Of a stretch of DNA of 64,000 bases, positions 1-64,000 are shown piece by piece. The first letter of the stretch is position 1, and the number at the start of each line of letters is the position of its first letter. A model generated the notes under the pieces. The model saw only the letters and a program-made list of their open reading frames with translations, searched no databases and was not told the DNA's origin. The stretch is taken from the NCBI GenBank assembly GCA_022841915.1, contig JALHQN010000006.1, forward strand, positions 248,001 through 312,000. Reading direction: 5' to 3'. The DNA comes from Burkholderiales bacterium. Its GTDB lineage: Bacteria > Pseudomonadota > Gammaproteobacteria > Burkholderiales > WYBJ01. The translations under genes were made by a program, and so were the position numbers.

Positions 1-588
1 GGAGAGATCACCCCGACGCGTGGCATGCAGCGCGATGTTCGGCGTGACAGCCAGCGCAATCGCTTGACCGAGTTTGTGCTCATCCAGCGCGAGTAGCTTG
101 CCCGCGCCCACCGCAGTGGCGACCGCTGTATAGAGCACGTGGTCCATGCCGTGATCGCGCATGCAGGCCCCCCGAAAGAAGGCGAAGTAGACTTCGTAGG
201 CAAGCGCTATCGCGGTCAGCAAAGCCTTGCCATCCGAACGCGTGACCTCCGCCATGGCCAGCATGGGGGCGATCACATCACTGGGATGCCCACCGCCTCC
301 AGGCAGCGTGTCGTTGCCGTCGAGATAGCGCATCATGACGCCGTTGGCGAAGGTAGCCAACTCGGGCAGCGTACGAAGTGGTGTACCGAGAATGCGTGCC
401 CCGGCGTCGCACGTCGTGCGACTTGCGAGCCGACGTGCGATGCGGCATGGTTCATCCTCGTAAGCGCCCAGCCCGCAGCCCAGCGCATCGATCAGGCGAC
501 GCTTGGCTTCGTGCACAGCCCTCGTGGTGAGCCCCGAGAACTGCAACTGCTGCGCGTAGCCGGCGATACGTTCTAAGGTGCCATCCAT
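1..588 (-). CDS. MmgE/PrpD family protein (partial, C-terminus beyond window)
   Basis: This is the N-terminal 196 residues of an MmgE/PrpD family protein, a group that includes 2-methylcitrate dehydratase and other dehydratases or isomerases. It begins ATG-GAT-GGC, preceded by AGGGAAG as a possible ribosome site. The visible N-terminus has the family pattern: a helical start ending in LIDALGCGLGAYE, then GTPLRTLPELATFANG, an RYLDGNDT motif and GGHPSDVIAPMLAMAE. A second, complete paralogue lies at 31406-32767 and shows the same blocks. It is the last visible gene of a minus-strand run that also holds a LeuCD-type hydratase, so an organic-acid dehydratase role is likely. The true substrate is unknown. 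Confidence 0.9.
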   Translation of the reverse strand, partial: MDGTLERIAGYAQQLQFSGLTTRAVHEAKRRLIDALGCGLGAYEDEPCRIARRLASRTTCDAGARILGTPLRTLPELATFANGVMMRYLDGNDTLPGGGGHPSDVIAPMLAMAEVTRSDGKALLTAIALAYEVYFAFFRGACMRDHGMDHVLYTAVATAVGAGKLLALDEHKLGQAIALAVTPNIALHATRRGDLS

Positions 589-614
589 CGCATCTTCCCT
601 GTTCAGTGCCTGCT

Positions 615-1583
615 TTACTGGGGCTTGATCCCCGCTGCACGCGCGAGCTCGATGTTCTGGGCGACCTCGCGTTGAATCATTGCAGTGAACTGTTCCGGCG
701 AGTTGGTTTGAGCTTCGAGGCCTTGCCTGAGAAGGTCCGCCCTCATATCGGGCGCATCCACCACCTTTCGGACACCCGTGTTTAGACGCGAGAGGATATC
801 GGGTGGCAAATTGGCCGGTGCCATCATGCCGTACCAACCGGTCCTGTCGTAGCCCGTTATCCCCGCCTCGTGTAGTGTTGGCAGATCTGGCATCAGAACT
901 GAGCGCTTCGCGGTACTTATCGCGATGGCTCGCAAGCGACCAGCCGCAAGAAGCGGCTGTGCGGCGGTCACACTCGCGAAAATCATGTCGGACTCCCCCG
1001 AAGCGACTCCGATCACCCCTTGCGAGACCCCCTTGTACGGCACGTGGATTGTTTTCACGCGTGCGAGCGAGTTGAATAGCTCGGCCGCCAGATGGGCCGA
1101 ACTGCCGATGCCGGAGGTGGCATAGTTGAGCGAACCCTGCTTAGCGCGTGCGATCGCCATCAACTCCTTGGCACTCTTGGCGGGCACCGACGGATGGATG
1201 GCCAGGACAAAGGGGCCACTGGCAATCAGTGAAACCGGCGAGAAGTCCTTCGGCAAGACATAGCTCAATTTCGCACGCATGGCCGGCTGGATGCTGTCAG
1301 CGGCCGCCATGACGAGCAAGGTGTATCCGTCCGGGGCCGCTTTGGCGACCGCTTCTGTGGCGATGATGCCCCCGGATCCGGCGCGGTTTTCCACCACGAA
1401 CGGCTGCCCTAGGCTCTCCGAGAGTTTCTGCGCAACCATCCTTGCTGCCGTATCGGTGCCTCCACCAGCAGCGAAGCCGACCAGGATACGCACTGGCTTT
1501 GCGGGATAGATCTGGGCGGTTGCCGTTCCAGCCACCGCATAAGCGGCGACTGCGATCGATGTCAAAACGAAATGTGTGCGCAT
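615..1583 (-). CDS. Bug/TctC-family periplasmic solute-binding protein
   Basis: A 322-residue extracytoplasmic binding protein of the Bug (TctC) family, which binds carboxylates between two lobes. The chosen ATG gives a clean signal peptide (MRTHF...AGTATAQ) and has AAGGATGG upstream; an in-frame ATG farther upstream would add 22 residues that do not fit a signal peptide. After the signal come the family blocks YPAKPVRILVGFAAGG, GGTDTAAR, VVENRAGSGG and APDGYTLLV, and the C-terminus ends AAGIKPQ. It lies 26 bp before the PrpD gene and follows the 4,5-dihydroxyphthalate decarboxylase-like gene, so it probably supplies the substrate for this cluster. No TctA or TctB membrane gene is nearby. Confidence 0.95.
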   Translation of the reverse strand: MRTHFVLTSIAVAAYAVAGTATAQIYPAKPVRILVGFAAGGGTDTAARMVAQKLSESLGQPFVVENRAGSGGIIATEAVAKAAPDGYTLLVMAAADSIQPAMRAKLSYVLPKDFSPVSLIASGPFVLAIHPSVPAKSAKELMAIARAKQGSLNYATSGIGSSAHLAAELFNSLARVKTIHVPYKGVSQGVIGVASGESDMIFASVTAAQPLLAAGRLRAIAISTAKRSVLMPDLPTLHEAGITGYDRTGWYGMMAPANLPPDILSRLNTGVRKVVDAPDMRADLLRQGLEAQTNSPEQFTAMIQREVAQNIELARAAGIKPQ

Positions 1584-1799
1584 TCGCGGCCATCCTTGTT
1601 CGGTGGTGAATTCGATCGGAGTACATAGGCCCGAGCGCGCCTTCATCAAGCCTCGTCACTGGCCAGATATAACGGGTTGCGGATTTTTCCATCCACCCCC
1701 GCACAGCCAGCGCGCGCGGTAACGTTCAGACGTGCTCGCCCCATTCCCGTTGTGAGCGAGAAGCACAGAGCCCAAGAAACTCCTCCTCCAGACGTAGCA

Positions 1800-2792
1800 C
1801 TACGTGTCCATCGTCGACTCCGCGAAGACTTCTTCCAGCGGGATGAGGCGCGGCGTAAGCCCCTGCTCGAGGGAATACTGCGCGACTGTTTCAAGCGCCG
1901 CACGATTGGCCTTGATGCCGTGCTGGAGAAGGGTAACGTTCAAGCTGGCATACGCCTCCGGCGACAGCAGCCCTGCGGACAAGTGATATTCCGCATGCTC
2001 GATACGTTGCGCGTTTGCGATCTCGTTTGCGCGAACAAATGCCTTATAGAGATTCAAGACCACCCACGGATGGTGATCAACCACAGTGCGCTTTACCGCC
2101 ATGCCGTGATTGATCGGGAAAAGTCCACACTTCTTGTAATAGCGCGCGCCTTCCGCCACCGGGTCCCGAAACAGCGGCTCGATGTCAGGATGATTCCAAA
2201 GGTCCGCAGTGCTACGGTCGATCAGATTGCGATCAATGAAATACAGTAGCGTGGCATCGAGCTCACCCGAGAGCATCATCGTGCCTATGTTCTTCTCTGG
2301 TGGTATGCGGTGAACAGTGACACCCGGCGGGGGGCGGAATCCTGTCGCTCCCCCGTGACTTTGCGCTGGCGAGCGCTCCATCCAGAACTCCATCTCGCTA
2401 GGCGCGACGCCCCATTCGTGCTCGAGTATCCCGCGCGACCAAACCGCAGCGGTCTGCTGGTACTCGGGTACGCCGACTCGCTTTCCGCGCATGTCAGCGG
2501 GGCTCGCGATACCCGCCGCCTTTCGAACCAAGATCCAGTTCTGAAAGAAATGTCGGGTCGTGAATATCGGCAGCCCCACGAAGCGCTCGTCGCCACGAGC
2601 GCGCGCCATCGACAAAGAGGAGAACGACAGTTCCGATACGTCAAAATCCGCGAACTTGAGCTGGCGCCAGAACATTTCCGACGGATGCAGTTCAGTGGGA
2701 ATGAGATCAATGCCATCGGGCTTGACTGAACCATCGAATATCGGCCGCGTTCTCGGGTTCCGAGTCATCGCGATGCTTAGCTGAAGGTTCAT
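1800..2792 (-). CDS. 4,5-dihydroxyphthalate decarboxylase-like protein
   Basis: A 330-residue protein that resembles the 4,5-dihydroxyphthalate decarboxylase (Pht5) group, whose members adopt a periplasmic-binding-protein-like fold but lack a signal peptide. Supporting segments are the N-terminal LQLSIAMTRNPRTRPIFDGSV, a central FTTRHFFQNWILVRKAAGI followed by ADMRGKRVGVPEY, and a late FPINHGMAVKR. It starts with a normal ATG and no leader, so it should be cytoplasmic. It sits between the LeuD-type gene and a Bug gene on the same strand. Family members act on aromatic or other carboxylates, but many are only annotated by homology, so decarboxylation of phthalate here is not established. Confidence 0.8.
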   Translation of the reverse strand: MNLQLSIAMTRNPRTRPIFDGSVKPDGIDLIPTELHPSEMFWRQLKFADFDVSELSFSSLSMARARGDERFVGLPIFTTRHFFQNWILVRKAAGIASPADMRGKRVGVPEYQQTAAVWSRGILEHEWGVAPSEMEFWMERSPAQSHGGATGFRPPPGVTVHRIPPEKNIGTMMLSGELDATLLYFIDRNLIDRSTADLWNHPDIEPLFRDPVAEGARYYKKCGLFPINHGMAVKRTVVDHHPWVVLNLYKAFVRANEIANAQRIEHAEYHLSAGLLSPEAYASLNVTLLQHGIKANRAALETVAQYSLEQGLTPRLIPLEEVFAESTMDT

Positions 2793-2939
2793 GTCGGATC
2801 ACTCTCTGTCACGATTGGCACTGCACATAAGGCACGGGTTGATGCAGGTCACTCGACTCGGCCGCCCCTCGCTCAGCCTTTCCGCCTACGCCCAAGCGCA
2901 GGCGGGAGCGCCCTTGCCCGGACGCACAGCGCTGCACGT

Positions 2940-3566
2940 TCACGTGACGCGGCCTGCCTGGAAGAGCCAAGGCAAACGCTTCATATAAGCGGCCTCGAAC
3001 TGAGCAATTTCATCCCGATGCTTCAGGGTGACATCGATCTCATCGCGGCCGTCGATGAGCCTGGACTTGCGCGAACTGTCGATCTCGAACCGATACGTCA
3101 CTCCATCGGATGAGACGACCTGCTGGTTCGGCAGATCGATTGTCAACTCCGACCCTGGACTCGATTCAAGCCCTTCACACAGGTTACGTACAACGGGATC
3201 GGGCAGCGTCGCGCAGACAACCCCGTTCTGTGCACAATTGCTGCTGAAGATGTCGGAGAAACCGGAAGCGATGACGGCGCGGATGCCGAAATCTCGAAGC
3301 GCGTAGACCGCACCCTCACGAGTCGATCCGCAGCCAAAATTCGGCCCGGAGATCAAGATCTGCGCCTGCCTGTACGCGGGCATGTTAAGCACGAAGCTCG
3401 GATCTTCTCGTTCGTCCGGGCCGCGCCGCTTGTCATGGAACAAGAAATTACCGTAGCCAGCAGACAAGGGTTTGCGCAAGAATCGATGCGGGATGAGTTC
3501 ATCCGTATCGACGTCCGCGTGATAAAAGGGGGCTGCCACTGCCTTCAACACGGTGAAACTTTCCAT
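2940..3566 (-). CDS. leuD: LeuD-type small subunit of an aconitase-family hydratase
   Basis: A 208-residue small (swivel) subunit of the isopropylmalate isomerase family. The ATG lies 2 bp after the stop of the large-subunit gene, with AGGAG upstream, which indicates translational coupling; a longer upstream frame overlaps leuC and is rejected. Diagnostic motifs are the VDTDELIPHRFL block near the N-terminus and GPNFGCGSTREGAVYAL around residues 75-90. The pair is embedded among catabolic genes (PrpD, Bug, flavin oxidoreductase) with no leuB or leuA nearby. It is therefore more likely a dedicated degradative hydratase (such as citraconate or dimethylmaleate type) than the leucine biosynthesis enzyme. 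The gene symbol denotes family only. Confidence 0.88.
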   Translation of the reverse strand: MESFTVLKAVAAPFYHADVDTDELIPHRFLRKPLSAGYGNFLFHDKRRGPDEREDPSFVLNMPAYRQAQILISGPNFGCGSTREGAVYALRDFGIRAVIASGFSDIFSSNCAQNGVVCATLPDPVVRNLCEGLESSPGSELTIDLPNQQVVSSDGVTYRFEIDSSRKSRLIDGRDEIDVTLKHRDEIAQFEAAYMKRLPWLFQAGRVT

Positions 3567-3568
3567 GC

Positions 3569-4975
3569 TTAGCTCCTGAGCAGAGGACGCACGTCGACGA
3601 TGCGTCCCGCAATGGCGGCAGCCGCAGCCATGGCAGGGCTCATGAGATGCGTACGGCTGCCCTTGCCTTGGCGCCCCTCCATATTGCGATTCGATGTAGA
3701 CGCGCAACGCTCTCCGCGCGGGACCAGATCACCATTGGATCCCGTACACATTGAACAGCCCGAATCACGCCACTCGAATCCGGCGCGAAGGAAGATCTCG
3801 TGCAGCCCTTCCGCCTCTGCCTCGCGCTTCACGGTTCTGGATCCGGGCACGACAATGGCGGGAATCCGCGCTCGATGACCGTCGGCCACACGCGCTGCCG
3901 CTCGCAAGTCTTCGAGACGGGCATTGGTGCAAGAGCCTATGAAGACTCGGTCGATCGCGATATTGCTGACCGGGGTGCCGGCCTCGATCGCCATGTATGC
4001 CAGCGCGTGTGTTGCTCGCGCTCGACGACCTGGATCCGCGAAAGACGCCGGATCCGGAACGGTCTCGTCGACACCACACGCCTCGTCCTGTGACGTGCCC
4101 CAGGTCACCATCGGAGCGACCTTCGAGCCGTCCATCTCGATCTCCGTGTGGAATTCGGCGCCCGGGTCGCTTGGCAGACTTGCCCAGAATTCCTGCGCCT
4201 GCTCCCAGGCAGCGCCTTGCGGCGCGTATGGCGTACTGCGCAGGTATTCGTAGGTTTTTTCGTCCGGCGCCACCATGCCGGCGCGCGCTCCGGCCTCGAT
4301 GGTCATGTTGCACAAGGTCATGCGAGCCTCCATCGAGAGCGCACGCACAGCATGCCCTGCATACTCGATCGCACTGCCGCTGCCGCCTCCAATGCCCAAG
4401 CGGGCAATGATCGCAAGAATGAGGTCCTTTGCGCTGACCCCGGTGGCTAGCTCTCCGTTCACCGTGAGTCGCATTGCTCGCGGTGCCTTGAACCAAAGCG
4501 TTTGCGTCGCGAGGATGTGCTTGATCTGCGATGCACCCACGCCGAATGCGAGCGCGCCGAACGCCCCATTGGTGCATGTGTGCGAATCTGATCCGACGAT
4601 GAGCATTCCCGGATGAGTCATGCCGAGTTCCGGCGCGACCACATGCATGATGCCCTGCTGCGGATGATCGATGCCGTAGTGAACGATCCCGGTACGCTGC
4701 GCATTGGATTGCAGCCGCTCGACCATCCCTCGCGCCTCAGCATCCCGTATACCAGCGCTGCCACGCGCCCGGCCGGTGGTGGGCACATAGTGATCCGCGA
4801 AGGCTACAGTCTGCAGCGGACGCAGAATGTCGCGTCCCTCTCTGGCCAACCCATCAAAGGCGTAGAACGGCCCCTCATGCACTACGTTGTAATCGACATA
4901 CAACAGCAGATCCCCATCACCGCTTCTAGTCACGGTATGGAGATCGATGATCTTGCGAAGCATGGTGGTCGGCAT
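3569..4975 (-). CDS. leuC: LeuC-type large subunit of an aconitase-family hydratase
   Basis: A 468-residue iron-sulfur large subunit paired with the downstream LeuD-type gene. The three cluster cysteines are visible, one in IGSCTNARLEDLRAAARV and two in SGCSMCTGSNGD. SDSHTCTNGAFGALAFGVGAS is the usual substrate-binding stretch. The start was placed at the ATG giving MPTTMLRKIIDLH, where the family normally begins; an upstream in-frame start would add 11 unsupported residues. Together the two subunits would hydrate or isomerise a hydroxy-dicarboxylate. Its neighbours are all catabolic, which argues against a housekeeping leucine role. The real substrate cannot be inferred from the sequence. 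Confidence 0.9.
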   Translation of the reverse strand: MPTTMLRKIIDLHTVTRSGDGDLLLYVDYNVVHEGPFYAFDGLAREGRDILRPLQTVAFADHYVPTTGRARGSAGIRDAEARGMVERLQSNAQRTGIVHYGIDHPQQGIMHVVAPELGMTHPGMLIVGSDSHTCTNGAFGALAFGVGASQIKHILATQTLWFKAPRAMRLTVNGELATGVSAKDLILAIIARLGIGGGSGSAIEYAGHAVRALSMEARMTLCNMTIEAGARAGMVAPDEKTYEYLRSTPYAPQGAAWEQAQEFWASLPSDPGAEFHTEIEMDGSKVAPMVTWGTSQDEACGVDETVPDPASFADPGRRARATHALAYMAIEAGTPVSNIAIDRVFIGSCTNARLEDLRAAARVADGHRARIPAIVVPGSRTVKREAEAEGLHEIFLRAGFEWRDSGCSMCTGSNGDLVPRGERCASTSNRNMEGRQGKGSRTHLMSPAMAAAAAIAGRIVDVRPLLRS

Positions 4976-5235
4976 GAGGAACCCTACGCGTAAAGTCCGT
5001 CGAAACAAGTCCTAGGGGGCCACTTCGCACTCAAACCACAACCGATTCGGCGTCGAAACGATCGATTCGAGCCCTACGTAAGCGAGGTGCTGCACAGACA
5101 GTTCGAGCACACAGCCCTGACAGGCCCGACCTCCGGCAGACCGGCCTCCATCCCACACCGCCGCTGTCCGATCTCGTCGACCTTGCCCTCCTCCTTCTGC
5201 ACACGCGTCACTGCCTCCTCCTTCGCGCGCGGGCA
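4976..5235. other. Intergenic, no supported gene
   Basis: This 260-bp gap between the flavin oxidoreductase and leuC holds a minus-strand stretch with two copies of GAAGGAGGAGG, but no reading frame with convincing protein character. No terminator hairpin with a T run was seen. Confidence 0.5.
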
Positions 5236-6408
5236 CTACTCCTCGGTGTAACCCGTCTTGGAACGACGGTCGAGCCACCAGCCATACTGAACCGGCATGT
5301 CCCCGTATTGTTTGTCGTGCCCAAGAGCCCGCGCCGCATGTGCCGGCCAAAAAGGGTTGTAGAGCAGTTCGCGGCCGATGGCCACTAGATCCGCCTGCCC
5401 CTTGACCAGGATCTCTTCCGCCTGCCTGGGATGCACGATCAGGCCGACGGCCATCGTCATCACTGCCGCATCTTTACGCACACGCTCCGCGTACGGCACC
5501 TGGAATCCCAGCTTTGGCGCGATACGGCTTGCCGTGGGTGACCGAATCGAAATTCCGCTCGCCGAGCAGTCGATCACGTCGACACCCAGTGACTTCAACT
5601 CGCGGGCAAGAATCACGGTGTCATCGATCGTCCAACCGCCCTCGTCGACGGCAGAGACCCGGAAGAAGAGCGGCTTGTGCTGCGGCCACACCCTACGCAC
5701 GGCCTCGGTAACCTCGAGCGCGAATCGCATACGATTGCCGAGACTGCCGCCGTACCTATCTGCACGCTTGTTCGATGCGGGTGACAGAAACTCGTGGATG
5801 AGGTAGCCGTGCGCACCGTGAATCTCAAGAATCTCGAAGCCAGCCTGGTCGGCACGCATCGCGGCCTTGACCCAATTGCTCTGGACCTCATCGATATCCT
5901 GCTTGCTCATTTCGCGCGGAAGCGGCCAACCTTCGAGATACTCGACCGCACTCGGGCCGATGACTTCCCAGTGCTCCTGACCTTCGACCGGCACGCTGCG
6001 ATCCAGTGCGCCAAATCCATCCCAAGGCTTGTACGTCCCGGCCTTGCGCCCGGCATGATTGAGCTGAATCGACGGGGTTGCGCCCTGCTCCTTCAGGAAC
6101 TTAGCAAGCCGCTGCAGCGGTGCGATGTGCTCATCCTTCCAGATCCCCATGTCACCGACCGTGCCTAACCCTCGGCGCTCAATCTTGGTAGCTTCCGTAA
6201 AGACTGAACCTGCACCTCCCATCGCGAACTTTGCGAAATGCGCGAAGTGCCAATCAGTGAGGAATCCGTCGATCGACGAATACTGCGCCATCGGAGAGAC
6301 CACAATGCGATTGCGCAACTGAACCCCTCGTATTTCCAGAGGCTGGAAAAGCATCGCTTGCGTCTGACCGGCCGTAGAGGCTTGCGCCATGGTGATCGGA
6401 AGAGACAC
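5236..6408 (-). CDS. NADH:flavin oxidoreductase, old yellow enzyme family
   Basis: A 390-residue single-domain FMN-dependent ene-reductase of the YqjM/XenA type. The barrel is seen from LFQPLEIRGVQLRNRIVVSPM through the active-site motif HGAHGYLIHEFLSPASN and the adjacent DRYGGS, to a late VGLIVHPRQAEEIL and DLVAIGRELLYNP. There is no iron-sulfur or second flavin domain, unlike the protein at 20108-22156. These enzymes reduce activated double bonds of enones or enoates with NAD(P)H. It is the first gene of the minus-strand unit running to the window edge. An IclR-type operator candidate (6484-6506) lies 76 bp upstream of its start. An ATG six codons further in is an alternative start. Confidence 0.92.
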   Translation of the reverse strand: MSLPITMAQASTAGQTQAMLFQPLEIRGVQLRNRIVVSPMAQYSSIDGFLTDWHFAHFAKFAMGGAGSVFTEATKIERRGLGTVGDMGIWKDEHIAPLQRLAKFLKEQGATPSIQLNHAGRKAGTYKPWDGFGALDRSVPVEGQEHWEVIGPSAVEYLEGWPLPREMSKQDIDEVQSNWVKAAMRADQAGFEILEIHGAHGYLIHEFLSPASNKRADRYGGSLGNRMRFALEVTEAVRRVWPQHKPLFFRVSAVDEGGWTIDDTVILARELKSLGVDVIDCSASGISIRSPTASRIAPKLGFQVPYAERVRKDAAVMTMAVGLIVHPRQAEEILVKGQADLVAIGRELLYNPFWPAHAARALGHDKQYGDMPVQYGWWLDRRSKTGYTEE

Positions 6409-6483
6409 TACCGTGGACTCCTCGGGCCGAAATCGCCCACAAAACCGAGCAATGGCTGGGGCATCCTAAGATGCGCTAACTGC

Positions 6484-6506
6484 GTTCATTATACTGAACG
6501 CCATTC
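6484..6506 (-). promoter_or_regulatory. Operator candidate, triple half-site type (site A)
   Basis: On the plus strand the site reads GTTC-ATTATACT-GAAC-GCC-ATTC. The same half-site order and spacing recurs at 10485, 15488 and 17745. On the minus strand the 8-bp spacer contains TATAAT, so it could overlap the promoter -10 box of the flavin oxidoreductase gene that starts 76 bp downstream. The insertion sequence begins about 35 bp further upstream. I infer that the IclR protein encoded at 16891-17661 is the binder, because one site lies in front of its own gene. Confidence 0.6.
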
Positions 6507-6540
6507 ACTAACACGATACTCAGTCGATAAACGGGTGTCA

Positions 6541-7965
6541 ACATTCAGCCTCTTCCAATGGGGTATGAGCCTGAAGGAGGGTTCGTGTTTCCAACGGGGT
6601 ATGAGCCTGAAGCGGGGTTGTTGGGTCGATCATCACAGCGTGGTGATCGATATGAACGATACGAAACTCGTCACCCTCGAGCAGCTGCGGGGGTTCTTGG
6701 CCGGAGCGGCCGATCTGGGCCTGACGGCAGTGGCGGATCCAGCGGCCCGTTATGGCTTGATCAAGGGGGTGCTCAAGCGGTTCAAGTACCCCTTGCTGGG
6801 CAAAGCCGATCGTGGGGTGGTCCGACGCTACCTGCTTCGAGTCACCGGGTACTCGCGCCCTCAGCTCACACGCCTGACTGCGCAGTACCTGCGCAGTGGG
6901 CGCCTGGTGCGCCGCTACCGGGCTAACCCCAGCTCCTACACCCGCAAGTACACCCCGCAGGACGTCCTGCTGCTGGCCGAACTCGACAGCCTGCACGCCA
7001 GCCTGTCCGGCCCCGCGACCCGGGTGCTTCTGGAGCGGGCCTATCACCTCTTCGGCCAGCCAGCCTACACCCGCTTAGCCACCATCTCGGTGTCCCATCT
7101 GTACAACCTGCGCGCCCAGCCTCTGTACCAGCAGCAGCGCGTGCATTACAGCAAGACTCAAACACGGCCCAGCACCCTGGGTGTGCGCCGTGCGCCGGCG
7201 CCCGAAGGCCGGCCCGGGTTCATCCGCATCGACACGGTCCATCAGGGCGACCACGACGGGCGCAAGGGTCTGTATCACATCAATGCCGTCGACATCATCA
7301 CCCAGTGGGAATTGGTCGCCACCTGCGAGCGCATCAGCGAGGCTTACCTCCTACCAGTGATCGGCGAACTGCTCGCCGGCTTCCCGTTCGAGGTCCTGGG
7401 CTTTCACTCCGACGGTGGCAGTGAGTACGTCAATCACGACGTGGCCAAGCTGTTGGAGAAGTTACGCGTGGAGTTCACCCGCTCGCGACCACGCCATACC
7501 AACGACAATGCTCTGGCAGAGAGCAAGAACGCCAGTGTGATCCGCAAGCAGTTCGGCTACGCCCATATCCCTCAGCATCACGCAGCCGACATGAACACCT
7601 TCTGTCGCGAATTCCTCAATCCCTACATCAACTACCACCGGCCATGCTACTTCGCCGTCGACGACATCGATGCCAAGGGCAAGGTGCGTAAGCGCTACCC
7701 GCGCGAGCTGATCATGACGCCGTTCGACAAGCTCAGAACCATGCCATCCCAGAACGTGAATCTAAAACCCGGAATCACCCTCGACACCCTGGCCCAGGAG
7801 GCCCACCAAATGACCGATAATCAGGCCGCGAAGGCGCTCACCGACGCCCGCTCAAAGCTCTTCCGATCCATCCACCGTCGATCCAGAACCGCCGCCTAAG
7901 GTCTACCCCATCCAGCCCGCTTCAGGCTCATTCCACTATTGGAAAAGACTCATTCCCTGAGAAGC
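6541..7965 (+). mobile_element. Insertion sequence with DD35E transposase (boundaries approximate)
   Basis: The transposase gene is flanked by related inverted ends. The left end carries two near-identical copies of a 24-bp element, TTCCAAYGGGGTATGAGCCTGAAG, at 6553-6576 and 6589-6612. The right end carries an inverted relative at 7920-7944 (reading TTCCAATAGTGGAATGAGCC on the minus strand) and part of another copy up to about 7960. The outer ends are less well matched, so the exact termini and any target duplication were not resolved. The element lies upstream of operator site A and interrupts no recognisable gene. Confidence 0.7.
6652..7899 (+). CDS. DD35E integrase-core (rve) transposase
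   Basis: A 415-residue transposase. The N-terminal half contains a helix-turn-helix-like segment (residues about 55-85). The catalytic core follows, with Asp194 in GFIRIDTVHQGD, Asp254 in GFHSDGGSEYV and Glu290 in NDNALAESKN, giving exact D-x35-E spacing. The ATG chosen opens MNDTKLVTLEQLRG. The frame is open farther upstream through the terminal repeats, so a start at 6565 cannot be excluded. The protein resembles ISNCY/IS481-like elements that carry an integrase core without an orfA partner, but I could not assign a named group. The frame is intact and the element may be active. Confidence 0.85.
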   Translation: MNDTKLVTLEQLRGFLAGAADLGLTAVADPAARYGLIKGVLKRFKYPLLGKADRGVVRRYLLRVTGYSRPQLTRLTAQYLRSGRLVRRYRANPSSYTRKYTPQDVLLLAELDSLHASLSGPATRVLLERAYHLFGQPAYTRLATISVSHLYNLRAQPLYQQQRVHYSKTQTRPSTLGVRRAPAPEGRPGFIRIDTVHQGDHDGRKGLYHINAVDIITQWELVATCERISEAYLLPVIGELLAGFPFEVLGFHSDGGSEYVNHDVAKLLEKLRVEFTRSRPRHTNDNALAESKNASVIRKQFGYAHIPQHHAADMNTFCREFLNPYINYHRPCYFAVDDIDAKGKVRKRYPRELIMTPFDKLRTMPSQNVNLKPGITLDTLAQEAHQMTDNQAAKALTDARSKLFRSIHRRSRTAA

Positions 7966-8273
7966 GAATCGCAGGGACGCCATTGCACGTCACACTGATG
8001 CCGCGGGATCGCATCTAGATGCGGTTTCGACAGGACAGGGGCATCGCCCGCCCGCTTGCAATCGCGATGTTTCGCATCGCCAACAAGCGCCAAATACCCC
8101 AGCGCACAGCTCGCAGTGCGCCCCCGATGTTGTGCACGGCACGCCTGGCCATACCTGGTTCATCAAGAAGAACGCAAGCAAAGGAACCGATACGACAGAG
8201 CGCTACCCGCGTGCCAAAGCCGTGACCGTGGCTCCGAGTCCAGAAACGCCAGTCCGCACCAGCGCGAATTCGG
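7966..8273. other. Intergenic between the insertion sequence and the VOC gene
   Basis: About 300 bp with open frames on both strands but none with recognisable protein character, ribosome site or family motif. It is probably non-coding sequence left next to the insertion element. Confidence 0.5.
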
Positions 8274-8660
8274 CTATTCGCCCGGGATGCACCACACTTT
8301 GCGGGCATGCTCTACTGTAGCCACGTCAAAGTGAATCCCGTTCGGGTCGCGATACTTACGCTCTGACATAGGCCCACCGCCAATATTCTTTATTTGGCCA
8401 TGGTAAACCCCACCATTGCCTTCGACCTTGAGTGCGCCCGTCTGCATGTCATCGACCAAGAAGCCGATATGATGGAGCCCCTTTCGGCCCTCGGCGTTAA
8501 CGTTCCCCGAGTGAATGATCGCCAGGCTGACGATGCCATCTGACAGCATGATGGCCACATCCGACTGTCTAACGCGCTTCAACTCGAAGGCCTTTTCGTA
8601 GAACTGGGCAGTGCCCTCCATGTCGTCGACGGTGAGTGCGATATGACGAAGCTTTCCCAT
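8274..8660 (-). CDS. VOC (glyoxalase/dioxygenase fold) family protein
   Basis: A 128-residue single-domain vicinal-oxygen-chelate protein. It opens MGKLRHIALTVDDMEGTAQFYEKAF, a classic first beta-alpha unit with the metal-ligand histidine. It continues with KGLHHIGFLVDDM (second histidine region) and ends with RDPNGIHFDVAT, where a third ligand is expected. The start has AAGGAGGATTT upstream. Family members include lactoylglutathione lyase, methylmalonyl-CoA epimerase and extradiol dioxygenases; the length is compatible with the lyase or epimerase groups. It lies 145 bp after a CoA-transferase on the same strand, so it probably belongs to that unit. No specific reaction can be assigned. Confidence 0.88.
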   Translation of the reverse strand: MGKLRHIALTVDDMEGTAQFYEKAFELKRVRQSDVAIMLSDGIVSLAIIHSGNVNAEGRKGLHHIGFLVDDMQTGALKVEGNGGVYHGQIKNIGGGPMSERKYRDPNGIHFDVATVEHARKVWCIPGE

Positions 8661-8805
8661 AAATCCTCCTTCACTGGGTTATGTCGCTGACAGAAACTTG
8701 CCATAGCCGGCTCGTCCTGTCGCTTACAGGGAGGCCGCCGCGTGTGGCACGGCTTGCCGCCCTATTTTGCTGCTGATCCGGGTGTTGTTTCTCCATGGCT
8801 AGCGC

Positions 8806-10029
8806 TCAGCACGCTCCTATCGCTTTTGCGGCGATCAGGTCGTCGATTTCGCAAGTACTGAAGCCGGCCGCACTCAAGACGTCTCGCGTGTCCTGGCCGA
8901 GCTGCGGCGCGGGACCAGGAGCGGGTGGCGGCGTTGCAGACCAGTTGGCAGGCGCTCGGATCGAGAGTATCTCGCCTTCCGAGGGGTGCATCTGCGTGCT
9001 CAGGAAGCCGACGGACCTCAAATGGGGATCACCCATCAGACTCTCGAGCGTGTTGAGTGGAGCGGCAGGCACATCGTGCGCATGCAGAATCTCGATCCAT
9101 TCCGAAGTGGTCTTTGTCAAGAAGACCGCATCGACCTCCCTGTAGAAAGCCGCAAGATTCGCGTTGCGCTGGCCGCGGCTTCGAAACCGTTCGTCGCTTT
9201 TCAGTGCACTCAGATGCAGCGCATCGAGCATTCGTGCGCACTGCGCGTCAGTACCGATCCAGAAGCAAATATGGCCATCTTTGGTTCGAGAAGGCTGGCG
9301 CTCGAATATCCTCGTCGCACCCATGTCCCCCACGGGAGGCACGAAGGTATGGCCCCACAAATGCTCGGAGAGAACGAAGTCCGCCATGGTCTCGAACATG
9401 GGCAACTCCACCGACTGCCCCTGCCCCGTACGCTCGCGGCAAAGGAGGGCGGCCAGGATGGTCTGTGCGAACACCATGCCGCAGACTCTGTCCGAGAGAT
9501 TGAAAGGTGCGTAGTTCGCTTCTCCCGTGAGCCGTGCATTCAGTGACGGTACTGCGGACAGCCCTTGAATCGTGTCATCGTAGGCCGGCCACTCAGCGTA
9601 AGGCCCCTGCTCCCCAAACCCCACGGCGCTGCAGTAGACGATATCGGGCTTCACACGCGCGATGTCCTGATAGTCCAACCCTAGCCTGGACATCGCCTGC
9701 CTGCGACTATTGTGGATTAGGGCGTCTGCGCGAGCGCACAGCCTCAAGACGACCTCTCGTCCCTTCGCGGTCTTCAAGTCGACGACAATGCTCCGCTTCC
9801 CGCGGTTGACATGCAGATGCTGCGAGGTCATACCCGGATGGCGTGCAGGCCCCATCGTTCTGCGGGCATCTCCGACCGGCGGCTCGATCTTCAGCACTTC
9901 AGCACCGAGATCGGCGAGTACCTGAGTCGCATATGGACCCAACAGCATCTGGGTCAAGTCTATGATCCGCATTCCTGCCAGAGGACCGCCTCTCGGAGCC
10001 GTGGCGCGAATCTCCCCCTGGGTGCTCAT
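8806..10029 (-). CDS. Family III CoA-transferase (CaiB/BaiF), Glu at the nucleophile position
   Basis: A 407-residue family III CoA-transferase that would move CoA from a donor thioester to a carboxylic acid. The N-terminal Rossmann part reads MRIIDLTQMLLGPYATQVLADLGAEVLKIE (residues 20-49). The usual catalytic Asp is replaced by Glu213 in LPMFETMADF, as in two paralogues here (18822 and 37488). The ATG overlaps the TGA of the upstream truncated Bug gene by 4 bp (ATGA), which fixes the start and suggests coupling. A longer in-frame extension upstream is rejected, as it only overlaps that gene. Operator site D lies upstream of the pair. Confidence 0.92.
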   Translation of the reverse strand: MSTQGEIRATAPRGGPLAGMRIIDLTQMLLGPYATQVLADLGAEVLKIEPPVGDARRTMGPARHPGMTSQHLHVNRGKRSIVVDLKTAKGREVVLRLCARADALIHNSRRQAMSRLGLDYQDIARVKPDIVYCSAVGFGEQGPYAEWPAYDDTIQGLSAVPSLNARLTGEANYAPFNLSDRVCGMVFAQTILAALLCRERTGQGQSVELPMFETMADFVLSEHLWGHTFVPPVGDMGATRIFERQPSRTKDGHICFWIGTDAQCARMLDALHLSALKSDERFRSRGQRNANLAAFYREVDAVFLTKTTSEWIEILHAHDVPAAPLNTLESLMGDPHLRSVGFLSTQMHPSEGEILSIRAPANWSATPPPAPGPAPQLGQDTRDVLSAAGFSTCEIDDLIAAKAIGAC

Positions 10030-10295
10030 TGTCGCGCCATGCCCGCAATCTTGACGAGGTTGTCCCATTTCATGGTCTCGGCTTGAATGAACGCAGCGAA
10101 CGCCTCTGGCATGAAGCTCGCTGATTCTGCGCCTTCGAGTGACAACCGATCCGGGAGTGCAGGCACATGCATTGCCTTGGTTGTTTCCAGGAGGCGTGTG
10201 GGGCGTGGGGGATAACTGTGGGCTATGGCGGCTGTCGCTGCCATAGTGGCGAGGTACATGGCAGCGCACCACACTCTGGGCATCCACTGGGACAT
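10026..10295 (-). pseudogene. Internally deleted Bug/TctC gene (signal peptide joined to C-terminal helix)
   Basis: An 89-residue frame, preceded by GGGAG, that begins with a signal-peptide-like stretch (MPRVWCAAMYLATMAATAAIA). It continues with HSYPPRPTRL, the segment that normally follows the signal in Bug proteins. It then jumps to LEGAESASFMPEAFAAFIQAETMKWDNLVKIAGMARQ, which matches the C-terminal helix of Bug proteins. About 230 central residues, including the whole ligand-binding region, are missing, yet the frame is kept. The stop overlaps the next gene start as ATGA, so translation may still matter for coupling. It cannot bind ligand as the family does. Confidence 0.75.
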
Positions 10296-11054
10296 GGTCG
10301 GAAGCTCCCGTTGCGCTGCAAGAACCATCGGCTTGGCCTATCGTTCGGGCATCTGGACAAAAGGACTGCAATGTCGCAACCGTCGTGCGGGGGCCCGTGT
10401 CGGTTACGGCGGCTGCGCCGGACGTCTGCGAATGCCGCGCAAGGTCGCCCGGTACCCTTTCCTCACTGACCTATTATTACCGCAGTTCGGCATTTTGAAC
10501 AGCGTTCACCCTTTGGGCCGCGACTCAGTCCGACTCAACCCAAAAGTGCGAGCACCGAGAGTTACGGCGGTTAGTGTGATGACGAACCCACGCGCCGAAT
10601 GATCGAGCTGACGTTCAATCGTCTATGCGAATGCCGAGACCATGTACGGTTCGTGCGAGACTCGGCGGAATGGGCTTCCGTCTCCCTGAGCGACTGAGCG
10701 TCAGGACCTGAAAAGCGTATCCAAAGGCCTGCAGACCTTGCGTGGTGTGCCGTGAGATGCAGCCGGCACGCTCCGGTAGACCGAGCGCGAAACCTGCGTT
10801 CGCCGCACTGCTCGGGGTCAACGTGTGCGCAATGCCACTGGCCGAGCTGACCTCACATCACGACACGAACTCTCGGGCGTTCGACGCCACGGCCAGTCAC
10901 TCATCTCAGAGCGGCGCCTGCCCCTCAATAACGCTACGGGGATCGCTCCACTGATGAGACTTGAGCGCTGGCGCAGGCGCGCACGCGATTGCACGGCCCA
11001 TCGAATCGGCGTACGCGCACTGCGCTCGCAGCAAAACTTGTCCGAAGCCCCAGG
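10296..11054. other. Gene-free stretch with one operator candidate
   Basis: About 760 bp with no supportable gene on either strand; the open frames look like GC-rich noise. It contains operator site D (10485-10507), and on the minus strand an AT-rich TAATAAT about 25 bp downstream of it that could be a -10 box. Both would serve the truncated Bug gene and CoA-transferase unit. Confidence 0.5.
10485..10507 (-). promoter_or_regulatory. Operator candidate, triple half-site type (site D)
   Basis: The plus strand reads GTTC-GGCATTTT-GAAC-AGC-GTTC, with the same half-sites and spacing as sites A, B and C. It lies 190 bp upstream of the truncated Bug gene that heads the CoA-transferase unit. Unlike sites A and B, its spacer has no TATAAT on the minus strand. 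Confidence 0.55.
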
Positions 11055-11843
11055 CTATCGGCTCGCGCGCTTACGCTCCAGAAACGCAGCCACCTTGGCG
11101 CGATGATCGGGTGTGTCCCGCAGGATCGAGGTATGCGATGAAACCATGTCGAGGTGGGTCGAAAGGTTCATGGACATACCCTGGTAGACCGAGCGCTTGT
11201 AGGCACGAATCGCCTCGAATGGCTGGCTGGCAATCGCTCGCGCCAACTCGTAGGTTGCCGGCAGGAGTGCATCTGGGGAGACCACCTTGTTCACGAGCCC
11301 GATGCGCTCGGCCTCCGCGGCATCGATGGCGCGCCCGGTCCAGAAGAGTTCAAGGGCACGAGGTATCCCAATGAGTCGCGGCAGGTAGTATGTGCCGCCG
11401 TCGCCCGCGATCAGACCCACATTGATGTAACTCTCAGCAAGTGTGGCTGAGTCGGCCATGATCCGAAGGTCGCACATCAGTGCCATGTCCAGTCCTGCAC
11501 CACGCGCAGCCCCATTGATCGCGGCCATCGTCGGCTTGTCCATGCGCTCCATGATGAATGCGATCTTGTGCACATGTCGATACAGGAAGTCCTTACGCTC
11601 CAGGCTGTCGTTATTGGCTCTGTCCTTCTGGGCGCCGATATCGCCGCCCGAACAGAACGCCTTGCCCGCGCCAGTGAGCACCACGACCTTGATCGCGGGA
11701 TCCGTTTCGCAGCGTTCCAGCATCGAGCCCCACTGAACGATCATGTCCTTGGTGAAAGCGTTGTACTTCTCCGGACGATTGAGGGTGATGGTCGCGATAC
11801 CGTGCTCATCGACCTCGAACAGGATCAGGTTGTCTGCTGCCAT
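11055..11843 (-). CDS. Enoyl-CoA hydratase/isomerase (crotonase) family protein
   Basis: A 262-residue crotonase. The oxyanion-hole segments are AFCSGGDIGA (residues 63-71) and NGAARGAGLDM (110-120). Aligned to rat enoyl-CoA hydratase, the Glu144 position is Tyr139 in ESYINVGL, the Glu164 position is kept as Glu165, and an Asp appears at 148 in AGDGG. A GDGG variant of this loop is common among crotonases that are not classical hydratases, so the reaction may be hydration, isomerisation or hydrolysis. The ribosome site AAGGAGAG is strong. It is the last gene of the unit that begins at 15445 and follows a CoA-transferase. Confidence 0.9.
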   Translation of the reverse strand: MAADNLILFEVDEHGIATITLNRPEKYNAFTKDMIVQWGSMLERCETDPAIKVVVLTGAGKAFCSGGDIGAQKDRANNDSLERKDFLYRHVHKIAFIMERMDKPTMAAINGAARGAGLDMALMCDLRIMADSATLAESYINVGLIAGDGGTYYLPRLIGIPRALELFWTGRAIDAAEAERIGLVNKVVSPDALLPATYELARAIASQPFEAIRAYKRSVYQGMSMNLSTHLDMVSSHTSILRDTPDHRAKVAAFLERKRASR

Positions 11844-11978
11844 AGTGATCTCTCCTTGTTTGGTGGATCTGGTGTGAAATTGCGATCAGCGCATTCGTGA
11901 AATGGGCGTTGCAAACGCCTGCAGGCGAGGCGCCCGAGACCGCCCCGAGAACACTGCTGGGGAAAATTGCACAACACC

Positions 11979-13160
11979 CTAATGGGATGCGCTCGGTGCG
12001 GGGCAACAGGCCTGCGCCTGCTCCATCGTAAGGCCGAGGATCGAGACCAACACCTCCACCGTGTGTTCGCCGAGCTCCGGGACGTGTGAGCGTGGAGAAG
12101 TGTTCAAGCCCGGCATCTGGAAAGGCGCATTGGGGACCCAGTACTCTCCGATTTTGTCCTTGACCCGAGACATACCGCCTCGCGCCTGCATCTGCGGATC
12201 GTTCATCGCTTCCGTGACGGTGCGATAACGCGTACAAGGCACTCCCCCTGCAAGCAGGGTCTCTTCACATTGCGTCCCGGTTCGCACTTTCGTCCACTGC
12301 TCGATCAGTTCCATCAACTCGGACCAATGCGCTTCGCGTGATCGGGTCTGCAAGAAGCGCGGATCCAGGATCCACTCTGGATGACCGACCGCGTGAGCGA
12401 GCTGCTCGAAGTTCTTTTGACTCGTGGGCGCGGCGACTACATAGCCGTCCAGTGTCTTGAGCGGCTGGTACACCCGGACCTTCTCGTCGCTCGGCGCCTG
12501 GGACTCCTGAAACTCGTAGACCAGCAGATTGAGCATGCCATCCATCAGGGCCACGTCGATGTATTGCCCCTGGCCGGTTCGTGCGCGTTGGTACAGAGCG
12601 CTTTGCACGGACGCGAATGCCGACATTCCGCCAAAGACATCTGCAATGAACGTAGCGGTGTTCGCCGGCCGACCTCCCCCTTGGTAATCGACCTGGGCGA
12701 GATCGAATCCACTCGCGGCATGTACGATAGGTGCGTAGGCCGGACGCTGCGCGATCGGGCCTTTTTGACCGAAACCGGAAATCGAGCAATAGATGACTTC
12801 AGGGTTGCCTTCCGCGACTGCCTGGTAGCCCACGCCGAGTCGATCCGCCACACCTGGACGCCAGTTCTCTACGATGATGTCGCAGTGGCGCGCGAGACCG
12901 ATCGCCGCCTCGCGTCCGTTTACGGATTTCAGATCCAGCACGACGCTCTTCTTGCCGCAATTCAGATGACCGAAAAAGCTGCTATACCCCTGCCGCACCG
13001 GCCTGCGACTACGATTGTGATCGCCAGCCGGAGGCTCGATCTTGATGACTTCGGCGCCGAGGTCGGCAAGCAGCCTCGTGCAGTACGGTCCGGAGAGCAT
13101 GTTGGTGAAGTCCAGGACTCGGAGCGAATCCAGGGGCCCGATGGGCGGTGCGGTGTTCAT
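11979..13160 (-). CDS. Family III CoA-transferase (CaiB/BaiF)
   Basis: A 393-residue CoA-transferase with the canonical nucleophile, Asp207 in IDVALMDGMLNL. The N-terminus carries LRVLDFTNMLSGPYCTRLLADLGAEVIKIE, and RPGVADRLGVGY follows near residue 105. A GGAGGAGG ribosome site precedes the ATG. It lies 36 bp after the acyl-CoA dehydrogenase pair and 135 bp before a crotonase, all on the minus strand. The natural reading is a CoA-activation step feeding dehydrogenation and hydration. The acid substrate and CoA donor are unknown. Confidence 0.93.
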   Translation of the reverse strand: MNTAPPIGPLDSLRVLDFTNMLSGPYCTRLLADLGAEVIKIEPPAGDHNRSRRPVRQGYSSFFGHLNCGKKSVVLDLKSVNGREAAIGLARHCDIIVENWRPGVADRLGVGYQAVAEGNPEVIYCSISGFGQKGPIAQRPAYAPIVHAASGFDLAQVDYQGGGRPANTATFIADVFGGMSAFASVQSALYQRARTGQGQYIDVALMDGMLNLLVYEFQESQAPSDEKVRVYQPLKTLDGYVVAAPTSQKNFEQLAHAVGHPEWILDPRFLQTRSREAHWSELMELIEQWTKVRTGTQCEETLLAGGVPCTRYRTVTEAMNDPQMQARGGMSRVKDKIGEYWVPNAPFQMPGLNTSPRSHVPELGEHTVEVLVSILGLTMEQAQACCPAPSASH

Positions 13161-13196
13161 CGATTCGTTCCTCCTCCGTTGCGAAGCAGGTCGCTG

Positions 13197-14288
13197 CTAT
13201 GGCAGGGGCGGCCCAACATCGGGCTTGCGAGACGCGACCACGTAAGTCCAGAGCTGTTCACCGCCCACACTGGCGGCCACGGCGCCTACCCAGGCTTGCC
13301 AATCGGCCTCGGTCCCAAATTCGTCCCGCCATCCCCATAGCCTTCGGGTGCTGCGGTGCAACGAGTGCTCGTGCGTGAACCCCATCGCGGCATGTACCTG
13401 GTGGCCGACCTCTGCGACCGTCGCGACTGCCTCGCCGATCCGCGCCTTGGCTGCCGCAATCTCGAAGCGCGCCAACACGTCGGAATTCGCCTCTGCCGCG
13501 GCTTCCGCAGCGGCGGAACTGGCGGCCACCTGAGAGGCAAGCGCGGCGATCTGTTGCTGCACAGCCTGAAACTTACCTATGGGTCGGCCGAACTGAACTC
13601 TTTCCTTGGCATAGGCGACGGTCAGCTCCAGCACACGCTCCATAGCGCCAGCCATCTGCTGGGACCGGAATAGTGCCCCGCGGAAGTAGAGCTCGGGACG
13701 GCCCATTCCGGCACCCGCCGCACCGACGCACTCGTCCGGGATACGACAACCCTCGAAGCGCAAGCTATCGCGCGGCTCGCGCGCAAGATTCCATCCTTCA
13801 GTGACCGCCGGCATGTCTTTCAAAACCAATGTTCGCGCGCCCTCCGGGGAGTCCGCGACAAGGACAAGCGCAGTCGCATGACGCGCCCAGGGCACTCGAT
13901 GCAGAACTCCGCGCAATGTCCACCCAGCCGGATCCCGCGTCAGCTGAACAGCGTCGCGACGCATGACCGGGCCAACGGTGACTGGACCAGTCACTGGCGG
14001 CAGGTGGGCCGCCGCAAGCATCTGTTCTGCCAGCCACGTCTCCACCAATGGGACGGGTAACGCCCAATAACCGGCCGCGCGCGCCAACGCGCACAAGTCG
14101 GTCATCTCCGCCCCGGCCCCACCTCGGGGTTCAGACCTCGATGCGGCAGCAATACCGGTACTGTCCAGTGCCGACCACAGCCCTTCTGGCCAAGCTCCTT
14201 CATCTGCCGCTTCCAACGTCGCGCGCGTGCACAGATCCGAAAAGATCCGCGTGGCGCTCGCAACAAGCAGGTCACGAGTCTGGCTCAT
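13197..14288 (-). CDS. Acyl-CoA dehydrogenase family protein (probable partner subunit)
   Basis: A 363-residue acyl-CoA dehydrogenase homologue. It keeps the C-terminal helical core (VAYAKERVQFGRPIGKFQAVQQ and MGFTHEHSLHRSTRRLW) but lacks the usual SEP-x-x-GSD substrate/FAD motif in the middle domain. Its start overlaps the stop of the second dehydrogenase gene by 4 bp. Overlapping pairs in which one subunit lacks part of the flavin site are known as heteromeric acyl-CoA dehydrogenases in steroid side-chain degradation (ChsE1-ChsE2 type). I infer such a two-subunit enzyme here. It could also be an independent, divergent dehydrogenase. Confidence 0.88.
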   Translation of the reverse strand: MSQTRDLLVASATRIFSDLCTRATLEAADEGAWPEGLWSALDSTGIAAASRSEPRGGAGAEMTDLCALARAAGYWALPVPLVETWLAEQMLAAAHLPPVTGPVTVGPVMRRDAVQLTRDPAGWTLRGVLHRVPWARHATALVLVADSPEGARTLVLKDMPAVTEGWNLAREPRDSLRFEGCRIPDECVGAAGAGMGRPELYFRGALFRSQQMAGAMERVLELTVAYAKERVQFGRPIGKFQAVQQQIAALASQVAASSAAAEAAAEANSDVLARFEIAAAKARIGEAVATVAEVGHQVHAAMGFTHEHSLHRSTRRLWGWRDEFGTEADWQAWVGAVAASVGGEQLWTYVVASRKPDVGPPLP

Positions 14289-15445
14289 CGCAAACCCAAA
14301 CCCCGCGCAATGATGCCTCGCAAGATCTCGCGGGTACCGCCTCGGATGGGATAGGACGGCGCGTACAGCAAAGCTCGATCGAGCATCGCGTTGAAACGAT
14401 CGTTACTCGCAAGACCGGCCCGATCTTCCTCCTGCAGGACGGCACGTGCACCTTCGGGAATGTCCTGGTCGAACTGATTGCCCAAGTCCTTGACAAGAGC
14501 CGCCTCGACCTGAGGTGTGATGCCCTGGTTCAGCAGCCCGGCAAGCGAGAACGACATTCGGTGCAGTGTCCACAGATGAGAGACAAGGCGTCCAATGGTC
14601 TGGGCCGAATGACGCTCGGGTGCCGTGCCTACATTCTGCAGCAGGTGCACCAAAACACCATAGGCATTCAGCCAGCGCTCTGACCCGGCCCGCTCGTGGG
14701 CGAGCTCGCCTGAGACCTGTTGCCACCCCTGCCCGACGGCACCGATGACGTTCCCGACGGGCACGAATACATCATCGAAGACGACCTCGTTGAAATCGTG
14801 ATCCCCGGCAAGGTTGATGATGGGGCGAATCGATATCCCACTTGAATCGAGGGGGACGATGAACTGGGTCACGCCGGTATGCCGATCCTTTGGATCAAAT
14901 ACCGCCGTGCGCGCAAACAAGTTCATGATGTGCGCCTTGTGCGCGTAGCTCGTCCACACCTTGCGCCCGTTGATCCGCCAGCCGTCCTTGACCGGGTCTG
15001 CACGTGTGCGAATCGAAGCGAGGTCGGAACCCGAATCCGGCTCGCTCATTCCGACGCAGACGTAGCATTCTCCGGCCGCGATCTTGGGCAGATAGTCGCG
15101 CTTCTGCGCCTCAGAACCGACTGCGAGCAAAAGTGGGCCGAACTGTCTATCAGCGAGCCAGTGCGCACGTACCGGCGCTCCTGCGGCCAGCAGTTCCTCG
15201 GTGACGACGTAGCGTTCGAGCGATGTCCGTTCATGTCCGCCGTAGCGACGCGGCCATGTCATTCCGATCCACCCGCGTTCAGCCACTTTGCGGCTGAACG
15301 CAGCGTCGTAGCGGTCCCATCCAGAGGGCTCGCGCGCGTAGGACCCTGCCGCCAGCTGAGTTTGCAGAAAATCCCGCACCTCCTCGCGCAGCGACTGCAG
15401 ATGCGAGGGCATCTCTAGAGAGGACAAGCTGAAGGAGGTGAGCAT
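14285..15445 (-). CDS. Acyl-CoA dehydrogenase (probable catalytic partner)
   Basis: A 386-residue FAD-dependent acyl-CoA dehydrogenase. Seen in order are the helical N-domain with MTWPRRYGGHERTSLERYVVTEELLAAGAP, the middle-domain motif VGMSEPDSGSDLASIRT, INGRKVWTSYAHKAHIMNLFART, and the C-terminal GGTREILRGIIARGLGLR, which usually contacts FAD. It is the first gene of the unit 15445-11055. Operator site C lies about 43 bp upstream of its start. The N-terminus could begin 11 codons later at MPSHLQSLRE, since the first ATG has only a weak ribosome site. Substrates of its heteromeric relatives are bulky polycyclic or branched acyl-CoAs. Confidence 0.92.
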   Translation of the reverse strand: MLTSFSLSSLEMPSHLQSLREEVRDFLQTQLAAGSYAREPSGWDRYDAAFSRKVAERGWIGMTWPRRYGGHERTSLERYVVTEELLAAGAPVRAHWLADRQFGPLLLAVGSEAQKRDYLPKIAAGECYVCVGMSEPDSGSDLASIRTRADPVKDGWRINGRKVWTSYAHKAHIMNLFARTAVFDPKDRHTGVTQFIVPLDSSGISIRPIINLAGDHDFNEVVFDDVFVPVGNVIGAVGQGWQQVSGELAHERAGSERWLNAYGVLVHLLQNVGTAPERHSAQTIGRLVSHLWTLHRMSFSLAGLLNQGITPQVEAALVKDLGNQFDQDIPEGARAVLQEEDRAGLASNDRFNAMLDRALLYAPSYPIRGGTREILRGIIARGLGLR

Positions 15446-15487
15446 CTTCTATCCGGGCGAGTCGGCCAAACAGGCCGTTTGACGATC

Positions 15488-15510
15488 GTTTAGGATAATG
15501 AACATCGTTC
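15488..15510 (-). promoter_or_regulatory. Operator candidate, triple half-site type (site C)
   Basis: The plus strand reads GTTT-AGGATAAT-GAAC-ATC-GTTC, matching sites A, B and D in half-site order and spacing. It sits just upstream of the acyl-CoA dehydrogenase start at 15445. On the minus strand a TCGACA, 17 bp, TTATCC arrangement overlaps it and could be the promoter, so binding would block transcription. Confidence 0.6.
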
Positions 15511-15636
15511 AAGATTGTCGAGGCGAGAAAGTGAGGTGTCAAGGCTCATGGGGCGCGATGCCCGACCATACCGGCAAGGCTTCGCGCCGGGCTGAGAAGC
15601 TCAGCGAGTGACTGGTCGCAAGCCTGAGGCGCGAAA

Positions 15637-16767
15637 CTAGAGCACCCCGCTCCGCTGCAGTCCTTCGATGTCAGCAGGCTCGAACCACCCACGGAGCGCG
15701 CTTTTGGCATCCGGCGCGACTGGGGGCGTCGGAGTACGCGGCTCGGTGCGGCTGAACCGTGGCGCTGGCGCAGGTTGGACGACACCATCGATCTCAATGA
15801 ACACGCCTCTTGCACGCATATGGGGATGCTCAGGCGCCTGCGCCATCGTCAGTACCGGAGCGACGCACGCGTCGGTTCCCTCCAATAGCTTGCACCATTC
15901 GGCACGGGGCCTGGTCTTGAAATTGCGCGCCAACACGGCGCGCGCGCGATCCCAGTTCGCACGGTCGCGCTGATCGCCAATCTCTTCTGCAGAGATATTC
16001 ATGCGCCGCAAGAACTCTTCGTGGAACCGGGCTTCGATCGGAGCCACGGAAAGCCACTGTCCATCCTCACACTCGTAGACATCGTAGAAATAGGCACCCG
16101 AATCCGATGTATTGGAGCCGCGGTCCAGAGACATGAGACCGCCCGCGAAAAGGCCGAAGACGGAAGTCATGAGGGATGCGGTGCCATCGACGATCGCTGC
16201 ATCCACGACCTGTCCCTTACCCGACTGGCGCGCTTCGATCACGGCTGCAAGCATGCCCAAGGCTAGATACAGCGAGCCACCGGCATAGTCACCGAGGAGA
16301 TTCAGTGGCGGCGTCGGCGGCTGATCTTTGCGACCAATGGAATGCAGCGCCCCCGTCAACGCAATGTAGTTGAGATCATGGCCCGCAGCTTTGGCTAAGG
16401 GGCCCGTCTGCCCCCAGCCTGTCATCCGTCCGTAAACCAGGCCAGGATTCCTATCAAGGCATACCTGCGGCCCGAGTCCTAGACGTTCCATGACGCCCGG
16501 CCGAAACCCCTCGATCAATCCGTCGGCTTTCGAAATCAAATCCAGGACAACCTCGATCGCAGCCGGCTGCTTCAGATCGAGCGCGATCGACTCGCGATTG
16601 CGCAATAAGAGGTTGTACTTGAGCGGGCGCGGGTTTCCCAGATCGACCGGCTGCTTGCGGTCGATGCGCAACACGGTTGCCCCAAGATCCGCCAACACCA
16701 TCGCGCACATCGGCCCTGGTCCGATGCCGGCGAACTCTACGATCTTCAATCCAGTCAGTGGCCCCAT
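15637..16767 (-). CDS. Alpha-methylacyl-CoA racemase
   Basis: A 376-residue member of the racemase branch of family III CoA-transferases, which interconverts (R)- and (S)-2-methylacyl-CoA so that beta-oxidation can proceed. The catalytic residues of the mycobacterial enzyme (His126, Asp156, Glu241) align with His130 in GHDLNYIALTGAL, Asp160 in NLLGDYAGG and Glu245 in SVAPIEARF, at a constant offset of four. The N-terminal GIGPGPMCAMVLADLGA is also typical. It has an AAGGGGG ribosome site and stands alone between the IclR gene and the dehydrogenase unit. It implies that the degraded compound carries, or gives rise to, an alpha-methyl branch. Confidence 0.93.
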   Translation of the reverse strand: MGPLTGLKIVEFAGIGPGPMCAMVLADLGATVLRIDRKQPVDLGNPRPLKYNLLLRNRESIALDLKQPAAIEVVLDLISKADGLIEGFRPGVMERLGLGPQVCLDRNPGLVYGRMTGWGQTGPLAKAAGHDLNYIALTGALHSIGRKDQPPTPPLNLLGDYAGGSLYLALGMLAAVIEARQSGKGQVVDAAIVDGTASLMTSVFGLFAGGLMSLDRGSNTSDSGAYFYDVYECEDGQWLSVAPIEARFHEEFLRRMNISAEEIGDQRDRANWDRARAVLARNFKTRPRAEWCKLLEGTDACVAPVLTMAQAPEHPHMRARGVFIEIDGVVQPAPAPRFSRTEPRTPTPPVAPDAKSALRGWFEPADIEGLQRSGVL

Positions 16768-16890
16768 CGTTCCCCCTTAAAGCGTGGACTCGGACTGCAA
16801 CCTTGGATGAAAACAATCCATACGACGTTCAGCTTGCCAGATCTTTACGCGAGGCTCGCCTTTCGATCAACGCCAACTCCCGTCCGCGTA

Positions 16891-17661
16891 CTAGTTGGAC
16901 GTGCCCTGGAAGATCCCAGAGGCTTGCTTCGCAAGCTCGAGCATGAGTTTGCGAAGCGCGGGCAGTTCCCGCTCGAAGCGATCGATCGGAGCCCCGATCA
17001 ACAGGGCGGCCGGGACCTGACCTTGCGCATCGAAGATCGGCGCAGCGAGACCGGCTGCCCCCGGGACGGCCTGGCCGATACTCACCGCAAGACCGGTCTC
17101 GCGAATCTTTGCGATCTCTTTACGCAAGAGACTCCGATTCGTGAGCGTACGATCGGTCATCGGTTTGAGCACGACCGTTTTGAGGTAACGCTCGCGCCAT
17201 GCTTCATCCGCATAAGCGAGAAGAACCCGACCGGCGGCCGAACAGTAAAGGGGCCGCGGCGCACCGAGAGGCGCCATGTAGCGCACCGGCTGAGGACTAT
17301 CGATTCCTTCGACGTAAGTCACGCAGCCAGCTGCTTTGTCGACTACCGCCAGATACACCGACTCTTGGCTGCGCTCCATCAATTGCTGCATAAAGGGACG
17401 AATGAGCCTCGGAAAGCTGCGTGTTGATACGATATCCGCAGCCAACCGAAAGATCTCGGAACCGAGACGGTAATAGCCGCCGTCATGAGTGAGATAGCTC
17501 TTTGCCACCAACGGCCTCAACAGCGTGAGTAGGCTGCTCTTTGGTGAATCCAGCGCCGCACTAAGCTGGGCTAGCGTCATCCCGTCCGCGGTATGCGCAA
17601 GGGCACCGAACACTCCGAGGATACGCGTCAGGGAGCGCGGCGAGTTGTCTTGGTCTTTCAA
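16891..17661 (-). CDS. IclR-family transcriptional regulator
   Basis: A 256-residue regulator. Residues about 8-70 form the winged helix (RSLTRILGVFGALAHT, MTLAQLSAALDSPKSSLLTLLRPLVAKSYL, YRLGSE). The C-terminal effector domain contains PLGAPRPLYCSAAGRVLLAY and the late GLAAPIFDAQG segment. The start is a TTG with AGGAG about 10 bp upstream. A copy of the triple half-site operator lies 84 bp upstream (site B). Three more copies lie in front of minus-strand units up to 6.5 kb, so it likely controls its own gene and these units. Aromatic-acid regulators of this family (PobR, PcaU) also use three half-sites. The effector is unknown. Confidence 0.93.
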   Translation of the reverse strand: MKDQDNSPRSLTRILGVFGALAHTADGMTLAQLSAALDSPKSSLLTLLRPLVAKSYLTHDGGYYRLGSEIFRLAADIVSTRSFPRLIRPFMQQLMERSQESVYLAVVDKAAGCVTYVEGIDSPQPVRYMAPLGAPRPLYCSAAGRVLLAYADEAWRERYLKTVVLKPMTDRTLTNRSLLRKEIAKIRETGLAVSIGQAVPGAAGLAAPIFDAQGQVPAALLIGAPIDRFERELPALRKLMLELAKQASGIFQGTSN

Positions 17662-17724
17662 GGGCTAAATCTCCTGGCTTAGCGCGCCGTCAGGTCATTG
17701 ACGCGTCGGCGGTATTTTCCGACA

Positions 17725-17755
17725 TTGACACCACCTAGCCCAGCGTTCATTATAT
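17725..17755 (+). promoter_or_regulatory. Plus-strand promoter candidate overlapping site B
   Basis: TTGACA at 17725-17730 is followed after 17 bp by CATTAT (or after 19 bp by TTATAT), the latter boxes lying inside operator site B. It points toward the MaoC-like gene, although that starts about 590 bp downstream. Read on the other strand, the same site contains TATAAT for the iclR gene. Confidence 0.45.
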
Positions 17756-17767
17756 CGAACACCGTTC
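17745..17767 (-). promoter_or_regulatory. Operator candidate, triple half-site type (site B)
   Basis: The plus strand reads GTTC-ATTATATC-GAAC-ACC-GTTC, the best copy of the motif, with all three half-sites perfect. On the minus strand TATAAT lies in the 8-bp spacer, 84 bp upstream of the iclR start. This suggests autoregulation by direct overlap with the promoter. Confidence 0.65.
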
Positions 17768-18340
17768 AATAAAGGCGAGCGCATTCGACGGATTGCCTCC
17801 GTCTATCGCGCCGCCGTGATCTTATGAGCGATACACCGGTCTACGAGCAACGGAAGATTGAGGATCTGTTCTGGCACCTCGTCCCTCGCGAGAAGATCGC
17901 GCAGCATGCGACTATCCGCGACCAGCGAGCCCAGTATCCGCGAGGCATACCCCGCCCAAGCGGCGGGATCCACCGACTTCACCCCCCTGACTTCTGCGTC
18001 CAGCCGCTGCCCCTGGCCTGCCCTGCGCTGGCCGCGACGCGGCGTCCACGATCTGGCTCGACAGCCCGCGAGCAATCTGCCGGTCACACGGAGACGACTC
18101 CATCCGCCACGACTCTCGCCCGTGGGATCGCGAGTCGATGCGACAGGGGTTTTGCGAAAACTCCGAACTGGAAGCGATTTACGTTGCATCTGCCATCCTT
18201 TGTTGCGCCACGGATGCCGGGTCGCTGCAGTTCATCCGATAAAATTCCGTATCCGCAAGCATCACGGCCTTGGTGTTGCGTGGAATTACCCCACGACATT
18301 GAGGCTGATCAACCCAACAAAGCGTTTCATTGGAGGCGAG
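17768..18340. other. Gene-free stretch upstream of the MaoC-like gene
   Basis: About 570 bp with no supported gene. A minus-strand frame at 17803-18189 encodes 128 residues ending in RDLLARDEVPEQILNLPLLVDRCIAHKI. This tail looks protein-like, but the rest is arginine-rich noise without a ribosome site. It may be a gene remnant, but no family could be named. Confidence 0.45.
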
Positions 18341-18808
18341 ATGGAGACAGTCGGCATCGGTTTTCACTTTGAAGATCTTCCTGTAGGCAGACAGTTCAAG
18401 ACCATCGGTCGCACGGTAACCGAAACGGATATCGTAGGCTTCGTAAACTGCACTGGCATGGTGGAGGTGCTTTTCACCAACACCGAGTTTCTGCGTCTTG
18501 ATTCGGACATCAAGGGCCGTCTTGCCCCAGCAGCCCTGGTGTACGCATTCGCAGAGGGCTTGTTGGTTCAGTCGACGATGCAGCATACGGGCTATGCGTT
18601 CTTGAACATGCAATTGGACGTGAAGAGCCCCGTGTTCGCCGGGGACACCATTCACGTCGAGTGCGAGGTGACAGAGGCGCGCCTGAGCCAGAGCAAGCCG
18701 GGACGTGGACTGGTTCGCACCACCAATCGCGTGGTGAAGCAGGATGGGTCGGTTGCTCTCGTCTACACGCCGTTGCGCATGATCAAGTGCATGAAGACGT
18801 CGGCTTGA
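18341..18808 (+). CDS. MaoC-like hotdog-fold hydratase
   Basis: A 155-residue protein of the MaoC/hotdog group, which includes (R)-specific enoyl-CoA hydratases. It starts at an ATG with TTGGAGG six bases upstream; the frame is open further 5' but has no other good start. N-terminal FEDLPVGRQFKTIGRTVTETDIVGFVNCTG is the typical MaoC opening. LNMQLDVKSPVFAGDTIHVECEVTEAR matches the central strand-turn of the fold. It is the first gene of a plus-strand run through a CoA-transferase, FadH-like, BadI-like and MDR genes. A hydratase step for a CoA thioester is the likely role. Confidence 0.9.
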   Translation: METVGIGFHFEDLPVGRQFKTIGRTVTETDIVGFVNCTGMVEVLFTNTEFLRLDSDIKGRLAPAALVYAFAEGLLVQSTMQHTGYAFLNMQLDVKSPVFAGDTIHVECEVTEARLSQSKPGRGLVRTTNRVVKQDGSVALVYTPLRMIKCMKTSA

Positions 18809-18821
18809 CGCAGCGACTCCC

Positions 18822-20012
18822 ATGAGCGGCCCCCTCGCCGGAATTCGGGTTCTAGACCTCACGATTAATGTGCTGGGCCCTCTGGCTGCCCAGATTCTGG
18901 GCGATATGGGCGCTGATGTAATCAAGATCGAGGCTCCCGGCGGAGACCCAATGCGTCATACCGGAAAGGCACACCATGCCGGGATGGCGTCACTGTTCCT
19001 GAATACGAATCGCAACAAGCGCAGTGTTGTGCTCGACCTGAAACGTGCCGACGCGTTGCGCGCCCTCATGACACTCGTTGATGAGGCGGACGTGTTCATT
19101 CACAGCATGCGTCCCGGCACGGTCGAGCGCCTTGGACTGGCCTACGAGGCAGTGAGAGCGCGCAACCCACGAATCATCTATGCGCATGGCCCCGGCTATC
19201 GACCTGACGGTCCCCACCGAGACCGGCCGGCCTTCGATGATGTCATTCAAGGCGAAACTGGCGTGGCGGGCATGATGGAGCAGAGCCTAGGCAAGCCGCG
19301 TTATGCCCCGATGGTACTCGCCGACAAGCTCTGCGGACATGCGCTTGCTTCGGCGGTTGGAATGGCACTTTTTTGCCGTGAACGCACGGGCGAAGCACAG
19401 GAAGTGATCGTGCCGATGTTCGAGACGATGCTTTCATTCAATCTAGTCGAACACCTGTGGATGGATTTCTTCGATGCCGACCGAAAGAATCTTGGTTACA
19501 GCCGGATGTTCTCGGCACACCGACGGCCCTATGCGACCCGCGACGGGCATCTGTGCATGCTTGCCGTCAGCGACGAGCAGTGGCGGCGCGTATTTCAGGT
19601 GATCGGTCGGCCCGAACTCGCCGCTGACGCGCGCTTCGCCAAACTTCAAGCGCGCACTCGGAATATCGACGCTCTTTACGAGATCGTCGCTTCGCAGCTG
19701 ACGACCAAGACGAGCGCCCAGTGGCAGCAGTTGCTCGATGCCGCCGACTTGCCTAACGGCCGCGTCAACACTTTCGCGACCATGGCGGACGATCCCTATC
19801 TGCAGGAGACGGGTTTTTTTCGACACTACGAGCATCCGACAGAAGGCCCGCTGGTGACGCCCGAGATATCCACCCTTTTCGCTCGCACGCCCGGGAGCGT
19901 CCGGCTCGCCCCCCCACACCTCGGCGAGCACACGTATGCGGTGCTACGCGCATCGGGATACACCGACGCAAACATCGAGTCGATGAGCGGCATGTCACCG
20001 CCCACGGCTTGA
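18822..20012 (+). CDS. Family III CoA-transferase, Glu at the nucleophile position
   Basis: A 396-residue CoA-transferase whose N-terminus reads IRVLDLTINVLGPLAAQILGDMGADVIKIE. The catalytic Asp of the family is replaced by Glu201 in VPMFETMLSFNLVEHLW. The same change and flanking residues occur in the paralogues at 8806 and 37488, so it marks a subfamily rather than a lesion. It starts 13 bp after the MaoC-like gene and precedes the FadH-like gene, so they are probably co-transcribed. The acid it activates is unknown. Confidence 0.93.
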   Translation: MSGPLAGIRVLDLTINVLGPLAAQILGDMGADVIKIEAPGGDPMRHTGKAHHAGMASLFLNTNRNKRSVVLDLKRADALRALMTLVDEADVFIHSMRPGTVERLGLAYEAVRARNPRIIYAHGPGYRPDGPHRDRPAFDDVIQGETGVAGMMEQSLGKPRYAPMVLADKLCGHALASAVGMALFCRERTGEAQEVIVPMFETMLSFNLVEHLWMDFFDADRKNLGYSRMFSAHRRPYATRDGHLCMLAVSDEQWRRVFQVIGRPELAADARFAKLQARTRNIDALYEIVASQLTTKTSAQWQQLLDAADLPNGRVNTFATMADDPYLQETGFFRHYEHPTEGPLVTPEISTLFARTPGSVRLAPPHLGEHTYAVLRASGYTDANIESMSGMSPPTA

Positions 20013-20107
20013 GCACAACATGCGCCCAGCCCGCCAAAGCCCAGACGTTCGCCACGTGGCTATGCGGGCGCATGCCCTCCTGGAGAACAACTGCTTGGAC
20101 CAGACAG

Positions 20108-22156
20108 ATGGATAGCGCTGGCGGTCAGAATGCCGGGTCGCACCAGGCCTACCCGCGGCTGCTTTCGCCGCTTCGAATGGGGCCAGTCGCGCTGCGTAAC
20201 CGACTGGTGCTGGGCTCGATGCATACGCGCCTGCCCCTGGAAGGCGAAGCCTCTTCGGCACTTCGCGAGTTCTACGTGGAGCGCGCCCGTGGCGGCGCGG
20301 CGCTCATCATTACGGGAGGGATCGCGCCCAACGAAGCAGGACGAATGGAGCAAGGCGCCACCGTTCTAGCGCGCCAGAGCGACGTCCCCCATCACGCGCG
20401 CCTAGCGGAGGCAGTCCACGATGCGGGTAGCGCCATCGTGATGCAGATCCTTCACGCTGGCCGCTATGCCAAGCATAGCGCGGCAGTCGCTCCTTCGAGC
20501 GCCGCTGCCCCGATTAACCGTTTCGTGCCGCGGCCATTGAATGAGGAGGAAATCGAGCAGACGATCGGGGATTATGTCCGATGCGCCTTGCTAGCCCAGG
20601 AGGCAGGCTACGACGGAGTCGACATCATGGGCTCCGAGGGATATCTGATCAACCAATTCACCGCCAAGCGTACCAACGATCGGCACGACGAGTGGGGTGG
20701 AACGGCAACGCAGCGCATGCGCTTCGCGCTTGAGATCGTGAGACGCATACGCGGGAGCGTCGGCGCCAGTTTTGCCATCCTGTACCGAATTTCGGCGTTG
20801 GACTTGGTAGAAGACGGCGCAACCGCCGAAGAGACTGCGGCACTGGCCCGCCTTCTGGAAGCCGCGGGTGTCAACGCGCTCACCACCGGCATAGGATGGC
20901 ACGAATCTCGGATACCGACCATCGCCCACATGGTGCCTCGAGGCGCTTGGCGTTTCGCCGCCGCCCGTCTCAAGGCCACGGTCTCGATCCCCGTCGCAGC
21001 TTCGAACAGAATCAACACACCTGGACTTGCCGAGGAAATCCTGGCAACCGGCGAAGCCGACCTTGTCGTGCTCGCTCGCCCGCTGCTCGCCGACCCGGAG
21101 TTTCTCGTCAAGGCCGCCAGCGGACGTGCACGGAGGATCACTCCCTGCATCGCATGCAACCAAGCCTGTCTTGATTACATCTTCACCGACCGGACGGCGA
21201 CCTGCCTTGTGAACCCCCGCGCGGGTCGAGAGCACGAGTATCGCCCTGCTCCCGCTCAACGGCGCGAGCGCATTGCAGTGGCAGGTTCGGGGCCAGCCGG
21301 ACTCGCCTTTGCCCTGACGGCAGCGAGCCGAGGCCACGAGGTGACGCTGTTCGAGGCATCCGATCGCATTGGTGGCCAACTCCGGCTCGCGTGTCGCGTA
21401 CCCGGCAAAGAGGAGTTTTACTCTTTGCTACAGCATTACACCGATGAAGTAGATCGTCTCGGTGTCGAGCTTCGACTGGGCGCTACACTCAACGCAACGA
21501 CCGTGAGTCGCGAAGGCTTTGACCGCATCGTGCTTGCCACCGGCGTCGTCCCACGCACCCCCCGAATTGATGGCGTCGATCATGCTAAGGTCTCCTCGTA
21601 CACCGAGGTACTGGAGGGTCGGGTCGTGCCTCGCGCACGCGTCGCGGTGGTCGGAGCGGGTGCGATCGCTTTCGACGTCGCCGAGTACCTCACCGCGCCT
21701 GCCAAGAACCATGAAACGCGCCACTTCTATCGACGTTGGGGTGTCTGCCCTCAAGGCAATACGCCTGGCGGCCTCACGGCACCCGAGCCCGACATCGTGC
21801 CGCGATCGGTTCATCTCCTTCAGCGGACTCCCGGTCGACCTGCTGCCCGATTGGGTGTCTCGACAGGATGGATTTACCGCACTGCGCTGCAGCGCCGCAA
21901 GGTCGACATCCGGACAGGCTGCGAATACGTGCGTATCGACGATGCCGGATTGCATGTCGCGATCGACGGAAAACCGCAGCTGATCGAAGTCGACGATATT
22001 GTCATTTGTGCCGGACAGGAATCCCAGTTTCCGGATCTTGGCGAGTTCGGGGCAAGGGGTACACCGGTGCATCTCATCGGCGGTGCACGCGAAGCGTCGG
22101 GAATCGATGCCCGACGTGCGATCGAGGAAGGATATCGACTGGCCCTTTCATGTTGA
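20108..22156 (+). CDS. fadH: 2,4-dienoyl-CoA reductase, FadH type
   Basis: A 682-residue multidomain flavoprotein closely resembling E. coli FadH, which reduces 2,4-dienoyl-CoA with NADPH. The FMN barrel carries the active-site Tyr179 in MGSEGYLINQF and His265 in TGIGWHESRIPTIA. A C-x2-C-x3-C-x11-C cluster (Cys347, 350, 354, 366) binds the iron-sulfur centre. The C-terminal half has two dinucleotide folds, at VAGSGPAGLAFAL and VAVVGAGAIAFDVAEYL. The ATG at 20108 was chosen because family similarity begins soon after it; an upstream TTG overlapping the CoA-transferase stop would add 33 unmatched residues. In this cluster it may act on ring-derived dienoyl-CoA. Confidence 0.93.
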   Translation: MDSAGGQNAGSHQAYPRLLSPLRMGPVALRNRLVLGSMHTRLPLEGEASSALREFYVERARGGAALIITGGIAPNEAGRMEQGATVLARQSDVPHHARLAEAVHDAGSAIVMQILHAGRYAKHSAAVAPSSAAAPINRFVPRPLNEEEIEQTIGDYVRCALLAQEAGYDGVDIMGSEGYLINQFTAKRTNDRHDEWGGTATQRMRFALEIVRRIRGSVGASFAILYRISALDLVEDGATAEETAALARLLEAAGVNALTTGIGWHESRIPTIAHMVPRGAWRFAAARLKATVSIPVAASNRINTPGLAEEILATGEADLVVLARPLLADPEFLVKAASGRARRITPCIACNQACLDYIFTDRTATCLVNPRAGREHEYRPAPAQRRERIAVAGSGPAGLAFALTAASRGHEVTLFEASDRIGGQLRLACRVPGKEEFYSLLQHYTDEVDRLGVELRLGATLNATTVSREGFDRIVLATGVVPRTPRIDGVDHAKVSSYTEVLEGRVVPRARVAVVGAGAIAFDVAEYLTAPAKNHETRHFYRRWGVCPQGNTPGGLTAPEPDIVPRSVHLLQRTPGRPAARLGVSTGWIYRTALQRRKVDIRTGCEYVRIDDAGLHVAIDGKPQLIEVDDIVICAGQESQFPDLGEFGARGTPVHLIGGAREASGIDARRAIEEGYRLALSC

Positions 22157-22301
22157 TTCCGAGAATTTCCAGATTCGAGCGCGGCTCCTCGAGACCAGAA
22201 GTGAACGCAAGGAGGGTTCGACGCCTTGGAGAGTTCGATGATTGACCAGCTGTCGTGGCGTTTCTCGCAACGATGACTTCGGCTTCATAACAGACAGACG
22301 A

Positions 22302-22317
22302 TCACCGTGTGCGGTGA
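22302..22317 (+). other. Perfect short hairpin upstream of the badI-like gene
   Basis: TCACCG-tgtg-CGGTGA forms a perfect 6-bp stem with a 4-base loop, 31 bp before the badI-like start. It has no T run, so it is not a typical terminator. It may be an RNA structure or a protein-binding palindrome. Confidence 0.4.
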
Positions 22318-22348
22318 CCTGAACATGCATGGATGACGGGAGACCAGA

Positions 22349-23131
22349 GTGGATTACGCAGACATTCGATTGGAGAAGAAGGACGGTGTAGCGCGCATCA
22401 CGATTGACCGGCCGAAGGTCATGAACGCTTTTCGGGGTCAGACTGTCGAGGAACTGATCCACGCAGTCTCGGACGCGGGATGGGACCGCGATATCGGCGT
22501 GATCGTTTTGACTGGTGCGGGCGACCGCGCATTCTGCACCGGGGGCGATCAGTCAGCCCACGACGGACAGTACGATGGACGCGGGACGATCGGCATGCCG
22601 ATCGAGCAACTGCACAGCGTCTTGCGAGAAGTGCCCCTCCCGGTGATCGCTCGCGTCCAAGGGTACGCGATCGGAGGCGGCAATGTCCTTGCCACCTTGT
22701 GCGATCTCACGATCGCCTCGGAGAAGGCCATCTTCGGACAAGTGGGACCGAAGGTCGGCTCGGTCGATCCCGGTTGGGGCACTGCCTATCTTGCGTCCGT
22801 GGTCGGCGAAAAGCGCGCCAGAGAAATCTGGTACCTGTGCCGGCGCTACAGCGCCCAGCAGGCGTTGCAGATGGGCCTTTGCAACGCGGTGGTCCCACAC
22901 GACCAGCTCGACCAGGAGGTCGACAAGTGGTGCGCCGAGATTCTCGAAAAGAGTCCCACGGCGATCGCCATTGCGAAGAGTTCATTCAATGCAGCGACGG
23001 ATTCCATACGTGGCATTGGTAGCCTCGGCTTCCAGGCGCTCAGCCTGTATTACCAGACGGACGAGTCCAAGGAAGGCGTCAAAGCCTTCATGGAGAAGCG
23101 TCGGCCCGAATTTCGCAAACGGCCGAAGTAG
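22349..23131 (+). CDS. badI: 2-ketocyclohexanecarboxyl-CoA hydrolase, BadI type
   Basis: A 260-residue crotonase of the BadI/MenB subgroup. BadI opens the ring of 2-ketocyclohexanecarboxyl-CoA to pimelyl-CoA by retro-Dieckmann hydrolysis. Sequence blocks match BadI from Rhodopseudomonas as I remember it: PKVMNAFRGQTVEELI, GAGDRAFCTGGDQSAHDG, RVQGYAIGGGNVLATLCDLTI, FGQVGPKVGSVDPGWGTAYLA and the C-terminal TDESKEGVKAFMEKRRPEF. It starts at GTG with GGGAG upstream. There are no other menaquinone genes nearby and a BadH-like SDR lies in the same window, which favours BadI over MenB (naphthoate synthase). The true ring may differ from cyclohexane. Confidence 0.85.
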   Translation: MDYADIRLEKKDGVARITIDRPKVMNAFRGQTVEELIHAVSDAGWDRDIGVIVLTGAGDRAFCTGGDQSAHDGQYDGRGTIGMPIEQLHSVLREVPLPVIARVQGYAIGGGNVLATLCDLTIASEKAIFGQVGPKVGSVDPGWGTAYLASVVGEKRAREIWYLCRRYSAQQALQMGLCNAVVPHDQLDQEVDKWCAEILEKSPTAIAIAKSSFNAATDSIRGIGSLGFQALSLYYQTDESKEGVKAFMEKRRPEFRKRPK

Positions 23132-23155
23132 TCAGTTAACAGGAGAGTCACCTCG

Positions 23156-24130
23156 ATGCGTGCCGTACTGTGCAAGGCATACGGAGATCCGGAAACACTG
23201 TCCGTGGAGGACATCCCGACGCCCCAACCCGGACCAGGCGAGGTGCGCGTGAGCATGAGAGCGGCCGGGGTCAATTTTCCCGACGTTCTGATGATCCGGA
23301 ACAAGTACCAATTCCGGCCTCCTCTGCCGTTTTCGCCAGGCTACGAGCTTTCAGGCGTTATCTCGGCACTCGGTCCCGACGTGCGGGATGTGCAGATTGG
23401 AGACCCGGGCGTAACCATGCTGCGCTATGGCGCATTCGCCGAGGAGGCGATCGTGCCTGCAGATCGGTTCTGGCAGATCCCCGCGAATCTGGATTTCGTC
23501 ACGGCCGCGGCGTTTCCACTCGCATACGGAACGAGCTACCACGCGTTGAAGGACCGGGGGCAGCTTCAATCCGGCGAAACGCTGTTGGTACTCGGAGCGG
23601 CAGGGGGCGTCGGGTTGGCTGCCGTGCAACTCGGAAAGCTCATGGGCGCGACCGTGATCGCCTGCGCATCGTCCGCGGAGAAGCTCGCCATCTGTGGTCA
23701 GTATGGTGCAGATCACCTCGTCAATTATGAACAACAGAATCTCCGGGAAGCCGTCAAAGGTCTGACCCAAGGCCGCGGCGTCGACGTACTGCTCGATCCA
23801 GTCGGTGGCATGTATGCCGAACCAGGCGTACGCTCCATGGCAAGCCATGGACGCTATTTGGTCGTGGGGTTCACGAGCGGCGAAATCCCTCGTATTCCAA
23901 CCAACTTGCCTTTGCTCAAGGAGGCTTCGATCGTCGGCGTCGCTTGGGACACCTATTCGCGACGCAATCCAAGCGGTGGTCGCAGAAACATCGCGGAAAT
24001 GATCGACTGGATCCTGGCTGGAAAACTTGAGCCTGTCGTCAGCGCTCGATACTCACTTGCCGATACAGCGCGAGCGCTGAACGACGTGCTGCATCGCAGA
24101 GTCCAGGGAAAGTCGGTGATCGTACCGTAG
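23156..24130 (+). CDS. NADPH:quinone reductase-like MDR oxidoreductase
   Basis: A 324-residue medium-chain reductase without zinc ligands, of the quinone oxidoreductase (Qor) subgroup. N-terminal GPGEVRVSMRAAGVNFPDVLMIRN is the substrate-domain signature. The cofactor fold is LLVLGAAGGVGLAAVQLGKLMGA, and the late stretch LADTARALNDVLHRRVQGKSVIVP ends the family pattern. It follows the badI-like gene by 24 bp with AACAGGAG upstream, so it is in the same unit. Family members reduce quinones or alpha,beta-unsaturated acyl-CoA (as in acrylyl-CoA or crotonyl-CoA reductases). Either would fit this pathway. Confidence 0.92.
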   Translation: MRAVLCKAYGDPETLSVEDIPTPQPGPGEVRVSMRAAGVNFPDVLMIRNKYQFRPPLPFSPGYELSGVISALGPDVRDVQIGDPGVTMLRYGAFAEEAIVPADRFWQIPANLDFVTAAAFPLAYGTSYHALKDRGQLQSGETLLVLGAAGGVGLAAVQLGKLMGATVIACASSAEKLAICGQYGADHLVNYEQQNLREAVKGLTQGRGVDVLLDPVGGMYAEPGVRSMASHGRYLVVGFTSGEIPRIPTNLPLLKEASIVGVAWDTYSRRNPSGGRRNIAEMIDWILAGKLEPVVSARYSLADTARALNDVLHRRVQGKSVIVP

Positions 24131-24491
24131 GTCCCCCAAGACAATCGGTGCTGTCGAAGTAGATTCCACCATCAACATGCCGTCCTCATGGGCCGCCATG
24201 AATGCAAGTAGCTCGCAGGGAGGACGCAGTCCCACTTCCGAGCCATCGGATGAGTAAGGCCCCCGAACGAAGAACCATTTCATGAGACGACGAGTAGAAG
24301 ACGTACGAGCAGATCTCTTGGCCTCTAGCATGCAAAGCGCCCACAGCGAGCGCGATGCGATTGACTAGTGACAGGGGTAGGAATACCGTGGTGTAAGCGC
24401 AAAAGGGCGAAGTCAAAGCACTGCCGCTATCGTGTTACCAGTTCGGCACACAGTCGAACTCACTGGCGTAGGTCAACAGAAGGAGGAGTTC
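24131..24491. other. Intergenic between the MDR gene and a Bug gene
   Basis: About 360 bp with no gene. Near its end (24440-24460) is an inverted repeat AGTTCG-N9-CGAACT, 31 bp before the Bug start, a possible operator. It does not match either of the two operator families described here. Confidence 0.5.
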
Positions 24492-25484
24492 ATGAGACAT
24501 GACTACAAGATTCGCTTGGGGGTCACGTTAGGCGTGGCGTGGGGTTGCATTGCAGTCGTACCCTCACCAGCCTTTGCGCAAGAGTTCCCTGAACGACCCG
24601 TCCGCTTGGTAATCCCATTCGCGCCTGGCGGCAATACCGACATTGTGGGTCGACGCCTAGGCGCACGCATAGCGGGCGCACTCGGCCAGCAAATGATCGT
24701 CGACAACCGCTCCGGGGCTGGGGGCACGATCGGCGGCGCTGAGGTAGCGCGTGCAAAGCCCGATGGATACACGCTTCTCCTCGCCACATCGTCTTCCCAC
24801 GCGATCAACCCCACGGCGATGCCGAAGATTCCCTATGACGCGGTAAAGGACTTCACCGGCGTCTCGGCAATCGGCACGGTATCCCAGTCCTTAGTCATTC
24901 ACCCAAGCATCCCAGCCAAGAGCGTCCGCGAGTTCGTTGCTCTCGTCAAAGCACGACCAGGGGAATTCGCCTATGGCTCGACGGGCGTGGGAGGCATCAA
25001 CCACCTTGGCGGAGAGTTGTTCAAGCAAAAGGCGGGCGGGCTGAACATCGTCCATGTGCCCTACAAGAGTTCAGGGCTCAGTTTGCAGGATGTCCTCGGC
25101 GGGCACCTACCCGTGGTCATTTCGACGGTCAGCGCAGCGCTGCCGCATCATCGAAACAACCGCGTGCGCATCCTCGCAGTGTTCAACGATGAGCGGACAC
25201 CCGCCGCCCCGGACATTCCGACCTCTGCCGAGGCGGGCGTTCCTGGCGTCACGGTCTATACATTCAATATCGTGCTTGCGCCCGCTGGCACGCCTGCGCC
25301 CATCATTGACCGATTGCACAAGGCTTTTGCCGCCGTGATGGCGGACGATAGCTTTGCCAAGGAACTTGTGGATCTTGGCGTCGAACCGATTCGACGCTCA
25401 AGTCCCAAGCACGCGTCCGACTTCGTACGTGTAGAAATCGCCCGCTGGGCCCCGCTTGTAAGAGCCGCCTTGCAAGAAAAGTAG
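24492..25484 (+). CDS. Bug/TctC-family periplasmic solute-binding protein
   Basis: A 330-residue Bug protein. The ATG at 24492 has AAGGAGGAG upstream and opens a strong signal peptide ending SPAFAQ; an earlier in-frame start adds 20 residues that break the signal. Mature-protein blocks are FPERPVRLVIPFAPGGNTDIVGR, MIVDNRSGAGGTIGG and AKPDGYTLLL. It follows the badI/MDR unit after a 360-bp gap with its own possible operator, and a strong hairpin (25493-25524) closes the transcript. It probably captures a carboxylate for the neighbouring catabolic genes. Confidence 0.95.
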   Translation: MRHDYKIRLGVTLGVAWGCIAVVPSPAFAQEFPERPVRLVIPFAPGGNTDIVGRRLGARIAGALGQQMIVDNRSGAGGTIGGAEVARAKPDGYTLLLATSSSHAINPTAMPKIPYDAVKDFTGVSAIGTVSQSLVIHPSIPAKSVREFVALVKARPGEFAYGSTGVGGINHLGGELFKQKAGGLNIVHVPYKSSGLSLQDVLGGHLPVVISTVSAALPHHRNNRVRILAVFNDERTPAAPDIPTSAEAGVPGVTVYTFNIVLAPAGTPAPIIDRLHKAFAAVMADDSFAKELVDLGVEPIRRSSPKHASDFVRVEIARWAPLVRAALQEK

Positions 25485-25492
25485 TAGCGCAA

Positions 25493-25524
25493 GGAGGCGG
25501 TGGCTAGAAACTGCCACTGCCTCC
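25493..25524 (+). terminator. Strong hairpin after the Bug gene
   Basis: GGAGGCGGTGGC pairs with GCCACTGCCTCC across an 8-base loop (TAGAAACT), 12 bp with one G-T pair. It starts 8 bp after the stop codon at 25484. There is no T run after it, so it may be an RNA-end stabiliser or a bidirectional terminator between convergent genes. Confidence 0.6.
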
Positions 25525-25619
25525 CTCTGAGCACTCGCAATCTACAACGCGGGACCGTGACTACAACGCGCGTGGACCCACGTCCGCCACTTGCCTTGGA
25601 GCCAGATACTCCTCCCCCG

Positions 25620-26174
25620 CTACCCCACGCCGGTCAGTATGCGTCTGACCTGCGTCACGACCGATTCCGCGCGTAGCTTGAGTTCCTCCTCGGATGCCGC
25701 TGAACCCCACTCCGCCGCCGAGTACGGAAACACTGCGAATTCGAGCGAAGGAAAGCCCTGCACACGCGCCATGGCCTTTCCGGTGGTGTTCACCAGCTTG
25801 TCGAGCGCAATGACAGCAGCTGGCTTACCCTTGCGCTCCAGGTTGATCGTGTCGAGCACACTGCCCGACGTGCACGACCCTCAATCACCCACACCGACAA
25901 CGACGGCATCGACCCTCGTCACAAGATCGTTGAGAATCTCTTCGGGTGCTGCATTGCCGACAAACATCTTTTTCGTGAAGTAGACATCAGCGACACCGTA
26001 CTTCTCCGTGAGCGCATCGCCCACATGACGGAGTAGACGATCGCCACCGAGTCGGTTGTTCCACAAAATACCAAGCCGCTTTCCTGTGAGTGATTCCAGC
26101 CGAGGCGCTGGGACGACCTTGCGCGAGCCGACTAGGATTCTTGGATCAAGGACTATCATCGTAGTTTGCTCCAT
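25620..26174 (-). CDS. UGSC-family selenoprotein (in-frame UGA decoded as selenocysteine)
   Basis: Two frames that look like separate small genes are one 184-residue protein if the UGA at 25881-25883 encodes selenocysteine (residue 98). The codons after it read Gly-Ser-Cys, giving the U-G-S-C motif that names the UGSC family of selenoproteins. The reading frame is exactly continuous on both sides, and the two halves flow into each other (VVVGVGD-U-GSCTSGSVLDTINLE). A bacterial SECIS-like hairpin follows the UGA (25847-25877). The U-G-S-C motif may be redox active, but the reaction is unknown. The ATG is preferred over a TTG one codon upstream. The gene is 36 bp after an unrecognised partner. 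Confidence 0.85.
25847..25877 (-). promoter_or_regulatory. bSECIS-like hairpin for selenocysteine insertion
   Basis: On the minus strand, 18 nt after the UGA, an apical loop AGTGT (25858-25862) closes a 6-bp stem (TCGGGC with one wobble pair opposite GCTCGA, 25852-25868). A 4-nt bulge separates it from a second 5-bp stem (TCGTG with CACGA). Bacterial SECIS elements lie immediately 3' of the UGA, with the loop about 16-37 nt away and a GU in the loop. This hairpin meets those criteria. Confidence 0.7.
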
Positions 26175-26210
26175 CAATGGCGCCCCACCGTGCCGAGAAC
26201 GAGGGCATTC

Positions 26211-27320
26211 TCAGGTTCTCGCCGCCAAACGGATCGGCTTGGTTACGGGCGTGGTAGATTGGCTGTAGGGTTGATAGAAGCCCATCGTGTTGCCGGCATC
26301 GGCCCCCGCGGCGACGATGAGAATATCCGCGCGCCGCGTCATTCCCCCTTCGTGAAAGACGTAGGGGTCGAGTTCCGGATTACGCTTGAACAGATACACC
26401 CAGCGCTCGTCGTCTCCCTCCTCGAGCGGCACGATATCCTTCAACCCGCGAACATGAATGGATGCGTGCCGCCCCCAGCGTCCAGTCTCCTTCAAATGTT
26501 TCACTGAGCGCCGACAGTTCTCGAAAATGTAGTCTCGGATTCTCCGCTTGGTCCAGCCCTCGTTCACGAGGAGTTGCTCTATCGTCGGCGGAATCGTGAC
26601 CACGAAGACACCCGGCGAGAATTCGTGCTGACTGAGTGCGTTCACGAGTGGCGCAAGCAATGCGCGGGGCGTACTGCCAATGATGCGCGCGTTGCATAGA
26701 TTGTAGCCGGACGACACCGTAACGGTGCTCATCGAGCGCTCGAAGCCCTCCCACTCATTCACGCCCTCCCAACCAGTATCCGGGTTCTCCGCAATGCACA
26801 TGGAGTAGCGATGCGCGTTACCGAGATCGCCGCGCTGAATCGCGTCAGGGCGCAGTTCGCAGCAGTTCCACAACAGCAGGCTGATCGCGCGCCCCAGGGT
26901 GGCGTTCGCGCGATTCCCGGATCCAAACAGATAGCGGCCATGGTGCATGCCGATATCACGCACGATCGGACCAGACACGACGAGCAACGGCCAGGGCGAA
27001 CCCAGGCTTGCGAGATGATTGAATTTGAATAGCGGATCGGCTAAGGCTTCGACCGCGGCCACGAGCACCGGCATGTACTGCGGCAGGCAACCCGCCATGA
27101 CCGCATTGATCGCAAGCTTCTCAGCCGTAATCAGACTGGCTCGTTCCGAGATATCGGCGATGGGCGCATCGGGCGCCAGGCCGACAGCGTCGAGGAACTG
27201 CTGCACTCGCGCCTCGGTCGGCGGAATGATCGGCAGACCATCGGTCATGCTTTCCCGATAGAAATGCTCATTGCACTCCACCGCATCGAGCACCTCGATG
27301 CGATTCGACATGAATGCCAT
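26211..27320 (-). CDS. Unrecognised protein paired with the UGSC selenoprotein
   Basis: A 369-residue protein I do not recognise. It has no signal peptide or obvious transmembrane segment. Its cysteines occur in MAGCLPQYMP (about residue 77), NCCELRPD (about residue 154) and NLCNARIIGS (about residue 210). It also has ERSMSTVTVSSGYN and a C-terminal ADILIVAAGADAGNTMGFYQPYSQ. It lies 36 bp upstream of the selenoprotein gene on the same strand, so they are most likely co-expressed and may act together, one perhaps providing the substrate-binding part of a redox enzyme. ATG at 27320 is supported only by position; MSNRIEV three codons in is an alternative. Confidence 0.75.
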   Translation of the reverse strand: MAFMSNRIEVLDAVECNEHFYRESMTDGLPIIPPTEARVQQFLDAVGLAPDAPIADISERASLITAEKLAINAVMAGCLPQYMPVLVAAVEALADPLFKFNHLASLGSPWPLLVVSGPIVRDIGMHHGRYLFGSGNRANATLGRAISLLLWNCCELRPDAIQRGDLGNAHRYSMCIAENPDTGWEGVNEWEGFERSMSTVTVSSGYNLCNARIIGSTPRALLAPLVNALSQHEFSPGVFVVTIPPTIEQLLVNEGWTKRRIRDYIFENCRRSVKHLKETGRWGRHASIHVRGLKDIVPLEEGDDERWVYLFKRNPELDPYVFHEGGMTRRADILIVAAGADAGNTMGFYQPYSQSTTPVTKPIRLAART

Positions 27321-27503
27321 GACGCTCCTCCAAGTTTGCGCTTCACTCTAGCACAGCGGATTCGTCACGGGCAATCTACCCCCGAGGCATGCGATTCCGC
27401 CATATGGCCTTCCAACAAAACGTTCGATACCCGACAGTAAGGATGCCCCGTATTGAGCGCCGGTTGGCTAGGCGCGCCACCTTCATAACGCACGACTGCC
27501 TCG

Positions 27504-28670
27504 TCAATCCGTGTCTAGAATCTGTCCCGCGATGACCAGTTTCTGAATCTCGCTAGTGCCTTCGTAAATCCTGAGGGGGCGGATTTCGCGATACAACCGC
27601 TCAACGATGTTTCCAGCCAACAGCCCCGCCCCGCCGAGCAGCTGCACGGCAGAGTCGATCACACGCTGTGCAGCCTCGGTGGCGTAGAGCTTTGCCATGG
27701 CTGCCTCGCGCGTGATGCGCTCTGCGCCCTTGTCTTTGGCCCATGCTGCGCGATAAACCAATAGCGCAGCTGCATCGATCTCTGTCGCCATGTCGCTCAC
27801 CCGCATTCGGGTGGCCTGTAGATCGGCGAGCCGGGCCCCGAAAAGCATTCGATTGCGGACGTGCTCTACTGCCTCATCGAGCGCTCGCCGTGCAAACCCG
27901 AGGGCTGCAGCACCCACGGTCGAACGAAAGACATCCAGTGTGGCCATCGCGATGCGGAAGCCCTGACCTGGGCTTCCGAGCATGGCGGTGGCCGGAACCC
28001 TGCAATCTTCGAAACGCAGCAGACCCAGAGGATGCGGCGCAATGACGTCCAGTCTCTCGGCGACGAGGAGTCCCGGTGTGTCGGCATCAATCACAAACGC
28101 AGACAGCCCTCGGGCACCAGGCGCCTCGCCAGTTCGCGCAAAGACGACATACTGCGCGGCAATGCCAGCATTGGAGATCCACGTCTTACTGCCGTCAATG
28201 ACGTAACTGTCTCCTTCCCTTCTGGCAGTCGTCGCAGTCGCGGCAACATCCGAGCCCGATTGCGGTTCAGTCAAGGCAAAGGCGGCGATTCGTCGGCCTG
28301 CGGCGATCTCTGGCAGGTAGCGACGCTGCTGCTCCTGTGTGCCGAACAATGTGATGGGTCCGCTGCCCAATCCCTGCATGGCGAACGCGAAATCCGCCAG
28401 ACCGGCCCTTTGAGCCAACGCTTCTCGGATCAGGCACAAACTTCGCACATCCAATCGCTCCGTGATTCCGCCGAAGGCCTTTGGCAATACGTAGCGTAGC
28501 CACCCTGCATCCGCCAATGCACGGACAAGCGCACGCACGCTGTCGTCAACCTCTGCCGTCTCGGTAGCGACAGTTCCTAGGTTCGCGTTTCCCCATTCTT
28601 CGATGCCGCGCGCCAGACTTCTATGCTCGCTCTCGAAAAATGGCCACGAATGAAAACTTTTGTCGGACAC
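27504..28670 (-). CDS. Acyl-CoA dehydrogenase
   Basis: A 388-residue FAD acyl-CoA dehydrogenase with all usual parts: [63 protein letters not shown] and the catalytic Glu in [18 protein letters not shown]. The GTG at 28670 has GGAGGAG seven bases upstream and fixes the N-terminus ([16 protein letters not shown]). A longer in-frame ATG lies in the divergent promoter region and is rejected. It is transcribed away from the crotonase at 28903, with a 17-bp operator candidate between them (28727-28743). The typical reaction is 2,3-dehydrogenation of an acyl-CoA. Confidence 0.94.
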
Positions 28671-28726
28671 GAGAATACTCCTCCACGCCAGCCGGATCAC
28701 TGATTCTCCGGAGCACCGGCGGCGTG

Positions 28727-28743
28727 TTGAACAGCCTTTCAAT
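28727..28743. promoter_or_regulatory. 17-bp operator candidate (site E)
   Basis: TTGAACAGCCTTTCAAT lies between the divergent acyl-CoA dehydrogenase and crotonase genes, 57 bp from the dehydrogenase start. It contains TTGAA-N6-TTCAA. It matches WTKAACVRCCWTTCAAT, also found at 30709 and 38827. The TetR protein at 36707-37480 is the likely binder by position. Confidence 0.6.
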
Positions 28744-28848
28744 AAAACGCCCCCGATTCGTCCGTCGACGGCTCGCCACGTTGCGGTGGTATTGAAACGG
28801 TGTGCAACAGGCCTGTCAACACGACATATGGGCGCACGGATAATTGAC

Positions 28849-28867
28849 ACCCAACACTTCGTTGGGT
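28849..28867. promoter_or_regulatory. Perfect inverted repeat before the crotonase gene
   Basis: ACCCAAC-ACTTC-GTTGGGT has a 7-bp perfect stem around a 5-base centre, 35 bp upstream of the crotonase start. It could be an operator or a leader hairpin; nothing else in the window matches it. Confidence 0.45.
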
Positions 28868-28902
28868 ATTGATGCTCCAGGTATCCGACAGGACGATCGA
28901 AG

Positions 28903-29661
28903 ATGTTTTCTCTCACAGAGGGTTCCTTGGCTGGCGTCCATATCGTTCGATTGGAACGCCCTCCGGTGAACGCCATGCGGTCCGCTGACATTCAACAGCT
29001 CCGGGGCGTGCTAAGCGACGCAATCAATCGACAGCAATGCCGTGCACTGATCTTTGCGGCAAGCGGGCGATTCTTCAGTGCCGGCGCCGATATCAAAGCG
29101 ATGCGAGCCCCTTCGGGCGAACCAGCGCCGGTCTGCGAGCTGGTGGCTCTCGCGCGCGACATGCAGGATGCGTTTGCCGCGCTCGAACGCTTTCCCGCTC
29201 CGACGATCGCTGCGATCACGGGCATTGCAATGGGAGGCGGCCTTGAGCTTGCGCTCGCCTGTGATTTTCGCTTCGCATCCAAGGACGCTCGAATCGGCCT
29301 GACAGAAACGCGCATTGGGCTCATCCCGGGCGCTGGAGGCACGCAACGGCTGACCCGCATCGCGGGCAAATCGACGGCCATGCGCATGATCCTCGCTGCA
29401 GAGGTCATCGACGGCGAAGAGGCCGCAAGGAGAGGCATCGTGGACGAAGCATTCGACGCTCCAGAAGTCATGGATCGAGCAATGAGCTTCGCCAGTACTC
29501 TCGCAGGCATGCCAGCCGAGGCGCTGCGCGCCGCGAAGCGCTGCATCGCCCTCGCAGCCACTGATGAGGGCTATGCCGCGGAAATCGAGGAAACCAGACG
29601 GCTGCATCGGACCGAAGAAACTCAAGCCAAGATTGCCGCCTTTCTCAACCGCCCTCGCTGA
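28903..29661 (+). CDS. Enoyl-CoA hydratase/isomerase (crotonase) family protein
   Basis: A 252-residue crotonase. Oxyanion segments are [12 protein letters not shown] (57-67) and [17 protein letters not shown]. The general-base Glu144 position is kept as Glu135 in [18 protein letters not shown], but the Glu164 position holds Arg161 (STAMRMIL). Loss of one of the two acids is seen in crotonases that act as isomerases, so a delta3-delta2 isomerase is possible as well as a hydratase. It is divergent to an acyl-CoA dehydrogenase and shares an operator candidate with it. Its stop is 9 bp from the convergent Bug gene. Confidence 0.92.
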
Positions 29662-29670
29662 ATCGATACG

Positions 29671-30633
29671 CTAGTTCGTCGGTTTCGCTGCGCGTATCAC
29701 CCTGCCCCATTTCTCCATATCGGCCCGAATGACAGACAAAAACTGATCTGGACTATTGCCTACAGCATCAAAACCGACGCGTTTCAGATAACTGGCCACC
29801 TCGGGCTGACGCAACCCCAAGGCAATTTCCGCTTGCAGCTTCTGCACGATGTCGGCACTCGTTCGGGCCGGTGTCAGCACGCCGTACCAGGTACGGGCCT
29901 CGAAACCCGGATATCCCGACTCGGCCACCGTGGGCACCTCGGGTGCAACGGCAATCCGACTCGCGCTGCTTACGGCAATCGGGCGCAGACGCTTCGACTG
30001 TACGTGTGGAAGCACCGTCGCGATTGCTCCGAACATCAGCTGTATGTGCCCGCCCACCAGATCGGCTACGGCGACCGCAGATCCCTTGTAGGGCACATGC
30101 ACCATGTTGATGTCCGCCATCTGCTTCAACAGCTCCATCGCCAAGTACGGTGACGTACCGGTTCCGCTGGAGCCGAAGGTCAGCTCCCCCGGTCGCTTCT
30201 TCGCAAGCGCCACCAACTCCTTGACGTTGGTTACCGGCAGCGACGGATGGATCAAGAGAAAGTTTGGCGTGGATGCCGTTTGCGTGACAGGCGCGAAGTC
30301 GTTCACGGGATCGTAGGCGAGCTTGCGCTGAAAGGGCGTGATCGTGTGGGCGTTGGAGATCTTCAGGATCGTATAGCCATCCGGCGCCGCCCGGGCTGTC
30401 AATTCTGTGGCGATCGAACCGTCTGCTCCGGGGCGGTTCTCGATCACGACCGGCTGTCCCCATCGCTCCTGCAGATGCTTGCCAATCAAGCGAGCGAGCG
30501 TGTCCGTACCGCCTCCAGGAGAAAATCCGACCACGAACCGTACGGGCTTGACTGGGTACTCCTGAGCAAACGAATCGCCCGCTGCAGCAAAGATCAAGCT
30601 GCCCGCGACCCAGCCGATGCGAACACGCGTCAT
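29671..30633 (-). CDS. Bug/TctC-family periplasmic solute-binding protein
   Basis: A 320-residue Bug protein. The ATG at 30633 has GGAGGAGG upstream and starts a signal peptide ending GDSFAQ; a longer frame extends across the divergent promoter and is rejected. Family blocks are YPVKPVRFVVGFSPGGGTDTLAR, VVIENRPGADGSIATE and APDGYTIL, and it ends RAAKPTN. It is divergent from the EthD-like/PrpD unit, with the 17-bp operator candidate G between them (30709-30725). It is therefore likely induced with that unit and may deliver its substrate. Confidence 0.95.
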   Translation of the reverse strand: MTRVRIGWVAGSLIFAAAGDSFAQEYPVKPVRFVVGFSPGGGTDTLARLIGKHLQERWGQPVVIENRPGADGSIATELTARAAPDGYTILKISNAHTITPFQRKLAYDPVNDFAPVTQTASTPNFLLIHPSLPVTNVKELVALAKKRPGELTFGSSGTGTSPYLAMELLKQMADINMVHVPYKGSAVAVADLVGGHIQLMFGAIATVLPHVQSKRLRPIAVSSASRIAVAPEVPTVAESGYPGFEARTWYGVLTPARTSADIVQKLQAEIALGLRQPEVASYLKRVGFDAVGNSPDQFLSVIRADMEKWGRVIRAAKPTN

Positions 30634-30708
30634 GACTGCTACCTCCTCCGGTAGGCGTTTTTTGTCGATCCGGTTCCGCTTGTCGCGGAGAAATCGTATG
30701 TGGCACAA

Positions 30709-30725
30709 TTTAACCGCCATTCAAT
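30709..30725. promoter_or_regulatory. 17-bp operator candidate (site G)
   Basis: TTTAACCGCCATTCAAT lies between the divergent Bug gene (start 30633) and the EthD-like gene (start 30800). It shares 12 of 17 positions with sites E and F jointly and fits WTKAACVRCCWTTCAAT. Confidence 0.6.
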
Positions 30726-30799
30726 TACACAATCAAGCACTGGAACCGCGCGATGTCACTGAGGACAGGGTCATCGCATCGGAGGAGGCCGGTCTCATC

Positions 30800-31318
30800 A
30801 TGATCTACATGGTCGAGCATACGTTCTGCCTGCCCGAGCTCGAGGCGCAGTGGAACGCTTGGTACTTCGACAACCTGAAGGTCCTGCTCGGCGTGCCCGG
30901 ATTTCACAGCGCACAGCGATTTCGCATCTCAGACACGACCCCGCCGCGATACATGGCGATGTACACAATCGACGGCCCGGACGTTTTCGAATCGAAGATC
31001 TACATCGAAGCAGGCGGCAATGGCGCAAACAGCGCGCGCTTCCGCCCCGGCTATCAGGTATGGGTTCGAAACCTGTTTGCCGACATCGAAGTCGCCCCCG
31101 ATGTGGCTAGCGACCAGTGTCTGGTCACAGCGGACGCCTCGTCTGCGCACGGCGATCTACCCGCCACGATGCAGTGGGGACGCGCGGTCGGCTTCCACAA
31201 GACGACGCCCTATCGAGGCTTCAGCGTGGTGGGCACCGATGCCCTTGCGCAGTGGCATGGCTTGCCGGGCGTGACGATCTACGAGCCGCATCGCGGCAGG
31301 TTCATCGCCGCGACCTAG
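30800..31318 (+). CDS. EthD-like dimeric alpha-beta barrel protein
   Basis: A 172-residue protein with a ferredoxin-like (EthD-type) start: MIYMVEHTFCLPELEAQWNAWYFDNLKVLLGVPGFHSAQRFR, in which W-N-x-W-Y and PGF-x-x-x-x-R recur in two paralogues (35214 and 48021). The ATG at 30800 was chosen for the GGAGGAGG about 10 bp upstream; the frame is open further 5' but runs into operator site G. It is the first gene of a plus-strand unit with PrpD, Bug, flavoprotein and a second EthD-like gene. Such small dimeric barrels can be enzymes or stress proteins, and no reaction is assigned. Confidence 0.7.
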   Translation: MIYMVEHTFCLPELEAQWNAWYFDNLKVLLGVPGFHSAQRFRISDTTPPRYMAMYTIDGPDVFESKIYIEAGGNGANSARFRPGYQVWVRNLFADIEVAPDVASDQCLVTADASSAHGDLPATMQWGRAVGFHKTTPYRGFSVVGTDALAQWHGLPGVTIYEPHRGRFIAAT

Positions 31319-31405
31319 ATTCATCACATACGCTCCCCGGCTGGCTCCACATAGCATTCGAATCAAGAAGCGCCCTGACGCCGCACACAACCTAGGAGGA
31401 CTGCC

Positions 31406-32767
31406 ATGCGCTTCACCCGACTGCTTGAGTATCTGCATGCGATGCCAGCGTCTGAAATTCCCAGCGCTCTCCTGGACAGCGCGCGCATTGCCTTGCTGGA
31501 CAATCTCGGCTGCGGTTTGTTCGGCGCTCGTCAGGAATGGGGGCGCATCGTCACGGACTTGGTGCGCGACGAGCGCTCTCAGGGTGCTGCCAGCGTCTAC
31601 GGGTCAGCGTCCGGCTGCGCGCCTGCTCGTGCTGCCCTGGCGAACGGCACCTGCACGCATGGCTTCGAACTGGACGACATTATCCTCGGCGCTCTGTCGC
31701 ATCCTGGCGCCGTCGTCGTGCCTGCGGCTCTCGCTGCCGCGGAATCGTCCCAGTCATCTGGGGTCGACCTGCTGCGAGGCATCGTAGCCGGCTACGAAGT
31801 CATGGCACGAGTGGGTGCCGCATTAGGCCACGACCATAACAACCGCGGATTCCATACGACAGGCGTTGCCGGCCCGGTGGCCTCTGCCGTTGCCGCAGGT
31901 CTAGTCATGCGATTGCCGGTCGAAACGATCCTGTCTGCAGTCGGCACTGCCTGCTCTAGCGCGTCGGGCATCAAGGCATTCACGCAAGGGACCGGCGGCA
32001 TGGTGAAGCGCATGCACGCTGGGCGTGCAGCAGAATCGGGGGTGCTCGCCTGCGATCTCGCAAAGCGCGGTTTCGCGGGCCCGCAGGGCGCTGTCGACGG
32101 CCGATTCGGCCTGTTGGAAGTGATAGGCGGAGAGCACGTCTACCCGCAACGCATCGATGCTGATCTCGGCCACGACTTCGCCATCGCACGCGTATGGATC
32201 AAGGCTTACGCCTGCTGCGGGCTCATCCATTCCACTATGCATGCCCTGGAGCAGATCAAGTCGAGCCACGAGATCGCCCCGACTGCGGTTCGAACCGTCG
32301 TCGTTCGTACCAGCAAGCGTGCAGTGGAGCAAAATGGCGATCCAGACCCGCAGGATACGATGACAGCGCAGTACAGCATTCCCTTCTGCGCCGGCGTTGC
32401 GCTTACAGCCGATGCCCGGAGTCCCGATCCCTTTATGCCAGAGCGGCTGTGGGACGAGCGGGTGCGCGGCATTGCAGCACGCACTAGGCTCGAGATCGAT
32501 CCAGACATGGATGCACAGTATCCGGCGCACTTTGGCGCGAAAGTCTCCGTGGAACTCGAATCAGGCGTACGACACCAGTGCAGCGTCCTCGACCCCCATG
32601 GCACTGCCAGCGATCCGTTCACACCGGCCGAAGCGCAAGCGAAGTTCCGTACGCTCGCCGGTGCTGTGAAGGACGCGAGCGGCGTGGAGCGAATTCTCGC
32701 TGCCGTGGCGGCCTTGGACAACACCCCAGCATCGGTGGGCGCCCTTTCGACCGCCCTTCGCAGTTGA
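31406..32767 (+). CDS. MmgE/PrpD family protein
   Basis: A complete 453-residue MmgE/PrpD protein, like the partial one at the start of the window. Typical blocks are LLDNLGCGLFGA, GTCTHGFELDDIILGALSHPGAVVVPAALA, DLLRGIVAGYEVMARVG, and ASGIKAFTQGTGGMVKRMHAGRAAESGVLA, then KAYACCGLIHSTMHAL. A TAGGAGG site precedes the ATG. It is followed by a Bug gene 14 bp later, so they are co-transcribed. Family members include 2-methylcitrate dehydratase and cis-aconitate decarboxylase, while many in Bug-rich loci have unknown substrates. Expected location is the cytoplasm. Confidence 0.94.
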   Translation: MRFTRLLEYLHAMPASEIPSALLDSARIALLDNLGCGLFGARQEWGRIVTDLVRDERSQGAASVYGSASGCAPARAALANGTCTHGFELDDIILGALSHPGAVVVPAALAAAESSQSSGVDLLRGIVAGYEVMARVGAALGHDHNNRGFHTTGVAGPVASAVAAGLVMRLPVETILSAVGTACSSASGIKAFTQGTGGMVKRMHAGRAAESGVLACDLAKRGFAGPQGAVDGRFGLLEVIGGEHVYPQRIDADLGHDFAIARVWIKAYACCGLIHSTMHALEQIKSSHEIAPTAVRTVVVRTSKRAVEQNGDPDPQDTMTAQYSIPFCAGVALTADARSPDPFMPERLWDERVRGIAARTRLEIDPDMDAQYPAHFGAKVSVELESGVRHQCSVLDPHGTASDPFTPAEAQAKFRTLAGAVKDASGVERILAAVAALDNTPASVGALSTALRS

Positions 32768-32781
32768 TCGGAGCGCTGACC

Positions 32782-33771
32782 ATGTCAATCGAGTGCATAG
32801 TGAAGCTGAGCGCCTGCGTAGCCGTGCTCGCCGTCACGACCGGGCTGTCTGCGCATGCAGCAGATCGTCCAGGCGGCTACCCCTCGAAACCGGTGCGTAT
32901 CATCGTGCCATTCGCACCGGGCGGAGGCATCGATATCAGCACACGACTTGTCGCAGTCAAGCTCTCAGAGTTCTGGGGCGAGGCCGTGATCGTCGAGAAC
33001 CGCGCAGGGGCCGGTGGCACGATCGGCAGCGAGTTGGCAGCGAAGGCCTCCCCAGATGGTCATACACTGCTCGCAGTGCCGATCAGTCACGCCGCTGTCG
33101 GCAGTCTGCGCAAGAATCTCAAGTACCATCCCCAGTCCGATTTCGTGCCCATCATTCACCTCGCCTCGGCTCCCAACGTCATCGTCGTGCACCCTTCGAT
33201 ACCGGTGCGTTCGTTGCGCCAGTTGATCGACCTCGCGCTAAAGCGCAAAGGCGAGGTGACCTACGCTTCCGGCGGGCGCGGCAGTTCGACGCACTTGGCC
33301 GCCGAGTTGCTCGCGATGCAGACCGGCATCGAGCTCTCCCACATCCCCTACAAAGGGGGCCAGACCACGATGACGGATCTTTTGACGGGACAAGTCGCCA
33401 TGTTCATCGGCAGCCTGCCTGCGACTTTGGCCCACGTCCGCGCGAACCGGCTGCGTGGGCTGGCCGTCACTAGCGCCGTCCGGTTGGCCGTCCTGCCGGA
33501 TGTCCCGCCTGCCGCTGAAGCAGGGGCACCAGGCTATGAATATCTTGGCTGGTACGGCATGCTGGCTCCGGCCGGGACGCGGCCGGAGATCATCAATAGG
33601 CTCAACGCCGACATGAATCGAGCTCTACAACTTGCTGAAATCCGAGAGCGGTTTGAAGCACAAGGCGCGATGACCGTGGGTGGGCCACCGGAGCAGTTCG
33701 AGAAGTTGCTCGCATCGGAAATGGCGAAGTGGGCGAAAGCAGCCGCCCATGCCGGTCTGCGGCCGGAGTAG
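32782..33771 (+). CDS. Bug/TctC-family periplasmic solute-binding protein
   Basis: A 329-residue Bug protein inside the PrpD unit, starting 14 bp after the PrpD stop with GGAG upstream. The signal peptide is MSIECIVKLSACVAVLAVTTGLSAHAA, then YPSKPVRIIVPFAPGGGIDISTR, VIVENRAGAGGTIG and SPDGHTLLA. A longer in-frame extension into the PrpD gene is rejected. Because it is co-transcribed with a PrpD protein and a flavoprotein, it is the best guess for the binding protein that delivers the substrate of this unit. Confidence 0.95.
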   Translation: MSIECIVKLSACVAVLAVTTGLSAHAADRPGGYPSKPVRIIVPFAPGGGIDISTRLVAVKLSEFWGEAVIVENRAGAGGTIGSELAAKASPDGHTLLAVPISHAAVGSLRKNLKYHPQSDFVPIIHLASAPNVIVVHPSIPVRSLRQLIDLALKRKGEVTYASGGRGSSTHLAAELLAMQTGIELSHIPYKGGQTTMTDLLTGQVAMFIGSLPATLAHVRANRLRGLAVTSAVRLAVLPDVPPAAEAGAPGYEYLGWYGMLAPAGTRPEIINRLNADMNRALQLAEIRERFEAQGAMTVGGPPEQFEKLLASEMAKWAKAAAHAGLRPE

Positions 33772-33798
33772 GTCGAACGACAACTGAGGAGAAGTCGA

Positions 33799-35214
33799 TT
33801 GAGCGAGATCTACCGGACGGATGTCGTCGTGATCGGCGCCGGTATGGCCGGCTTGGTGGCAGCGAATCGTGCAGCACAGCTTGGCCTGAAGGCGCTGGTG
33901 CTCGAACAAAGCGAAGCGGACCGGTATCTGTGTAATTCGCGCTTCACTGGGGGCACCCTGCACGTCGCCATGAGCGACATCATGCTGGAACCGTCGGACC
34001 TAGCAAGGAACATTGAAAAGTCGACTCAGGGCTTTGTAAGTCCGGAATGGGTGCAGCTGTTTGCCAGCGAAGGCCGTAAGGTCGTGCGTTGGCTACAAGA
34101 CGAAGGCGCACGTTTTCTCAAGGCAAGTGCCATGGCCTACCAGAGCTGGGTGCTTGCACCGCCCGGGAGGATACGGCCCGGGCTTGACTGGGAAGGTCGC
34201 GCAGGCGACGTCCTCCTTCGCAATCTGGAAGCGAATCTGAACAAGCGCGGCGCAGAGATCCTGCGCGGCGCGCGAGCACAGGACCTTATCGTTGAGAACG
34301 GCGCGTGCGTGGGCCTTCGCGCGGTGCGGGCTGGTCAGCAACTCGAGGTCCGCGCCAAAGCTGTCGTGATCGCGGACGGTGGCTTTCAGGGAGATCCCGA
34401 ACTGGTGGGCGAGTTCATCACCCGCCATCCGGACCGTCTGAAGCAGCGCGGTGCCGGTACCGGAATGGGTGACGGACTGCGCATGGCGCGTGCGGTCGGC
34501 GCGTCTCTGGTCGGCACCGACCGCTTTTATGGGCACGTCCTTTCGATCGACGCGCTGCACAACGATCAGCTTTGGCCCTATCCCTACCTTGATGCGCTGG
34601 TCACCTCCGGAATCGTCGTGGATGCGAAAGGCGAGCGCTTTGCGGACGAAGGCGCCGGTGGTGTCTATGTCGCTAACATGATCTCCCAGCTGGACGATCC
34701 GCTCAGCGCCTGGGTGATCTACGATCAAGCGATATGGGATGGCCCGGGCAAGAACGGACTCATTCCAGCCAATCCGCATCTGCCCAAGGTGGGTGGGACA
34801 GTGCACCAGGCATCGGATATCGCGGGGCTGGCACGAGCGTGCGGCCTATCCGAATCCGCACTGAGCCGTAGCGTAGCAAGCTACAACGATGCCCTGGCCA
34901 ATTCTGCCGCACAAGCCTTGACACCTGCACGTAGCGCCCGAAAAGCGACCCCGCAACCCATCCGATCGGCACCGTTCTATGCCGCGCCCCTGTGCGCAGG
35001 CATCACGTACACGATGGGCGGCATTGCCATCGACGTACACGCGCGCGCAGTCGATGAGAAAGGGGCACCGGTCTCGGGCCTCTACGTGGCCGGCGCGGCA
35101 GCAGGTGGACTGGAAGGTGGGCCGGCGGTGGGCTACGTCGGTGGTCTGGTGAAGTGCGGTCTCACGGGCCTTCGTGCCGCGGAGCATGTCGCCGCCTCGC
35201 TCAACAAGCCCTGA
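33799..35214 (+). CDS. FAD-dependent oxidoreductase, fumarate reductase/succinate dehydrogenase flavoprotein family
   Basis: A 471-residue flavoprotein. The dinucleotide-binding start is DVVVIGAGMAGLVAANRAAQLGLKALVLE (Gly13, 15, 18). A long central domain follows, with GTGMGDGLRMARAVGASLVG. The C-terminal TYTMGGIAIDVHARAV and LYVAGAAAGGLEGGPAVGYVGG complete the FAD site. This layout matches tricarballylate dehydrogenase (TcuA)-like and 3-ketosteroid dehydrogenase-like soluble flavoproteins. It starts with TTG after GAGGAGAAG, and its stop overlaps the next start (TGATG). In a unit with Bug and PrpD it would fit the oxidation or reduction of a polycarboxylate. The precise substrate is unknown. 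Confidence 0.9.
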   Translation: MSEIYRTDVVVIGAGMAGLVAANRAAQLGLKALVLEQSEADRYLCNSRFTGGTLHVAMSDIMLEPSDLARNIEKSTQGFVSPEWVQLFASEGRKVVRWLQDEGARFLKASAMAYQSWVLAPPGRIRPGLDWEGRAGDVLLRNLEANLNKRGAEILRGARAQDLIVENGACVGLRAVRAGQQLEVRAKAVVIADGGFQGDPELVGEFITRHPDRLKQRGAGTGMGDGLRMARAVGASLVGTDRFYGHVLSIDALHNDQLWPYPYLDALVTSGIVVDAKGERFADEGAGGVYVANMISQLDDPLSAWVIYDQAIWDGPGKNGLIPANPHLPKVGGTVHQASDIAGLARACGLSESALSRSVASYNDALANSAAQALTPARSARKATPQPIRSAPFYAAPLCAGITYTMGGIAIDVHARAVDEKGAPVSGLYVAGAAAGGLEGGPAVGYVGGLVKCGLTGLRAAEHVAASLNKP

Positions 35215-35915
35215 TGAACGTCGCCGGCCGCGGCCTGCTGCTGGTCTGGACCGATGTCGACGACGCGGTCGAAGCCCGATTCAACGCCTGGTACGACCGC
35301 GATCACGCCCGCGAGCGCGTAGAGCGGGTCCCAGGCATGTTGCGCGTTCGCCGTTTCGTTGCCGAGCAAGGCGCTCCGAAGTATCTTGCGGCGTACGACA
35401 TGCATGACACGAACGTCATGCTGTCGGAGCCCTACCTCGCATTGCGCCGTAGCCGCGATCCGGAAAGCCGGGAGTTGATACCTGCATTCCGGAATACGCT
35501 CAAGCTCGTCGGCACTGTGGTCGCGGGCGAGGAGCGCGCCGAGGGCGCCTGCTGTGCGCTGCTGCGTCCTACAGGTGACGAATTACTCTCGGAGGCGACG
35601 CCACAGAACCTGCGCGCAATCGTCGCCTCTGTGATGGCCATCGAAGGTGTCGTGGCCGCTCGCATCGCCAAGAGCGAGGAAGCGCTGCTATCGCTGACGC
35701 GCCAGTTCACCACGCGATCCGCCGATCGCTTTCTCGACTGGATCGTAATGATCGAGGCGACCGAAACGGGTGCGATGCAAAGCGCGATTGGCCACCTCAC
35801 AGGGCCGACCGCGCCTGCATGGATCGCTGACAGCCTCGTCACCCAATTGCGTTTTCGCTATGCACGGCATGCTGACGCACGAAGCGTCGAGCCTTATTCT
35901 GGACCGACGCAGTAA
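35214..35915 (+). CDS. EthD-like dimeric alpha-beta barrel protein, longer paralogue
   Basis: A 233-residue protein related to the genes at 30800 and 48021. The N-terminus VWTDVDDAVEARFNAWYDRDHARERVERVPGMLRVRRF has the F-N-x-W-Y and PGM-L-R-x-RR pattern, and a second half from about residue 110 looks like a repeat of the fold. The ATG overlaps the flavoprotein stop, which shows tight coupling. Convergent to the BadH-type SDR gene with only 6 bp between stops. The function is not known; small EthD-like proteins often accompany oxidative catabolic enzymes. Confidence 0.7.
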   Translation: MNVAGRGLLLVWTDVDDAVEARFNAWYDRDHARERVERVPGMLRVRRFVAEQGAPKYLAAYDMHDTNVMLSEPYLALRRSRDPESRELIPAFRNTLKLVGTVVAGEERAEGACCALLRPTGDELLSEATPQNLRAIVASVMAIEGVVAARIAKSEEALLSLTRQFTTRSADRFLDWIVMIEATETGAMQSAIGHLTGPTAPAWIADSLVTQLRFRYARHADARSVEPYSGPTQ

Positions 35916-35921
35916 CCTGCA

Positions 35922-36665
35922 TCAGTCCACCATCGTCAGCCCGCCGCTTACGCTCAAGACCTGTCCAGTGACATAGTTCGAACCGCTGCCGGCGAAGAAC
36001 GCCACTGCGTCCGCGACTTCTTCCGGCTTGCCGAAACGCCGGAAGGGGATCGCGCGTATCAGCGCTTCGCGCTGCTTCTCGGGGATCGACGCGAGCAAGG
36101 GCGTGTCGGTGGGTCCCGGGCACACGCAGTTCACATTGGTCGAGAATCGTGCCGTTTCCCGCGCAATGGCCTTGGTGAAGGCGATCACGGCACCCTTGGC
36201 ACCGGAGTACACGGCCTCCCCGCCACTGCCGACACGACCGGCGTCGCTTGCGACATTGACGATCTTTCGCCCCGGCTGCGACGTAAGCTGCGGAAGAAAG
36301 GCATGCGTCATCTTCAGCACCCCCACATAGTTGAGCTCGATCAGCCGCTGCCATAGATCCGGGGTCGTATCGGCGAAGCGAACCACCTTGCTCCAACCGG
36401 CCGCATTGACGAGGATATCGAGCCCGGATGGCTCGCGCTCCAACATCCGCACAGCAGCGGCGACAGCGACATCACTCGTCACGTCCAGCTTTATGAAGAT
36501 TGCCTTGCCCGTCGATGCAATTGCAGAGGCAGCGGCTTGCCCTGCGCCCTCGTTGATGTCGCCCAGGTAGACCACGGCACCTGCCTGCGCGAGCTTGGTC
36601 GCCGCCGCGAGCCCGATGCCCGACGCTGCCCCCGTGACCAATGCGATTTTTCCTTTGAGATCCAT
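35922..36665 (-). CDS. badH: BadH-type 2-hydroxycyclohexanecarboxyl-CoA dehydrogenase (SDR)
   Basis: A 247-residue short-chain dehydrogenase with TGAASGIG near residue 11 and the catalytic Ser-Tyr-Lys, the Tyr-x-x-x-Lys being in AVYSGAKGAVIAF. Segments around the active site and C-terminus match BadH, which oxidises 2-hydroxycyclohexanecarboxyl-CoA: VNAAGWSKVVRFADTTPDLW, IVNVASDAGRVGSGGEAVYSG, VNCVCPGPTDTPLL and GQVLSVSGGLTM. BadI, the following enzyme in that pathway, has a homologue at 22349. It follows the tetR gene on the minus strand and probably shares its transcript. An AGGACGGG lies before the ATG. Confidence 0.85.
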   Translation of the reverse strand: MDLKGKIALVTGAASGIGLAAATKLAQAGAVVYLGDINEGAGQAAASAIASTGKAIFIKLDVTSDVAVAAAVRMLEREPSGLDILVNAAGWSKVVRFADTTPDLWQRLIELNYVGVLKMTHAFLPQLTSQPGRKIVNVASDAGRVGSGGEAVYSGAKGAVIAFTKAIARETARFSTNVNCVCPGPTDTPLLASIPEKQREALIRAIPFRRFGKPEEVADAVAFFAGSGSNYVTGQVLSVSGGLTMVD

Positions 36666-36706
36666 TGTTCCCGTCCTCGATTCGTTGAAGAATTGTTGAG
36701 TTCAAC

Positions 36707-37480
36707 TTAGCGCTGCCGCACTGATCGGCTTCCACTCGGCACTCCATCCGAGAACGCCGGAACGGAGCGCCTCTCGCCCCTCGCAGGGACGCCTGTCGCC
36801 ATCGCCACTGCAAGATCGGCGTACAGCGTTGCCACTTGATTCATCGACATGGGACCGCTCAGCCGATACCAGGAGATCAGGTGCTCGACCATGCCGATCA
36901 TCGCAAAGGCCACGGGTGCGACTGTGCCCTCCTGCCGGCGGCCGCCGCGCACCGCCGTAATCAACTCGCTGCACATGCCGTAGAACTCGCGCTCGAGCGA
37001 CGTGACCCGCTGGCGCTGACGTTCCGGCAAGCTGTTGCGCAGATGCCCAACTGCAAAGATCCGCTCGTAGGCTGCTGAAAGCTCCTGCTGCTGCAGTTGC
37101 CAAATCGCGTAGGCGTGCATGAACTCCCAAAGCCGCTTCTTCGGCTGGCTGGCGCGCACCAGGCTGCGCACGAACGCGATGAGGTCGGCGATGGTGTGCT
37201 CGAGAAAGGCGAGCAGAATGTCTTCCTTGGAGCGAAAGTACCAATACAGCGCCGGGGCCGTCATGCCGACCCGGCGCGCGATATCGGTCATGCCGGCGCG
37301 TTCATAACCACATTCGCGATAGATTTCAGCCGCCGCACGGATGATGCGCCGACGTGTGGCTTCGTCACGCGCACTGCTTTTGCGAGCCGGGTCGGTATTC
37401 GATCGAGCTCGCGCCCTGTTCCCCACGGGTGTCGTGGGCGATGTCACAGGTTTTGCTGAGCCAGCGGTCTTGCGCGCCAT
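36707..37480 (-). CDS. TetR/AcrR-family transcriptional regulator
   Basis: A 257-residue regulator. A charged linker of about 38 residues precedes the helix-turn-helix (ARDEATRRRIIRAAAEIYRECGYERAGMTDIARRVGMTAPALYWYFRSKEDILLAF, residues about 38-92). The all-helical effector domain follows. The start is 7 bp from the upstream CoA-transferase stop, so it is probably transcribed from the same promoter, which carries site F. All three divergent regions of this block carry the same 17-bp site, and I infer it is the ligand of this protein. Effectors of such regulators are often acyl-CoAs. Confidence 0.92.
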   Translation of the reverse strand: MARKTAGSAKPVTSPTTPVGNRARARSNTDPARKSSARDEATRRRIIRAAAEIYRECGYERAGMTDIARRVGMTAPALYWYFRSKEDILLAFLEHTIADLIAFVRSLVRASQPKKRLWEFMHAYAIWQLQQQELSAAYERIFAVGHLRNSLPERQRQRVTSLEREFYGMCSELITAVRGGRRQEGTVAPVAFAMIGMVEHLISWYRLSGPMSMNQVATLYADLAVAMATGVPARGERRSVPAFSDGVPSGSRSVRQR

Positions 37481-37487
37481 ACGAAGC

Positions 37488-38675
37488 TTATTCGCTCATC
37501 CAGGCGATTTCGTCACCGCCATAGCCCAGTTCCGTCAACACGGATTGCGTATGCTCGCCGAGCGTAGGTGGTGGCCCTTGAATACGCGCAGGCGACTTCG
37601 AGAACTGAACGGGGATCGACGGCGTGAACATCGGCCCCGCCTGAGGATGCGAGTAGCGATGAAAGAAGCCCGTCTGTTTCAGATAGGGATCATTCGGCAG
37701 GTCCCGGAGCTTCTTCGCCACGCCATTGGGGACATCCGCCGCATCGAGCCGCGCTCGCCAGTCGGCGGTGGTGCGCTTGAGCATCTCCTGCCCCAGCAAC
37801 TCGTAGAGTTCCGGAAAACGCTTCGAACGCTCGGCTAAAGTCGAGAAGCGCGGGTCATGGGCCAGCTCGGGACGATCGCAGGCGGTGAAGACGCCGCGCC
37901 ATTGCGCATCACTGGTAGCCATCAGGCAGACGTAACCATCCATTGTCTTGTATGGACGCCGGTATTGGGTCAGCGCACGATCGTAACCAAGCTCGCCTCG
38001 TGGCTCGTCAAAGGCGCCCGTCCAAAGGTGCTCGATCAAGTTGAAGGACAGCATCGTTTCCAGCATCGGTACCTGGACCTCCTGTCCCTCACCTGTGCGC
38101 TCCCGGTGCACGAGTGCCATGCCTATGGACGACGCGAGGATGTGGCCGCAAAACTTGTCTGCGATGACCGTTGGAAGATAGCGCGGCTCGCCCGTCGCAA
38201 GCTCCGTAATGCCCGCAATGCCGCTTTCGCCCTGGATCACGTCGTCGTACGCGGGCCGATCGCGATCCGGGCCGTCTGATCGATAGCCAGGAGCGTAGGC
38301 ATAAACCATGCGCGGATTGCGGGTGGCTACCGTGCTGTAGCCCACGCCCAGCCGATCGGCCGCGTCAGGGCGCATGCTGTGCACGAGCACGTCGGCCTCA
38401 TTTATCATGCGGTTGAGCGCCGTCAGCGCCTCGGGCTTGCGCAAATTGAGGACGACGCTGCGCTTGCCTCGGTTCATGCCGACGAACATCGCCGTCATGC
38501 CCGGGTACCGAGCCGGCCCGATCTTGCGATTCAGATCACCGCCCGGCTGCTCCACCTTGACGATGTCGGCGCCATAGTCGCTCAATATCTGGGTGGCAAC
38601 AGGGCCGCAGATGAACTGCGTGAGGTCGACCACCCGGATGCCCTTGAGCGGCCCTTGCGCGTTAGACGCGGTCAT
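37488..38675 (-). CDS. Family III CoA-transferase, Glu at the nucleophile position
   Basis: A 395-residue CoA-transferase, third member of the subfamily with Glu at the catalytic position (Glu206 in VPMLETMLSFNLIEHLW). The N-terminus is IRVVDLTQFICGPVATQILSDYGADIVKVE. The ATG at 38675 has AAAGGACC upstream; an in-frame start at 38804 would add 43 residues with no family match. It is the first gene of a unit with tetR and badH. Site F is just upstream and divergent to an SDR and crotonase. Activation of the ring acid for BadH is plausible. Confidence 0.93.
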   Translation of the reverse strand: MTASNAQGPLKGIRVVDLTQFICGPVATQILSDYGADIVKVEQPGGDLNRKIGPARYPGMTAMFVGMNRGKRSVVLNLRKPEALTALNRMINEADVLVHSMRPDAADRLGVGYSTVATRNPRMVYAYAPGYRSDGPDRDRPAYDDVIQGESGIAGITELATGEPRYLPTVIADKFCGHILASSIGMALVHRERTGEGQEVQVPMLETMLSFNLIEHLWTGAFDEPRGELGYDRALTQYRRPYKTMDGYVCLMATSDAQWRGVFTACDRPELAHDPRFSTLAERSKRFPELYELLGQEMLKRTTADWRARLDAADVPNGVAKKLRDLPNDPYLKQTGFFHRYSHPQAGPMFTPSIPVQFSKSPARIQGPPPTLGEHTQSVLTELGYGGDEIAWMSE

Positions 38676-38826
38676 CGGTACTGGTCCTTTCGATGCATCG
38701 CCGTGCGGCGTATCGGGGCAACTTTCAGCGCGCTCCCCGAACGACGCCCGCTGCCATGAGGCGCTTTGCGCCGGCATGGCGGTATTGACTGGCCCAAGGC
38801 TCATGCCATAGCCTAGGCGTCACTAG

Positions 38827-38843
38827 ATTAACGACCATTCAAT
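38827..38843. promoter_or_regulatory. 17-bp operator candidate (site F)
   Basis: ATTAACGACCATTCAAT lies between the divergent CoA-transferase (start 38675) and SDR (start 38876). It is close to site G (13 of 17 identical) and upstream of the unit containing tetR, as expected for autoregulation. Confidence 0.6.
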
Positions 38844-38875
38844 AGCGTCGCAAGCGGCGTTGGGAGCGGTACGCA

Positions 38876-39649
38876 TTGACATCCTCTGAAGACAGCAAGG
38901 TCGCCCTGATTACGGGGGCGAACCAGGGTATCGGCTACGCCGTCGCCGAGCGGCTCGCGCGCGAAGGCATGAGAGTTCTGCTCAATGGTCGGCGGGCCGA
39001 AGCGGTTGAAGAGGCGTCTTCCCGCCTCGAAGCGGCGGGACTATGCGTCGTTCCGCTGACGGGTGATGTGAGCCGAGAAGACGACGTTGCCAAGATGTTT
39101 GCTGCAATCGAGTCCCGCTTCGGTCGCCTCGATGTGACGGTCAACAATGCCGGAATCGCACCGCGCGTCGCTGGGCGCAGTCCACGCGTCGAGGATACGC
39201 CGCTAGATGCCTGGGAGCGCACGCTGGCGATCAATTTGACGGGTGCTTTCATGGTGGCGCGCGCGAGTGTATCGCTCATGAAAGCACGCCGGTTCGGGCG
39301 CATCATCAACTTGTCGTCGCAGTCCGGGCGCATGTACACAGGCTTCGGCAGCGCCGCGTACGCCGCCACCAAAGCGGGTCTGATCGGCTTCTCGCGCGTA
39401 TTGGCCGGCGAGGTCGGCGAGTACGGCATCACCGTCAACTGCGTAGCTCCCGGACGCATCAAGACGGCGATGGCAGCCACCTTCGCCAACGAAGCGAGCG
39501 TCGATCAACAATACATCGTGCGTACACCGATGCGCCGCGTCGGCACCACGGACGACGTGGCTGCTGCGATCTCCTACCTTGCGTCCGATGCCGCATCCTT
39601 CGTCACTGGAACCGTCCTCGACGTGACCGGTGGCTTCTACATGCCCTGA
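38876..39649 (+). CDS. Short-chain dehydrogenase/reductase
   Basis: A 257-residue SDR. The cofactor motif is [20 protein letters not shown] follows near residue 85, and the catalytic Ser-Tyr-Lys is [25 protein letters not shown]. The C-terminus has [10 protein letters not shown] and [13 protein letters not shown]. The start is a TTG with GGGAG upstream; the frame begins right after site F, so the start cannot be much farther 5'. It is followed by a crotonase 30 bp later. A hydroxyacyl-CoA or hydroxy acid is a likely substrate. Confidence 0.92.
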
Positions 39650-39678
39650 TTCTGTTTGTCATCAACACGGAGACTTCC

Positions 39679-40536
39679 ATGTCCGAGACTTCCAGCCGAT
39701 TCCGCCCCGCCGGCATCGATGTTGCCCGCTTTGCACCCAAGCACTTCCTATGGGAGCGCGATGGGAAGGTGGCCACGATCACTTTGAACCGGCCGGATCG
39801 CAAGAATCCGCTCACCTTCGAATCCTACGCGGAGCTGCGCGACACATTCCGCGCCCTGTGCTACGCGAACGACGTGAAGACCGTGGTCATCAACGGAGCG
39901 GGCGGCAACTTCTGCTCAGGCGGTGACGTATTCGAGATCATCAAGCCTTTGGTCGAGATGCAGCACGCTGACGACATGACGGGCTTGCTGGAATTTACGC
40001 GCATGACCGGCGATCTAGTTAAGGCGATGCGCGCCTGCCCGCAGACGATCATCGCGGCGGTCGATGGCGTATGCGCCGGCGCGGGTGCCATCATGGCCAT
40101 GGCCTCGGACCTGAGATACGGCACCGCCCGCAGCAAGGTGGCGTTTCTCTTCGTGCGCGTCGGATTGGCCGGCGCAGACATGGGCGCTTGCAACATCCTG
40201 CCGCGGATCATTGGTGCTGGTCGAGCCGCGGAACTGCTGTATACGGGGCGCGCTTTGGAAGGCACGGAAGCCGAACGCTGGGGATTCTTCAACAAGCTGT
40301 GCGAACCGGAACAGTTACTCGCCGATGCCAAAGTGCTCGCGCAGTCGATCGCCTCCGGCCCCACTTTCGCCCACGCCATGACCAAGCGCTGTCTGCATCG
40401 GGAATGGAGCATGGGGATCGATGAAGCGATCGAGGCAGAAGCCCAAGCTCAGGCGATCTGCATGCAAACTCGCGACTTCGAACGTGCGTACCAGGCATTC
40501 GCCGCCAAGGAACGGCCAGTGTTCGAGGGCAATTGA
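39679..40536 (+). CDS. Enoyl-CoA hydratase/isomerase (crotonase) family protein
   Basis: A 285-residue crotonase with an N-terminal extension of about 20 residues before [27 protein letters not shown]. Oxyanion segments are [11 protein letters not shown] and [18 protein letters not shown]. In the active-site loop [24 protein letters not shown], the position of rat Glu144 is not acidic, and an Asp (ADMG) stands where the GDGG-type variants have theirs. The reaction is uncertain. It is the last gene before an IS5-type element, which begins five bases after its stop. Any gene that followed in the same unit may have been separated. Confidence 0.9.
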
Positions 40537-40541
40537 CCTAG

Positions 40542-41715
40542 GGAAGGTCTGAACAAGTCCACCGATTCTGCCGTGGCGCGTTGAATCGGTCGGAGGGTGC
40601 GAATCGATGAAACAGATGAGTTTTTCGGACGCGGAGTACGCGGGCAAGCGCAAGAAGACCCGGCGCGAGTTGTTCCTCGAAGAGATGGAACTGGTGGTGC
40701 CGTGGAAGGCGCTGCTCAAGGTGATCGAGCCGTTCTACCCCGTGGCCGGGAACGGCCGCAGGCCGTATCCGCTGGCGACGATGCTGCGCGTGCACCTGAT
40801 GCAGAACTGGTTCGCGCTGAGCGACCCGGCGATGGAGGAGGCACTGTACGAGATCGCCTCGTTGCGCATCTTTGCCGGGCTGGACTTGCGCGAGGCGATC
40901 CCCGACGAGACGACGATCCTGAACTTCCGGCACTTGCTGGAGGAGTACGACCTGGCCGAGGAGATACTCAAGCAGGTCAATGCGCACCTCACGCGCAAGG
41001 GCCTGCTGCTCAAGCGCGGCAGCATCGTCGATGCGAAGATCATTGCGGCGCCCAGTTCGACCAAGAACGCGCAGGGTGAGCGCGATCCCGAAATGCATCA
41101 GGCGAAGAAGGGTAACCAGTGGCATTTTGGGATGAAGGCGCACATCGGCGTGGACGCCGACAGCGGCCTGGTTCATACCGTCACCACCACACCTGCCAAT
41201 GAGTCCGACGTGGCGCAGGTCGCCGATCTGCTGCATGGCAAGGAAGAGCACGTCTATGCTGACTCGGGCTATCGTGGCGCCGCGAGCCGAGTGGATCGCG
41301 AAGACTTGCAATGGCACATCGCGGCGCGGCCCAGCGACATCGCCAAGATGGCTGAGAGCAGAGCCAAAGCGCGAGTGCAGAAGCAAGAGCACCGCAAGGC
41401 CAGCGTGCGCGCGAAAGTGGAGCATCCGTTTCGCGTCATCAAGCGCCAGTTCGGTCTGATGAAGGTGCGCTTTCGCGGGCTCGACAAGAACACGGCCCAT
41501 CTGCTGACGCTGTTCGCGCTGTCGAATCTGTGGATGGCGCGAAAGAAGCTCATGGCCATGATGGGAGCAGTCCGTCCGCAGGCGGCGTAAAGACGAACAA
41601 ATATGTCGAAAACTCACTTCCGCGGACTCGCGTAGATGCCTTTGCCGGAACCTTCCAGCTCACGCGCATTCAACGGGTTCATGGCGGCTGCGTTTTTGAC
41701 TTGTTCAGACCTTCC
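40542..41715 (+). mobile_element. IS5-family insertion sequence with perfect ends
   Basis: The element has perfect 18-bp inverted ends (GGAAGGTCTGAACAAGTC) and is flanked by CTAG on both sides (40538-40541 and 41716-41719), consistent with the 4-bp CTAR target duplication of IS5-family elements. At 1174 bp with one intact transposase it should be functional. It lies immediately after the crotonase stop. Confidence 0.92.
40607..41590 (+). CDS. IS5-family transposase
   Basis: A 327-residue DDE transposase of the IS5 family. The N-terminal part has PYPLATMLRVHLMQNWFALSDPAMEEALYEI, the usual DUF772 helix segment, then an ILNFRHLLEEYDLAE segment. The catalytic part has VDAKIIAAPSS and HADSGY-like VYADSGYRGAASR. 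The C-terminus carries VRAKVEHPFRVIKRQFGLMKVRFRGL with the last acidic residue (Glu). The start ATG is followed by KQMSFSDAEYAGKRKKTRRE, typical of this group. The frame is intact. Confidence 0.95.
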   Translation: MKQMSFSDAEYAGKRKKTRRELFLEEMELVVPWKALLKVIEPFYPVAGNGRRPYPLATMLRVHLMQNWFALSDPAMEEALYEIASLRIFAGLDLREAIPDETTILNFRHLLEEYDLAEEILKQVNAHLTRKGLLLKRGSIVDAKIIAAPSSTKNAQGERDPEMHQAKKGNQWHFGMKAHIGVDADSGLVHTVTTTPANESDVAQVADLLHGKEEHVYADSGYRGAASRVDREDLQWHIAARPSDIAKMAESRAKARVQKQEHRKASVRAKVEHPFRVIKRQFGLMKVRFRGLDKNTAHLLTLFALSNLWMARKKLMAMMGAVRPQAA

Positions 41716-41719
41716 CTAG

Positions 41720-42011
41720 CCTTCGGAGCACGAGCAGATCCGATGCTCTCCTGACAGCGCACCGGATCATTGTCGGCTCATCGAGCGCATGGGTTGGGCT
41801 GCATCGATTCGCACGACCAAGCCCGTGGCAAAGGAGGCCCCCCTGACAGGGTGTGCAGGAAGGCGGGGTTTGGCACGCTGCAGTTCGATTCGTTCGACGA
41901 CGAATTCACCTGGTCGACGTCGTCGTGGCAAATCTCGTCCTCCTTGCCCAACGCGGGGACTTGAAGGTCGTGTGCACATTGCGCCATAGTGCACGCAATG
42001 GCATGAAGGTT
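41720..42011. other. Intergenic between the IS and the Ldh-type gene
   Basis: About 290 bp with only short arginine-rich frames. It may contain the remains of whatever followed the crotonase before IS insertion, but no family signature was seen. Confidence 0.5.
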
Positions 42012-43025
42012 TCACGCCATTTGCCGTAAGCGCTCGACCACCGGCTTCTTTACGACAATCCCCTGCGTGCGGCGTATCTCCCGCTCTCGGAAGCCACGCT
42101 CCGAGGGGATGCGAATCTCCGACACGCCTGGTTGTTTGGGAAGCGCCTTGATTCCTGTAAGCAACTCTTCGAGTTCCGAAGTGAACTGCTCGGCTGGCAT
42201 CAACAGCTCCGGATCGAACGCGATGAACAGATGCGCGAAATCACTGACATCTCCGTTACGCATCCGAGCACCCGCCAGCAATCCAAGCGCCTGGATGGCA
42301 AGCGACAGGCCATACCCCTTGTGGCCACCGAACGGAAAGACCCCGCCGTCCACCAGTTCGCTAGCAACGCGTGTAGGTAATCCATCGCGATTGATGCCTA
42401 CGACCTCCGGAAATGCTTCGCCCAGAAACGCCTTCATCATGACTTCCCCAGTCATCACCAAAGACGTCCCCATGTCGAATATGAAGGGGTTGACCTTACC
42501 CGGGACTCCGATGGCCAGAGGGTTCGTGCCCAGCGCTTTGCGACTTGCGCCCAATGGCACCACAGTCGGCGTACTGCTGGCCGTGTAGATTGCAGCGAGC
42601 CCAGCGCGAGCGAGTATTTCGAGATAGTAAGCGCCTCGACCGGTGAACCAGCAGTTCCGCACACCGATTACGGCGACGCCGGTCTTGCGTGCCTTCTCTA
42701 TAGCGACATCCACACCGCGTGCTACCGCGACATAGCCCAAGTGGTTGCCACCATCGAGCAATGCCGACACCGGAGTCTCCCGGACGATGGATATAGGCGT
42801 TCGCGGTCGGCGCAACTCGGGCCTCTCGGCGATGACCAGAATACGTGGCAAACCGGCGAACTCATACCCCCACATGGATGCGTCCACCAGATGCGTGGCC
42901 ACGATCGCCGCCTCATCGGAGGGAAGCCCCAGGTTGCGCAACGCCCCTTCTCCCAGTGCCTGGGCTTCACTTACGCTCAAGCGAATGGTGTCCTCGCAGT
43001 CGCTGTCCAGTAGTTCTTCGGTCAT
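42012..43025 (-). CDS. Ldh-family (malate/lactate/sulfolactate dehydrogenase type) oxidoreductase
   Basis: A 337-residue NAD(P)-dependent dehydrogenase of the Ldh_2 family, which includes malate, L-sulfolactate, ureidoglycolate and 2,3-diketogulonate reductases. Supporting blocks are the N-terminal RNLGLPSDEAAIVATHLVDASMWGYEFAGLPR, GNHLGYVAVARGVDVAIEKARKTGVAVIGVRN, PLGASRKALGTNPLAIGVPG and PFGGHKGYGLSLAIQALG. The ATG at 43025 gives MTEELLDS; an upstream GTG is possible. It is not in an obvious operon. The 2-hydroxy acid substrate is unknown. Confidence 0.93.
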   Translation of the reverse strand: MTEELLDSDCEDTIRLSVSEAQALGEGALRNLGLPSDEAAIVATHLVDASMWGYEFAGLPRILVIAERPELRRPRTPISIVRETPVSALLDGGNHLGYVAVARGVDVAIEKARKTGVAVIGVRNCWFTGRGAYYLEILARAGLAAIYTASSTPTVVPLGASRKALGTNPLAIGVPGKVNPFIFDMGTSLVMTGEVMMKAFLGEAFPEVVGINRDGLPTRVASELVDGGVFPFGGHKGYGLSLAIQALGLLAGARMRNGDVSDFAHLFIAFDPELLMPAEQFTSELEELLTGIKALPKQPGVSEIRIPSERGFREREIRRTQGIVVKKPVVERLRQMA

Positions 43026-43132
43026 GGTAGATCGCCACACAATAAATTAGGCGCAGGCATCGTCCCTGATGAGCCTGCGCAGACCTGCGAGGAATCCATC
43101 TTCAACTGCCGCAGCCTGCGCACACGAGCGCA

Positions 43133-44122
43133 TCACTGCAACTTGATATTGCCCCTTTTGACCACTTGAATCCAGTCAACGATTTCTTTGCCGATGAACG
43201 AGCGGAAAGCGACAGAACCGAGGTAATCCGGTTCGACGCCCTGGTTGGCAAAGGCCTTCCTGACTTCGGGTACGCCGAGGACAGCCTTGATCTCTTGATC
43301 CACCTTGACCGTGACGGCTGCCGGTGTTCCGGCCGGTGCCAGTATGCCCCACCAGACAATCGCCTCGAATCCAGGCAGACCGGATTCAGCCAACGTCGGC
43401 ATGTTGTCGAAAAAGCTACTGCGCTCCAAGGACGTCGTCGCCAGACCGGTCAGCTTGCCTGAGAGGATATGCGGCCGGACTGCTGGCAGTGAGATCATCG
43501 TGCCGTGGCTGTGTCCACCGAGCAGATCAATGACTTGCTGGTTACCCCCCTTGAAGTGAACGACGTTGAAGTCGATAGCGGCTCGAAGCTTGAAAAGTTC
43601 GATGAACATGTGGGCGGTTGAGCCTGCGCCAGCGGTGCCGAAGAACAACTTCCCCGGATTCTTCTTTACGTGCGCGACGAACTCCTTCACCGTCTGCGCG
43701 GGCACGGCTGGAGTGACGACGAGCACGTAATCGCCCTTGCCTACGCGCGAGATCGGAACGAACGACTTGACCGGATCGTACGGCAGGGAGCGGAGAGCCG
43801 GCTGCATGGTGAACGATGCCGGCACGAACGTTAGCGTATGACCATCCGGCGCAGCCCTGGCGCCAAGCTCGGCGCCAACGACCCCGCCCGCACCCGCACG
43901 ATTGTCCACCACGACCTGCTGACGCAATCGTTCCGACAAACCGGTGGCGATCATGCGTCCCACTGTATCGGCACCGCCCCCAGGAGCAAACGGAATGATG
44001 AGGCGGATCGGGCGGGTCGGGAAACCGTCATTCCCGATCACGACACTCGGCGCGGCGCTCAGGACGATCAGTGAGATCCATAGGCTGGCACGTCTGAACC
44101 ACTGCGAACCGGACTTTCGCAT
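43133..44122 (-). CDS. Bug/TctC-family periplasmic solute-binding protein
   Basis: A 329-residue Bug protein. The ATG at 44122 has GGAGGAGG upstream and starts a signal region with a long hydrophobic stretch (SLWISLIVLSAAPSVVIG). Family blocks follow: FPTRPIRLIIPFAPGGGADTVGR, VVVDNRAGAGGVVG and APDGHTLTF. The ligand-side loop has the GGGAD variant. It lies 107 bp after the Ldh-type gene on the same strand, so the two may share a promoter, in which case its ligand may be a hydroxy acid for that enzyme. Confidence 0.94.
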   Translation of the reverse strand: MRKSGSQWFRRASLWISLIVLSAAPSVVIGNDGFPTRPIRLIIPFAPGGGADTVGRMIATGLSERLRQQVVVDNRAGAGGVVGAELGARAAPDGHTLTFVPASFTMQPALRSLPYDPVKSFVPISRVGKGDYVLVVTPAVPAQTVKEFVAHVKKNPGKLFFGTAGAGSTAHMFIELFKLRAAIDFNVVHFKGGNQQVIDLLGGHSHGTMISLPAVRPHILSGKLTGLATTSLERSSFFDNMPTLAESGLPGFEAIVWWGILAPAGTPAAVTVKVDQEIKAVLGVPEVRKAFANQGVEPDYLGSVAFRSFIGKEIVDWIQVVKRGNIKLQ

Positions 44123-44640
44123 CTTATCCTCCTCCACTGAGTGGGTTCTCGTCGGAGCCGCTCCTTGAACGAGCGCTGTTTCCGACGTTTCTGATCGATC
44201 TACTTCAACGCATGGTCGCTTCCGCTCTTCTTCCCGTGCTCGTCATGCCTCATTGTTCCATCAAACGCGCGACCGTCCAACACCAATCCGTGTTTGGCGA
44301 AAACCCCAACCCCTCTCCTCGCTCAGCTGCAAGCGTACCGGCCGATGAAGATTCGCGCGCAGAAACCGCCGCCACTTCGCCATGCAGCGCAAGGCTCCGC
44401 CTGGCCTTGTTCTCGTCTTGGGCGTGACTTTGCACAACTCGCCCGGAGCGTCCCATTCATGAGCTTAGATCATGGTGTGAATCACGTTGTCACGCTTGCC
44501 ACCGCGAACGCGACCTCACGTAGAGATCCATCGAGCCGGTGTAGACTAGAGCTCCACCAAGCCAGTTCCGCTCCGACTTCCTTTGCAAAGTATCGAGCGG
44601 GTTCGGATGGCCAATCGATGCGCACCAGAGGACCCATCGA
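44123..44640. other. Gene-free stretch between divergent Bug and SDR genes
   Basis: About 520 bp without a supportable gene. It must hold the divergent promoters, but no copy of either operator family was found. Confidence 0.5.
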
Positions 44641-45381
44641 ATGCTGCTCGAGAACAAGATTGCGGTCATCACAGGCAACCCGTACGGCATTGGGCGCGAG
44701 TGTGCCGCGCTCTTTGCGCGCGAAGGCGCGAGCGTCGTCGCCATCGACGATAGCAGGCTCGGCTGGTCCGTGAATGGCGCCACGGAATCCGAGATGCCGC
44801 ACTTTCTCGCGGACGTCTCCGATGTCGATGCTGTCGCAGCGGTCGTCGCCGAATGCGAAAGGAAATTCGCGCGCGTGGATGTGCTCTTCAACCTCGCTGG
44901 TCGCGCGGTGAAACAATGCTTTGAATCGACAACCGACGCCACCTGGAGCCAGATGATCGGACGCAACCTCTCCGCGGCGTTCGTCTGTTCGCAGAAATTC
45001 CTGCCGCTCATGAAAAGGGCAAGCAACGGGATCATCATCCACCATGCGTCCATCGACGGGTTTCTTGGCAATCCATCCTTGGCTGCTTACTCTGCCGCCA
45101 AGGGGGGCGTCATTCCACTGACGCACGTCATGGCCCATGATCTCGGCAAGTACGGCATACGCGTGAACTGCATTTCCACGGGCGGCATACGCGATGGCGC
45201 GTCGCGTCCGGACGACGCGTCGCGCATACGGGTGACGCCATTGGGACGGACAGGTACACCTCAGGATGTCGCACGCGTAGCGCTGTTTCTCGCCTCTGAA
45301 TTGTCCACTTACGTAAACGGCGCGAACATCGTTGTCGACGGCGGGCGCACCAGCATCACACAGGGATGCTACGAAGATTGA
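44641..45381 (+). CDS. Short-chain dehydrogenase/reductase
   Basis: A 246-residue SDR. The cofactor motif is TGNPYGIG, an unusual variant of TG-x3-G-x-G, and the catalytic stretch is IIHHASIDGFLGNPSLAAYSAAKGG (Ser, Tyr, Lys present). The late block YVNGANIVVDGG is typical. A ribosome site AGAGGACC lies upstream. It stands alone, followed by a 490-bp gap. The substrate cannot be assigned. Confidence 0.92.
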   Translation: MLLENKIAVITGNPYGIGRECAALFAREGASVVAIDDSRLGWSVNGATESEMPHFLADVSDVDAVAAVVAECERKFARVDVLFNLAGRAVKQCFESTTDATWSQMIGRNLSAAFVCSQKFLPLMKRASNGIIIHHASIDGFLGNPSLAAYSAAKGGVIPLTHVMAHDLGKYGIRVNCISTGGIRDGASRPDDASRIRVTPLGRTGTPQDVARVALFLASELSTYVNGANIVVDGGRTSITQGCYED

Positions 45382-45595
45382 CCGACGCCAGTTCGCCGCC
45401 TGAGAGCTAACGGGGAAAGCAAGAACTATCCATCTCGACAGTTGATGCCTAAAGAACGTGACTTACACCAGCTCGACCCATAGTCTCCCTCCGATACGGG
45501 TGCCGATCTTCGCCCGCCCCCCAACATTAGCTGCTTTACCTGTCAGATCCCCCGAGCTCCGACGCGCCCGTGAATTTCCGAATCGCCGCCGTCGA

Positions 45596-45625
45596 TTGAC
45601 GGCTCATAAGTGCTGACGATATAGT
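45596..45625 (+). promoter_or_regulatory. Sigma70-type promoter candidate
   Basis: TTGACG (45596-45601) is separated by 18 bp from TATAGT (45620-45625), close to the consensus. A GGAGGAGG ribosome site and a small frame follow about 55 bp downstream, and the SDR gene at 45876 about 250 bp downstream. Confidence 0.5.
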
Positions 45626-45680
45626 GGGAGCCAGTGAAGCGCATGCATTTCCCATTATTGCGTTTCGCTTGGAGGAGGAC

Positions 45681-45830
45681 ATGTCCATCGTGTACTGCGA
45701 CAGGACATCATTCCCATTGCACGTGCGTCTCAATGACCTCCCGCGTCGCCTGGGAGGCCTCACCTTGGCATGCATCGATCGGACAGATGCAACGAAAACT
45801 CCTTTGCCCGACTGCATGAGAGGGCTCTAG
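45681..45830 (+). CDS. Candidate small protein, 49 residues
   Basis: This short frame starts at an ATG five bases after GGAGGAGG, the strongest ribosome site in this area, downstream of a good promoter. It encodes MSIVYCDRTSFPLHVRLN and ends with DCMRGL; there is no family signature and no signal peptide. It lies 45 bp before the SDR gene at 45876 and may be a leader peptide or a small protein of that unit. It may also be an accidental frame. Confidence rests on the ribosome site and position only. Confidence 0.35.
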   Translation: MSIVYCDRTSFPLHVRLNDLPRRLGGLTLACIDRTDATKTPLPDCMRGL

Positions 45831-45875
45831 TCGCAGCACTGACGCCCTTGCGCTGACAACGAGAGGAGCACACTC

Positions 45876-46703
45876 ATGGTTGACGAACGCAAAGTAGCCA
45901 TTGTCACCGGGGGAGGCCGCGGGCTCGGACGTGCGATGGTCATGGGTCTGGTGCGGCACGGGGTATTCGTTGTCGCTGTCGACCGAGACGAGGAACCGCT
46001 CGAGGACCTGACTTCGCTCTGGGGCAAGACTCGTCTCGCCACTGTGACGATGGACCTCACCGAACCTGACGCCGAGCAGGTCGTTCATTCTGCCGCCATC
46101 AAGGCCTTCGGCCGGATCGACATTCTCGTCAACAACGCGGGTATAGGTCAGTCGGTCGTGTGGCCGGATCACTGGGTCAATCCACTGCGTGTCTGGAACA
46201 TCGATCTTGAGCACTGGCGTCGGTTCTTTGAAGCCAACACGCATGTCACCTTCCGCATGTCGAAGATGGTGATTCCTCTAATGATCGAGCAGCGCTGGGG
46301 GCGGATCATCAACGTCACCACAAGCCTGGGCTCGATGCTGCGTGCGGGGTTCGGGCCTTACGGTGCTTCCAAAGCAGCTGCGGAGTCCCTCTCCCGCATC
46401 ACGGCCGAAGAGCTGAGGGGAACGGGCGTCACCGTCAACGTGCTCACACCGGGCGGCCTCACCAATACGTCGGCCAATCCTGGTGCGCCGTTCGATCGAT
46501 CCAAGATGATCCAGCCGGAAGTCATGGTGCCGCCCCTGCTATGGCTCATCTCCAACGGCGCCTCCGGAATCACCGGTAGGCGCTTTCTCGCTTCCCACTG
46601 GAACCCGTCCCTCTCGCCCGAGGAGGCCGCAGAACTAGCCGGTGCCCCCGCCGCTTGGGACCCGGGCAAGAGCCTGCCGAAGGAACCCGAACGTAACGCC
46701 TGA
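45876..46703 (+). CDS. Short-chain dehydrogenase/reductase
   Basis: A 275-residue SDR with the cofactor motif TGGGRGLGRAMVMGL, NNAG in ILVNNAGIGQSVVWPDHWV, and the catalytic segment NVTTSLGSMLRAGFGPYGASKAAAES (Tyr-x-x-x-Lys). The C-terminus is longer and lower in similarity after GITGRRFLASHWNP. It has AGAGGAG upstream. It is followed 14 bp later by a Bug gene, so they are co-transcribed. The pair resembles an acid uptake plus oxidation module. Confidence 0.92.
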   Translation: MVDERKVAIVTGGGRGLGRAMVMGLVRHGVFVVAVDRDEEPLEDLTSLWGKTRLATVTMDLTEPDAEQVVHSAAIKAFGRIDILVNNAGIGQSVVWPDHWVNPLRVWNIDLEHWRRFFEANTHVTFRMSKMVIPLMIEQRWGRIINVTTSLGSMLRAGFGPYGASKAAAESLSRITAEELRGTGVTVNVLTPGGLTNTSANPGAPFDRSKMIQPEVMVPPLLWLISNGASGITGRRFLASHWNPSLSPEEAAELAGAPAAWDPGKSLPKEPERNA

Positions 46704-46717
46704 GAGAGGACCCACGC

Positions 46718-47695
46718 ATGAACTGCACATTCAAGGCAACCGTCTCGATCGCGATACTCACTAGCGCCACTTTTGCCCCTGTCGTTCGCGCCCAGGATTT
46801 TCCGAACAAGCCGATCCGAATGCTCATTCCCTCTCCGCCGGGGGGCGGCACGGATATTCTCGGCCGTCTACTGAAGGAAGGCTTTAGCGAACTCTGGGGA
46901 CAACCCGTGGTGGTCGATAACCGCGGCGGTGCAAGCGGTCGAATTGCCGCGGCAGCTACTGCAAAGGCGAATCCGGACGGTTATACGCTGCTCTTCACCT
47001 ATGGCGGGGTACTCACCACTGGCCTGCCGCTCTTCAAGAAGCTCCCGTATCACCCGATCCGGGACTTCACGCCGATTGCCATGCTGTGCCACGTTCCTGG
47101 CGTGTTGGTCGCACATCCCTCGTTTCCCGCCAAGACTGTCGCGGAGCTGATCAAGATGGCCAAGACGAAACCCGGTGCACTCACGCACGGGACGTCGAGC
47201 CTCGGGTCGAGCTCGCATCTGAATATGGAGCTGTTCAAGCAGATGGCCGCCATCGACATGCACCGAGTGTCGTACAACGGCGACGGTCCCGCCCTCGTGG
47301 CCTTGCTGGGCGGACACGTACCCTTCGCGTTCAACAATGTCGTCGTCACGCTGCCCCACGTGCAAGCTGGGAAACTGCGTGCTCTCGGCGTCACGACCGC
47401 GCAGCGCGTACCCAACATACCCGACGTGCCCACAATCGCAGAAAGTGGCTTGCCGGGGTACGAAGGGCTCCTCTTTTACGGATTGGTAGGCCCTGCCATG
47501 GTGCCGCCGGCGATCGTCACAAAGCTTCACGACGGCGTACAGAAGATCAAGCAAATGCCCGATGTAAAAAGTCAGCTCGCACGTCTGGGCGGGATCTCGA
47601 TGGACATGACCCCGGAGCAATTCGGCTCGCTACTGCGGCGCGAACTCGAGAAATGGACCCAAGTCATCGAGGTCGGCAATATAAAGGCAGAGTAA
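46718..47695 (+). CDS. Bug/TctC-family periplasmic solute-binding protein
   Basis: A 325-residue Bug protein co-transcribed with the SDR at 45876. The signal peptide is followed by QDFPNKPIRMLIPSPPGGGTDILGR, in which SPPGG replaces the usual APGG near the ligand pocket; VVVDNRGGASGRIA and NPDGYTLLF come next. It ends GNIKAE. The altered loop may change ligand preference. GAGAGGAC lies before the ATG. Confidence 0.95.
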   Translation: MNCTFKATVSIAILTSATFAPVVRAQDFPNKPIRMLIPSPPGGGTDILGRLLKEGFSELWGQPVVVDNRGGASGRIAAAATAKANPDGYTLLFTYGGVLTTGLPLFKKLPYHPIRDFTPIAMLCHVPGVLVAHPSFPAKTVAELIKMAKTKPGALTHGTSSLGSSSHLNMELFKQMAAIDMHRVSYNGDGPALVALLGGHVPFAFNNVVVTLPHVQAGKLRALGVTTAQRVPNIPDVPTIAESGLPGYEGLLFYGLVGPAMVPPAIVTKLHDGVQKIKQMPDVKSQLARLGGISMDMTPEQFGSLLRRELEKWTQVIEVGNIKAE

Positions 47696-48020
47696 GAGGT
47701 CAAGCCGTCCGGATGCGCCAGAACGCGCTGTAGCCTTAGTTGAAGGAGGCAGAAGCTAGCTCTCCCAATCATGCGAGGGCAGCCGAACGCCCCCTTTGGG
47801 CGGCCCACCGTAGGTGCGAACCTTCACGTCTTTGCATCACGCAAATGCACTTCGACCTCCCCGATCGTTGCGACAATACAAGCGCCCGCTCCGTAGTCCT
47901 TCGTCATGAACTCCCAATCGCTAGAGAAAGCATGTCAACAATCGAACGCACCCAGCGAAGGCGTGCCGCGGATCAATGATTTCCGAGAACGCATCTGAAG
48001 CGTGGGCAGGGATGGTCAGA
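47696..48020. other. Convergent intergenic region
   Basis: A 325-bp gap between converging genes with no gene. It includes CGCCC-CCTTT-GGGCG, a 5-bp hairpin without a T run at about 47790-47805. Confidence 0.45.
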
Positions 48021-48689
48021 CTACTTTGTCACCATAATCTGAAGCCGATACGAGTCGTAGTGGATGGCCTTATCCACGCCATGCAAAACGAGCTGCTGTT
48101 CATCGAGAAGGGAGTGACGAGCACTTTCGAGTTCTTCGGCATCGAGCGCTTCCATCACCACAACCCAGTCTGGAACAGTCGTCGGCCGGCCTTGCCGCTC
48201 GACCGTCGCGACGCTGCTCGCTGCCTTGTCCGTCTCGAGACGATGAGCTCCGACGATACCAGCCTGTTCTGCGAGCTTCGGTAGCGCTACCTCGTCGAGA
48301 TAGCGCGCTGCATCTTCGTCTCCTCCGGGCTTCGGCGAGCACCGCACAGTCAACGCGACGCCTCCGACGCCAATTCCGAACGAGGAGCGCACATTGGTCA
48401 GACCGCGTATCGCGTTCTTGACGAACGGAGTCGTCCGCCGCGTAAGATCGCTTGGCGCGTTGGCCTTGGCCAAGTACTCGTTACCCGTGAGTACGTCTAC
48501 ACCTTGCAATTCGTACAGAATGAGAAAGTCCCGCTTGGCGTCGATTGCCACGTAACGCCTGCCTCGGAAAAACGTCGGCAAACTCACGCGCCCCACCATA
48601 TGTTCTCTATTGTGCCATTCGTAATAGACGTTCCTGTGTTCCAGCGCGACGTCGCTCCAATTGATCATCACAGCTTTACCTGACAGCAT
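48021..48689 (-). CDS. EthD-like dimeric alpha-beta barrel protein
   Basis: A 222-residue member of the same small family as the genes at 30800 and 35214. The N-terminus AVMINWSDVALEHRNVYYEWHNREHMVGRVSLPTFFRGRRYV shows the W-H-N-x-E-H and RR pattern, and a second half with VGGVALTVRCSPKPGG looks like a repeated unit. The ATG at 48689 has AGAGGAAG upstream; a longer start gives an unmatched leader. It stands alone. Enzymatic function is unknown. Confidence 0.7.
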   Translation of the reverse strand: MLSGKAVMINWSDVALEHRNVYYEWHNREHMVGRVSLPTFFRGRRYVAIDAKRDFLILYELQGVDVLTGNEYLAKANAPSDLTRRTTPFVKNAIRGLTNVRSSFGIGVGGVALTVRCSPKPGGDEDAARYLDEVALPKLAEQAGIVGAHRLETDKAASSVATVERQGRPTTVPDWVVVMEALDAEELESARHSLLDEQQLVLHGVDKAIHYDSYRLQIMVTK

Positions 48690-48968
48690 CGCTTCCTCTT
48701 TAGGCGAATCGTTACGTGGGGCCACGCGAGTCCATGCCAAGGTGAACAGTTAGTTGACGCGAAACGCTCCGGATCCAGCGTGAATTCATACGAATGGCGA
48801 TCTCGAAGTACGTCACCCCGTCAACAACCTGTCAGTCATCGCGGAAGACGTTTCATCCATGGCGCGTCGTCTCTCGGCGCTGTGGCTTAATCTCACCTCC
48901 TGCGCTCGTTCCGACTGCAAGACGTTCAAGAGATTGACCTCCTTAGGCCTTTGCTGCTACGCGACAGT

Positions 48969-49949
48969 TTAGTCGCCGACGATTTTCGCAGTCTTGATGA
49001 CGCGTAGCCACTTCTCGTAGTCAGCGGCGACAAAGGCGGTCAACTCCTTCGTTCCACCCGCCACAGCCTCCGCACCGACCTTTGACAATTGCGCTTGTAC
49101 ATCCGCTTGCTGTACATACTTCTCGATCTCCATTGAAAGCCTGTCGACCACTGCTCGAGGCATCTGCGCTGGACCGAAGAGAGCGTAGCGACCCACGGCA
49201 TCGAATCCTGGCACGCCGGACTCTGATATTGTCGGGACATCTGGATATGCTGCAGTGCGCTTTATGCCGGATACGCCCAGCGCTCGGACGCGACCGGATC
49301 TCACATGGGGTACGGCAGCTGCCGCACTCGAGAACGTGAAATCAACTCGCCCAGTGGCCAAATCCGGCATGATCTGACCACTGCCCTTGTAGGGAACATG
49401 CGTGAACTGGACCGAGGTCAATATCTGCAGCAACTCTCCTATCAAATGTCCCGGAGCGCCAACCCCGGTAGTGGCTTGGCTCAGGGGCACAGAGCGCGTC
49501 CGTGCCAAAGCGAGAAACTCTTTCAGGTTCTGAGCCGGCAAGCCAGGGCTGACAACAAGAATGTTCGGAATATTGGCAAAGCCCGCAAGCGGAGTGAAGT
49601 CTTTGACAGGGTGATAGCGCGTCTGACTTTGCAAGATAGGGTTTGTCGTATGGCCGGGCGACGCCATATAGAAAGTATAGCCATCCGGCGAGGCCCGCAT
49701 GGTCAGCATGGCTGCGATGGAACCATTCGCCCCGGGACGGTTGTCAACGACTACCTGGACGCCCAACGCCTCGCCCAAACCTTGCGCGGCCATTCGGCCA
49801 GCCAGGTCCGTGAATCCGCCGGGAGTGAACCCAACGAGCAGGCGAATGGGCTTCGATGGATAGGCCGTCTGCGATTCGGCGAATGTCGACACCGAAAGTG
49901 CCATCGTCGCAAAGATGACATGAATGAAACTGCCGCGTACGCCCTTCAT
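48969..49949 (-). CDS. Bug/TctC-family periplasmic solute-binding protein
   Basis: A 326-residue Bug protein. The signal peptide ends near FAESQ, followed by YPSKPIRLLVGFTPGGFTDLAGR, VVVDNRPGANGSIAA and SPDGYTFYM. The ligand-side loop has GGFTD where most here have GGGTD. The ribosome site AGGAG precedes the ATG. It has no close partner gene, so nothing indicates its ligand. Confidence 0.95.
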   Translation of the reverse strand: MKGVRGSFIHVIFATMALSVSTFAESQTAYPSKPIRLLVGFTPGGFTDLAGRMAAQGLGEALGVQVVVDNRPGANGSIAAMLTMRASPDGYTFYMASPGHTTNPILQSQTRYHPVKDFTPLAGFANIPNILVVSPGLPAQNLKEFLALARTRSVPLSQATTGVGAPGHLIGELLQILTSVQFTHVPYKGSGQIMPDLATGRVDFTFSSAAAAVPHVRSGRVRALGVSGIKRTAAYPDVPTISESGVPGFDAVGRYALFGPAQMPRAVVDRLSMEIEKYVQQADVQAQLSKVGAEAVAGGTKELTAFVAADYEKWLRVIKTAKIVGD

Positions 49950-50982
49950 TGATGATCTCCTATGGTCTGCCGCTGACTCAAGCCGGCGTCCGTATCGCAG
50001 TATTCACGTAGGTGCCTCGTCATCCTCGGGAAGTCTCAACACAAGCGCCTCCATGCCTGAGGATCACTCGCCAATCCACAACGGTGTGTCGCGCGGATCA
50101 GCCGAGAGGACCCCACATCGAGGAAGCTCCGCGTTCCTAGCGATACCAGTCTAAGCCCATATGACGGATAGCCATCGACTGTACCTCACGAGCAATACAT
50201 ACAGAGCAATCGATCGTCTCGCCTACGGCGTGCGTCACCGTGAAACGGTGTGCCGCTGTTCATGTCCGCGGTTATTCAATGATTGCCCGGCATCTGGCTG
50301 CAGATTTCTCGAATGGCGATTCGTTTGCCCCATAAGCTGCCAAGGAGCGGCCATCCATCGTTGCGCGCCCGTACCAAATGTAGTCGCCCTCGCTCGCCTA
50401 CCGCCATACCCGCGATTCCAATCATGCGCACAACATGAAGTCGCCCCCATCACCTAAGCATGCATACGACGGCTCTGTTGGGGTTTGCGTGTGCTGTCTG
50501 TCACAACAAGGAAAATACGAGATTCCGTGCGAAACCTAACTCAGCAACGATGGAGCATGCTCCCGAAGCTGCGGATCGCAGCAGTCGGATGCGAGCAGGC
50601 CACGACGGCATGTCTGCACTCGCGAGCACCCATGAACGAGATCCGCATACGGTTCATTCTGAAAGTCAGCAGCGAAGTCGCGCGCGAATTCAAAATCGCC
50701 GTCTATGAGCACGGTGGCATTCCGCCATGATCTCCTCCGGGCATATCGCACACCCACGTGGAACCCATAGTAACATTCCACAATAGCAACGCAAGAGGCT
50801 TCAGAACCGCTGGCAGGCGTTGTGCGTTAGGGAAGCGTGCACCACCGCGCCGCTCACCATTACCCATGCAGACCATGTAAGGAAGTCGCACCGGTAATAG
50901 CCCATATGCCATCCGGCTTGTTCTTCCCCGTTGGCAGAAGCGATGCTTTTCATAATGCGTGAATCGAGTGAGGAGAATGAAG
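49950..50982. other. Gene-poor stretch of about 1 kb
   Basis: Over 1 kb with no convincing gene. Short frames on both strands lack family motifs, and a minus-strand ATG with GGAGGAG at about 50730 opens only a 12-codon frame. This may be a decayed region or a long regulatory leader for the SDR gene at 50983. Confidence 0.5.
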
Positions 50983-51768
50983 ATGCGTCTACTCGGCAAG
51001 GTCGCAATCGTCACAGGAGCGGGCTCCGGCCTGGGGCGCGCCATAGCACACCGGCTAGCGCAGCAGGGGGCGAGCATTGTCGTCGCGGACATCAACGAGC
51101 CCGGTGGTCATCAGACCATCAGCGAGCTAGCGTCGCAGAACGCCAAGGGACATTTCTTGAGGATGGACGTTGCCAACCAAGAGAGCACGATACGTGGGAT
51201 GAAAGAAGTCGTCGAAGCCCATGGACGCATCGACATTCTAGTGAACAACGCGGGTGTTACCCGCCACCGCCCTTTCATGACTCTCAACAGCGAGGACTGG
51301 GACGTGGTATTGGCGGTTGACCTCAAGGGTGTGTTCTTCTGCGCTCAGGCAGTAGCCCCGCACATGATTGCGCAGCGCTCTGGAAAGATCATCAATATCT
51401 CATCGATCTCCGGAACCGGCGCCTCATCGCATGCTGTCGGTGGATCGCAGGGGGGGAATGCCAATTATGCCGCAGCGAAAGCAGGCGTCATTCAGTTGAC
51501 TAAGACCCTCGCGCGGGAATTCGGTCCTCACGGTATCAACGTCAATTCGGTAGCGCCGGGTTTCGTACTTACTGCAATGACCGGGACCACGCGGTCTCCG
51601 GAGGAAGTCAAAGAACACGTTGCCGTGCGGTCTGCGTCTGCGGTTCTCGGGCGGCCAGGCACCCCTGAAGACGTGGCGAATGCGGTGCTTTTCTTCGCGT
51701 CCGACGAATCAAGCTTTGTCACCGGCCAAACCCTTTACGTTGACGGCGGACGTACGGACAGGATGTGA
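50983..51768 (+). CDS. Short-chain dehydrogenase/reductase
   Basis: A 261-residue SDR with TGAGSGLGRAIAHRLAQQGAS, ILVNNAGVTRHRPFMTL, the catalytic INISSISGTGASSHAVGGSQGGNANYAAAKAG (an insertion of about 10 residues before Tyr) and GQTLYVDGGRTDRM at the end. The ATG at 50983 is favoured because TGAGGAG lies seven bases upstream; earlier starts at 50959 or 50977 are possible. It is of the beta-ketoacyl-ACP reductase (FabG)-like group, many of which oxidise hydroxyacyl-CoA in catabolic loci. Confidence 0.9.
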   Translation: MRLLGKVAIVTGAGSGLGRAIAHRLAQQGASIVVADINEPGGHQTISELASQNAKGHFLRMDVANQESTIRGMKEVVEAHGRIDILVNNAGVTRHRPFMTLNSEDWDVVLAVDLKGVFFCAQAVAPHMIAQRSGKIINISSISGTGASSHAVGGSQGGNANYAAAKAGVIQLTKTLAREFGPHGINVNSVAPGFVLTAMTGTTRSPEEVKEHVAVRSASAVLGRPGTPEDVANAVLFFASDESSFVTGQTLYVDGGRTDRM

Positions 51769-51968
51769 AGCGCCAGCACTTTGGGCCGGCGGGACAGCGG
51801 TCAGTTCTCTCGCATCATGATGTGCGGGCGAAAGTTTAATCGTTGGATCTTGACCATCGCCGCTTCGCGGGCCCCCTCTCGGCCTCGCTGCGACGGATGG
51901 CAAGCGCAGACGAGTCCGATGAGCGCTCAGGCCAATGCGTAGTCCGCGATACAAGCCTGGGCGCCGCT

Positions 51969-52760
51969 TCAGGCCATAACTTTCAGATAACTGGACTTTC
52001 CACCGTCGGCATTGACCGTAGCACCCGTCATCATGCTTGAATCGTCCGACGCGAGGAACAGCGCGAGCGCCGCGATCTGCTCCGGGTCCGACACTGAGAA
52101 GGGGTACAACTGCAACAGTTGATCATAAGAGCGCTGCGCCGGGGTCTTTTCGGCATTAGGATTCAACCAGCGCTTCAGCTGGCGTTCGCTACGGACAAGA
52201 CCAGGAGCGATCGCGTTCGCTCGAATTCCGTTCTGTGCATACTGGGCGGCGAGCGTGCGAGTGAAGGCAACAATACCGCCTTTCGAAGCAGCGTAGGCCG
52301 GCTTGGCAGATCCGACCATGCCGAGCGACGATGCGAAGTTGATGATGGAGCCGCCTCCTGCCTTGATCATGTGCGGAATGCCGTACTTGCAGGCTAGGAA
52401 GGGGTGAAGCAGGTTCAGCGCAATGGTCTTATGCCATACAGCCAGATCCATCTCATGCACGGGATGGTCTTCCTGTGTGGAACCACCTGCGCAATTGACA
52501 AGCACATCGAGTCGACCGAACTGCTCGACCGTGCGCTCAACTGCGCGCGCCATCTGCTCTGGCTGGGTCACATCCGTTTGAATGAAGAACGCCTCGCCTC
52601 CTTGCGCAAGCACGGCATTCGCGGTCTTGGCGCCGCTCTCCCCATCTAGCTCGATCACCGAGACGCGTGCACCTTCACTCGCGAACAGGAGCGATGCCGC
52701 CTTGGCGATCCCCGCCCCCGCTCCGGTGATGAACGCCACTTTCCCATCGAGTTTTCCCAT
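51969..52760 (-). CDS. Short-chain dehydrogenase/reductase
   Basis: A 263-residue SDR. Its cofactor motif reads TGAGAGIAKAASLL, with Ala in place of the last Gly, which is a conservative change. The segment VLVNCAGGS, the catalytic FASSLGMVGSAKPAYAASKGG and the late TGATVNADGGKS are typical. TAGGAGAAG lies before the ATG. It starts 30 bp after a Bug gene on the same strand, so the two form a transport-plus-oxidation pair. Confidence 0.92.
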   Translation of the reverse strand: MGKLDGKVAFITGAGAGIAKAASLLFASEGARVSVIELDGESGAKTANAVLAQGGEAFFIQTDVTQPEQMARAVERTVEQFGRLDVLVNCAGGSTQEDHPVHEMDLAVWHKTIALNLLHPFLACKYGIPHMIKAGGGSIINFASSLGMVGSAKPAYAASKGGIVAFTRTLAAQYAQNGIRANAIAPGLVRSERQLKRWLNPNAEKTPAQRSYDQLLQLYPFSVSDPEQIAALALFLASDDSSMMTGATVNADGGKSSYLKVMA

Positions 52761-52790
52761 TGCCTGCTTCTCCTAGTTGTGACCCGCCGC

Positions 52791-53783
52791 CTAGTTCGCC
52801 GACAAGCCCGTTGCCTTGACGATCGGCCCCCACTTTGCGAGCTCGTCTCTGACGAACTGCGTGGCGCGCTGCGGATTGGAATCCAGCACAGGGTCGAAGC
52901 CGGTGCTCAGCAGATCCTTCTGTAACGCCTCGTCTGCTACGAGCTTCTGGATCGCCTGGTACAGATGATCGATAACACGCCGAGGCGTCGCTGCTGGACC
53001 GCTCAACAACACGCATGAATATGCGACTGCGCCAGGGATGCCGGACTCAGCAATCGTAGGGATCTCGGGAGCAACCCGGGAGCGCTGTTCGCTGAAAGCC
53101 GCAAGCGCGCGAAGCTTTCCAGCACGGTGATGGGGCATCGCTGTACCGAGTGCCATCAGCATAATGGGAATTTGCCCTCCCAGGATATCGCTCAATCCAG
53201 CACCCGTCCCTTTGTAAGGGACATGGACGATATCGAGACCGCCTGCCTTCATTTTGAAGAGCTCACCTGCAAGATGGATGATACCGCCCTGACCGGTCGA
53301 CCCGTAGGAGTACTTCCCCGGCAGGTTGCGTACCCGTTTGATCAATTCTGGCAGCGTGGTCGCGACCGTCGGATGGACGGTGATCGAGGTCGTGCTCGTA
53401 CCCAGTAAGATCACATGCGCGAGATCCTTGAGCGGATCGTAAGGTATGTCTTTCATTGTGAGCGGGTTGAGAATATGCGTCGACACCGTGCCGAGAATGA
53501 GCGTATGCCCGTCGGGCTTCGCGCGCGCCGCTTCGTTGGTTGCGATTGTTCCGGCGGCGCCGGTGCGATTCTCGATGATGACTGTCTGGCCGAGGATGGG
53601 CGTGAGCCGCGTACCCAGCTTGCGTGCAATGGTGTCAGTGGATGCACCTGGCGCGAACGGAATCAGCAAGCGGATGGGTCGATCCGGATACTTCTCTTGC
53701 GCGAAGGCGGAAGGCAACCATACTGTCGCGAGCGCGACCGCCAAAGTGCTGCCAACAAGCAAGAGTCGATGCAGTTTATTCAT
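52791..53783 (-). CDS. Bug/TctC-family periplasmic solute-binding protein
   Basis: A 330-residue Bug protein, with GGAGGAG before its ATG. The signal peptide MNKLHRLLLVGSTLAVALATVWLPSAFAQ precedes YPDRPIRLLIPFAPGASTDTIAR, VIIENRTGAAGTIAT and KPDGHTLIL. The GASTD loop differs from the more common GGGTD. It is the first gene of a two-gene unit with the SDR at 51969 and probably delivers its substrate. Confidence 0.95.
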   Translation of the reverse strand: MNKLHRLLLVGSTLAVALATVWLPSAFAQEKYPDRPIRLLIPFAPGASTDTIARKLGTRLTPILGQTVIIENRTGAAGTIATNEAARAKPDGHTLILGTVSTHILNPLTMKDIPYDPLKDLAHVILLGTSTTSITVHPTVATTLPELIKRVRNLPGKYSYGSTGQGGIIHLAGELFKMKAGGLDIVHVPYKGTGAGLSDILGGQIPIMLMALGTAMPHHRAGKLRALAAFSEQRSRVAPEIPTIAESGIPGAVAYSCVLLSGPAATPRRVIDHLYQAIQKLVADEALQKDLLSTGFDPVLDSNPQRATQFVRDELAKWGPIVKATGLSAN

Positions 53784-54389
53784 TGCTCCTCCGCAAAGAA
53801 GTCCCTTCGGACCTCATCATATTGTCATCGTCGCTGGACCCACGCATTGGCCAACAGTCTCCGGGATTGCCACGATCGCACGCAGGCGCATTTCGAGCCG
53901 CCCCTACTCAAGAGACTGCCTAGCCCCGGTGAACCCAGCTCACTTCAACAAAATCGGCCTGCGTAGGTGTGCCAAAACGCCGTGGTATGGACTGACTTGC
54001 GAGACGTTGGTCCTCGCAAGTACTCGATCCTTCAGGATGCGCAAGGCATGAACATGGGGGCTCGAGGAATCTGCGGCCATCCTCGTAGCCGAACGAACCT
54101 GAGCAATTAGATCCTCCGGTTTCTCCTGCCCACCGCCAGACAGGCGATTTGTGCCGCTCTCCCCCACCCTCAGTCTGACATCCGAGTCGATGGCCCGCCT
54201 CGTGACTGCACGGACGTAAACGGACCCCATCGCGATAGATCCATTGCGCAATACACCCGCCTGATCCTACACCATCTCGTCGAAAGGCCGGAACGGTGCC
54301 GCCATTCAGCCGCATAAATAGCCGATCGGCTTGCAGTTGGCCACGTATTCGCCCTCGGAGGTACTGTGCTGACGCCGGCTAATATCCGC
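53784..54389. other. Gene-free stretch with a possible BKACE gene remnant
   Basis: About 600 bp with no intact gene. On the minus strand (53940-54251) a frame contains DVRLRVGESGTNRLSGG followed by a VRSATRMAAD and HALRIL pattern. It loosely resembles the C-terminus of beta-keto acid cleavage enzymes (DUF849 family), suggesting a decayed gene. The likeness is weak and no start or catalytic motif is visible. Confidence 0.3.
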
Positions 54390-55409
54390 CTACTCCAAAC
54401 TGCCCGTCATTCCCAGATCTTGAATGAGTGCTCGAAAACGCGGACGCTCCCTTGCGATCAACTTGGAGAATTCGTCCGGCGTGCTCCCCACAGCTTCCCC
54501 ACCCAGCGCCCGAATTCTGCCGCTGACATCGCCGCCGCGCGCCGCCGTCGCAGCCGCCGCACTGAGCGTGTTCACCACCGAGACCGGGGTATTTCTCGCT
54601 ACGGCGAAGCCATACCAGGCAATGGCCTCGAAGCCCGGTAAGCCCTGTTCCGCAATCGTCGGCACGTTCGGCCACTCCGCGGAACGCTCCGCGCTGGTTA
54701 CACCGAGTGCGCGTAGTCGCCCTGCACGAACATGTGGTCCGCCGCTGACGATGCTGGTCACACTAGCCTGCAGACGCCCAGCGATCAGATCGTTGAAAGC
54801 CAGACCCGTACCCTTGTAGGGGATGTAAGTCACTTCCTTGCGGATCCCCGCTTCCGTGAGCAGCAGCATCGAGATCAGATGGGTACCCGCACCGATGTTG
54901 CCCGACCCCATGTTCAAGGAGTTGGGCTTCGATTTGGCCAGAGCGATGAATTCCTTCACTGATCTTGCCGCAACACCGGGATACACAGATACCAGGTAGG
55001 GGTCCCTTGAGAGCAGTGTTACGGGGGCGAAGTCGTCCGGTTGCACCTGGACTTTCTTTACCAGGTAAGGAATGAACGTAAAGTTGGGGGTTATCGCCAG
55101 GATGGTATACCCATCGGGATTTCCGTTGGCAACGAGACTTTGCGTCGCCACCCCCGCTACGCCGCCACCCGCACGGTTGTCGATCACGATTTGTTGCCCC
55201 AGAATCTCCCCCATCCGCTGGCCGAACAAGCGCGCGACCGCATCAGTCGTCCCCCCCGGCGGTTGAGGAACAACCACCCGGATAGGTTTGCTGGGATAAG
55301 GGGCGATGCCTTGGGCGATAGCCACCGCAGGCGCCAACGCGACGAATGCAATGCACGCACCGGGCCAGCTCAAGCTCCAGGTCCGCAGACCGCAATCGCT
55401 CTTTTGCAT
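54390..55409 (-). CDS. Bug/TctC-family periplasmic solute-binding protein
   Basis: A 339-residue Bug protein. The N-terminus is longer than usual before the hydrophobic stretch (CIAFVALAPAVAIAQG). Mature blocks are YPSKPIRVVVPQPPGGTTDAVAR, VIDNRAGGGVAGVATQ and PDGYTILA. The ligand loop PQPPGGTTD is distinct. GGAGG lies before the ATG. It follows no obvious partner; the gene-free stretch downstream may once have held one. Confidence 0.94.
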   Translation of the reverse strand: MQKSDCGLRTWSLSWPGACIAFVALAPAVAIAQGIAPYPSKPIRVVVPQPPGGTTDAVARLFGQRMGEILGQQIVIDNRAGGGVAGVATQSLVANGNPDGYTILAITPNFTFIPYLVKKVQVQPDDFAPVTLLSRDPYLVSVYPGVAARSVKEFIALAKSKPNSLNMGSGNIGAGTHLISMLLLTEAGIRKEVTYIPYKGTGLAFNDLIAGRLQASVTSIVSGGPHVRAGRLRALGVTSAERSAEWPNVPTIAEQGLPGFEAIAWYGFAVARNTPVSVVNTLSAAAATAARGGDVSGRIRALGGEAVGSTPDEFSKLIARERPRFRALIQDLGMTGSLE

Positions 55410-55578
55410 CTCGACACCTCCGAATCATTCGGTCATTGTGCGTGTGGCCATCCCGCGAGGATTCTCAAACTGGTAGCCGATAGCGATGCGCAACATTCAA
55501 CAAGTAGCTACGCGACTCAGCGCCCACTTGCTGAGCAAGCAAGGCTGCACCGCCATACGGCGACCCCTTTCCGTTGCC

Positions 55579-56565
55579 CTATAAGTCGGCCTTGATATTC
55601 GCCGCCTTGATGATCTTCCCATACTTGACCATCTCGCTTTGGAGAATGGCGGAGAACTGTGCGGTAGTCGATATCCACGGATCGAGCCCCTGGCTCACCA
55701 GCTTGTCGCGAACCTCTGGCTTGGCCAGTATCCGAGCGAATTCGACAGAGAGCTTTTCGACCACCGCCTTCGGGGTGCCGCTGGGAGCAAGCACTGCTTG
55801 CCAATATCTCATGTCATAGCCGGGCAATCCCGCCTCTGAAAAAGTCGGCACTTGAGGCAACTGAGCCCAGCGCGTTGCCCCCGAGATCGCCAAGCCCTTC
55901 AGCTTGCCGCTCTTGATATGCGGCAGCGAGGTTGCCGTCCCCTGAATGGACATGTGTACCTGCCCGCCAAGCAGCGCTGCGATTGCCGGCCCGGCCCCCT
56001 TGTAGGGAATCGGTTGCACCCGAATGCCCGCCGCGAGGTTGAACATTTCACTGGACAGATGCTGGATCCCCCCGCTACCGAGCGACGCATAGTTGAGTTG
56101 TCCAGGGCGCGACTTCGCCAAGTCGATCAACTCCTGCAAGGTATTCGCTTGTACTGAGGGGTGAAGCAGCATCAGCGTCTCGTTGCTGGAGATCGTGCCT
56201 ATCGGAGCGAAGTCCCTCAGAGGATCGTACGGCACTTTCTGCAGATGCGGCACGATCACATGACTGTTCGTCGTGAGAATCAAGCTGTAGCCATCCGGAT
56301 GCGCGCGCGCGAGGATCTCGGTGCCGATGATGGTGTTGCCGCCGGGCCTGTTGTCGACGATGACAGGTTGACCCCAAGCTTCGGTGAGTTCGTGACCTAC
56401 GAGACGCGCCAGCAGCGTGGTAATGCCGCCGGGCGCGAACGGTGCAATGAAGCGAATGGGCTTGTGGGGGTAGGCCGATTGAGCTTCCACATAGCCAGAA
56501 CGGCCGCCAAACAGCGCCGTCACAATGACTGCCACGAAGACGATACGCACGTTCGCTGACTTCAC
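55579..56565 (-). CDS. Bug/TctC-family periplasmic solute-binding protein
   Basis: A 328-residue Bug protein. GTG at 56565, preceded by GGAGGAGG, gives a signal peptide (VKSANVRIVFVAVIVTALFGG...VEAQ) and fits the family length; a much longer open frame upstream crosses the divergent promoter and is rejected. Blocks are YPHKPIRFIAPFAPGGITTLLAR (GGITT variant loop), VIVDNRPGGNTIIG and HPDGYSLIL. It ends AANIKADL. It is divergent to a CoA-transferase at 56850 and may share regulation with it. Confidence 0.94.
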   Translation of the reverse strand: MKSANVRIVFVAVIVTALFGGRSGYVEAQSAYPHKPIRFIAPFAPGGITTLLARLVGHELTEAWGQPVIVDNRPGGNTIIGTEILARAHPDGYSLILTTNSHVIVPHLQKVPYDPLRDFAPIGTISSNETLMLLHPSVQANTLQELIDLAKSRPGQLNYASLGSGGIQHLSSEMFNLAAGIRVQPIPYKGAGPAIAALLGGQVHMSIQGTATSLPHIKSGKLKGLAISGATRWAQLPQVPTFSEAGLPGYDMRYWQAVLAPSGTPKAVVEKLSVEFARILAKPEVRDKLVSQGLDPWISTTAQFSAILQSEMVKYGKIIKAANIKADL

Positions 56566-56849
56566 TGAACCCTCCTCCAGGTTAGGAAATCCGACTGCAG
56601 CGAGGTTCAGTATTCCGGTTCTGACGGCGGCGGTCAATCTCAGAGACCACATACTGTGTATTGCATTGCGCCCTGCCTCGCGCTTGAGCAAATTGTCGGC
56701 ATACTGCATGATCCAGGCACTGGCCGATGCCGCGCTTCTTGCGCATCTCATTTGCGCTCCACGCATTCGTACGGCATCGAAAGAATCAACGCTCCACCAG
56801 GCGGCCTGCGCATTCGCCTGCAGCACCGCCTGCACGTGAGGAGAGACAC

Positions 56850-58055
56850 ATGCCGCTGCCGCTGGAGGGCGTTCGAGTCATCGATGTAACGAACGTGATT
56901 GCCGGCCCCCTAGCCTCCTACCAACTCGTGATGCTGGGGGCAGAGGTCATCAAGATCGAGGTTCCCGGAATCGGCGACTTGTCTCGCAAGTTCGGCGCTG
57001 ATCCCGAGTTGGGAGCCAAGCGAATGGGCGCATCCTTCTTTGCGAGCAACTCCGGCAAGAAGTCGCTCACTCTCAATCTGAAGATGGCCGCGGGAAAAGA
57101 TGTCTTCCGACGCCTGGTGAAGGATGCAGACGTCGTGCTAGAGAACTTCCGGCCAGGCACGATGACGAAGCTCGGACTCGACTACGATGCCTTGAAGCAG
57201 ATCAATCCCACACTTGTGTACTGCGCGGTGTCTGGGTTCGGCCAGGAGGGGCCGTTGTCCCAGAAGCCGACCTACGACCAGATCATTCAGGGTTTCTGCG
57301 GCCTCATGAGTCTGACAGGCGATACCAAGACGGCGCCTATCCGAGCTGGATACACCGTCTGCGATGCCATGGCGGCGATCACTGCGGCCTTCGCGATTTG
57401 TGCCGCACTGTACAGAAAGCAGAAATCCGGAACGGGAGAGATGATCGATGTCTCGATGCTGGATTCGTCGCTCGCTTCAATGGCCGCCTGGCTGATCTCC
57501 AATCACGTCAATGCGGGCGACATTCCGATCCCCCGCGGCAACGAGAACCCGAGTTCGAGCCCGTCGGGCACCTATCGCACGAAGGATGGGCTGATCAATA
57601 TCGTCAACAATGAAGATAAACACTTCGAGATCCTGTGCGAGGCGATCGGACGCCCTGACTTGAAGTCAGACCCTCGGTTTGCGGCTCGCACGAACCGTAT
57701 CAAGAACCGAGAGGATATGAAGGCGGTCTTGGAGCAAGCGCTGCAAGCGAAGAGCGCCGCCGACTGGGAAGTAATCTTCGATGAAGCCGGCGTGCCGGCC
57801 GGCCGCATCCTCACCGTTCCGGAGATCGTGCGTCATCCGCAGGTTCAAGCCCGGCAGTTCTTGAAGCGATTTCAGAACGTACCAGGCGCTGGGCGAGACA
57901 TCGCGGTCCCGCGCGTCGGTTTTCGACTCGCAAGCGGCCTACCAGACGTCCCCACCCCGCCGCCGCAACTCGGACAGGACACCTCGGAGATCCTGGACCG
58001 CCTGGGATATAGCACCAGCGAAATCGAATCGCTGCGCAACCAGGGGGTGGTCTAA
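56850..58055 (+). CDS. Family III CoA-transferase (CaiB/BaiF)
   Basis: A 401-residue CoA-transferase with the canonical catalytic Asp205 in MIDVSMLDSSLASM. The N-terminus is VRVIDVTNVIAGPLASYQLVMLGAEVIKIE, and LKQINPTLVYCAVSGFGQEGP is typical. The ATG at 56850 has GAGGAGAG upstream; a longer frame starting upstream has no family match. It is followed 48 bp later by a CapA-like gene and then a Bug gene, all on the plus strand. Confidence 0.93.
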   Translation: MPLPLEGVRVIDVTNVIAGPLASYQLVMLGAEVIKIEVPGIGDLSRKFGADPELGAKRMGASFFASNSGKKSLTLNLKMAAGKDVFRRLVKDADVVLENFRPGTMTKLGLDYDALKQINPTLVYCAVSGFGQEGPLSQKPTYDQIIQGFCGLMSLTGDTKTAPIRAGYTVCDAMAAITAAFAICAALYRKQKSGTGEMIDVSMLDSSLASMAAWLISNHVNAGDIPIPRGNENPSSSPSGTYRTKDGLINIVNNEDKHFEILCEAIGRPDLKSDPRFAARTNRIKNREDMKAVLEQALQAKSAADWEVIFDEAGVPAGRILTVPEIVRHPQVQARQFLKRFQNVPGAGRDIAVPRVGFRLASGLPDVPTPPPQLGQDTSEILDRLGYSTSEIESLRNQGVV

Positions 58056-58103
58056 GTATCCCGACTCTATAGCCCTCATTGAACCATCATTGGGAGAACT
58101 TGC

Positions 58104-59480
58104 GTGCGATATGAATCCGAAAGCGGCGATATGTCGATGGCTCTGACGGGCGAAGCGCTGATCACCCGCGCCTTGATGCCCTTCCGCGAGCCCAATTTCC
58201 TCAGGTTGCGCGACATCATCCAGAGTGCTGACGTCTCCTTCACGAACGCCGAGATGCTATTCCACGATTTCGAGGGTTCGCCTGCCGAGGAGAGCCCCGG
58301 CACGTTTCTGCGTTGCGACCCGAGGTTTCTTCAGGACCTCAAGTGGCTAGGCATCGACATCGCCGCTTGCGCGATCAATCATGCCTACGATTACAGCGAT
58401 GTGGGCGTGCTCGTGAACAAGCGGAATATCGACGCCGCTGGCATCGCCAACGCCGGCACTGGACGGAACCTTACCATGGCGCGGGCGCCCGCGTACCTCG
58501 ACACCCCCAAGGGCCGAGTCGCCCTGCTCTCAGCAACGGATCACGTCAACGTTCCTGCCGCGCGCGCAATCGAGGAGCGGCCCGACTCGAAGGGTCGGCC
58601 CGGCGCCAATCACATTCGCGTCCGCTGGATCTACAAAGTCGATGCAGAGACTTTCAAGGCGTTGCGTCAATTGGACGAGAGACTTGGCTTCCAAAAGGAG
58701 CGCGACGCCAATCGCCGCGGCCGCTTCCCGCAGCATCGTGACGTCGATACCGACACGTTCTTCCACTTCGGCCCGGGTATCGGAAGCTACGATCATTGGC
58801 ACCAGGCAGGCGCGATGCGCATCCAATTGAGTGATCGGATCGGTCGGACCTCCGTCGTCGACGAGGAAGATTGGCGGGCCAATCTGAAGTGGATAGAGGA
58901 TGCTCGACGTATGGCGGACTGGGTCATGTTCAGTTTTCACTGCGGCTACAAAGGAGTGTCCCCGGACTACCCGGTAGACCACCTGGTGAAGTGCGCACAC
59001 GAAGCGATCGATGCGGGTGCCGACGTTTTCATCGGTCACGGCCCGCATCGCGATCAAGGCATCGAAATCTACAAGGGAAAGCCCATTTTCTACAGCATCG
59101 GTGACTTCATTCTGCAGAATGACACGCCGGAGTTCCAGCCTGCGCCTAGCTACGATCGCTATGGCCTGAGCATGCAGCATACGCCAGCTGACTTCTACTT
59201 CGCTCGGAGCCGCAACGAAACGGTGGGGCAGGACATTCACAAAGAGAACTGGCAAAGTTTCGTGGCCCAAGTGCGATGGGAGAAGCGACAGCTCAAAGAG
59301 GTGAAGCTTCATCCTATCGATCTCGGCATGGGTTCACCCATGGGACAGCGTGGCCGTCCGGTCCTTGCCGAGAGCGCGGTGTCGGATGAGATCCTCGATC
59401 GCCTACAGCGCTGCTCTGACCCTTTCGGCACCAAGATCGCCAAAGTGGGGGATGGGACGGGCATTGTCCGGGTCGGGTAA
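58104..59480 (+). CDS. CapA-family (poly-gamma-glutamate biosynthesis protein-like) metallophosphatase-fold protein
   Basis: A 458-residue protein of the CapA/PGA_cap family, which has a calcineurin-like phosphoesterase fold. Landmarks are MALTGEALITRAL near the N-terminus, FTNAEMLFHDFEG, AINHAYDYSDVGV, FSFHCGYKGVSPDY and the signature FIGHGPHRDQGIEIYKGKPIFYSIGDF. There is no transmembrane anchor or signal peptide, so it is probably cytoplasmic, unlike capsule CapA. GTG at 58104 has GGGAGAA upstream; ATG at 58131 is an alternative. Homologues next to CoA-transferase and Bug genes are often catabolic. A hydrolase role on a small molecule is only a guess. Confidence 0.88.
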   Translation: MRYESESGDMSMALTGEALITRALMPFREPNFLRLRDIIQSADVSFTNAEMLFHDFEGSPAEESPGTFLRCDPRFLQDLKWLGIDIAACAINHAYDYSDVGVLVNKRNIDAAGIANAGTGRNLTMARAPAYLDTPKGRVALLSATDHVNVPAARAIEERPDSKGRPGANHIRVRWIYKVDAETFKALRQLDERLGFQKERDANRRGRFPQHRDVDTDTFFHFGPGIGSYDHWHQAGAMRIQLSDRIGRTSVVDEEDWRANLKWIEDARRMADWVMFSFHCGYKGVSPDYPVDHLVKCAHEAIDAGADVFIGHGPHRDQGIEIYKGKPIFYSIGDFILQNDTPEFQPAPSYDRYGLSMQHTPADFYFARSRNETVGQDIHKENWQSFVAQVRWEKRQLKEVKLHPIDLGMGSPMGQRGRPVLAESAVSDEILDRLQRCSDPFGTKIAKVGDGTGIVRVG

Positions 59481-59708
59481 ACGCCAGACAACCACGCGCA
59501 AGAAAAATGAAACTGAACTCATGGAACGATGATTCTATGCAGCACGACAAGGCACGGAGTACGCGATAACGAGAGCCGGCCCCGCGGCAGATCGATTATT
59601 GAAATCGATTGAGTTTCTTAGCCATCCGGGATATCGTTCCGCCGACGATTCCGGCAGTGTACGGGCACCCCAGGCACTGTCACGGGACAGGTCATCCATG
59701 GAGGAGAC

Positions 59709-60692
59709 ATGCCAAGCCTTTGGCTGAAAGCCGCAGGGCTGTTGCCTCTGCTCTGTGCAGTACTGTCGACGGTCGTTACGCAAGCAAACGCGCAAGCCTA
59801 CCCAGTCAAGCCGATTCGGATCATCGTCGGCTTCCCGGCAGCCAGCGGGGCCGACTTCGTCGCCCGCACCGTGGGGCAGCGTCTCTCCTCCATGCTCGGG
59901 CAATCCATCGTCGTAGAGAATCGCACCGGCGCCGCGGGAACCATTGCCACCGGCTTCGTCGCGGCAGCGGCTCCAGACGGCTACACCCTGCTACAGGTCA
60001 CGGCCGCTGAAACTGCGCAACCCGCTTTGCGAGCAAAGATGCAGTACAACCTGGAGAGAGATTTCTCGCCGATCGCGCTCATGGCACTGGGCACATTCGT
60101 ACTCGTCGTGCATCCCTCGGTGCCCGCGGACGACATGAGGAAGCTGATCTCGCTGGCTCGCGCGCAGCCCGGCAAACTCAACTACGGCAGCTCCGGACCA
60201 GGGAGCTCGCCACATCTCGCAGCAACCCTGCTCAAGCAAATGACTGGGATAGCCATTGTCGATGTCGCCTACAAAGGTGCCACCGAGGCTGTGACCGCTA
60301 CGGTCTCCGGCGAGGTCGACATGAGCTTCCCCAGCATCACAGCGGCACTGCCTCTGATGCAGTCGGGCAGGCTGCGAGTGATCGCCGTCACGAGCGCGAA
60401 GCGCGCAACGCTACTCCCCGATGTGCCGACAGTCGCTGAAGCGGGCGTGCCCGGATTCGAACGTTCAACCTGGCATGGATTGATCGCGCCCGGAGCTGCG
60501 CCCAGGGAGATCGTTTCGTCTCTCAACAACCTGGTTGTCAAGATCGTCGGATCGCAGGAGGTTCGAGATCTGTTCGGCCGCCAAGGCCTCGAACCCCAGA
60601 CGAGCACGCCCGAGGAATTCGCAGCGCTCATAAAGCGCGACATCGAGGTGGTCACCCGACTGATTCGCGCGACCGGCGCTAAAGCGCGCTGA
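59709..60692 (+). CDS. Bug/TctC-family periplasmic solute-binding protein
   Basis: A 327-residue Bug protein, third gene of the CoA-transferase/CapA run, 228 bp after CapA. GGAGGAG lies before the ATG. The signal peptide ends QANAQ, then YPVKPIRIIVGFPAASGADFVAR, where AASGAD replaces the usual APGGGTD at the ligand loop. VVENRTGAAGTIAT and APDGYTLLQ follow. The loop change is the strongest of the thirteen proteins here and may alter the ligand. Confidence 0.94.
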   Translation: MPSLWLKAAGLLPLLCAVLSTVVTQANAQAYPVKPIRIIVGFPAASGADFVARTVGQRLSSMLGQSIVVENRTGAAGTIATGFVAAAAPDGYTLLQVTAAETAQPALRAKMQYNLERDFSPIALMALGTFVLVVHPSVPADDMRKLISLARAQPGKLNYGSSGPGSSPHLAATLLKQMTGIAIVDVAYKGATEAVTATVSGEVDMSFPSITAALPLMQSGRLRVIAVTSAKRATLLPDVPTVAEAGVPGFERSTWHGLIAPGAAPREIVSSLNNLVVKIVGSQEVRDLFGRQGLEPQTSTPEEFAALIKRDIEVVTRLIRATGAKAR

Positions 60693-61190
60693 ATCGTCAA
60701 GCGCATGGCCCACCGCTGCGTTTGTAATTGTCATTGAGTTCCATCGTCGTTTTGACATTGCTAGATTCCAACCCCAAGGGTTGAAATCCTTTGACGGAAA
60801 ACTACTTCCCGCATCGCTGGCAGGTCGGTCTATATCGACTAACTGTCGAATGCGGGCAAGGACGAAGGGTTGTCATTGATCCGTTCGAAGTCGACTTTGC
60901 CCGTCCCCTCTTTTCCGCGCGAACGCCAGCTATGGACAGACAGCTCAAGGTGACACTCAGCGGTTTTCAGCGATTCCGCAAGGCAAGCGACACTTCTAAG
61001 GGAGTCGATCCGCGTATGGGTGCCTATGTTTCTCTGCAGTCTCAACCCATGCTTCCGGTGTTCCCGATTCGGACTCGCCTCCCTTCTTATGATCTGACCG
61101 GCACGACACTGCTGGCCCAGCACCGAAAATCAGTTGAGAGTCCGCCACCCATCCGCGTTCCTGCGATCCCTAGGTAAAGGAGTAGCATCC
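60693..61190. other. Gene-free stretch between two Bug genes
   Basis: About 500 bp. A 128-residue plus-strand frame (60791-61177) begins at TTG and lacks a ribosome site or recognisable domain, so it is not called. No hairpin terminator was seen. Confidence 0.5.
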
Positions 61191-62198
61191 GTGAAGATAT
61201 CTCTCGGTACTTCTGCCAGCATAAGCTGCTTGATCACAGCCACGGCACTGGCAAGTTTTGGCGATGCGAGTCATGCGCAGACCCAGAGTGCCTCCTATCC
61301 CTCCCGGCCGCTGCGCATCGTGGTCGGATTTCCGCCGGGTAGTTCGACTGACTCGGTCGCACGCGCCGTCGGCGAGTACCTGCGGGTGAAGTTCGGTCAA
61401 CCTGTCGTCGTCGACAACCGCTCCGGCGCCAACGGCGTCATCGGGGTCACAGAAGCCGCACGAGCGACGCCTGACGGCTATACGCTGCTCGCCACAAACT
61501 CCAGTAGCATCACGGTGAATCCGCAGATCTATCGCAAAATCAGTTATCTGCCAGACCGGGATTTCACACCATTGACAATGGCCATATCGGCCCCTTTTAT
61601 CCTCACGGTGAATCCCGCGCACGATCGCACCGCGGGTGTGAACTCTGTGGCCGACCTCGTGAAACTCGCCCGATCGAAACCAGGCCAGCTAACGTATGGC
61701 TCTGGCGGGCCCGGCAATCTCGCACACCTCGGTTTCGCGATGATCGACAATCGAGCCGGCATTACTTCTGTTCATGTGCCTTACAAGAGCGGCAATGGCG
61801 CGCTCCTCGCTGTATTGGGGCGCGAGATCGACATGATGCTCACGACCCCTTCCGCCGTGCCCCATGTCACCGCCGGCAGGCTCAAGGCCCTCGCTGTTAC
61901 CACATTGAAGCGATGGCATGAACTGCCCAACACCCCGACGATGGTCGAATCCGGCTACCCCGATTTCGATGTGCCGTTCTGGCTTGGACTCCTCGTGCCC
62001 TCCAAGACCCCGCCCACGATCGTCCGAACCCTGTACGACACAATCGCTACGATGCGCGATGATGCGGCCGCCACGAAGCCGTTGCGCGCGATGGGCACAT
62101 TGGAGTTGCTCGACCCGACCACGTTCGCAGCCCGCATCCGCGCAGAAACCGCGGCCTGGGGCGAAATCATCAAGCGAGAGAAGATTCAGCTCGATTGA
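61191..62198 (+). CDS. Bug/TctC-family periplasmic solute-binding protein
   Basis: A 335-residue Bug protein. The GTG at 61191 has AAAGGAG upstream and gives a signal peptide ending in SHAQ; a longer frame lacks a signal. Mature blocks are YPSRPLRIVVGFPPGSSTDSVAR, VVVDNRSGANGVIG and TPDGYTLLA. The ligand loop is PPGSSTD. An 11-base run of C (62204-62214) lies six bases after the stop. No partner enzyme is adjacent. Confidence 0.94.
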   Translation: MKISLGTSASISCLITATALASFGDASHAQTQSASYPSRPLRIVVGFPPGSSTDSVARAVGEYLRVKFGQPVVVDNRSGANGVIGVTEAARATPDGYTLLATNSSSITVNPQIYRKISYLPDRDFTPLTMAISAPFILTVNPAHDRTAGVNSVADLVKLARSKPGQLTYGSGGPGNLAHLGFAMIDNRAGITSVHVPYKSGNGALLAVLGREIDMMLTTPSAVPHVTAGRLKALAVTTLKRWHELPNTPTMVESGYPDFDVPFWLGLLVPSKTPPTIVRTLYDTIATMRDDAAATKPLRAMGTLELLDPTTFAARIRAETAAWGEIIKREKIQLD

Positions 62199-62203
62199 GT
62201 CCG

Positions 62204-62214
62204 CCCCCCCCCCC
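62204..62214 (+). repeat. Homopolymer run of 11 C
   Basis: Eleven consecutive C bases lie between convergent Bug genes and outside any coding start. It is prone to length change, but nothing suggests a phase-variable gene. Confidence 0.9.
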
Positions 62215-62340
62215 GACAGCGCCGCTGCAACAGTCGGCAACGGCATCCATTCCCGCAGTGCGCTATGGGTCTCGTTCCGTAGGGCTTGGCGCTTTCCTAT
62301 GGGCGCGTTGCAAGCGCGCGCCTGCCCCACTCAAGACCAC

Positions 62341-63333
62341 TTAATCCACCTTGGCCCCCGAGGCCTTGACCGCGGCACCCCATTTTCCGATCTCTGACCT
62401 GATGAAGGCTGCGAGTTCCTCGGGTGTGGAAGGCTCGGGAACAGAGCCCTCGGCCAGCAGGCGTTGTTGCACCTCAGGCGCCTGCAATGCGCGCAATAGT
62501 CCCGCACGCAACTTGTCGATTACCGGCCGCGGCGTGCCGGCCGGTGCCACCATGCAATACCAGGATGTCACGTCAAAGTCCTTCACGCCCGACTCCATCA
62601 TGGTCGGGGTATCGGGCAAGGCTGGCGAGCGCATCGCGCTCGATACAGCGATCGGCCGCAGACGGCCAGACTTGATATGTGCGTTGAACGTCGCGACCGA
62701 TCCAATCGCCATGTCGACCTCACCCGACAAGACCGCGGCCGTCGAAAGCCCTGAGGTTCGGAACGGGATGTGCGTCATCTCGATTCCGACCGCAACCTTG
62801 AAAAGTTCCATGCTCAGGTGTCCGGTGGTACCGCTTCCACCCGATCCGTAGTTGAGTTTGCCCGGTTGCGCCTTCGCCAGCATGACCAACTCACGAACAT
62901 GACGCGCGGGCACCGACGGATGGACCAGGAGCACTTGTGGCACCTTGATGATCATCGAAACCGGCGCAAAATCCTGCGCCGGGTTGTACGGTAAGCGGCC
63001 AGCGTAGAGCGCGACATTGATTGCAAGTGGCGAGGCAATCCCCAGCAGCACCGTATAGCCGTCGGGCGGAGCCTTGGCGACGAGCGCACTTCCGACATTG
63101 CCACCAGCCCAGGCCCGATTGTCGATAAGGACGGGCTGACCGAGCGTCTTTCCGAGCTCGTTACCGACGATACGGGCGACCACGTCGGGACCACCGCCTG
63201 GAGCAAACGGCACGATCCAGCGTATCGGTTTCGTCGGGTACTCCTGAGATTGCGACGTGCCCCATGCGAGCAACGCAAGCGTGGCAGCCGCGAGGCGTGC
63301 CTTGTGTACTACCGAACTCGAGGGCTTGTTCAT
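62341..63333 (-). CDS. Bug/TctC-family periplasmic solute-binding protein
   Basis: A 330-residue Bug protein, with GGAGGAG before its ATG. The signal peptide is MNKPSSSVVHKARLAAATLALLAWGTSQSQ, then YPTKPIRWIVPFAPGGGPDVVAR, VLIDNRAWAGGNVG and PPDGYTVLL. Here GGGPD takes the place of GGGTD, and RAWAGG differs from the common RxGAGG. It is convergent to the Bug gene at 61191. The downstream stop is followed by a short gap. Confidence 0.95.
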   Translation of the reverse strand: MNKPSSSVVHKARLAAATLALLAWGTSQSQEYPTKPIRWIVPFAPGGGPDVVARIVGNELGKTLGQPVLIDNRAWAGGNVGSALVAKAPPDGYTVLLGIASPLAINVALYAGRLPYNPAQDFAPVSMIIKVPQVLLVHPSVPARHVRELVMLAKAQPGKLNYGSGGSGTTGHLSMELFKVAVGIEMTHIPFRTSGLSTAAVLSGEVDMAIGSVATFNAHIKSGRLRPIAVSSAMRSPALPDTPTMMESGVKDFDVTSWYCMVAPAGTPRPVIDKLRAGLLRALQAPEVQQRLLAEGSVPEPSTPEELAAFIRSEIGKWGAAVKASGAKVD

Positions 63334-63801
63334 CAGATTCTCCTCCGCGTGGCAGCCAGCCTATGGAATCGATGCGTCGCGCAGCGCGACGGCACTAGAG
63401 CACTCACCTCCTCTCAGCCGAATGAAGTGCTTGTCCAAGCCAGACAAAGGATGCAGAGCCGCCCAAGGGCGTCGGGCACATGTGACTCGACACCGCCTCT
63501 TGATCCGGATCGGCTGAGCCCTAACGAGAGAGCACGGTCACAATGTCCAAACAGATATTCCACTTCACTATGCGCGCACCGACTTTGAGCGCGTGGTCTG
63601 GCAGATGCGGACGCAACAAGCCACGATGGACTTTCCCTGCTGGCGCCAGCGGGTGCGATGCTGGGCTGCTTGCTGAGCCACGCCTACTCGCTACACCATG
63701 CATCATCGCTGGGCGCGCAAATCTGTGCATCGATCGAAGTTGCATAGACGAGCACGACTCCTATAACAGATACGAAAGAATGGCGTCGCCGCCTACCCGC
63801 A
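63334..63801. other. Gene-free stretch before the carboxylase gene end
   Basis: About 470 bp with frames on both strands but no recognisable gene. It is bounded on the right by the end of a minus-strand carboxylase subunit gene. Confidence 0.5.
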
Positions 63802-64000
63802 CTACGGCCGCATCCCGAACGCCGACGGCCCCGGAGTCAACAACGGCTGGGCAAGCTGCGCGAACTCGCACAACAGCTTGCGAGTGTCGCGGGGATCGAT
63901 GATCTCCTCGACCCAAAAAGTCTCCGCCGAGCGATACGGCGATCGCAGCTGATTGAGACGGCGCTCTATTTCGGAGAGCTTGGCTTGCGGATCGGGCGCT
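63802..64000 (-). CDS. Acyl-CoA carboxylase carboxyltransferase subunit (C-terminal fragment)
   Basis: The window ends inside this gene, which reads on the minus strand and stops with TAG at 63802-63804. The last 65 residues include KLSEIERRLNQLRSPYRSAETFWVEEIIDPRDTRKLLCEFAQLAQPLL. The segment EEIIDPRDTRKLL is typical of the C-terminus of biotin-dependent carboxyltransferases (acetyl-, propionyl-, methylcrotonyl- or geranyl-CoA carboxylases). The full length and substrate cannot be seen. An acyl-CoA carboxylase would fit the CoA-dependent catabolism encoded here. Confidence 0.88.
   Translation of the reverse strand, partial: APDPQAKLSEIERRLNQLRSPYRSAETFWVEEIIDPRDTRKLLCEFAQLAQPLLTPGPSAFGMRP

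Follow-up and report, generated by a model that had tools for sequence, protein, structure and literature searches.

A short reading frame overlapping a CoA-transferase gene in a Burkholderiales genome is very probably the remnant of a Bug gene

A two-part reading frame in front of a CoA-transferase gene

The DNA analyzed here, referred to below as the window, is a stretch of 64,000 nucleotides from a Burkholderiales bacterium (contig JALHQN010000006.1, positions 248,001 to 312,000). On its minus strand, an ATG at 10295 and a TGA at 10026 bound a reading frame of 89 codons, with an alternative in-frame ATG at 10328 that gives a 100-aa form. The frame ends in an ATGA, in which its stop codon overlaps the start of an intact CoA-transferase gene. 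The features of the locus are as follows.

8806..10029, minus strand: family III CoA-transferase, intact, 407 aa (Pfam CoA_transf_3, E = 4.2e-101; constraint by codon position)
10026..10029, minus strand: ATGA, the stop (TGA) of the small frame overlapping the CoA-transferase start (ATG at 10029)
10026..10295, minus strand: small open reading frame, 89 aa, very probably the remnant of a Bug/TctC gene from which an in-frame deletion removed about 235 codons (two-piece profile match, orthologous Bug genes)
10029..10187, minus strand: C-terminal piece, the last 53 residues of Bug (C-terminal sub-profile, 48 bits)
10188..10295, minus strand: N-terminal piece, signal peptide and the YPxRPxRLL start of mature Bug
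10296..11054, no strand: upstream stretch of 759 bp between the small frame and a gene that we take to be enoyl-CoA hydratase-like

The frame of the CoA-transferase is itself open for 114 codons 5' of the conserved start (8806..10371, minus strand), crossing the small frame in a different register, so an automatic gene caller may annotate a 521-aa protein there. Elsewhere in the window, frames at 6238..7899 and 40607..41590, both on the plus strand, resemble transposases, presumably one integrase-like and one IS5-like.

As a query on its own, the small frame matched no Pfam family at E ≤ 10. A Bug profile built from 96 rows (95 collected Bug rows, with the Bug of locus L061 entered once more) splits it in two: residues 19 to 47 of the 100-aa form match model positions 8 to 36, and residues 48 to 99 match positions 273 to 324. 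The two pieces abut at residues 47/48, at about 10187/10188 in the window; each is gap-free inside, and model positions 37 to 272, some 236 in all, are unmatched. The N-terminal piece scored 18 bits against an N-terminal sub-profile, compared to 13 for the best of 3000 shuffles. Both pieces also align ungapped to the L061 Bug, the closest full-length protein, the N-terminal one to residues 11 to 35 and the C-terminal one to residues 271 to 323 with 27 of 53 residues identical. Residues 36 to 270 are missing, i.e., 235 residues or 705 bp, which is close to the 230 central residues that the initial annotation had described as lost between a Bug signal peptide and a Bug C-terminal part; the intact frame and ATGA overlap it described are likewise those given above. 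We take the missing residues to carry the ligand-binding lobes seen in solved Bug structures.

The small frame thus shares with the Bug/TctC family (PF03401, the solute-binding proteins of tripartite tricarboxylate transporters) the signal peptide, the YPxRPxRL start of the mature protein and the C-terminal tail, in that order, and differs in the absence of about 235 residues and of any Pfam match. With model positions 37 to 272 gone, it is not a full-length two-lobed PF03401 domain above the Pfam gathering score; its membership is by descent from a Bug gene, as indicated by the two pieces in order and by its orthologous position.

Genome searches with the small protein often placed it almost entire on Bug C-termini, and several matches align its residues 7 to 98 inside the C-terminal ends of full-length Bug proteins, with ELPT and PRP..TRL resemblances, as if the whole frame were a 5'-truncated C-terminal third of Bug and the look of a signal peptide had arisen by chance. 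These alignments, half plausible as they are, require several gaps, and a profile of the region preceding the C-terminus gave only 0.5 bits, short of the 5.9 that marks the 1% level among shuffles, where the N-terminal profile gave 18. On this profile test we rejected a C-terminal third, which we consider very improbable, in favor of the two-piece composition.

Orthologous loci and constraint on the remaining codons

The closest CoA-transferases are those of genomes G399 (L061, MAG RYN_582; 70% identity), G478 (67%) and G403 (65 to 66%). They were found by searching the order (399 genomes), the family of the orthologues (74 genomes), sets of 60 relatives and of 59 relatives of G399 and, in a single scan, genome contigs. 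Together with the CoA-transferase of the window they make up a single clade (SH-aLRT 100), in a tree from which one duplicate locus, L062 (same contig as L032), was left out. A Bug gene lies directly upstream of the CoA-transferase, in the same direction, in all three loci, with the Bug stop and the CoA-transferase start close together, so the enzyme gene is the partner of a Bug gene in each. The initial annotation had proposed looking there for a full-length Bug. Two are complete, that of G399 (323 aa) and that of G403, which over 320 aa shares 76% identity with the G399 protein, providing intact homologues at the place of the small frame, and the third (G478) is represented by its last 94 residues because the contig begins there. 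In G399 the small frame best matches the Bug of the orthologous locus, at 1.2e-10 against 3.2e-9 for the next, so the case for orthology draws on position in addition to a modest advantage in score. The occurrence of Bug in three of three orthologous loci points to a full-length Bug gene as the ancestral state and to an in-frame deletion in the window, one of the two readings offered in the initial annotation, the other being a retained leader that couples translation.

By blastn, the 759 bp upstream of the small frame matched nothing in the orthologous loci of G399 and G403, where the gene upstream of Bug is presumably MmgE/PrpD-like. We considered a decayed copy of that gene and rejected it on this result and because the stretch has no long open frame in that direction. 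The stretch also had no sigma-70 promoter match and no Rfam family match; it has two terminator-like sites, compared to 0.6 expected.

No repeat was found at the deletion junction, and we set aside repeat-mediated deletion on that ground, noting that the ends are not exactly comparable. Among the genomes searched, no close relative carries an undeleted Bug copy at this place, so neither the date of the deletion nor its exact ends can be fixed. Three other genomes of the same genus have no orthologous CoA-transferase; their best matches reach 47 to 55%, and the congeners with the best of these fall in a separate clade of the CoA-transferase tree.

If the deletion had left something useful, the two ends of Bug might have become a small exported protein under selection, and the intact start, signal-peptide-like stretch and frame would all be in keeping with that. 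Conservation of the same small gene in close relatives, which the initial annotation had named as evidence against a deletion remnant, was not seen, the three congeners having no orthologous CoA-transferase. A second small gene of this make-up was likewise absent at E ≤ 1e-9 from the 399 genomes of the order (up to 12 candidates scored per genome) and from the 74 genomes of the orthologues' family (up to 67 scored), where two matches in short frames proved to be contig-edge pieces; there was no match among plasmid records. With no conserved copies found, and with amino acids changing faster than in the neighboring gene, as described next, we consider a selected small protein very improbable.

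Rates were compared over the 53 shared C-terminal codons in four sequences. Over these codons the window is 49 to 51% identical to its three relatives, which are 68 to 79% identical among themselves, whereas for the CoA-transferase the corresponding values are 65 to 69% and 70 to 72%. We then counted sites conserved in the other three genomes and changed in the window only. Such changes are in excess in the small frame at codon position 2 (9 of 40 sites, compared to 20 of 304 in the CoA-transferase; Fisher p = 0.003), at positions 1 and 2 together (18/77 versus 63/579; p = 0.005) and in amino acids (9/32 versus 27/246; p = 0.012), the codon-position and amino-acid tests not being independent. 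Position 3 gave 11/19 versus 52/122 (p = 0.23). Pooled, the other three genomes had no excess in amino acids (4/73 versus 41/698; p = 1.0) or at position 2 (5/98 versus 43/895). The excess at position 2 and in amino acids, relative to the neighbor and in a small sample, indicates that the small frame lost constraint and the neighbor kept it. Counting against this is that the CoA-transferase, too, has evolved somewhat fast on the lineage of the window (share of unique amino acids 0.11, compared to 0.04 to 0.08).

This relaxation also bears on whether the middle of an intact Bug was simply dropped in assembly. A genome in 66 contigs with at least 150 Bug matches is a setting in which misassembly can occur, but relaxed constraint in the C-terminal piece is unexpected for an intact gene and argues against an artefact, as does the lack of a repeat at the junction, and we regard an assembly error as highly unlikely.

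What counts against a deletion remnant is that the frame is open, with its start, a moderate ribosome site and its stop all intact. In simulation, however, 54% of copies were still open after 20 random substitutions and 30% after 40, so that an open frame alone needs no selection, and by chance one deletion in three preserves the frame. We are confident that the frame is best read as having lost its function: it would be a Bug gene (TctC-family extracytoplasmic solute receptor) that lost some 235 internal codons in frame, after which constraint at the protein level would have relaxed. Its translated product would be an exported peptide of some 60 residues, lacking the ligand-binding lobes and hence a binding function, and the frame and ATGA may persist merely through incomplete decay.

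Ribosome sites and possible coupling to the CoA-transferase

The ribosome site that the initial annotation had called intact is present and of moderate strength. At the start of the remnant (ATG 10295), the predicted duplex with the anti-Shine-Dalgarno sequence is -6.6 kcal/mol, about the level reached by the best 10% of random positions (-6.5). At the CoA-transferase start the value is -3.5 kcal/mol, little different from the median of random positions (-3.0), and no Shine-Dalgarno sequence stands out above background. Given this weak start and the stronger one of the remnant, termination-reinitiation is a sensible route for translating the enzyme. The overlap is of a known kind. In PMC6728339, strict coupling was reported for 13 of 14 overlapping gene pairs tested, and the remnant shares with the ATGA termination-reinitiation overlaps described there the exact ATGA and a downstream start that has no clear Shine-Dalgarno sequence. 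It differs in that the gene on the upstream side is broken and in that any coupling is a prediction from sequence.

These features raise the possibility, which we hold to be unlikely, that the peptide is useless and its translation is kept since ribosomes finishing at the ATGA restart on the CoA-transferase. Such a leader would be compatible with a deletion and would add a function to the remnant. Two of the three orthologous CoA-transferase starts are also weak (-3.4 and -2.2 kcal/mol), so coupling to a full-length Bug may be ancestral, but that of G478 has a good site (-6.9). One of the two shifted frames of the remnant would stop 43 nt before the CoA-transferase start codon; the other coincides with the CoA-transferase frame and is open all the way into the gene, so that some frame changes would leave expression possible and any constraint on the frame would be partial. 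Incomplete decay accounts for the same facts. That the stub, an export signal and a tail, is retained as a translated leader setting the dose of CoA-transferase through the ATGA is accordingly put forward only as a doubtful proposal.

The probable remnant among the Bug copies of the genome

PF03401 matches number at least 150 in this genome, where 150 of the 386 candidates were scored, and the small protein searched against its own genome likewise gave 150 matches scored of 304 candidates. Among the matches listed, four lie in open frames of fewer than 250 aa: the remnant and those designated C2 (229 aa), C10 (238 aa, at a contig end) and C43 (214 aa). C43 (L181, 25-1077) is a full-length Bug but for one in-frame stop near model position 111. 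In C2 (L149, minus strand), the last 139 residues of the 229-aa frame are a Bug C-terminus and the first 89 are unmatched to the Bug profile. Both are incomplete members of the same family in the same genome, like the remnant, but C43 is broken by a single stop and C2 lacks its N-terminal part. We also considered, and rejected, that a similar full-length Bug at another place in the genome had replaced the lost one, as the best match to the L061 Bug among those listed is 47% identical. Such broken copies are to be expected when a gene family is large. In Bordetella, expansions of Bug genes that include orphan members have been described (PMC5812351, in whose main text neither "pseudogene" nor "CoA-transferase" occurs).

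The remnant is ordinary in a genome with so many Bug matches and other broken copies, and unless it still helps ribosomes to reach the gene downstream, it has the appearance of a common gene in decay. It carries mainly a caution for annotation, in that a short reading frame with a signal peptide, a ribosome site and an exact ATGA overlap may be no more than what is left after a gene has been deleted. Should the remnant indeed serve as a leader, it would mean that operon coupling can hold a broken frame open after the protein itself is gone.

Follow-up and report, generated by a model that had tools for sequence, protein, structure and literature searches.

A predicted UGSC-family selenoprotein with a conserved partner protein, one of 19 paralogues in a Burkholderiales genome

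Selenocysteine (Sec) is costly, most genomes that use it encode a handful of selenoproteins, and selenoprotein-rich genomes belong mostly to anaerobes. The UGSC selenoprotein family was described in a 2008 survey of ocean metagenomes, which suggested a thioredoxin-like fold for it and reported its fusion to an unnamed domain, Unknown_1 (PMC2398784). Across 5,200 bacterial genomes, another survey tallied 33 UGSC selenoproteins from 26 organisms (PMC5029168), and the largest known bacterial selenoproteomes hold 57 genes (Olavius Delta 1 symbiont) and 63 genes (a Methylomirabilota MAG) (PMC13188914).

We analysed a 64,000-nucleotide stretch of DNA (the window) in which a UGSC gene is carried on the minus strand:

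25620..26174, minus strand: predicted UGSC-family selenoprotein gene (frame, PF24696 match, homologue alignment, selection)
25881..25883, minus strand: in-frame UGA, predicted to be read as selenocysteine, in D-U-G-S-C (Sec/Cys column in 38 homologues)
26157..26159, minus strand: probable start codon, ATG ATA GTC CTT GAT (GGAG upstream, homologue starts)

The gene shares with the family described in 2008 (PMC2398784) the U-G-S-C motif, a putative UGA-encoded Sec and a full-length Pfam match, and differs from the UGSC family of earlier work in that it is one of 19 expanded copies, all of them of the Sec type, and has an obligate partner. One UGA, at 25883-25881, separates two minus-strand frames of the same phase, and the codons that follow, GGG TCG TGC, encode Gly-Ser-Cys, as the sequence-only reading had stated. 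Its expectation that standard gene calling would report two fragments also held, the ORF list giving 25881-26177 (98 aa) and 25620-25859 (79 aa). Read from the first ATG, at 26174, the protein has 184 aa with Sec as residue 98. The second ATG, at 26159 (179 aa), is the likely start, because GGAG precedes it at about 26169-26172 and homologues begin M(M)IVLDPR (MMIVLDPR in L079 and L080). The Pfam family UGSC (PF24696) covered residues 8-181 of 184 (2.6e-43; 148.6 bits, gathering score 25), with U/C-G-S-C at the family position. The score against the NCBIfam UGSC equivalog NF041046 was 96.6 bits, under the curated cut-off of 125, so the window protein lies outside the equivalog and counts as a diverged representative of the broader UGSC family. 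The Sec/Cys column, the next Gly and the Cys of UxxC were invariant in 38 aligned homologues. An Rfam scan around the gene gave no match at gathering thresholds.

Directly upstream lies a second gene, whose stop codon precedes the start of UGSC by some 36-51 nt:

26211..27320, minus strand: partner gene, 369 aa, homologous to the domain found at the C-terminus of fused UGSC proteins

A profile of the window partner found a homologue at 19/19 UGSC loci, fused C-terminally to UGSC in 8 and separately encoded nearby in the others (at a distance of 3.5 kb in one). Partner and UGSC counts per genome were 20/19, 26/24, 19/17, 28/26, 62/58, 23/18, 1/1 and 3/4, the two copy numbers correlated across genomes (r = 0.998), and the partner was absent (0) in eight control genomes. 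The one surplus copy in this genome (20 partners, 19 UGSC) is a partner gene without an adjacent UGSC gene (L186, G000:C13:101988-102998). The partner alignment contained 14 invariant columns, a Cys conserved at 95% (C78 of the window partner), and the motifs DGLP-xPPT, MAGCxP, NGP, GR and ENE together with Gly motifs; no Pfam or NCBIfam family matched. By description, the partner is probably the Unknown_1 domain (PMC2398784). Its structure model (pLDDT 85, pTM 0.89) returned no significant match in Foldseek, and a resemblance to cyanuric acid hydrolase/barbiturase (Toblerone fold; E 0.04-2, TM about 0.2) was set aside as a lead only. UGSC and its partner very probably constitute a selenoprotein-plus-partner module, and we infer a physical complex of the two.

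Each of the 19 UGSC genes found in the genome is interrupted by one and only one in-frame stop, which is UGA in every case and falls at the same motif. Three other genomes of the genus carried 17, 24 and 26 (a genus range of 17-26 per genome), selected genomes elsewhere in the order carried 8-19, and one genome of the same order, G292, gave 58 UGSC matches. The G292 count was drawn from 54 regions, and since the frame of one (L147) was miscalled and two had no frame found, the total is given as about 50; these copies, among those listed, have UGA in UGxC and no further stop. They are distinct from one another, the identity to the nearest copy having a median of 63% and a maximum of 75%. Copies in other genomes nearly all retain the in-frame UGA, and replacement of Sec is rare among the paralogues. 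Two genes without UGA, both fused to the partner domain, were seen: L128 (G001:C44) has Cys in place of Sec (C-G-T-S), and in L129 (G292:C76) the active-site motif is gone. With about 50 copies, G292 is similar in size to the Olavius Delta 1 and Methylomirabilota selenoproteomes (PMC13188914), but the genes counted here are nearly all of one family and belong to Burkholderiales-type Pseudomonadota. We found no description of the expansion or of the obligate partner in the accessible literature, although an earlier one may exist. Such an expansion is easily missed because standard ORF calling splits UGSC genes in two. The upstream partner, the 18 paralogues and the relation to GrdB and PrdB set out below all go beyond the sequence-only reading.

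The genes around the window pair include the following, the last two taken as genomic context only:

24432..25484, plus strand: TctC/Bug-type periplasmic receptor of a tripartite tricarboxylate transporter (PF03401, 1e-65)
27504..28991, minus strand: acyl-CoA dehydrogenase-like neighbour (translation read by eye)
22349..23131, plus strand: enoyl-CoA hydratase-like neighbour (translation read by eye)

Across the UGSC neighbourhoods many TctC receptors were present (near UGSC in 13/19), as were enoyl-CoA hydratases (ECH_1 in the tally), CoA-transferases and 2-hydroxyacid dehydrogenases, a content that suggests catabolism of small acids. The association of the TctC neighbour with the UGSC gene is no more than suggestive. 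A specific TctC-UGSC link was rejected, TctC being too frequent in the genome; the 64-kb window holds 13 TctC/Bug-type receptor genes, an unusually dense set.

UGSC was compared with the Sec-containing subunits of the Stickland reductases. The glycine reductase selenoprotein B model TIGR01917 matched 18/38 UGSC proteins (best 3e-6), and the D-proline reductase PrdB model TIGR04483 matched 11/38 (best 2e-7); the window protein scored 12.4 bits against TIGR04483, far under the family cut-off of 300. Because the PrdB/GrdB cut-offs were missed, UGSC is regarded as a homologue and not as a member. An hhalign comparison of UGSC with PrdB-like proteins, a set that includes a Sec-containing protein from this genome (L126), gave E = 2.6e-6 and a probability of 88.6%, with Sec on Sec and UxxC aligned. 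These profile comparisons indicate a remote but significant homology between UGSC and the subunits that carry Sec in glycine and D-proline reductase. Beyond this homology, UGSC has in common with PrdB and with GrdB/GrdF/GrdH a UxxC whose Sec aligns with theirs and the presence of a second protein. That second component is not recognisably the same: the pyruvoyl proprotein family PF09338 (PrdA/GrdE) had no match in ten partner proteins, and its weak matches (E 0.04-0.06) came from fused proteins and from UGSC-only proteins, none from a stand-alone partner. The Stickland analogy may therefore not extend to the partner, which matched neither PrdA/GrdE nor any other family. The settings differ as well, UGSC genes lying among CoA-ester catabolic genes whereas PrdB and GrdB occur in Stickland fermenters.

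We assign a probability of about 0.45 to the reading that UGSC and its partner form a two-component selenoenzyme superfamily, distant kin of the Stickland reductases, that radiated substrate by substrate in this Burkholderiales group. On that reading the paralogues of each genome, 17 to about 50 in number and nearly all with Sec, would each be specialised for a substrate of its own within catabolic clusters, and the diversification of substrates that this implies is tentative to the same degree. The UGA is almost certainly decoded as Sec by SelB, tRNA-Sec and the downstream hairpin, yielding a protein of 179-184 aa, probably cytosolic, with the active site U-G-S-C (UxxC). This protein very probably works with the product of the upstream gene at 26211-27320, the one fused to UGSC in paralogues. 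Selenium-dependent reductase chemistry shared by the two components in catabolic clusters, proposed from homology, is the reading that we favour, although at somewhat less than even odds. In this chemistry, the selenolate would attack a small substrate bound by the partner or at the partner interface, a chemistry that appears the most likely because of the homology to the D-proline and glycine reductase Sec subunits. The substrate would be reductively cleaved or reduced, the product would be released via a Se-S bridge to the UxxC cysteine, and cellular thiols would re-reduce the enzyme. The 19 modules would probably serve different substrates, and many of the modules are clustered with genes for carboxylate receptors and for the catabolism of CoA esters.

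The main alternative, which we consider unlikely, is an enzyme of general thiol redox chemistry or detoxification (resembling thioredoxins, peroxiredoxins or metal-handling proteins), equally a selenoprotein and not a substrate-specific reductase. UxxC is a generic redox motif, and the thioredoxin-like fold guessed in 2008 would suit such a role. The structure model of a fused paralogue (pLDDT 82, pTM 0.83), however, is flavodoxin-/Rossmann-like and not of thioredoxin fold: the modelled Sec opens a helix that follows a strand of the flavodoxin-like domain, and no thioredoxin fold appeared among its top 50 PDB matches, the scores of which were weak. A sequence search of solved structures with the UGSC and fusion profiles gave chance-level matches only. 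Moreover, the sequence homology is to GrdB/PrdB and not to thioredoxins, and a general redox enzyme would not be expected to exist as 19-50 divergent copies that have a partner apiece.

Whichever of these roles UGSC has, the window gene is almost certainly a selenoprotein gene and not a pseudogene, as the sequence-only reading had proposed; the Sec machinery, purifying selection across the UGA and hairpin covariation all argue for it. A search of the genome for the sel genes placed each above its cut-off: selA (571 bits, cut-off 267.9), selB (434 bits, cut-off 242), tRNA-Sec (75 bits, cut-off 47) and selD (424 bits, cut-off 125), with selA, selB and tRNA-Sec grouped at C1:633-638 kb. The selD gene (L131:584; G000:C28:17953-18882) itself has an in-frame UGA, in GGGUGCK, and selenophosphate synthetase is therefore also a predicted selenoprotein here. 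Compared with three named betaproteobacterial relatives (L079-L081, 64-76% identical), pN/pS was 0.23-0.34 on the 5' side of the UGA and 0.23-0.42 on the 3' side, so constraint on the 3' half resembles that on the 5' half and purifying selection on the frame continues past the UGA. Among 399 genomes of the order, SelA was present in 38/40 with UGSC and in 70/359 without it (Fisher 5e-22, kinship between genomes ignored), the two UGSC genomes without SelA being G103 and G143. These comparison genomes are mostly draft assemblies, and the titled relatives are MAGs. At six loci (G131:C47, G168:C16, G262:C110, G060:C81, G210:C88 and G239:C56) a UGSC gene lies within about 2 kb of selA, which suggests that the family is a main client of the Sec system in those genomes.

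The hairpin downstream of the UGA was assessed by folding and covariation:

25851..25869, minus strand: SECIS-type hairpin, 7-8 bp stem, triloop GUG (folding, covariation, codon shuffles)

The sequence-only reading had claimed a hairpin starting immediately after the UGA with a GU-containing loop 18 nt downstream. The hairpin and its GU loop are upheld, but the stem begins 11 nt after the UGA, and the conserved apical GU (25861-25860) lies 19 nt after it. In the E. coli fdhF SECIS element the hairpin is located about 11 nt after the UGA and carries GU in its apical loop; the distance from UGA to loop GU we take to be equal in the two. Differences from the fdhF type are a loop that is shorter by one nucleotide (AGUNU, with a stem of 7 bp) and, in the UGSC set as a whole, a second hairpin class with loop CGUGUU in fused paralogues, which covaries too; the fused paralogues L036 and L037 (UGxC-ATxCGR subfamily) have neither conserved geometry. 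Taken alone, the window hairpin gave z = -1.58 against dinucleotide shuffles (16/200 shuffles equally good) and P = 0.019 against synonymous-codon shuffles. Its own energy is thus only moderately unusual, and it is the comparative evidence that makes it convincing: 96.7% of pair cells were paired across 23 distinct sequences, the covariation score was 0.295 versus 0.106 in shuffled alignments (0/500), and no slid version of the hairpin exceeded 45% paired. The Val codon opposite a variable stem base was GTC in 21/21 genes with Trp (TGG) and GTG in 22/22 genes with Cys or Gly (Fisher 1e-12, kinship ignored). Such compensatory changes at synonymous sites are the clearest sign in support of the hairpin. 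In the genes of the first class, the residues after UGSC (W/C/G, V/L/I/M and H/L/R) covary as a result of base pairing between their codons in the stem, and the RNA thus appears to constrain the protein sequence at this point.

A true stop, leaving a pseudogene or two separately translated halves, would account for the two fragments in the standard ORF list and for the modest energy of the window hairpin, but it is highly improbable given purifying selection past the UGA, a single UGA at the same motif in 19/19 paralogues and in nearly all copies elsewhere, Sec machinery that is present and co-occurs with UGSC, and synonymous sites that covary with the stem. Reading of the UGA as another amino acid without selenium (Trp, or misincorporated Cys) would also keep both halves under selection, but is just as improbable against a complete selABCD set, a covarying SECIS-type hairpin in the UGA context, the classic Sec/Cys exchange in L128, and other in-frame UGA genes of known selenoprotein families (selD, PrdB-like). 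The PrdB-like gene (L126:1399-2622; G000:C3:349680), with an in-frame UGA in S-P-V-U-P-N-C followed by a GU-loop hairpin, is by its sequence a selenoprotein gene of another kind in this genome.

By identity the window gene belongs unremarkably to a known selenoprotein family, but its setting is extraordinary, and selenium use by this bacterium appears unusually extensive. That 19 to about 50 divergent copies persist and hardly ever revert to Cys points to a chemistry that requires selenium and to many substrates. With the partner, the homology to GrdB/PrdB and the genomes at hand, what UGSC does can be tested directly.
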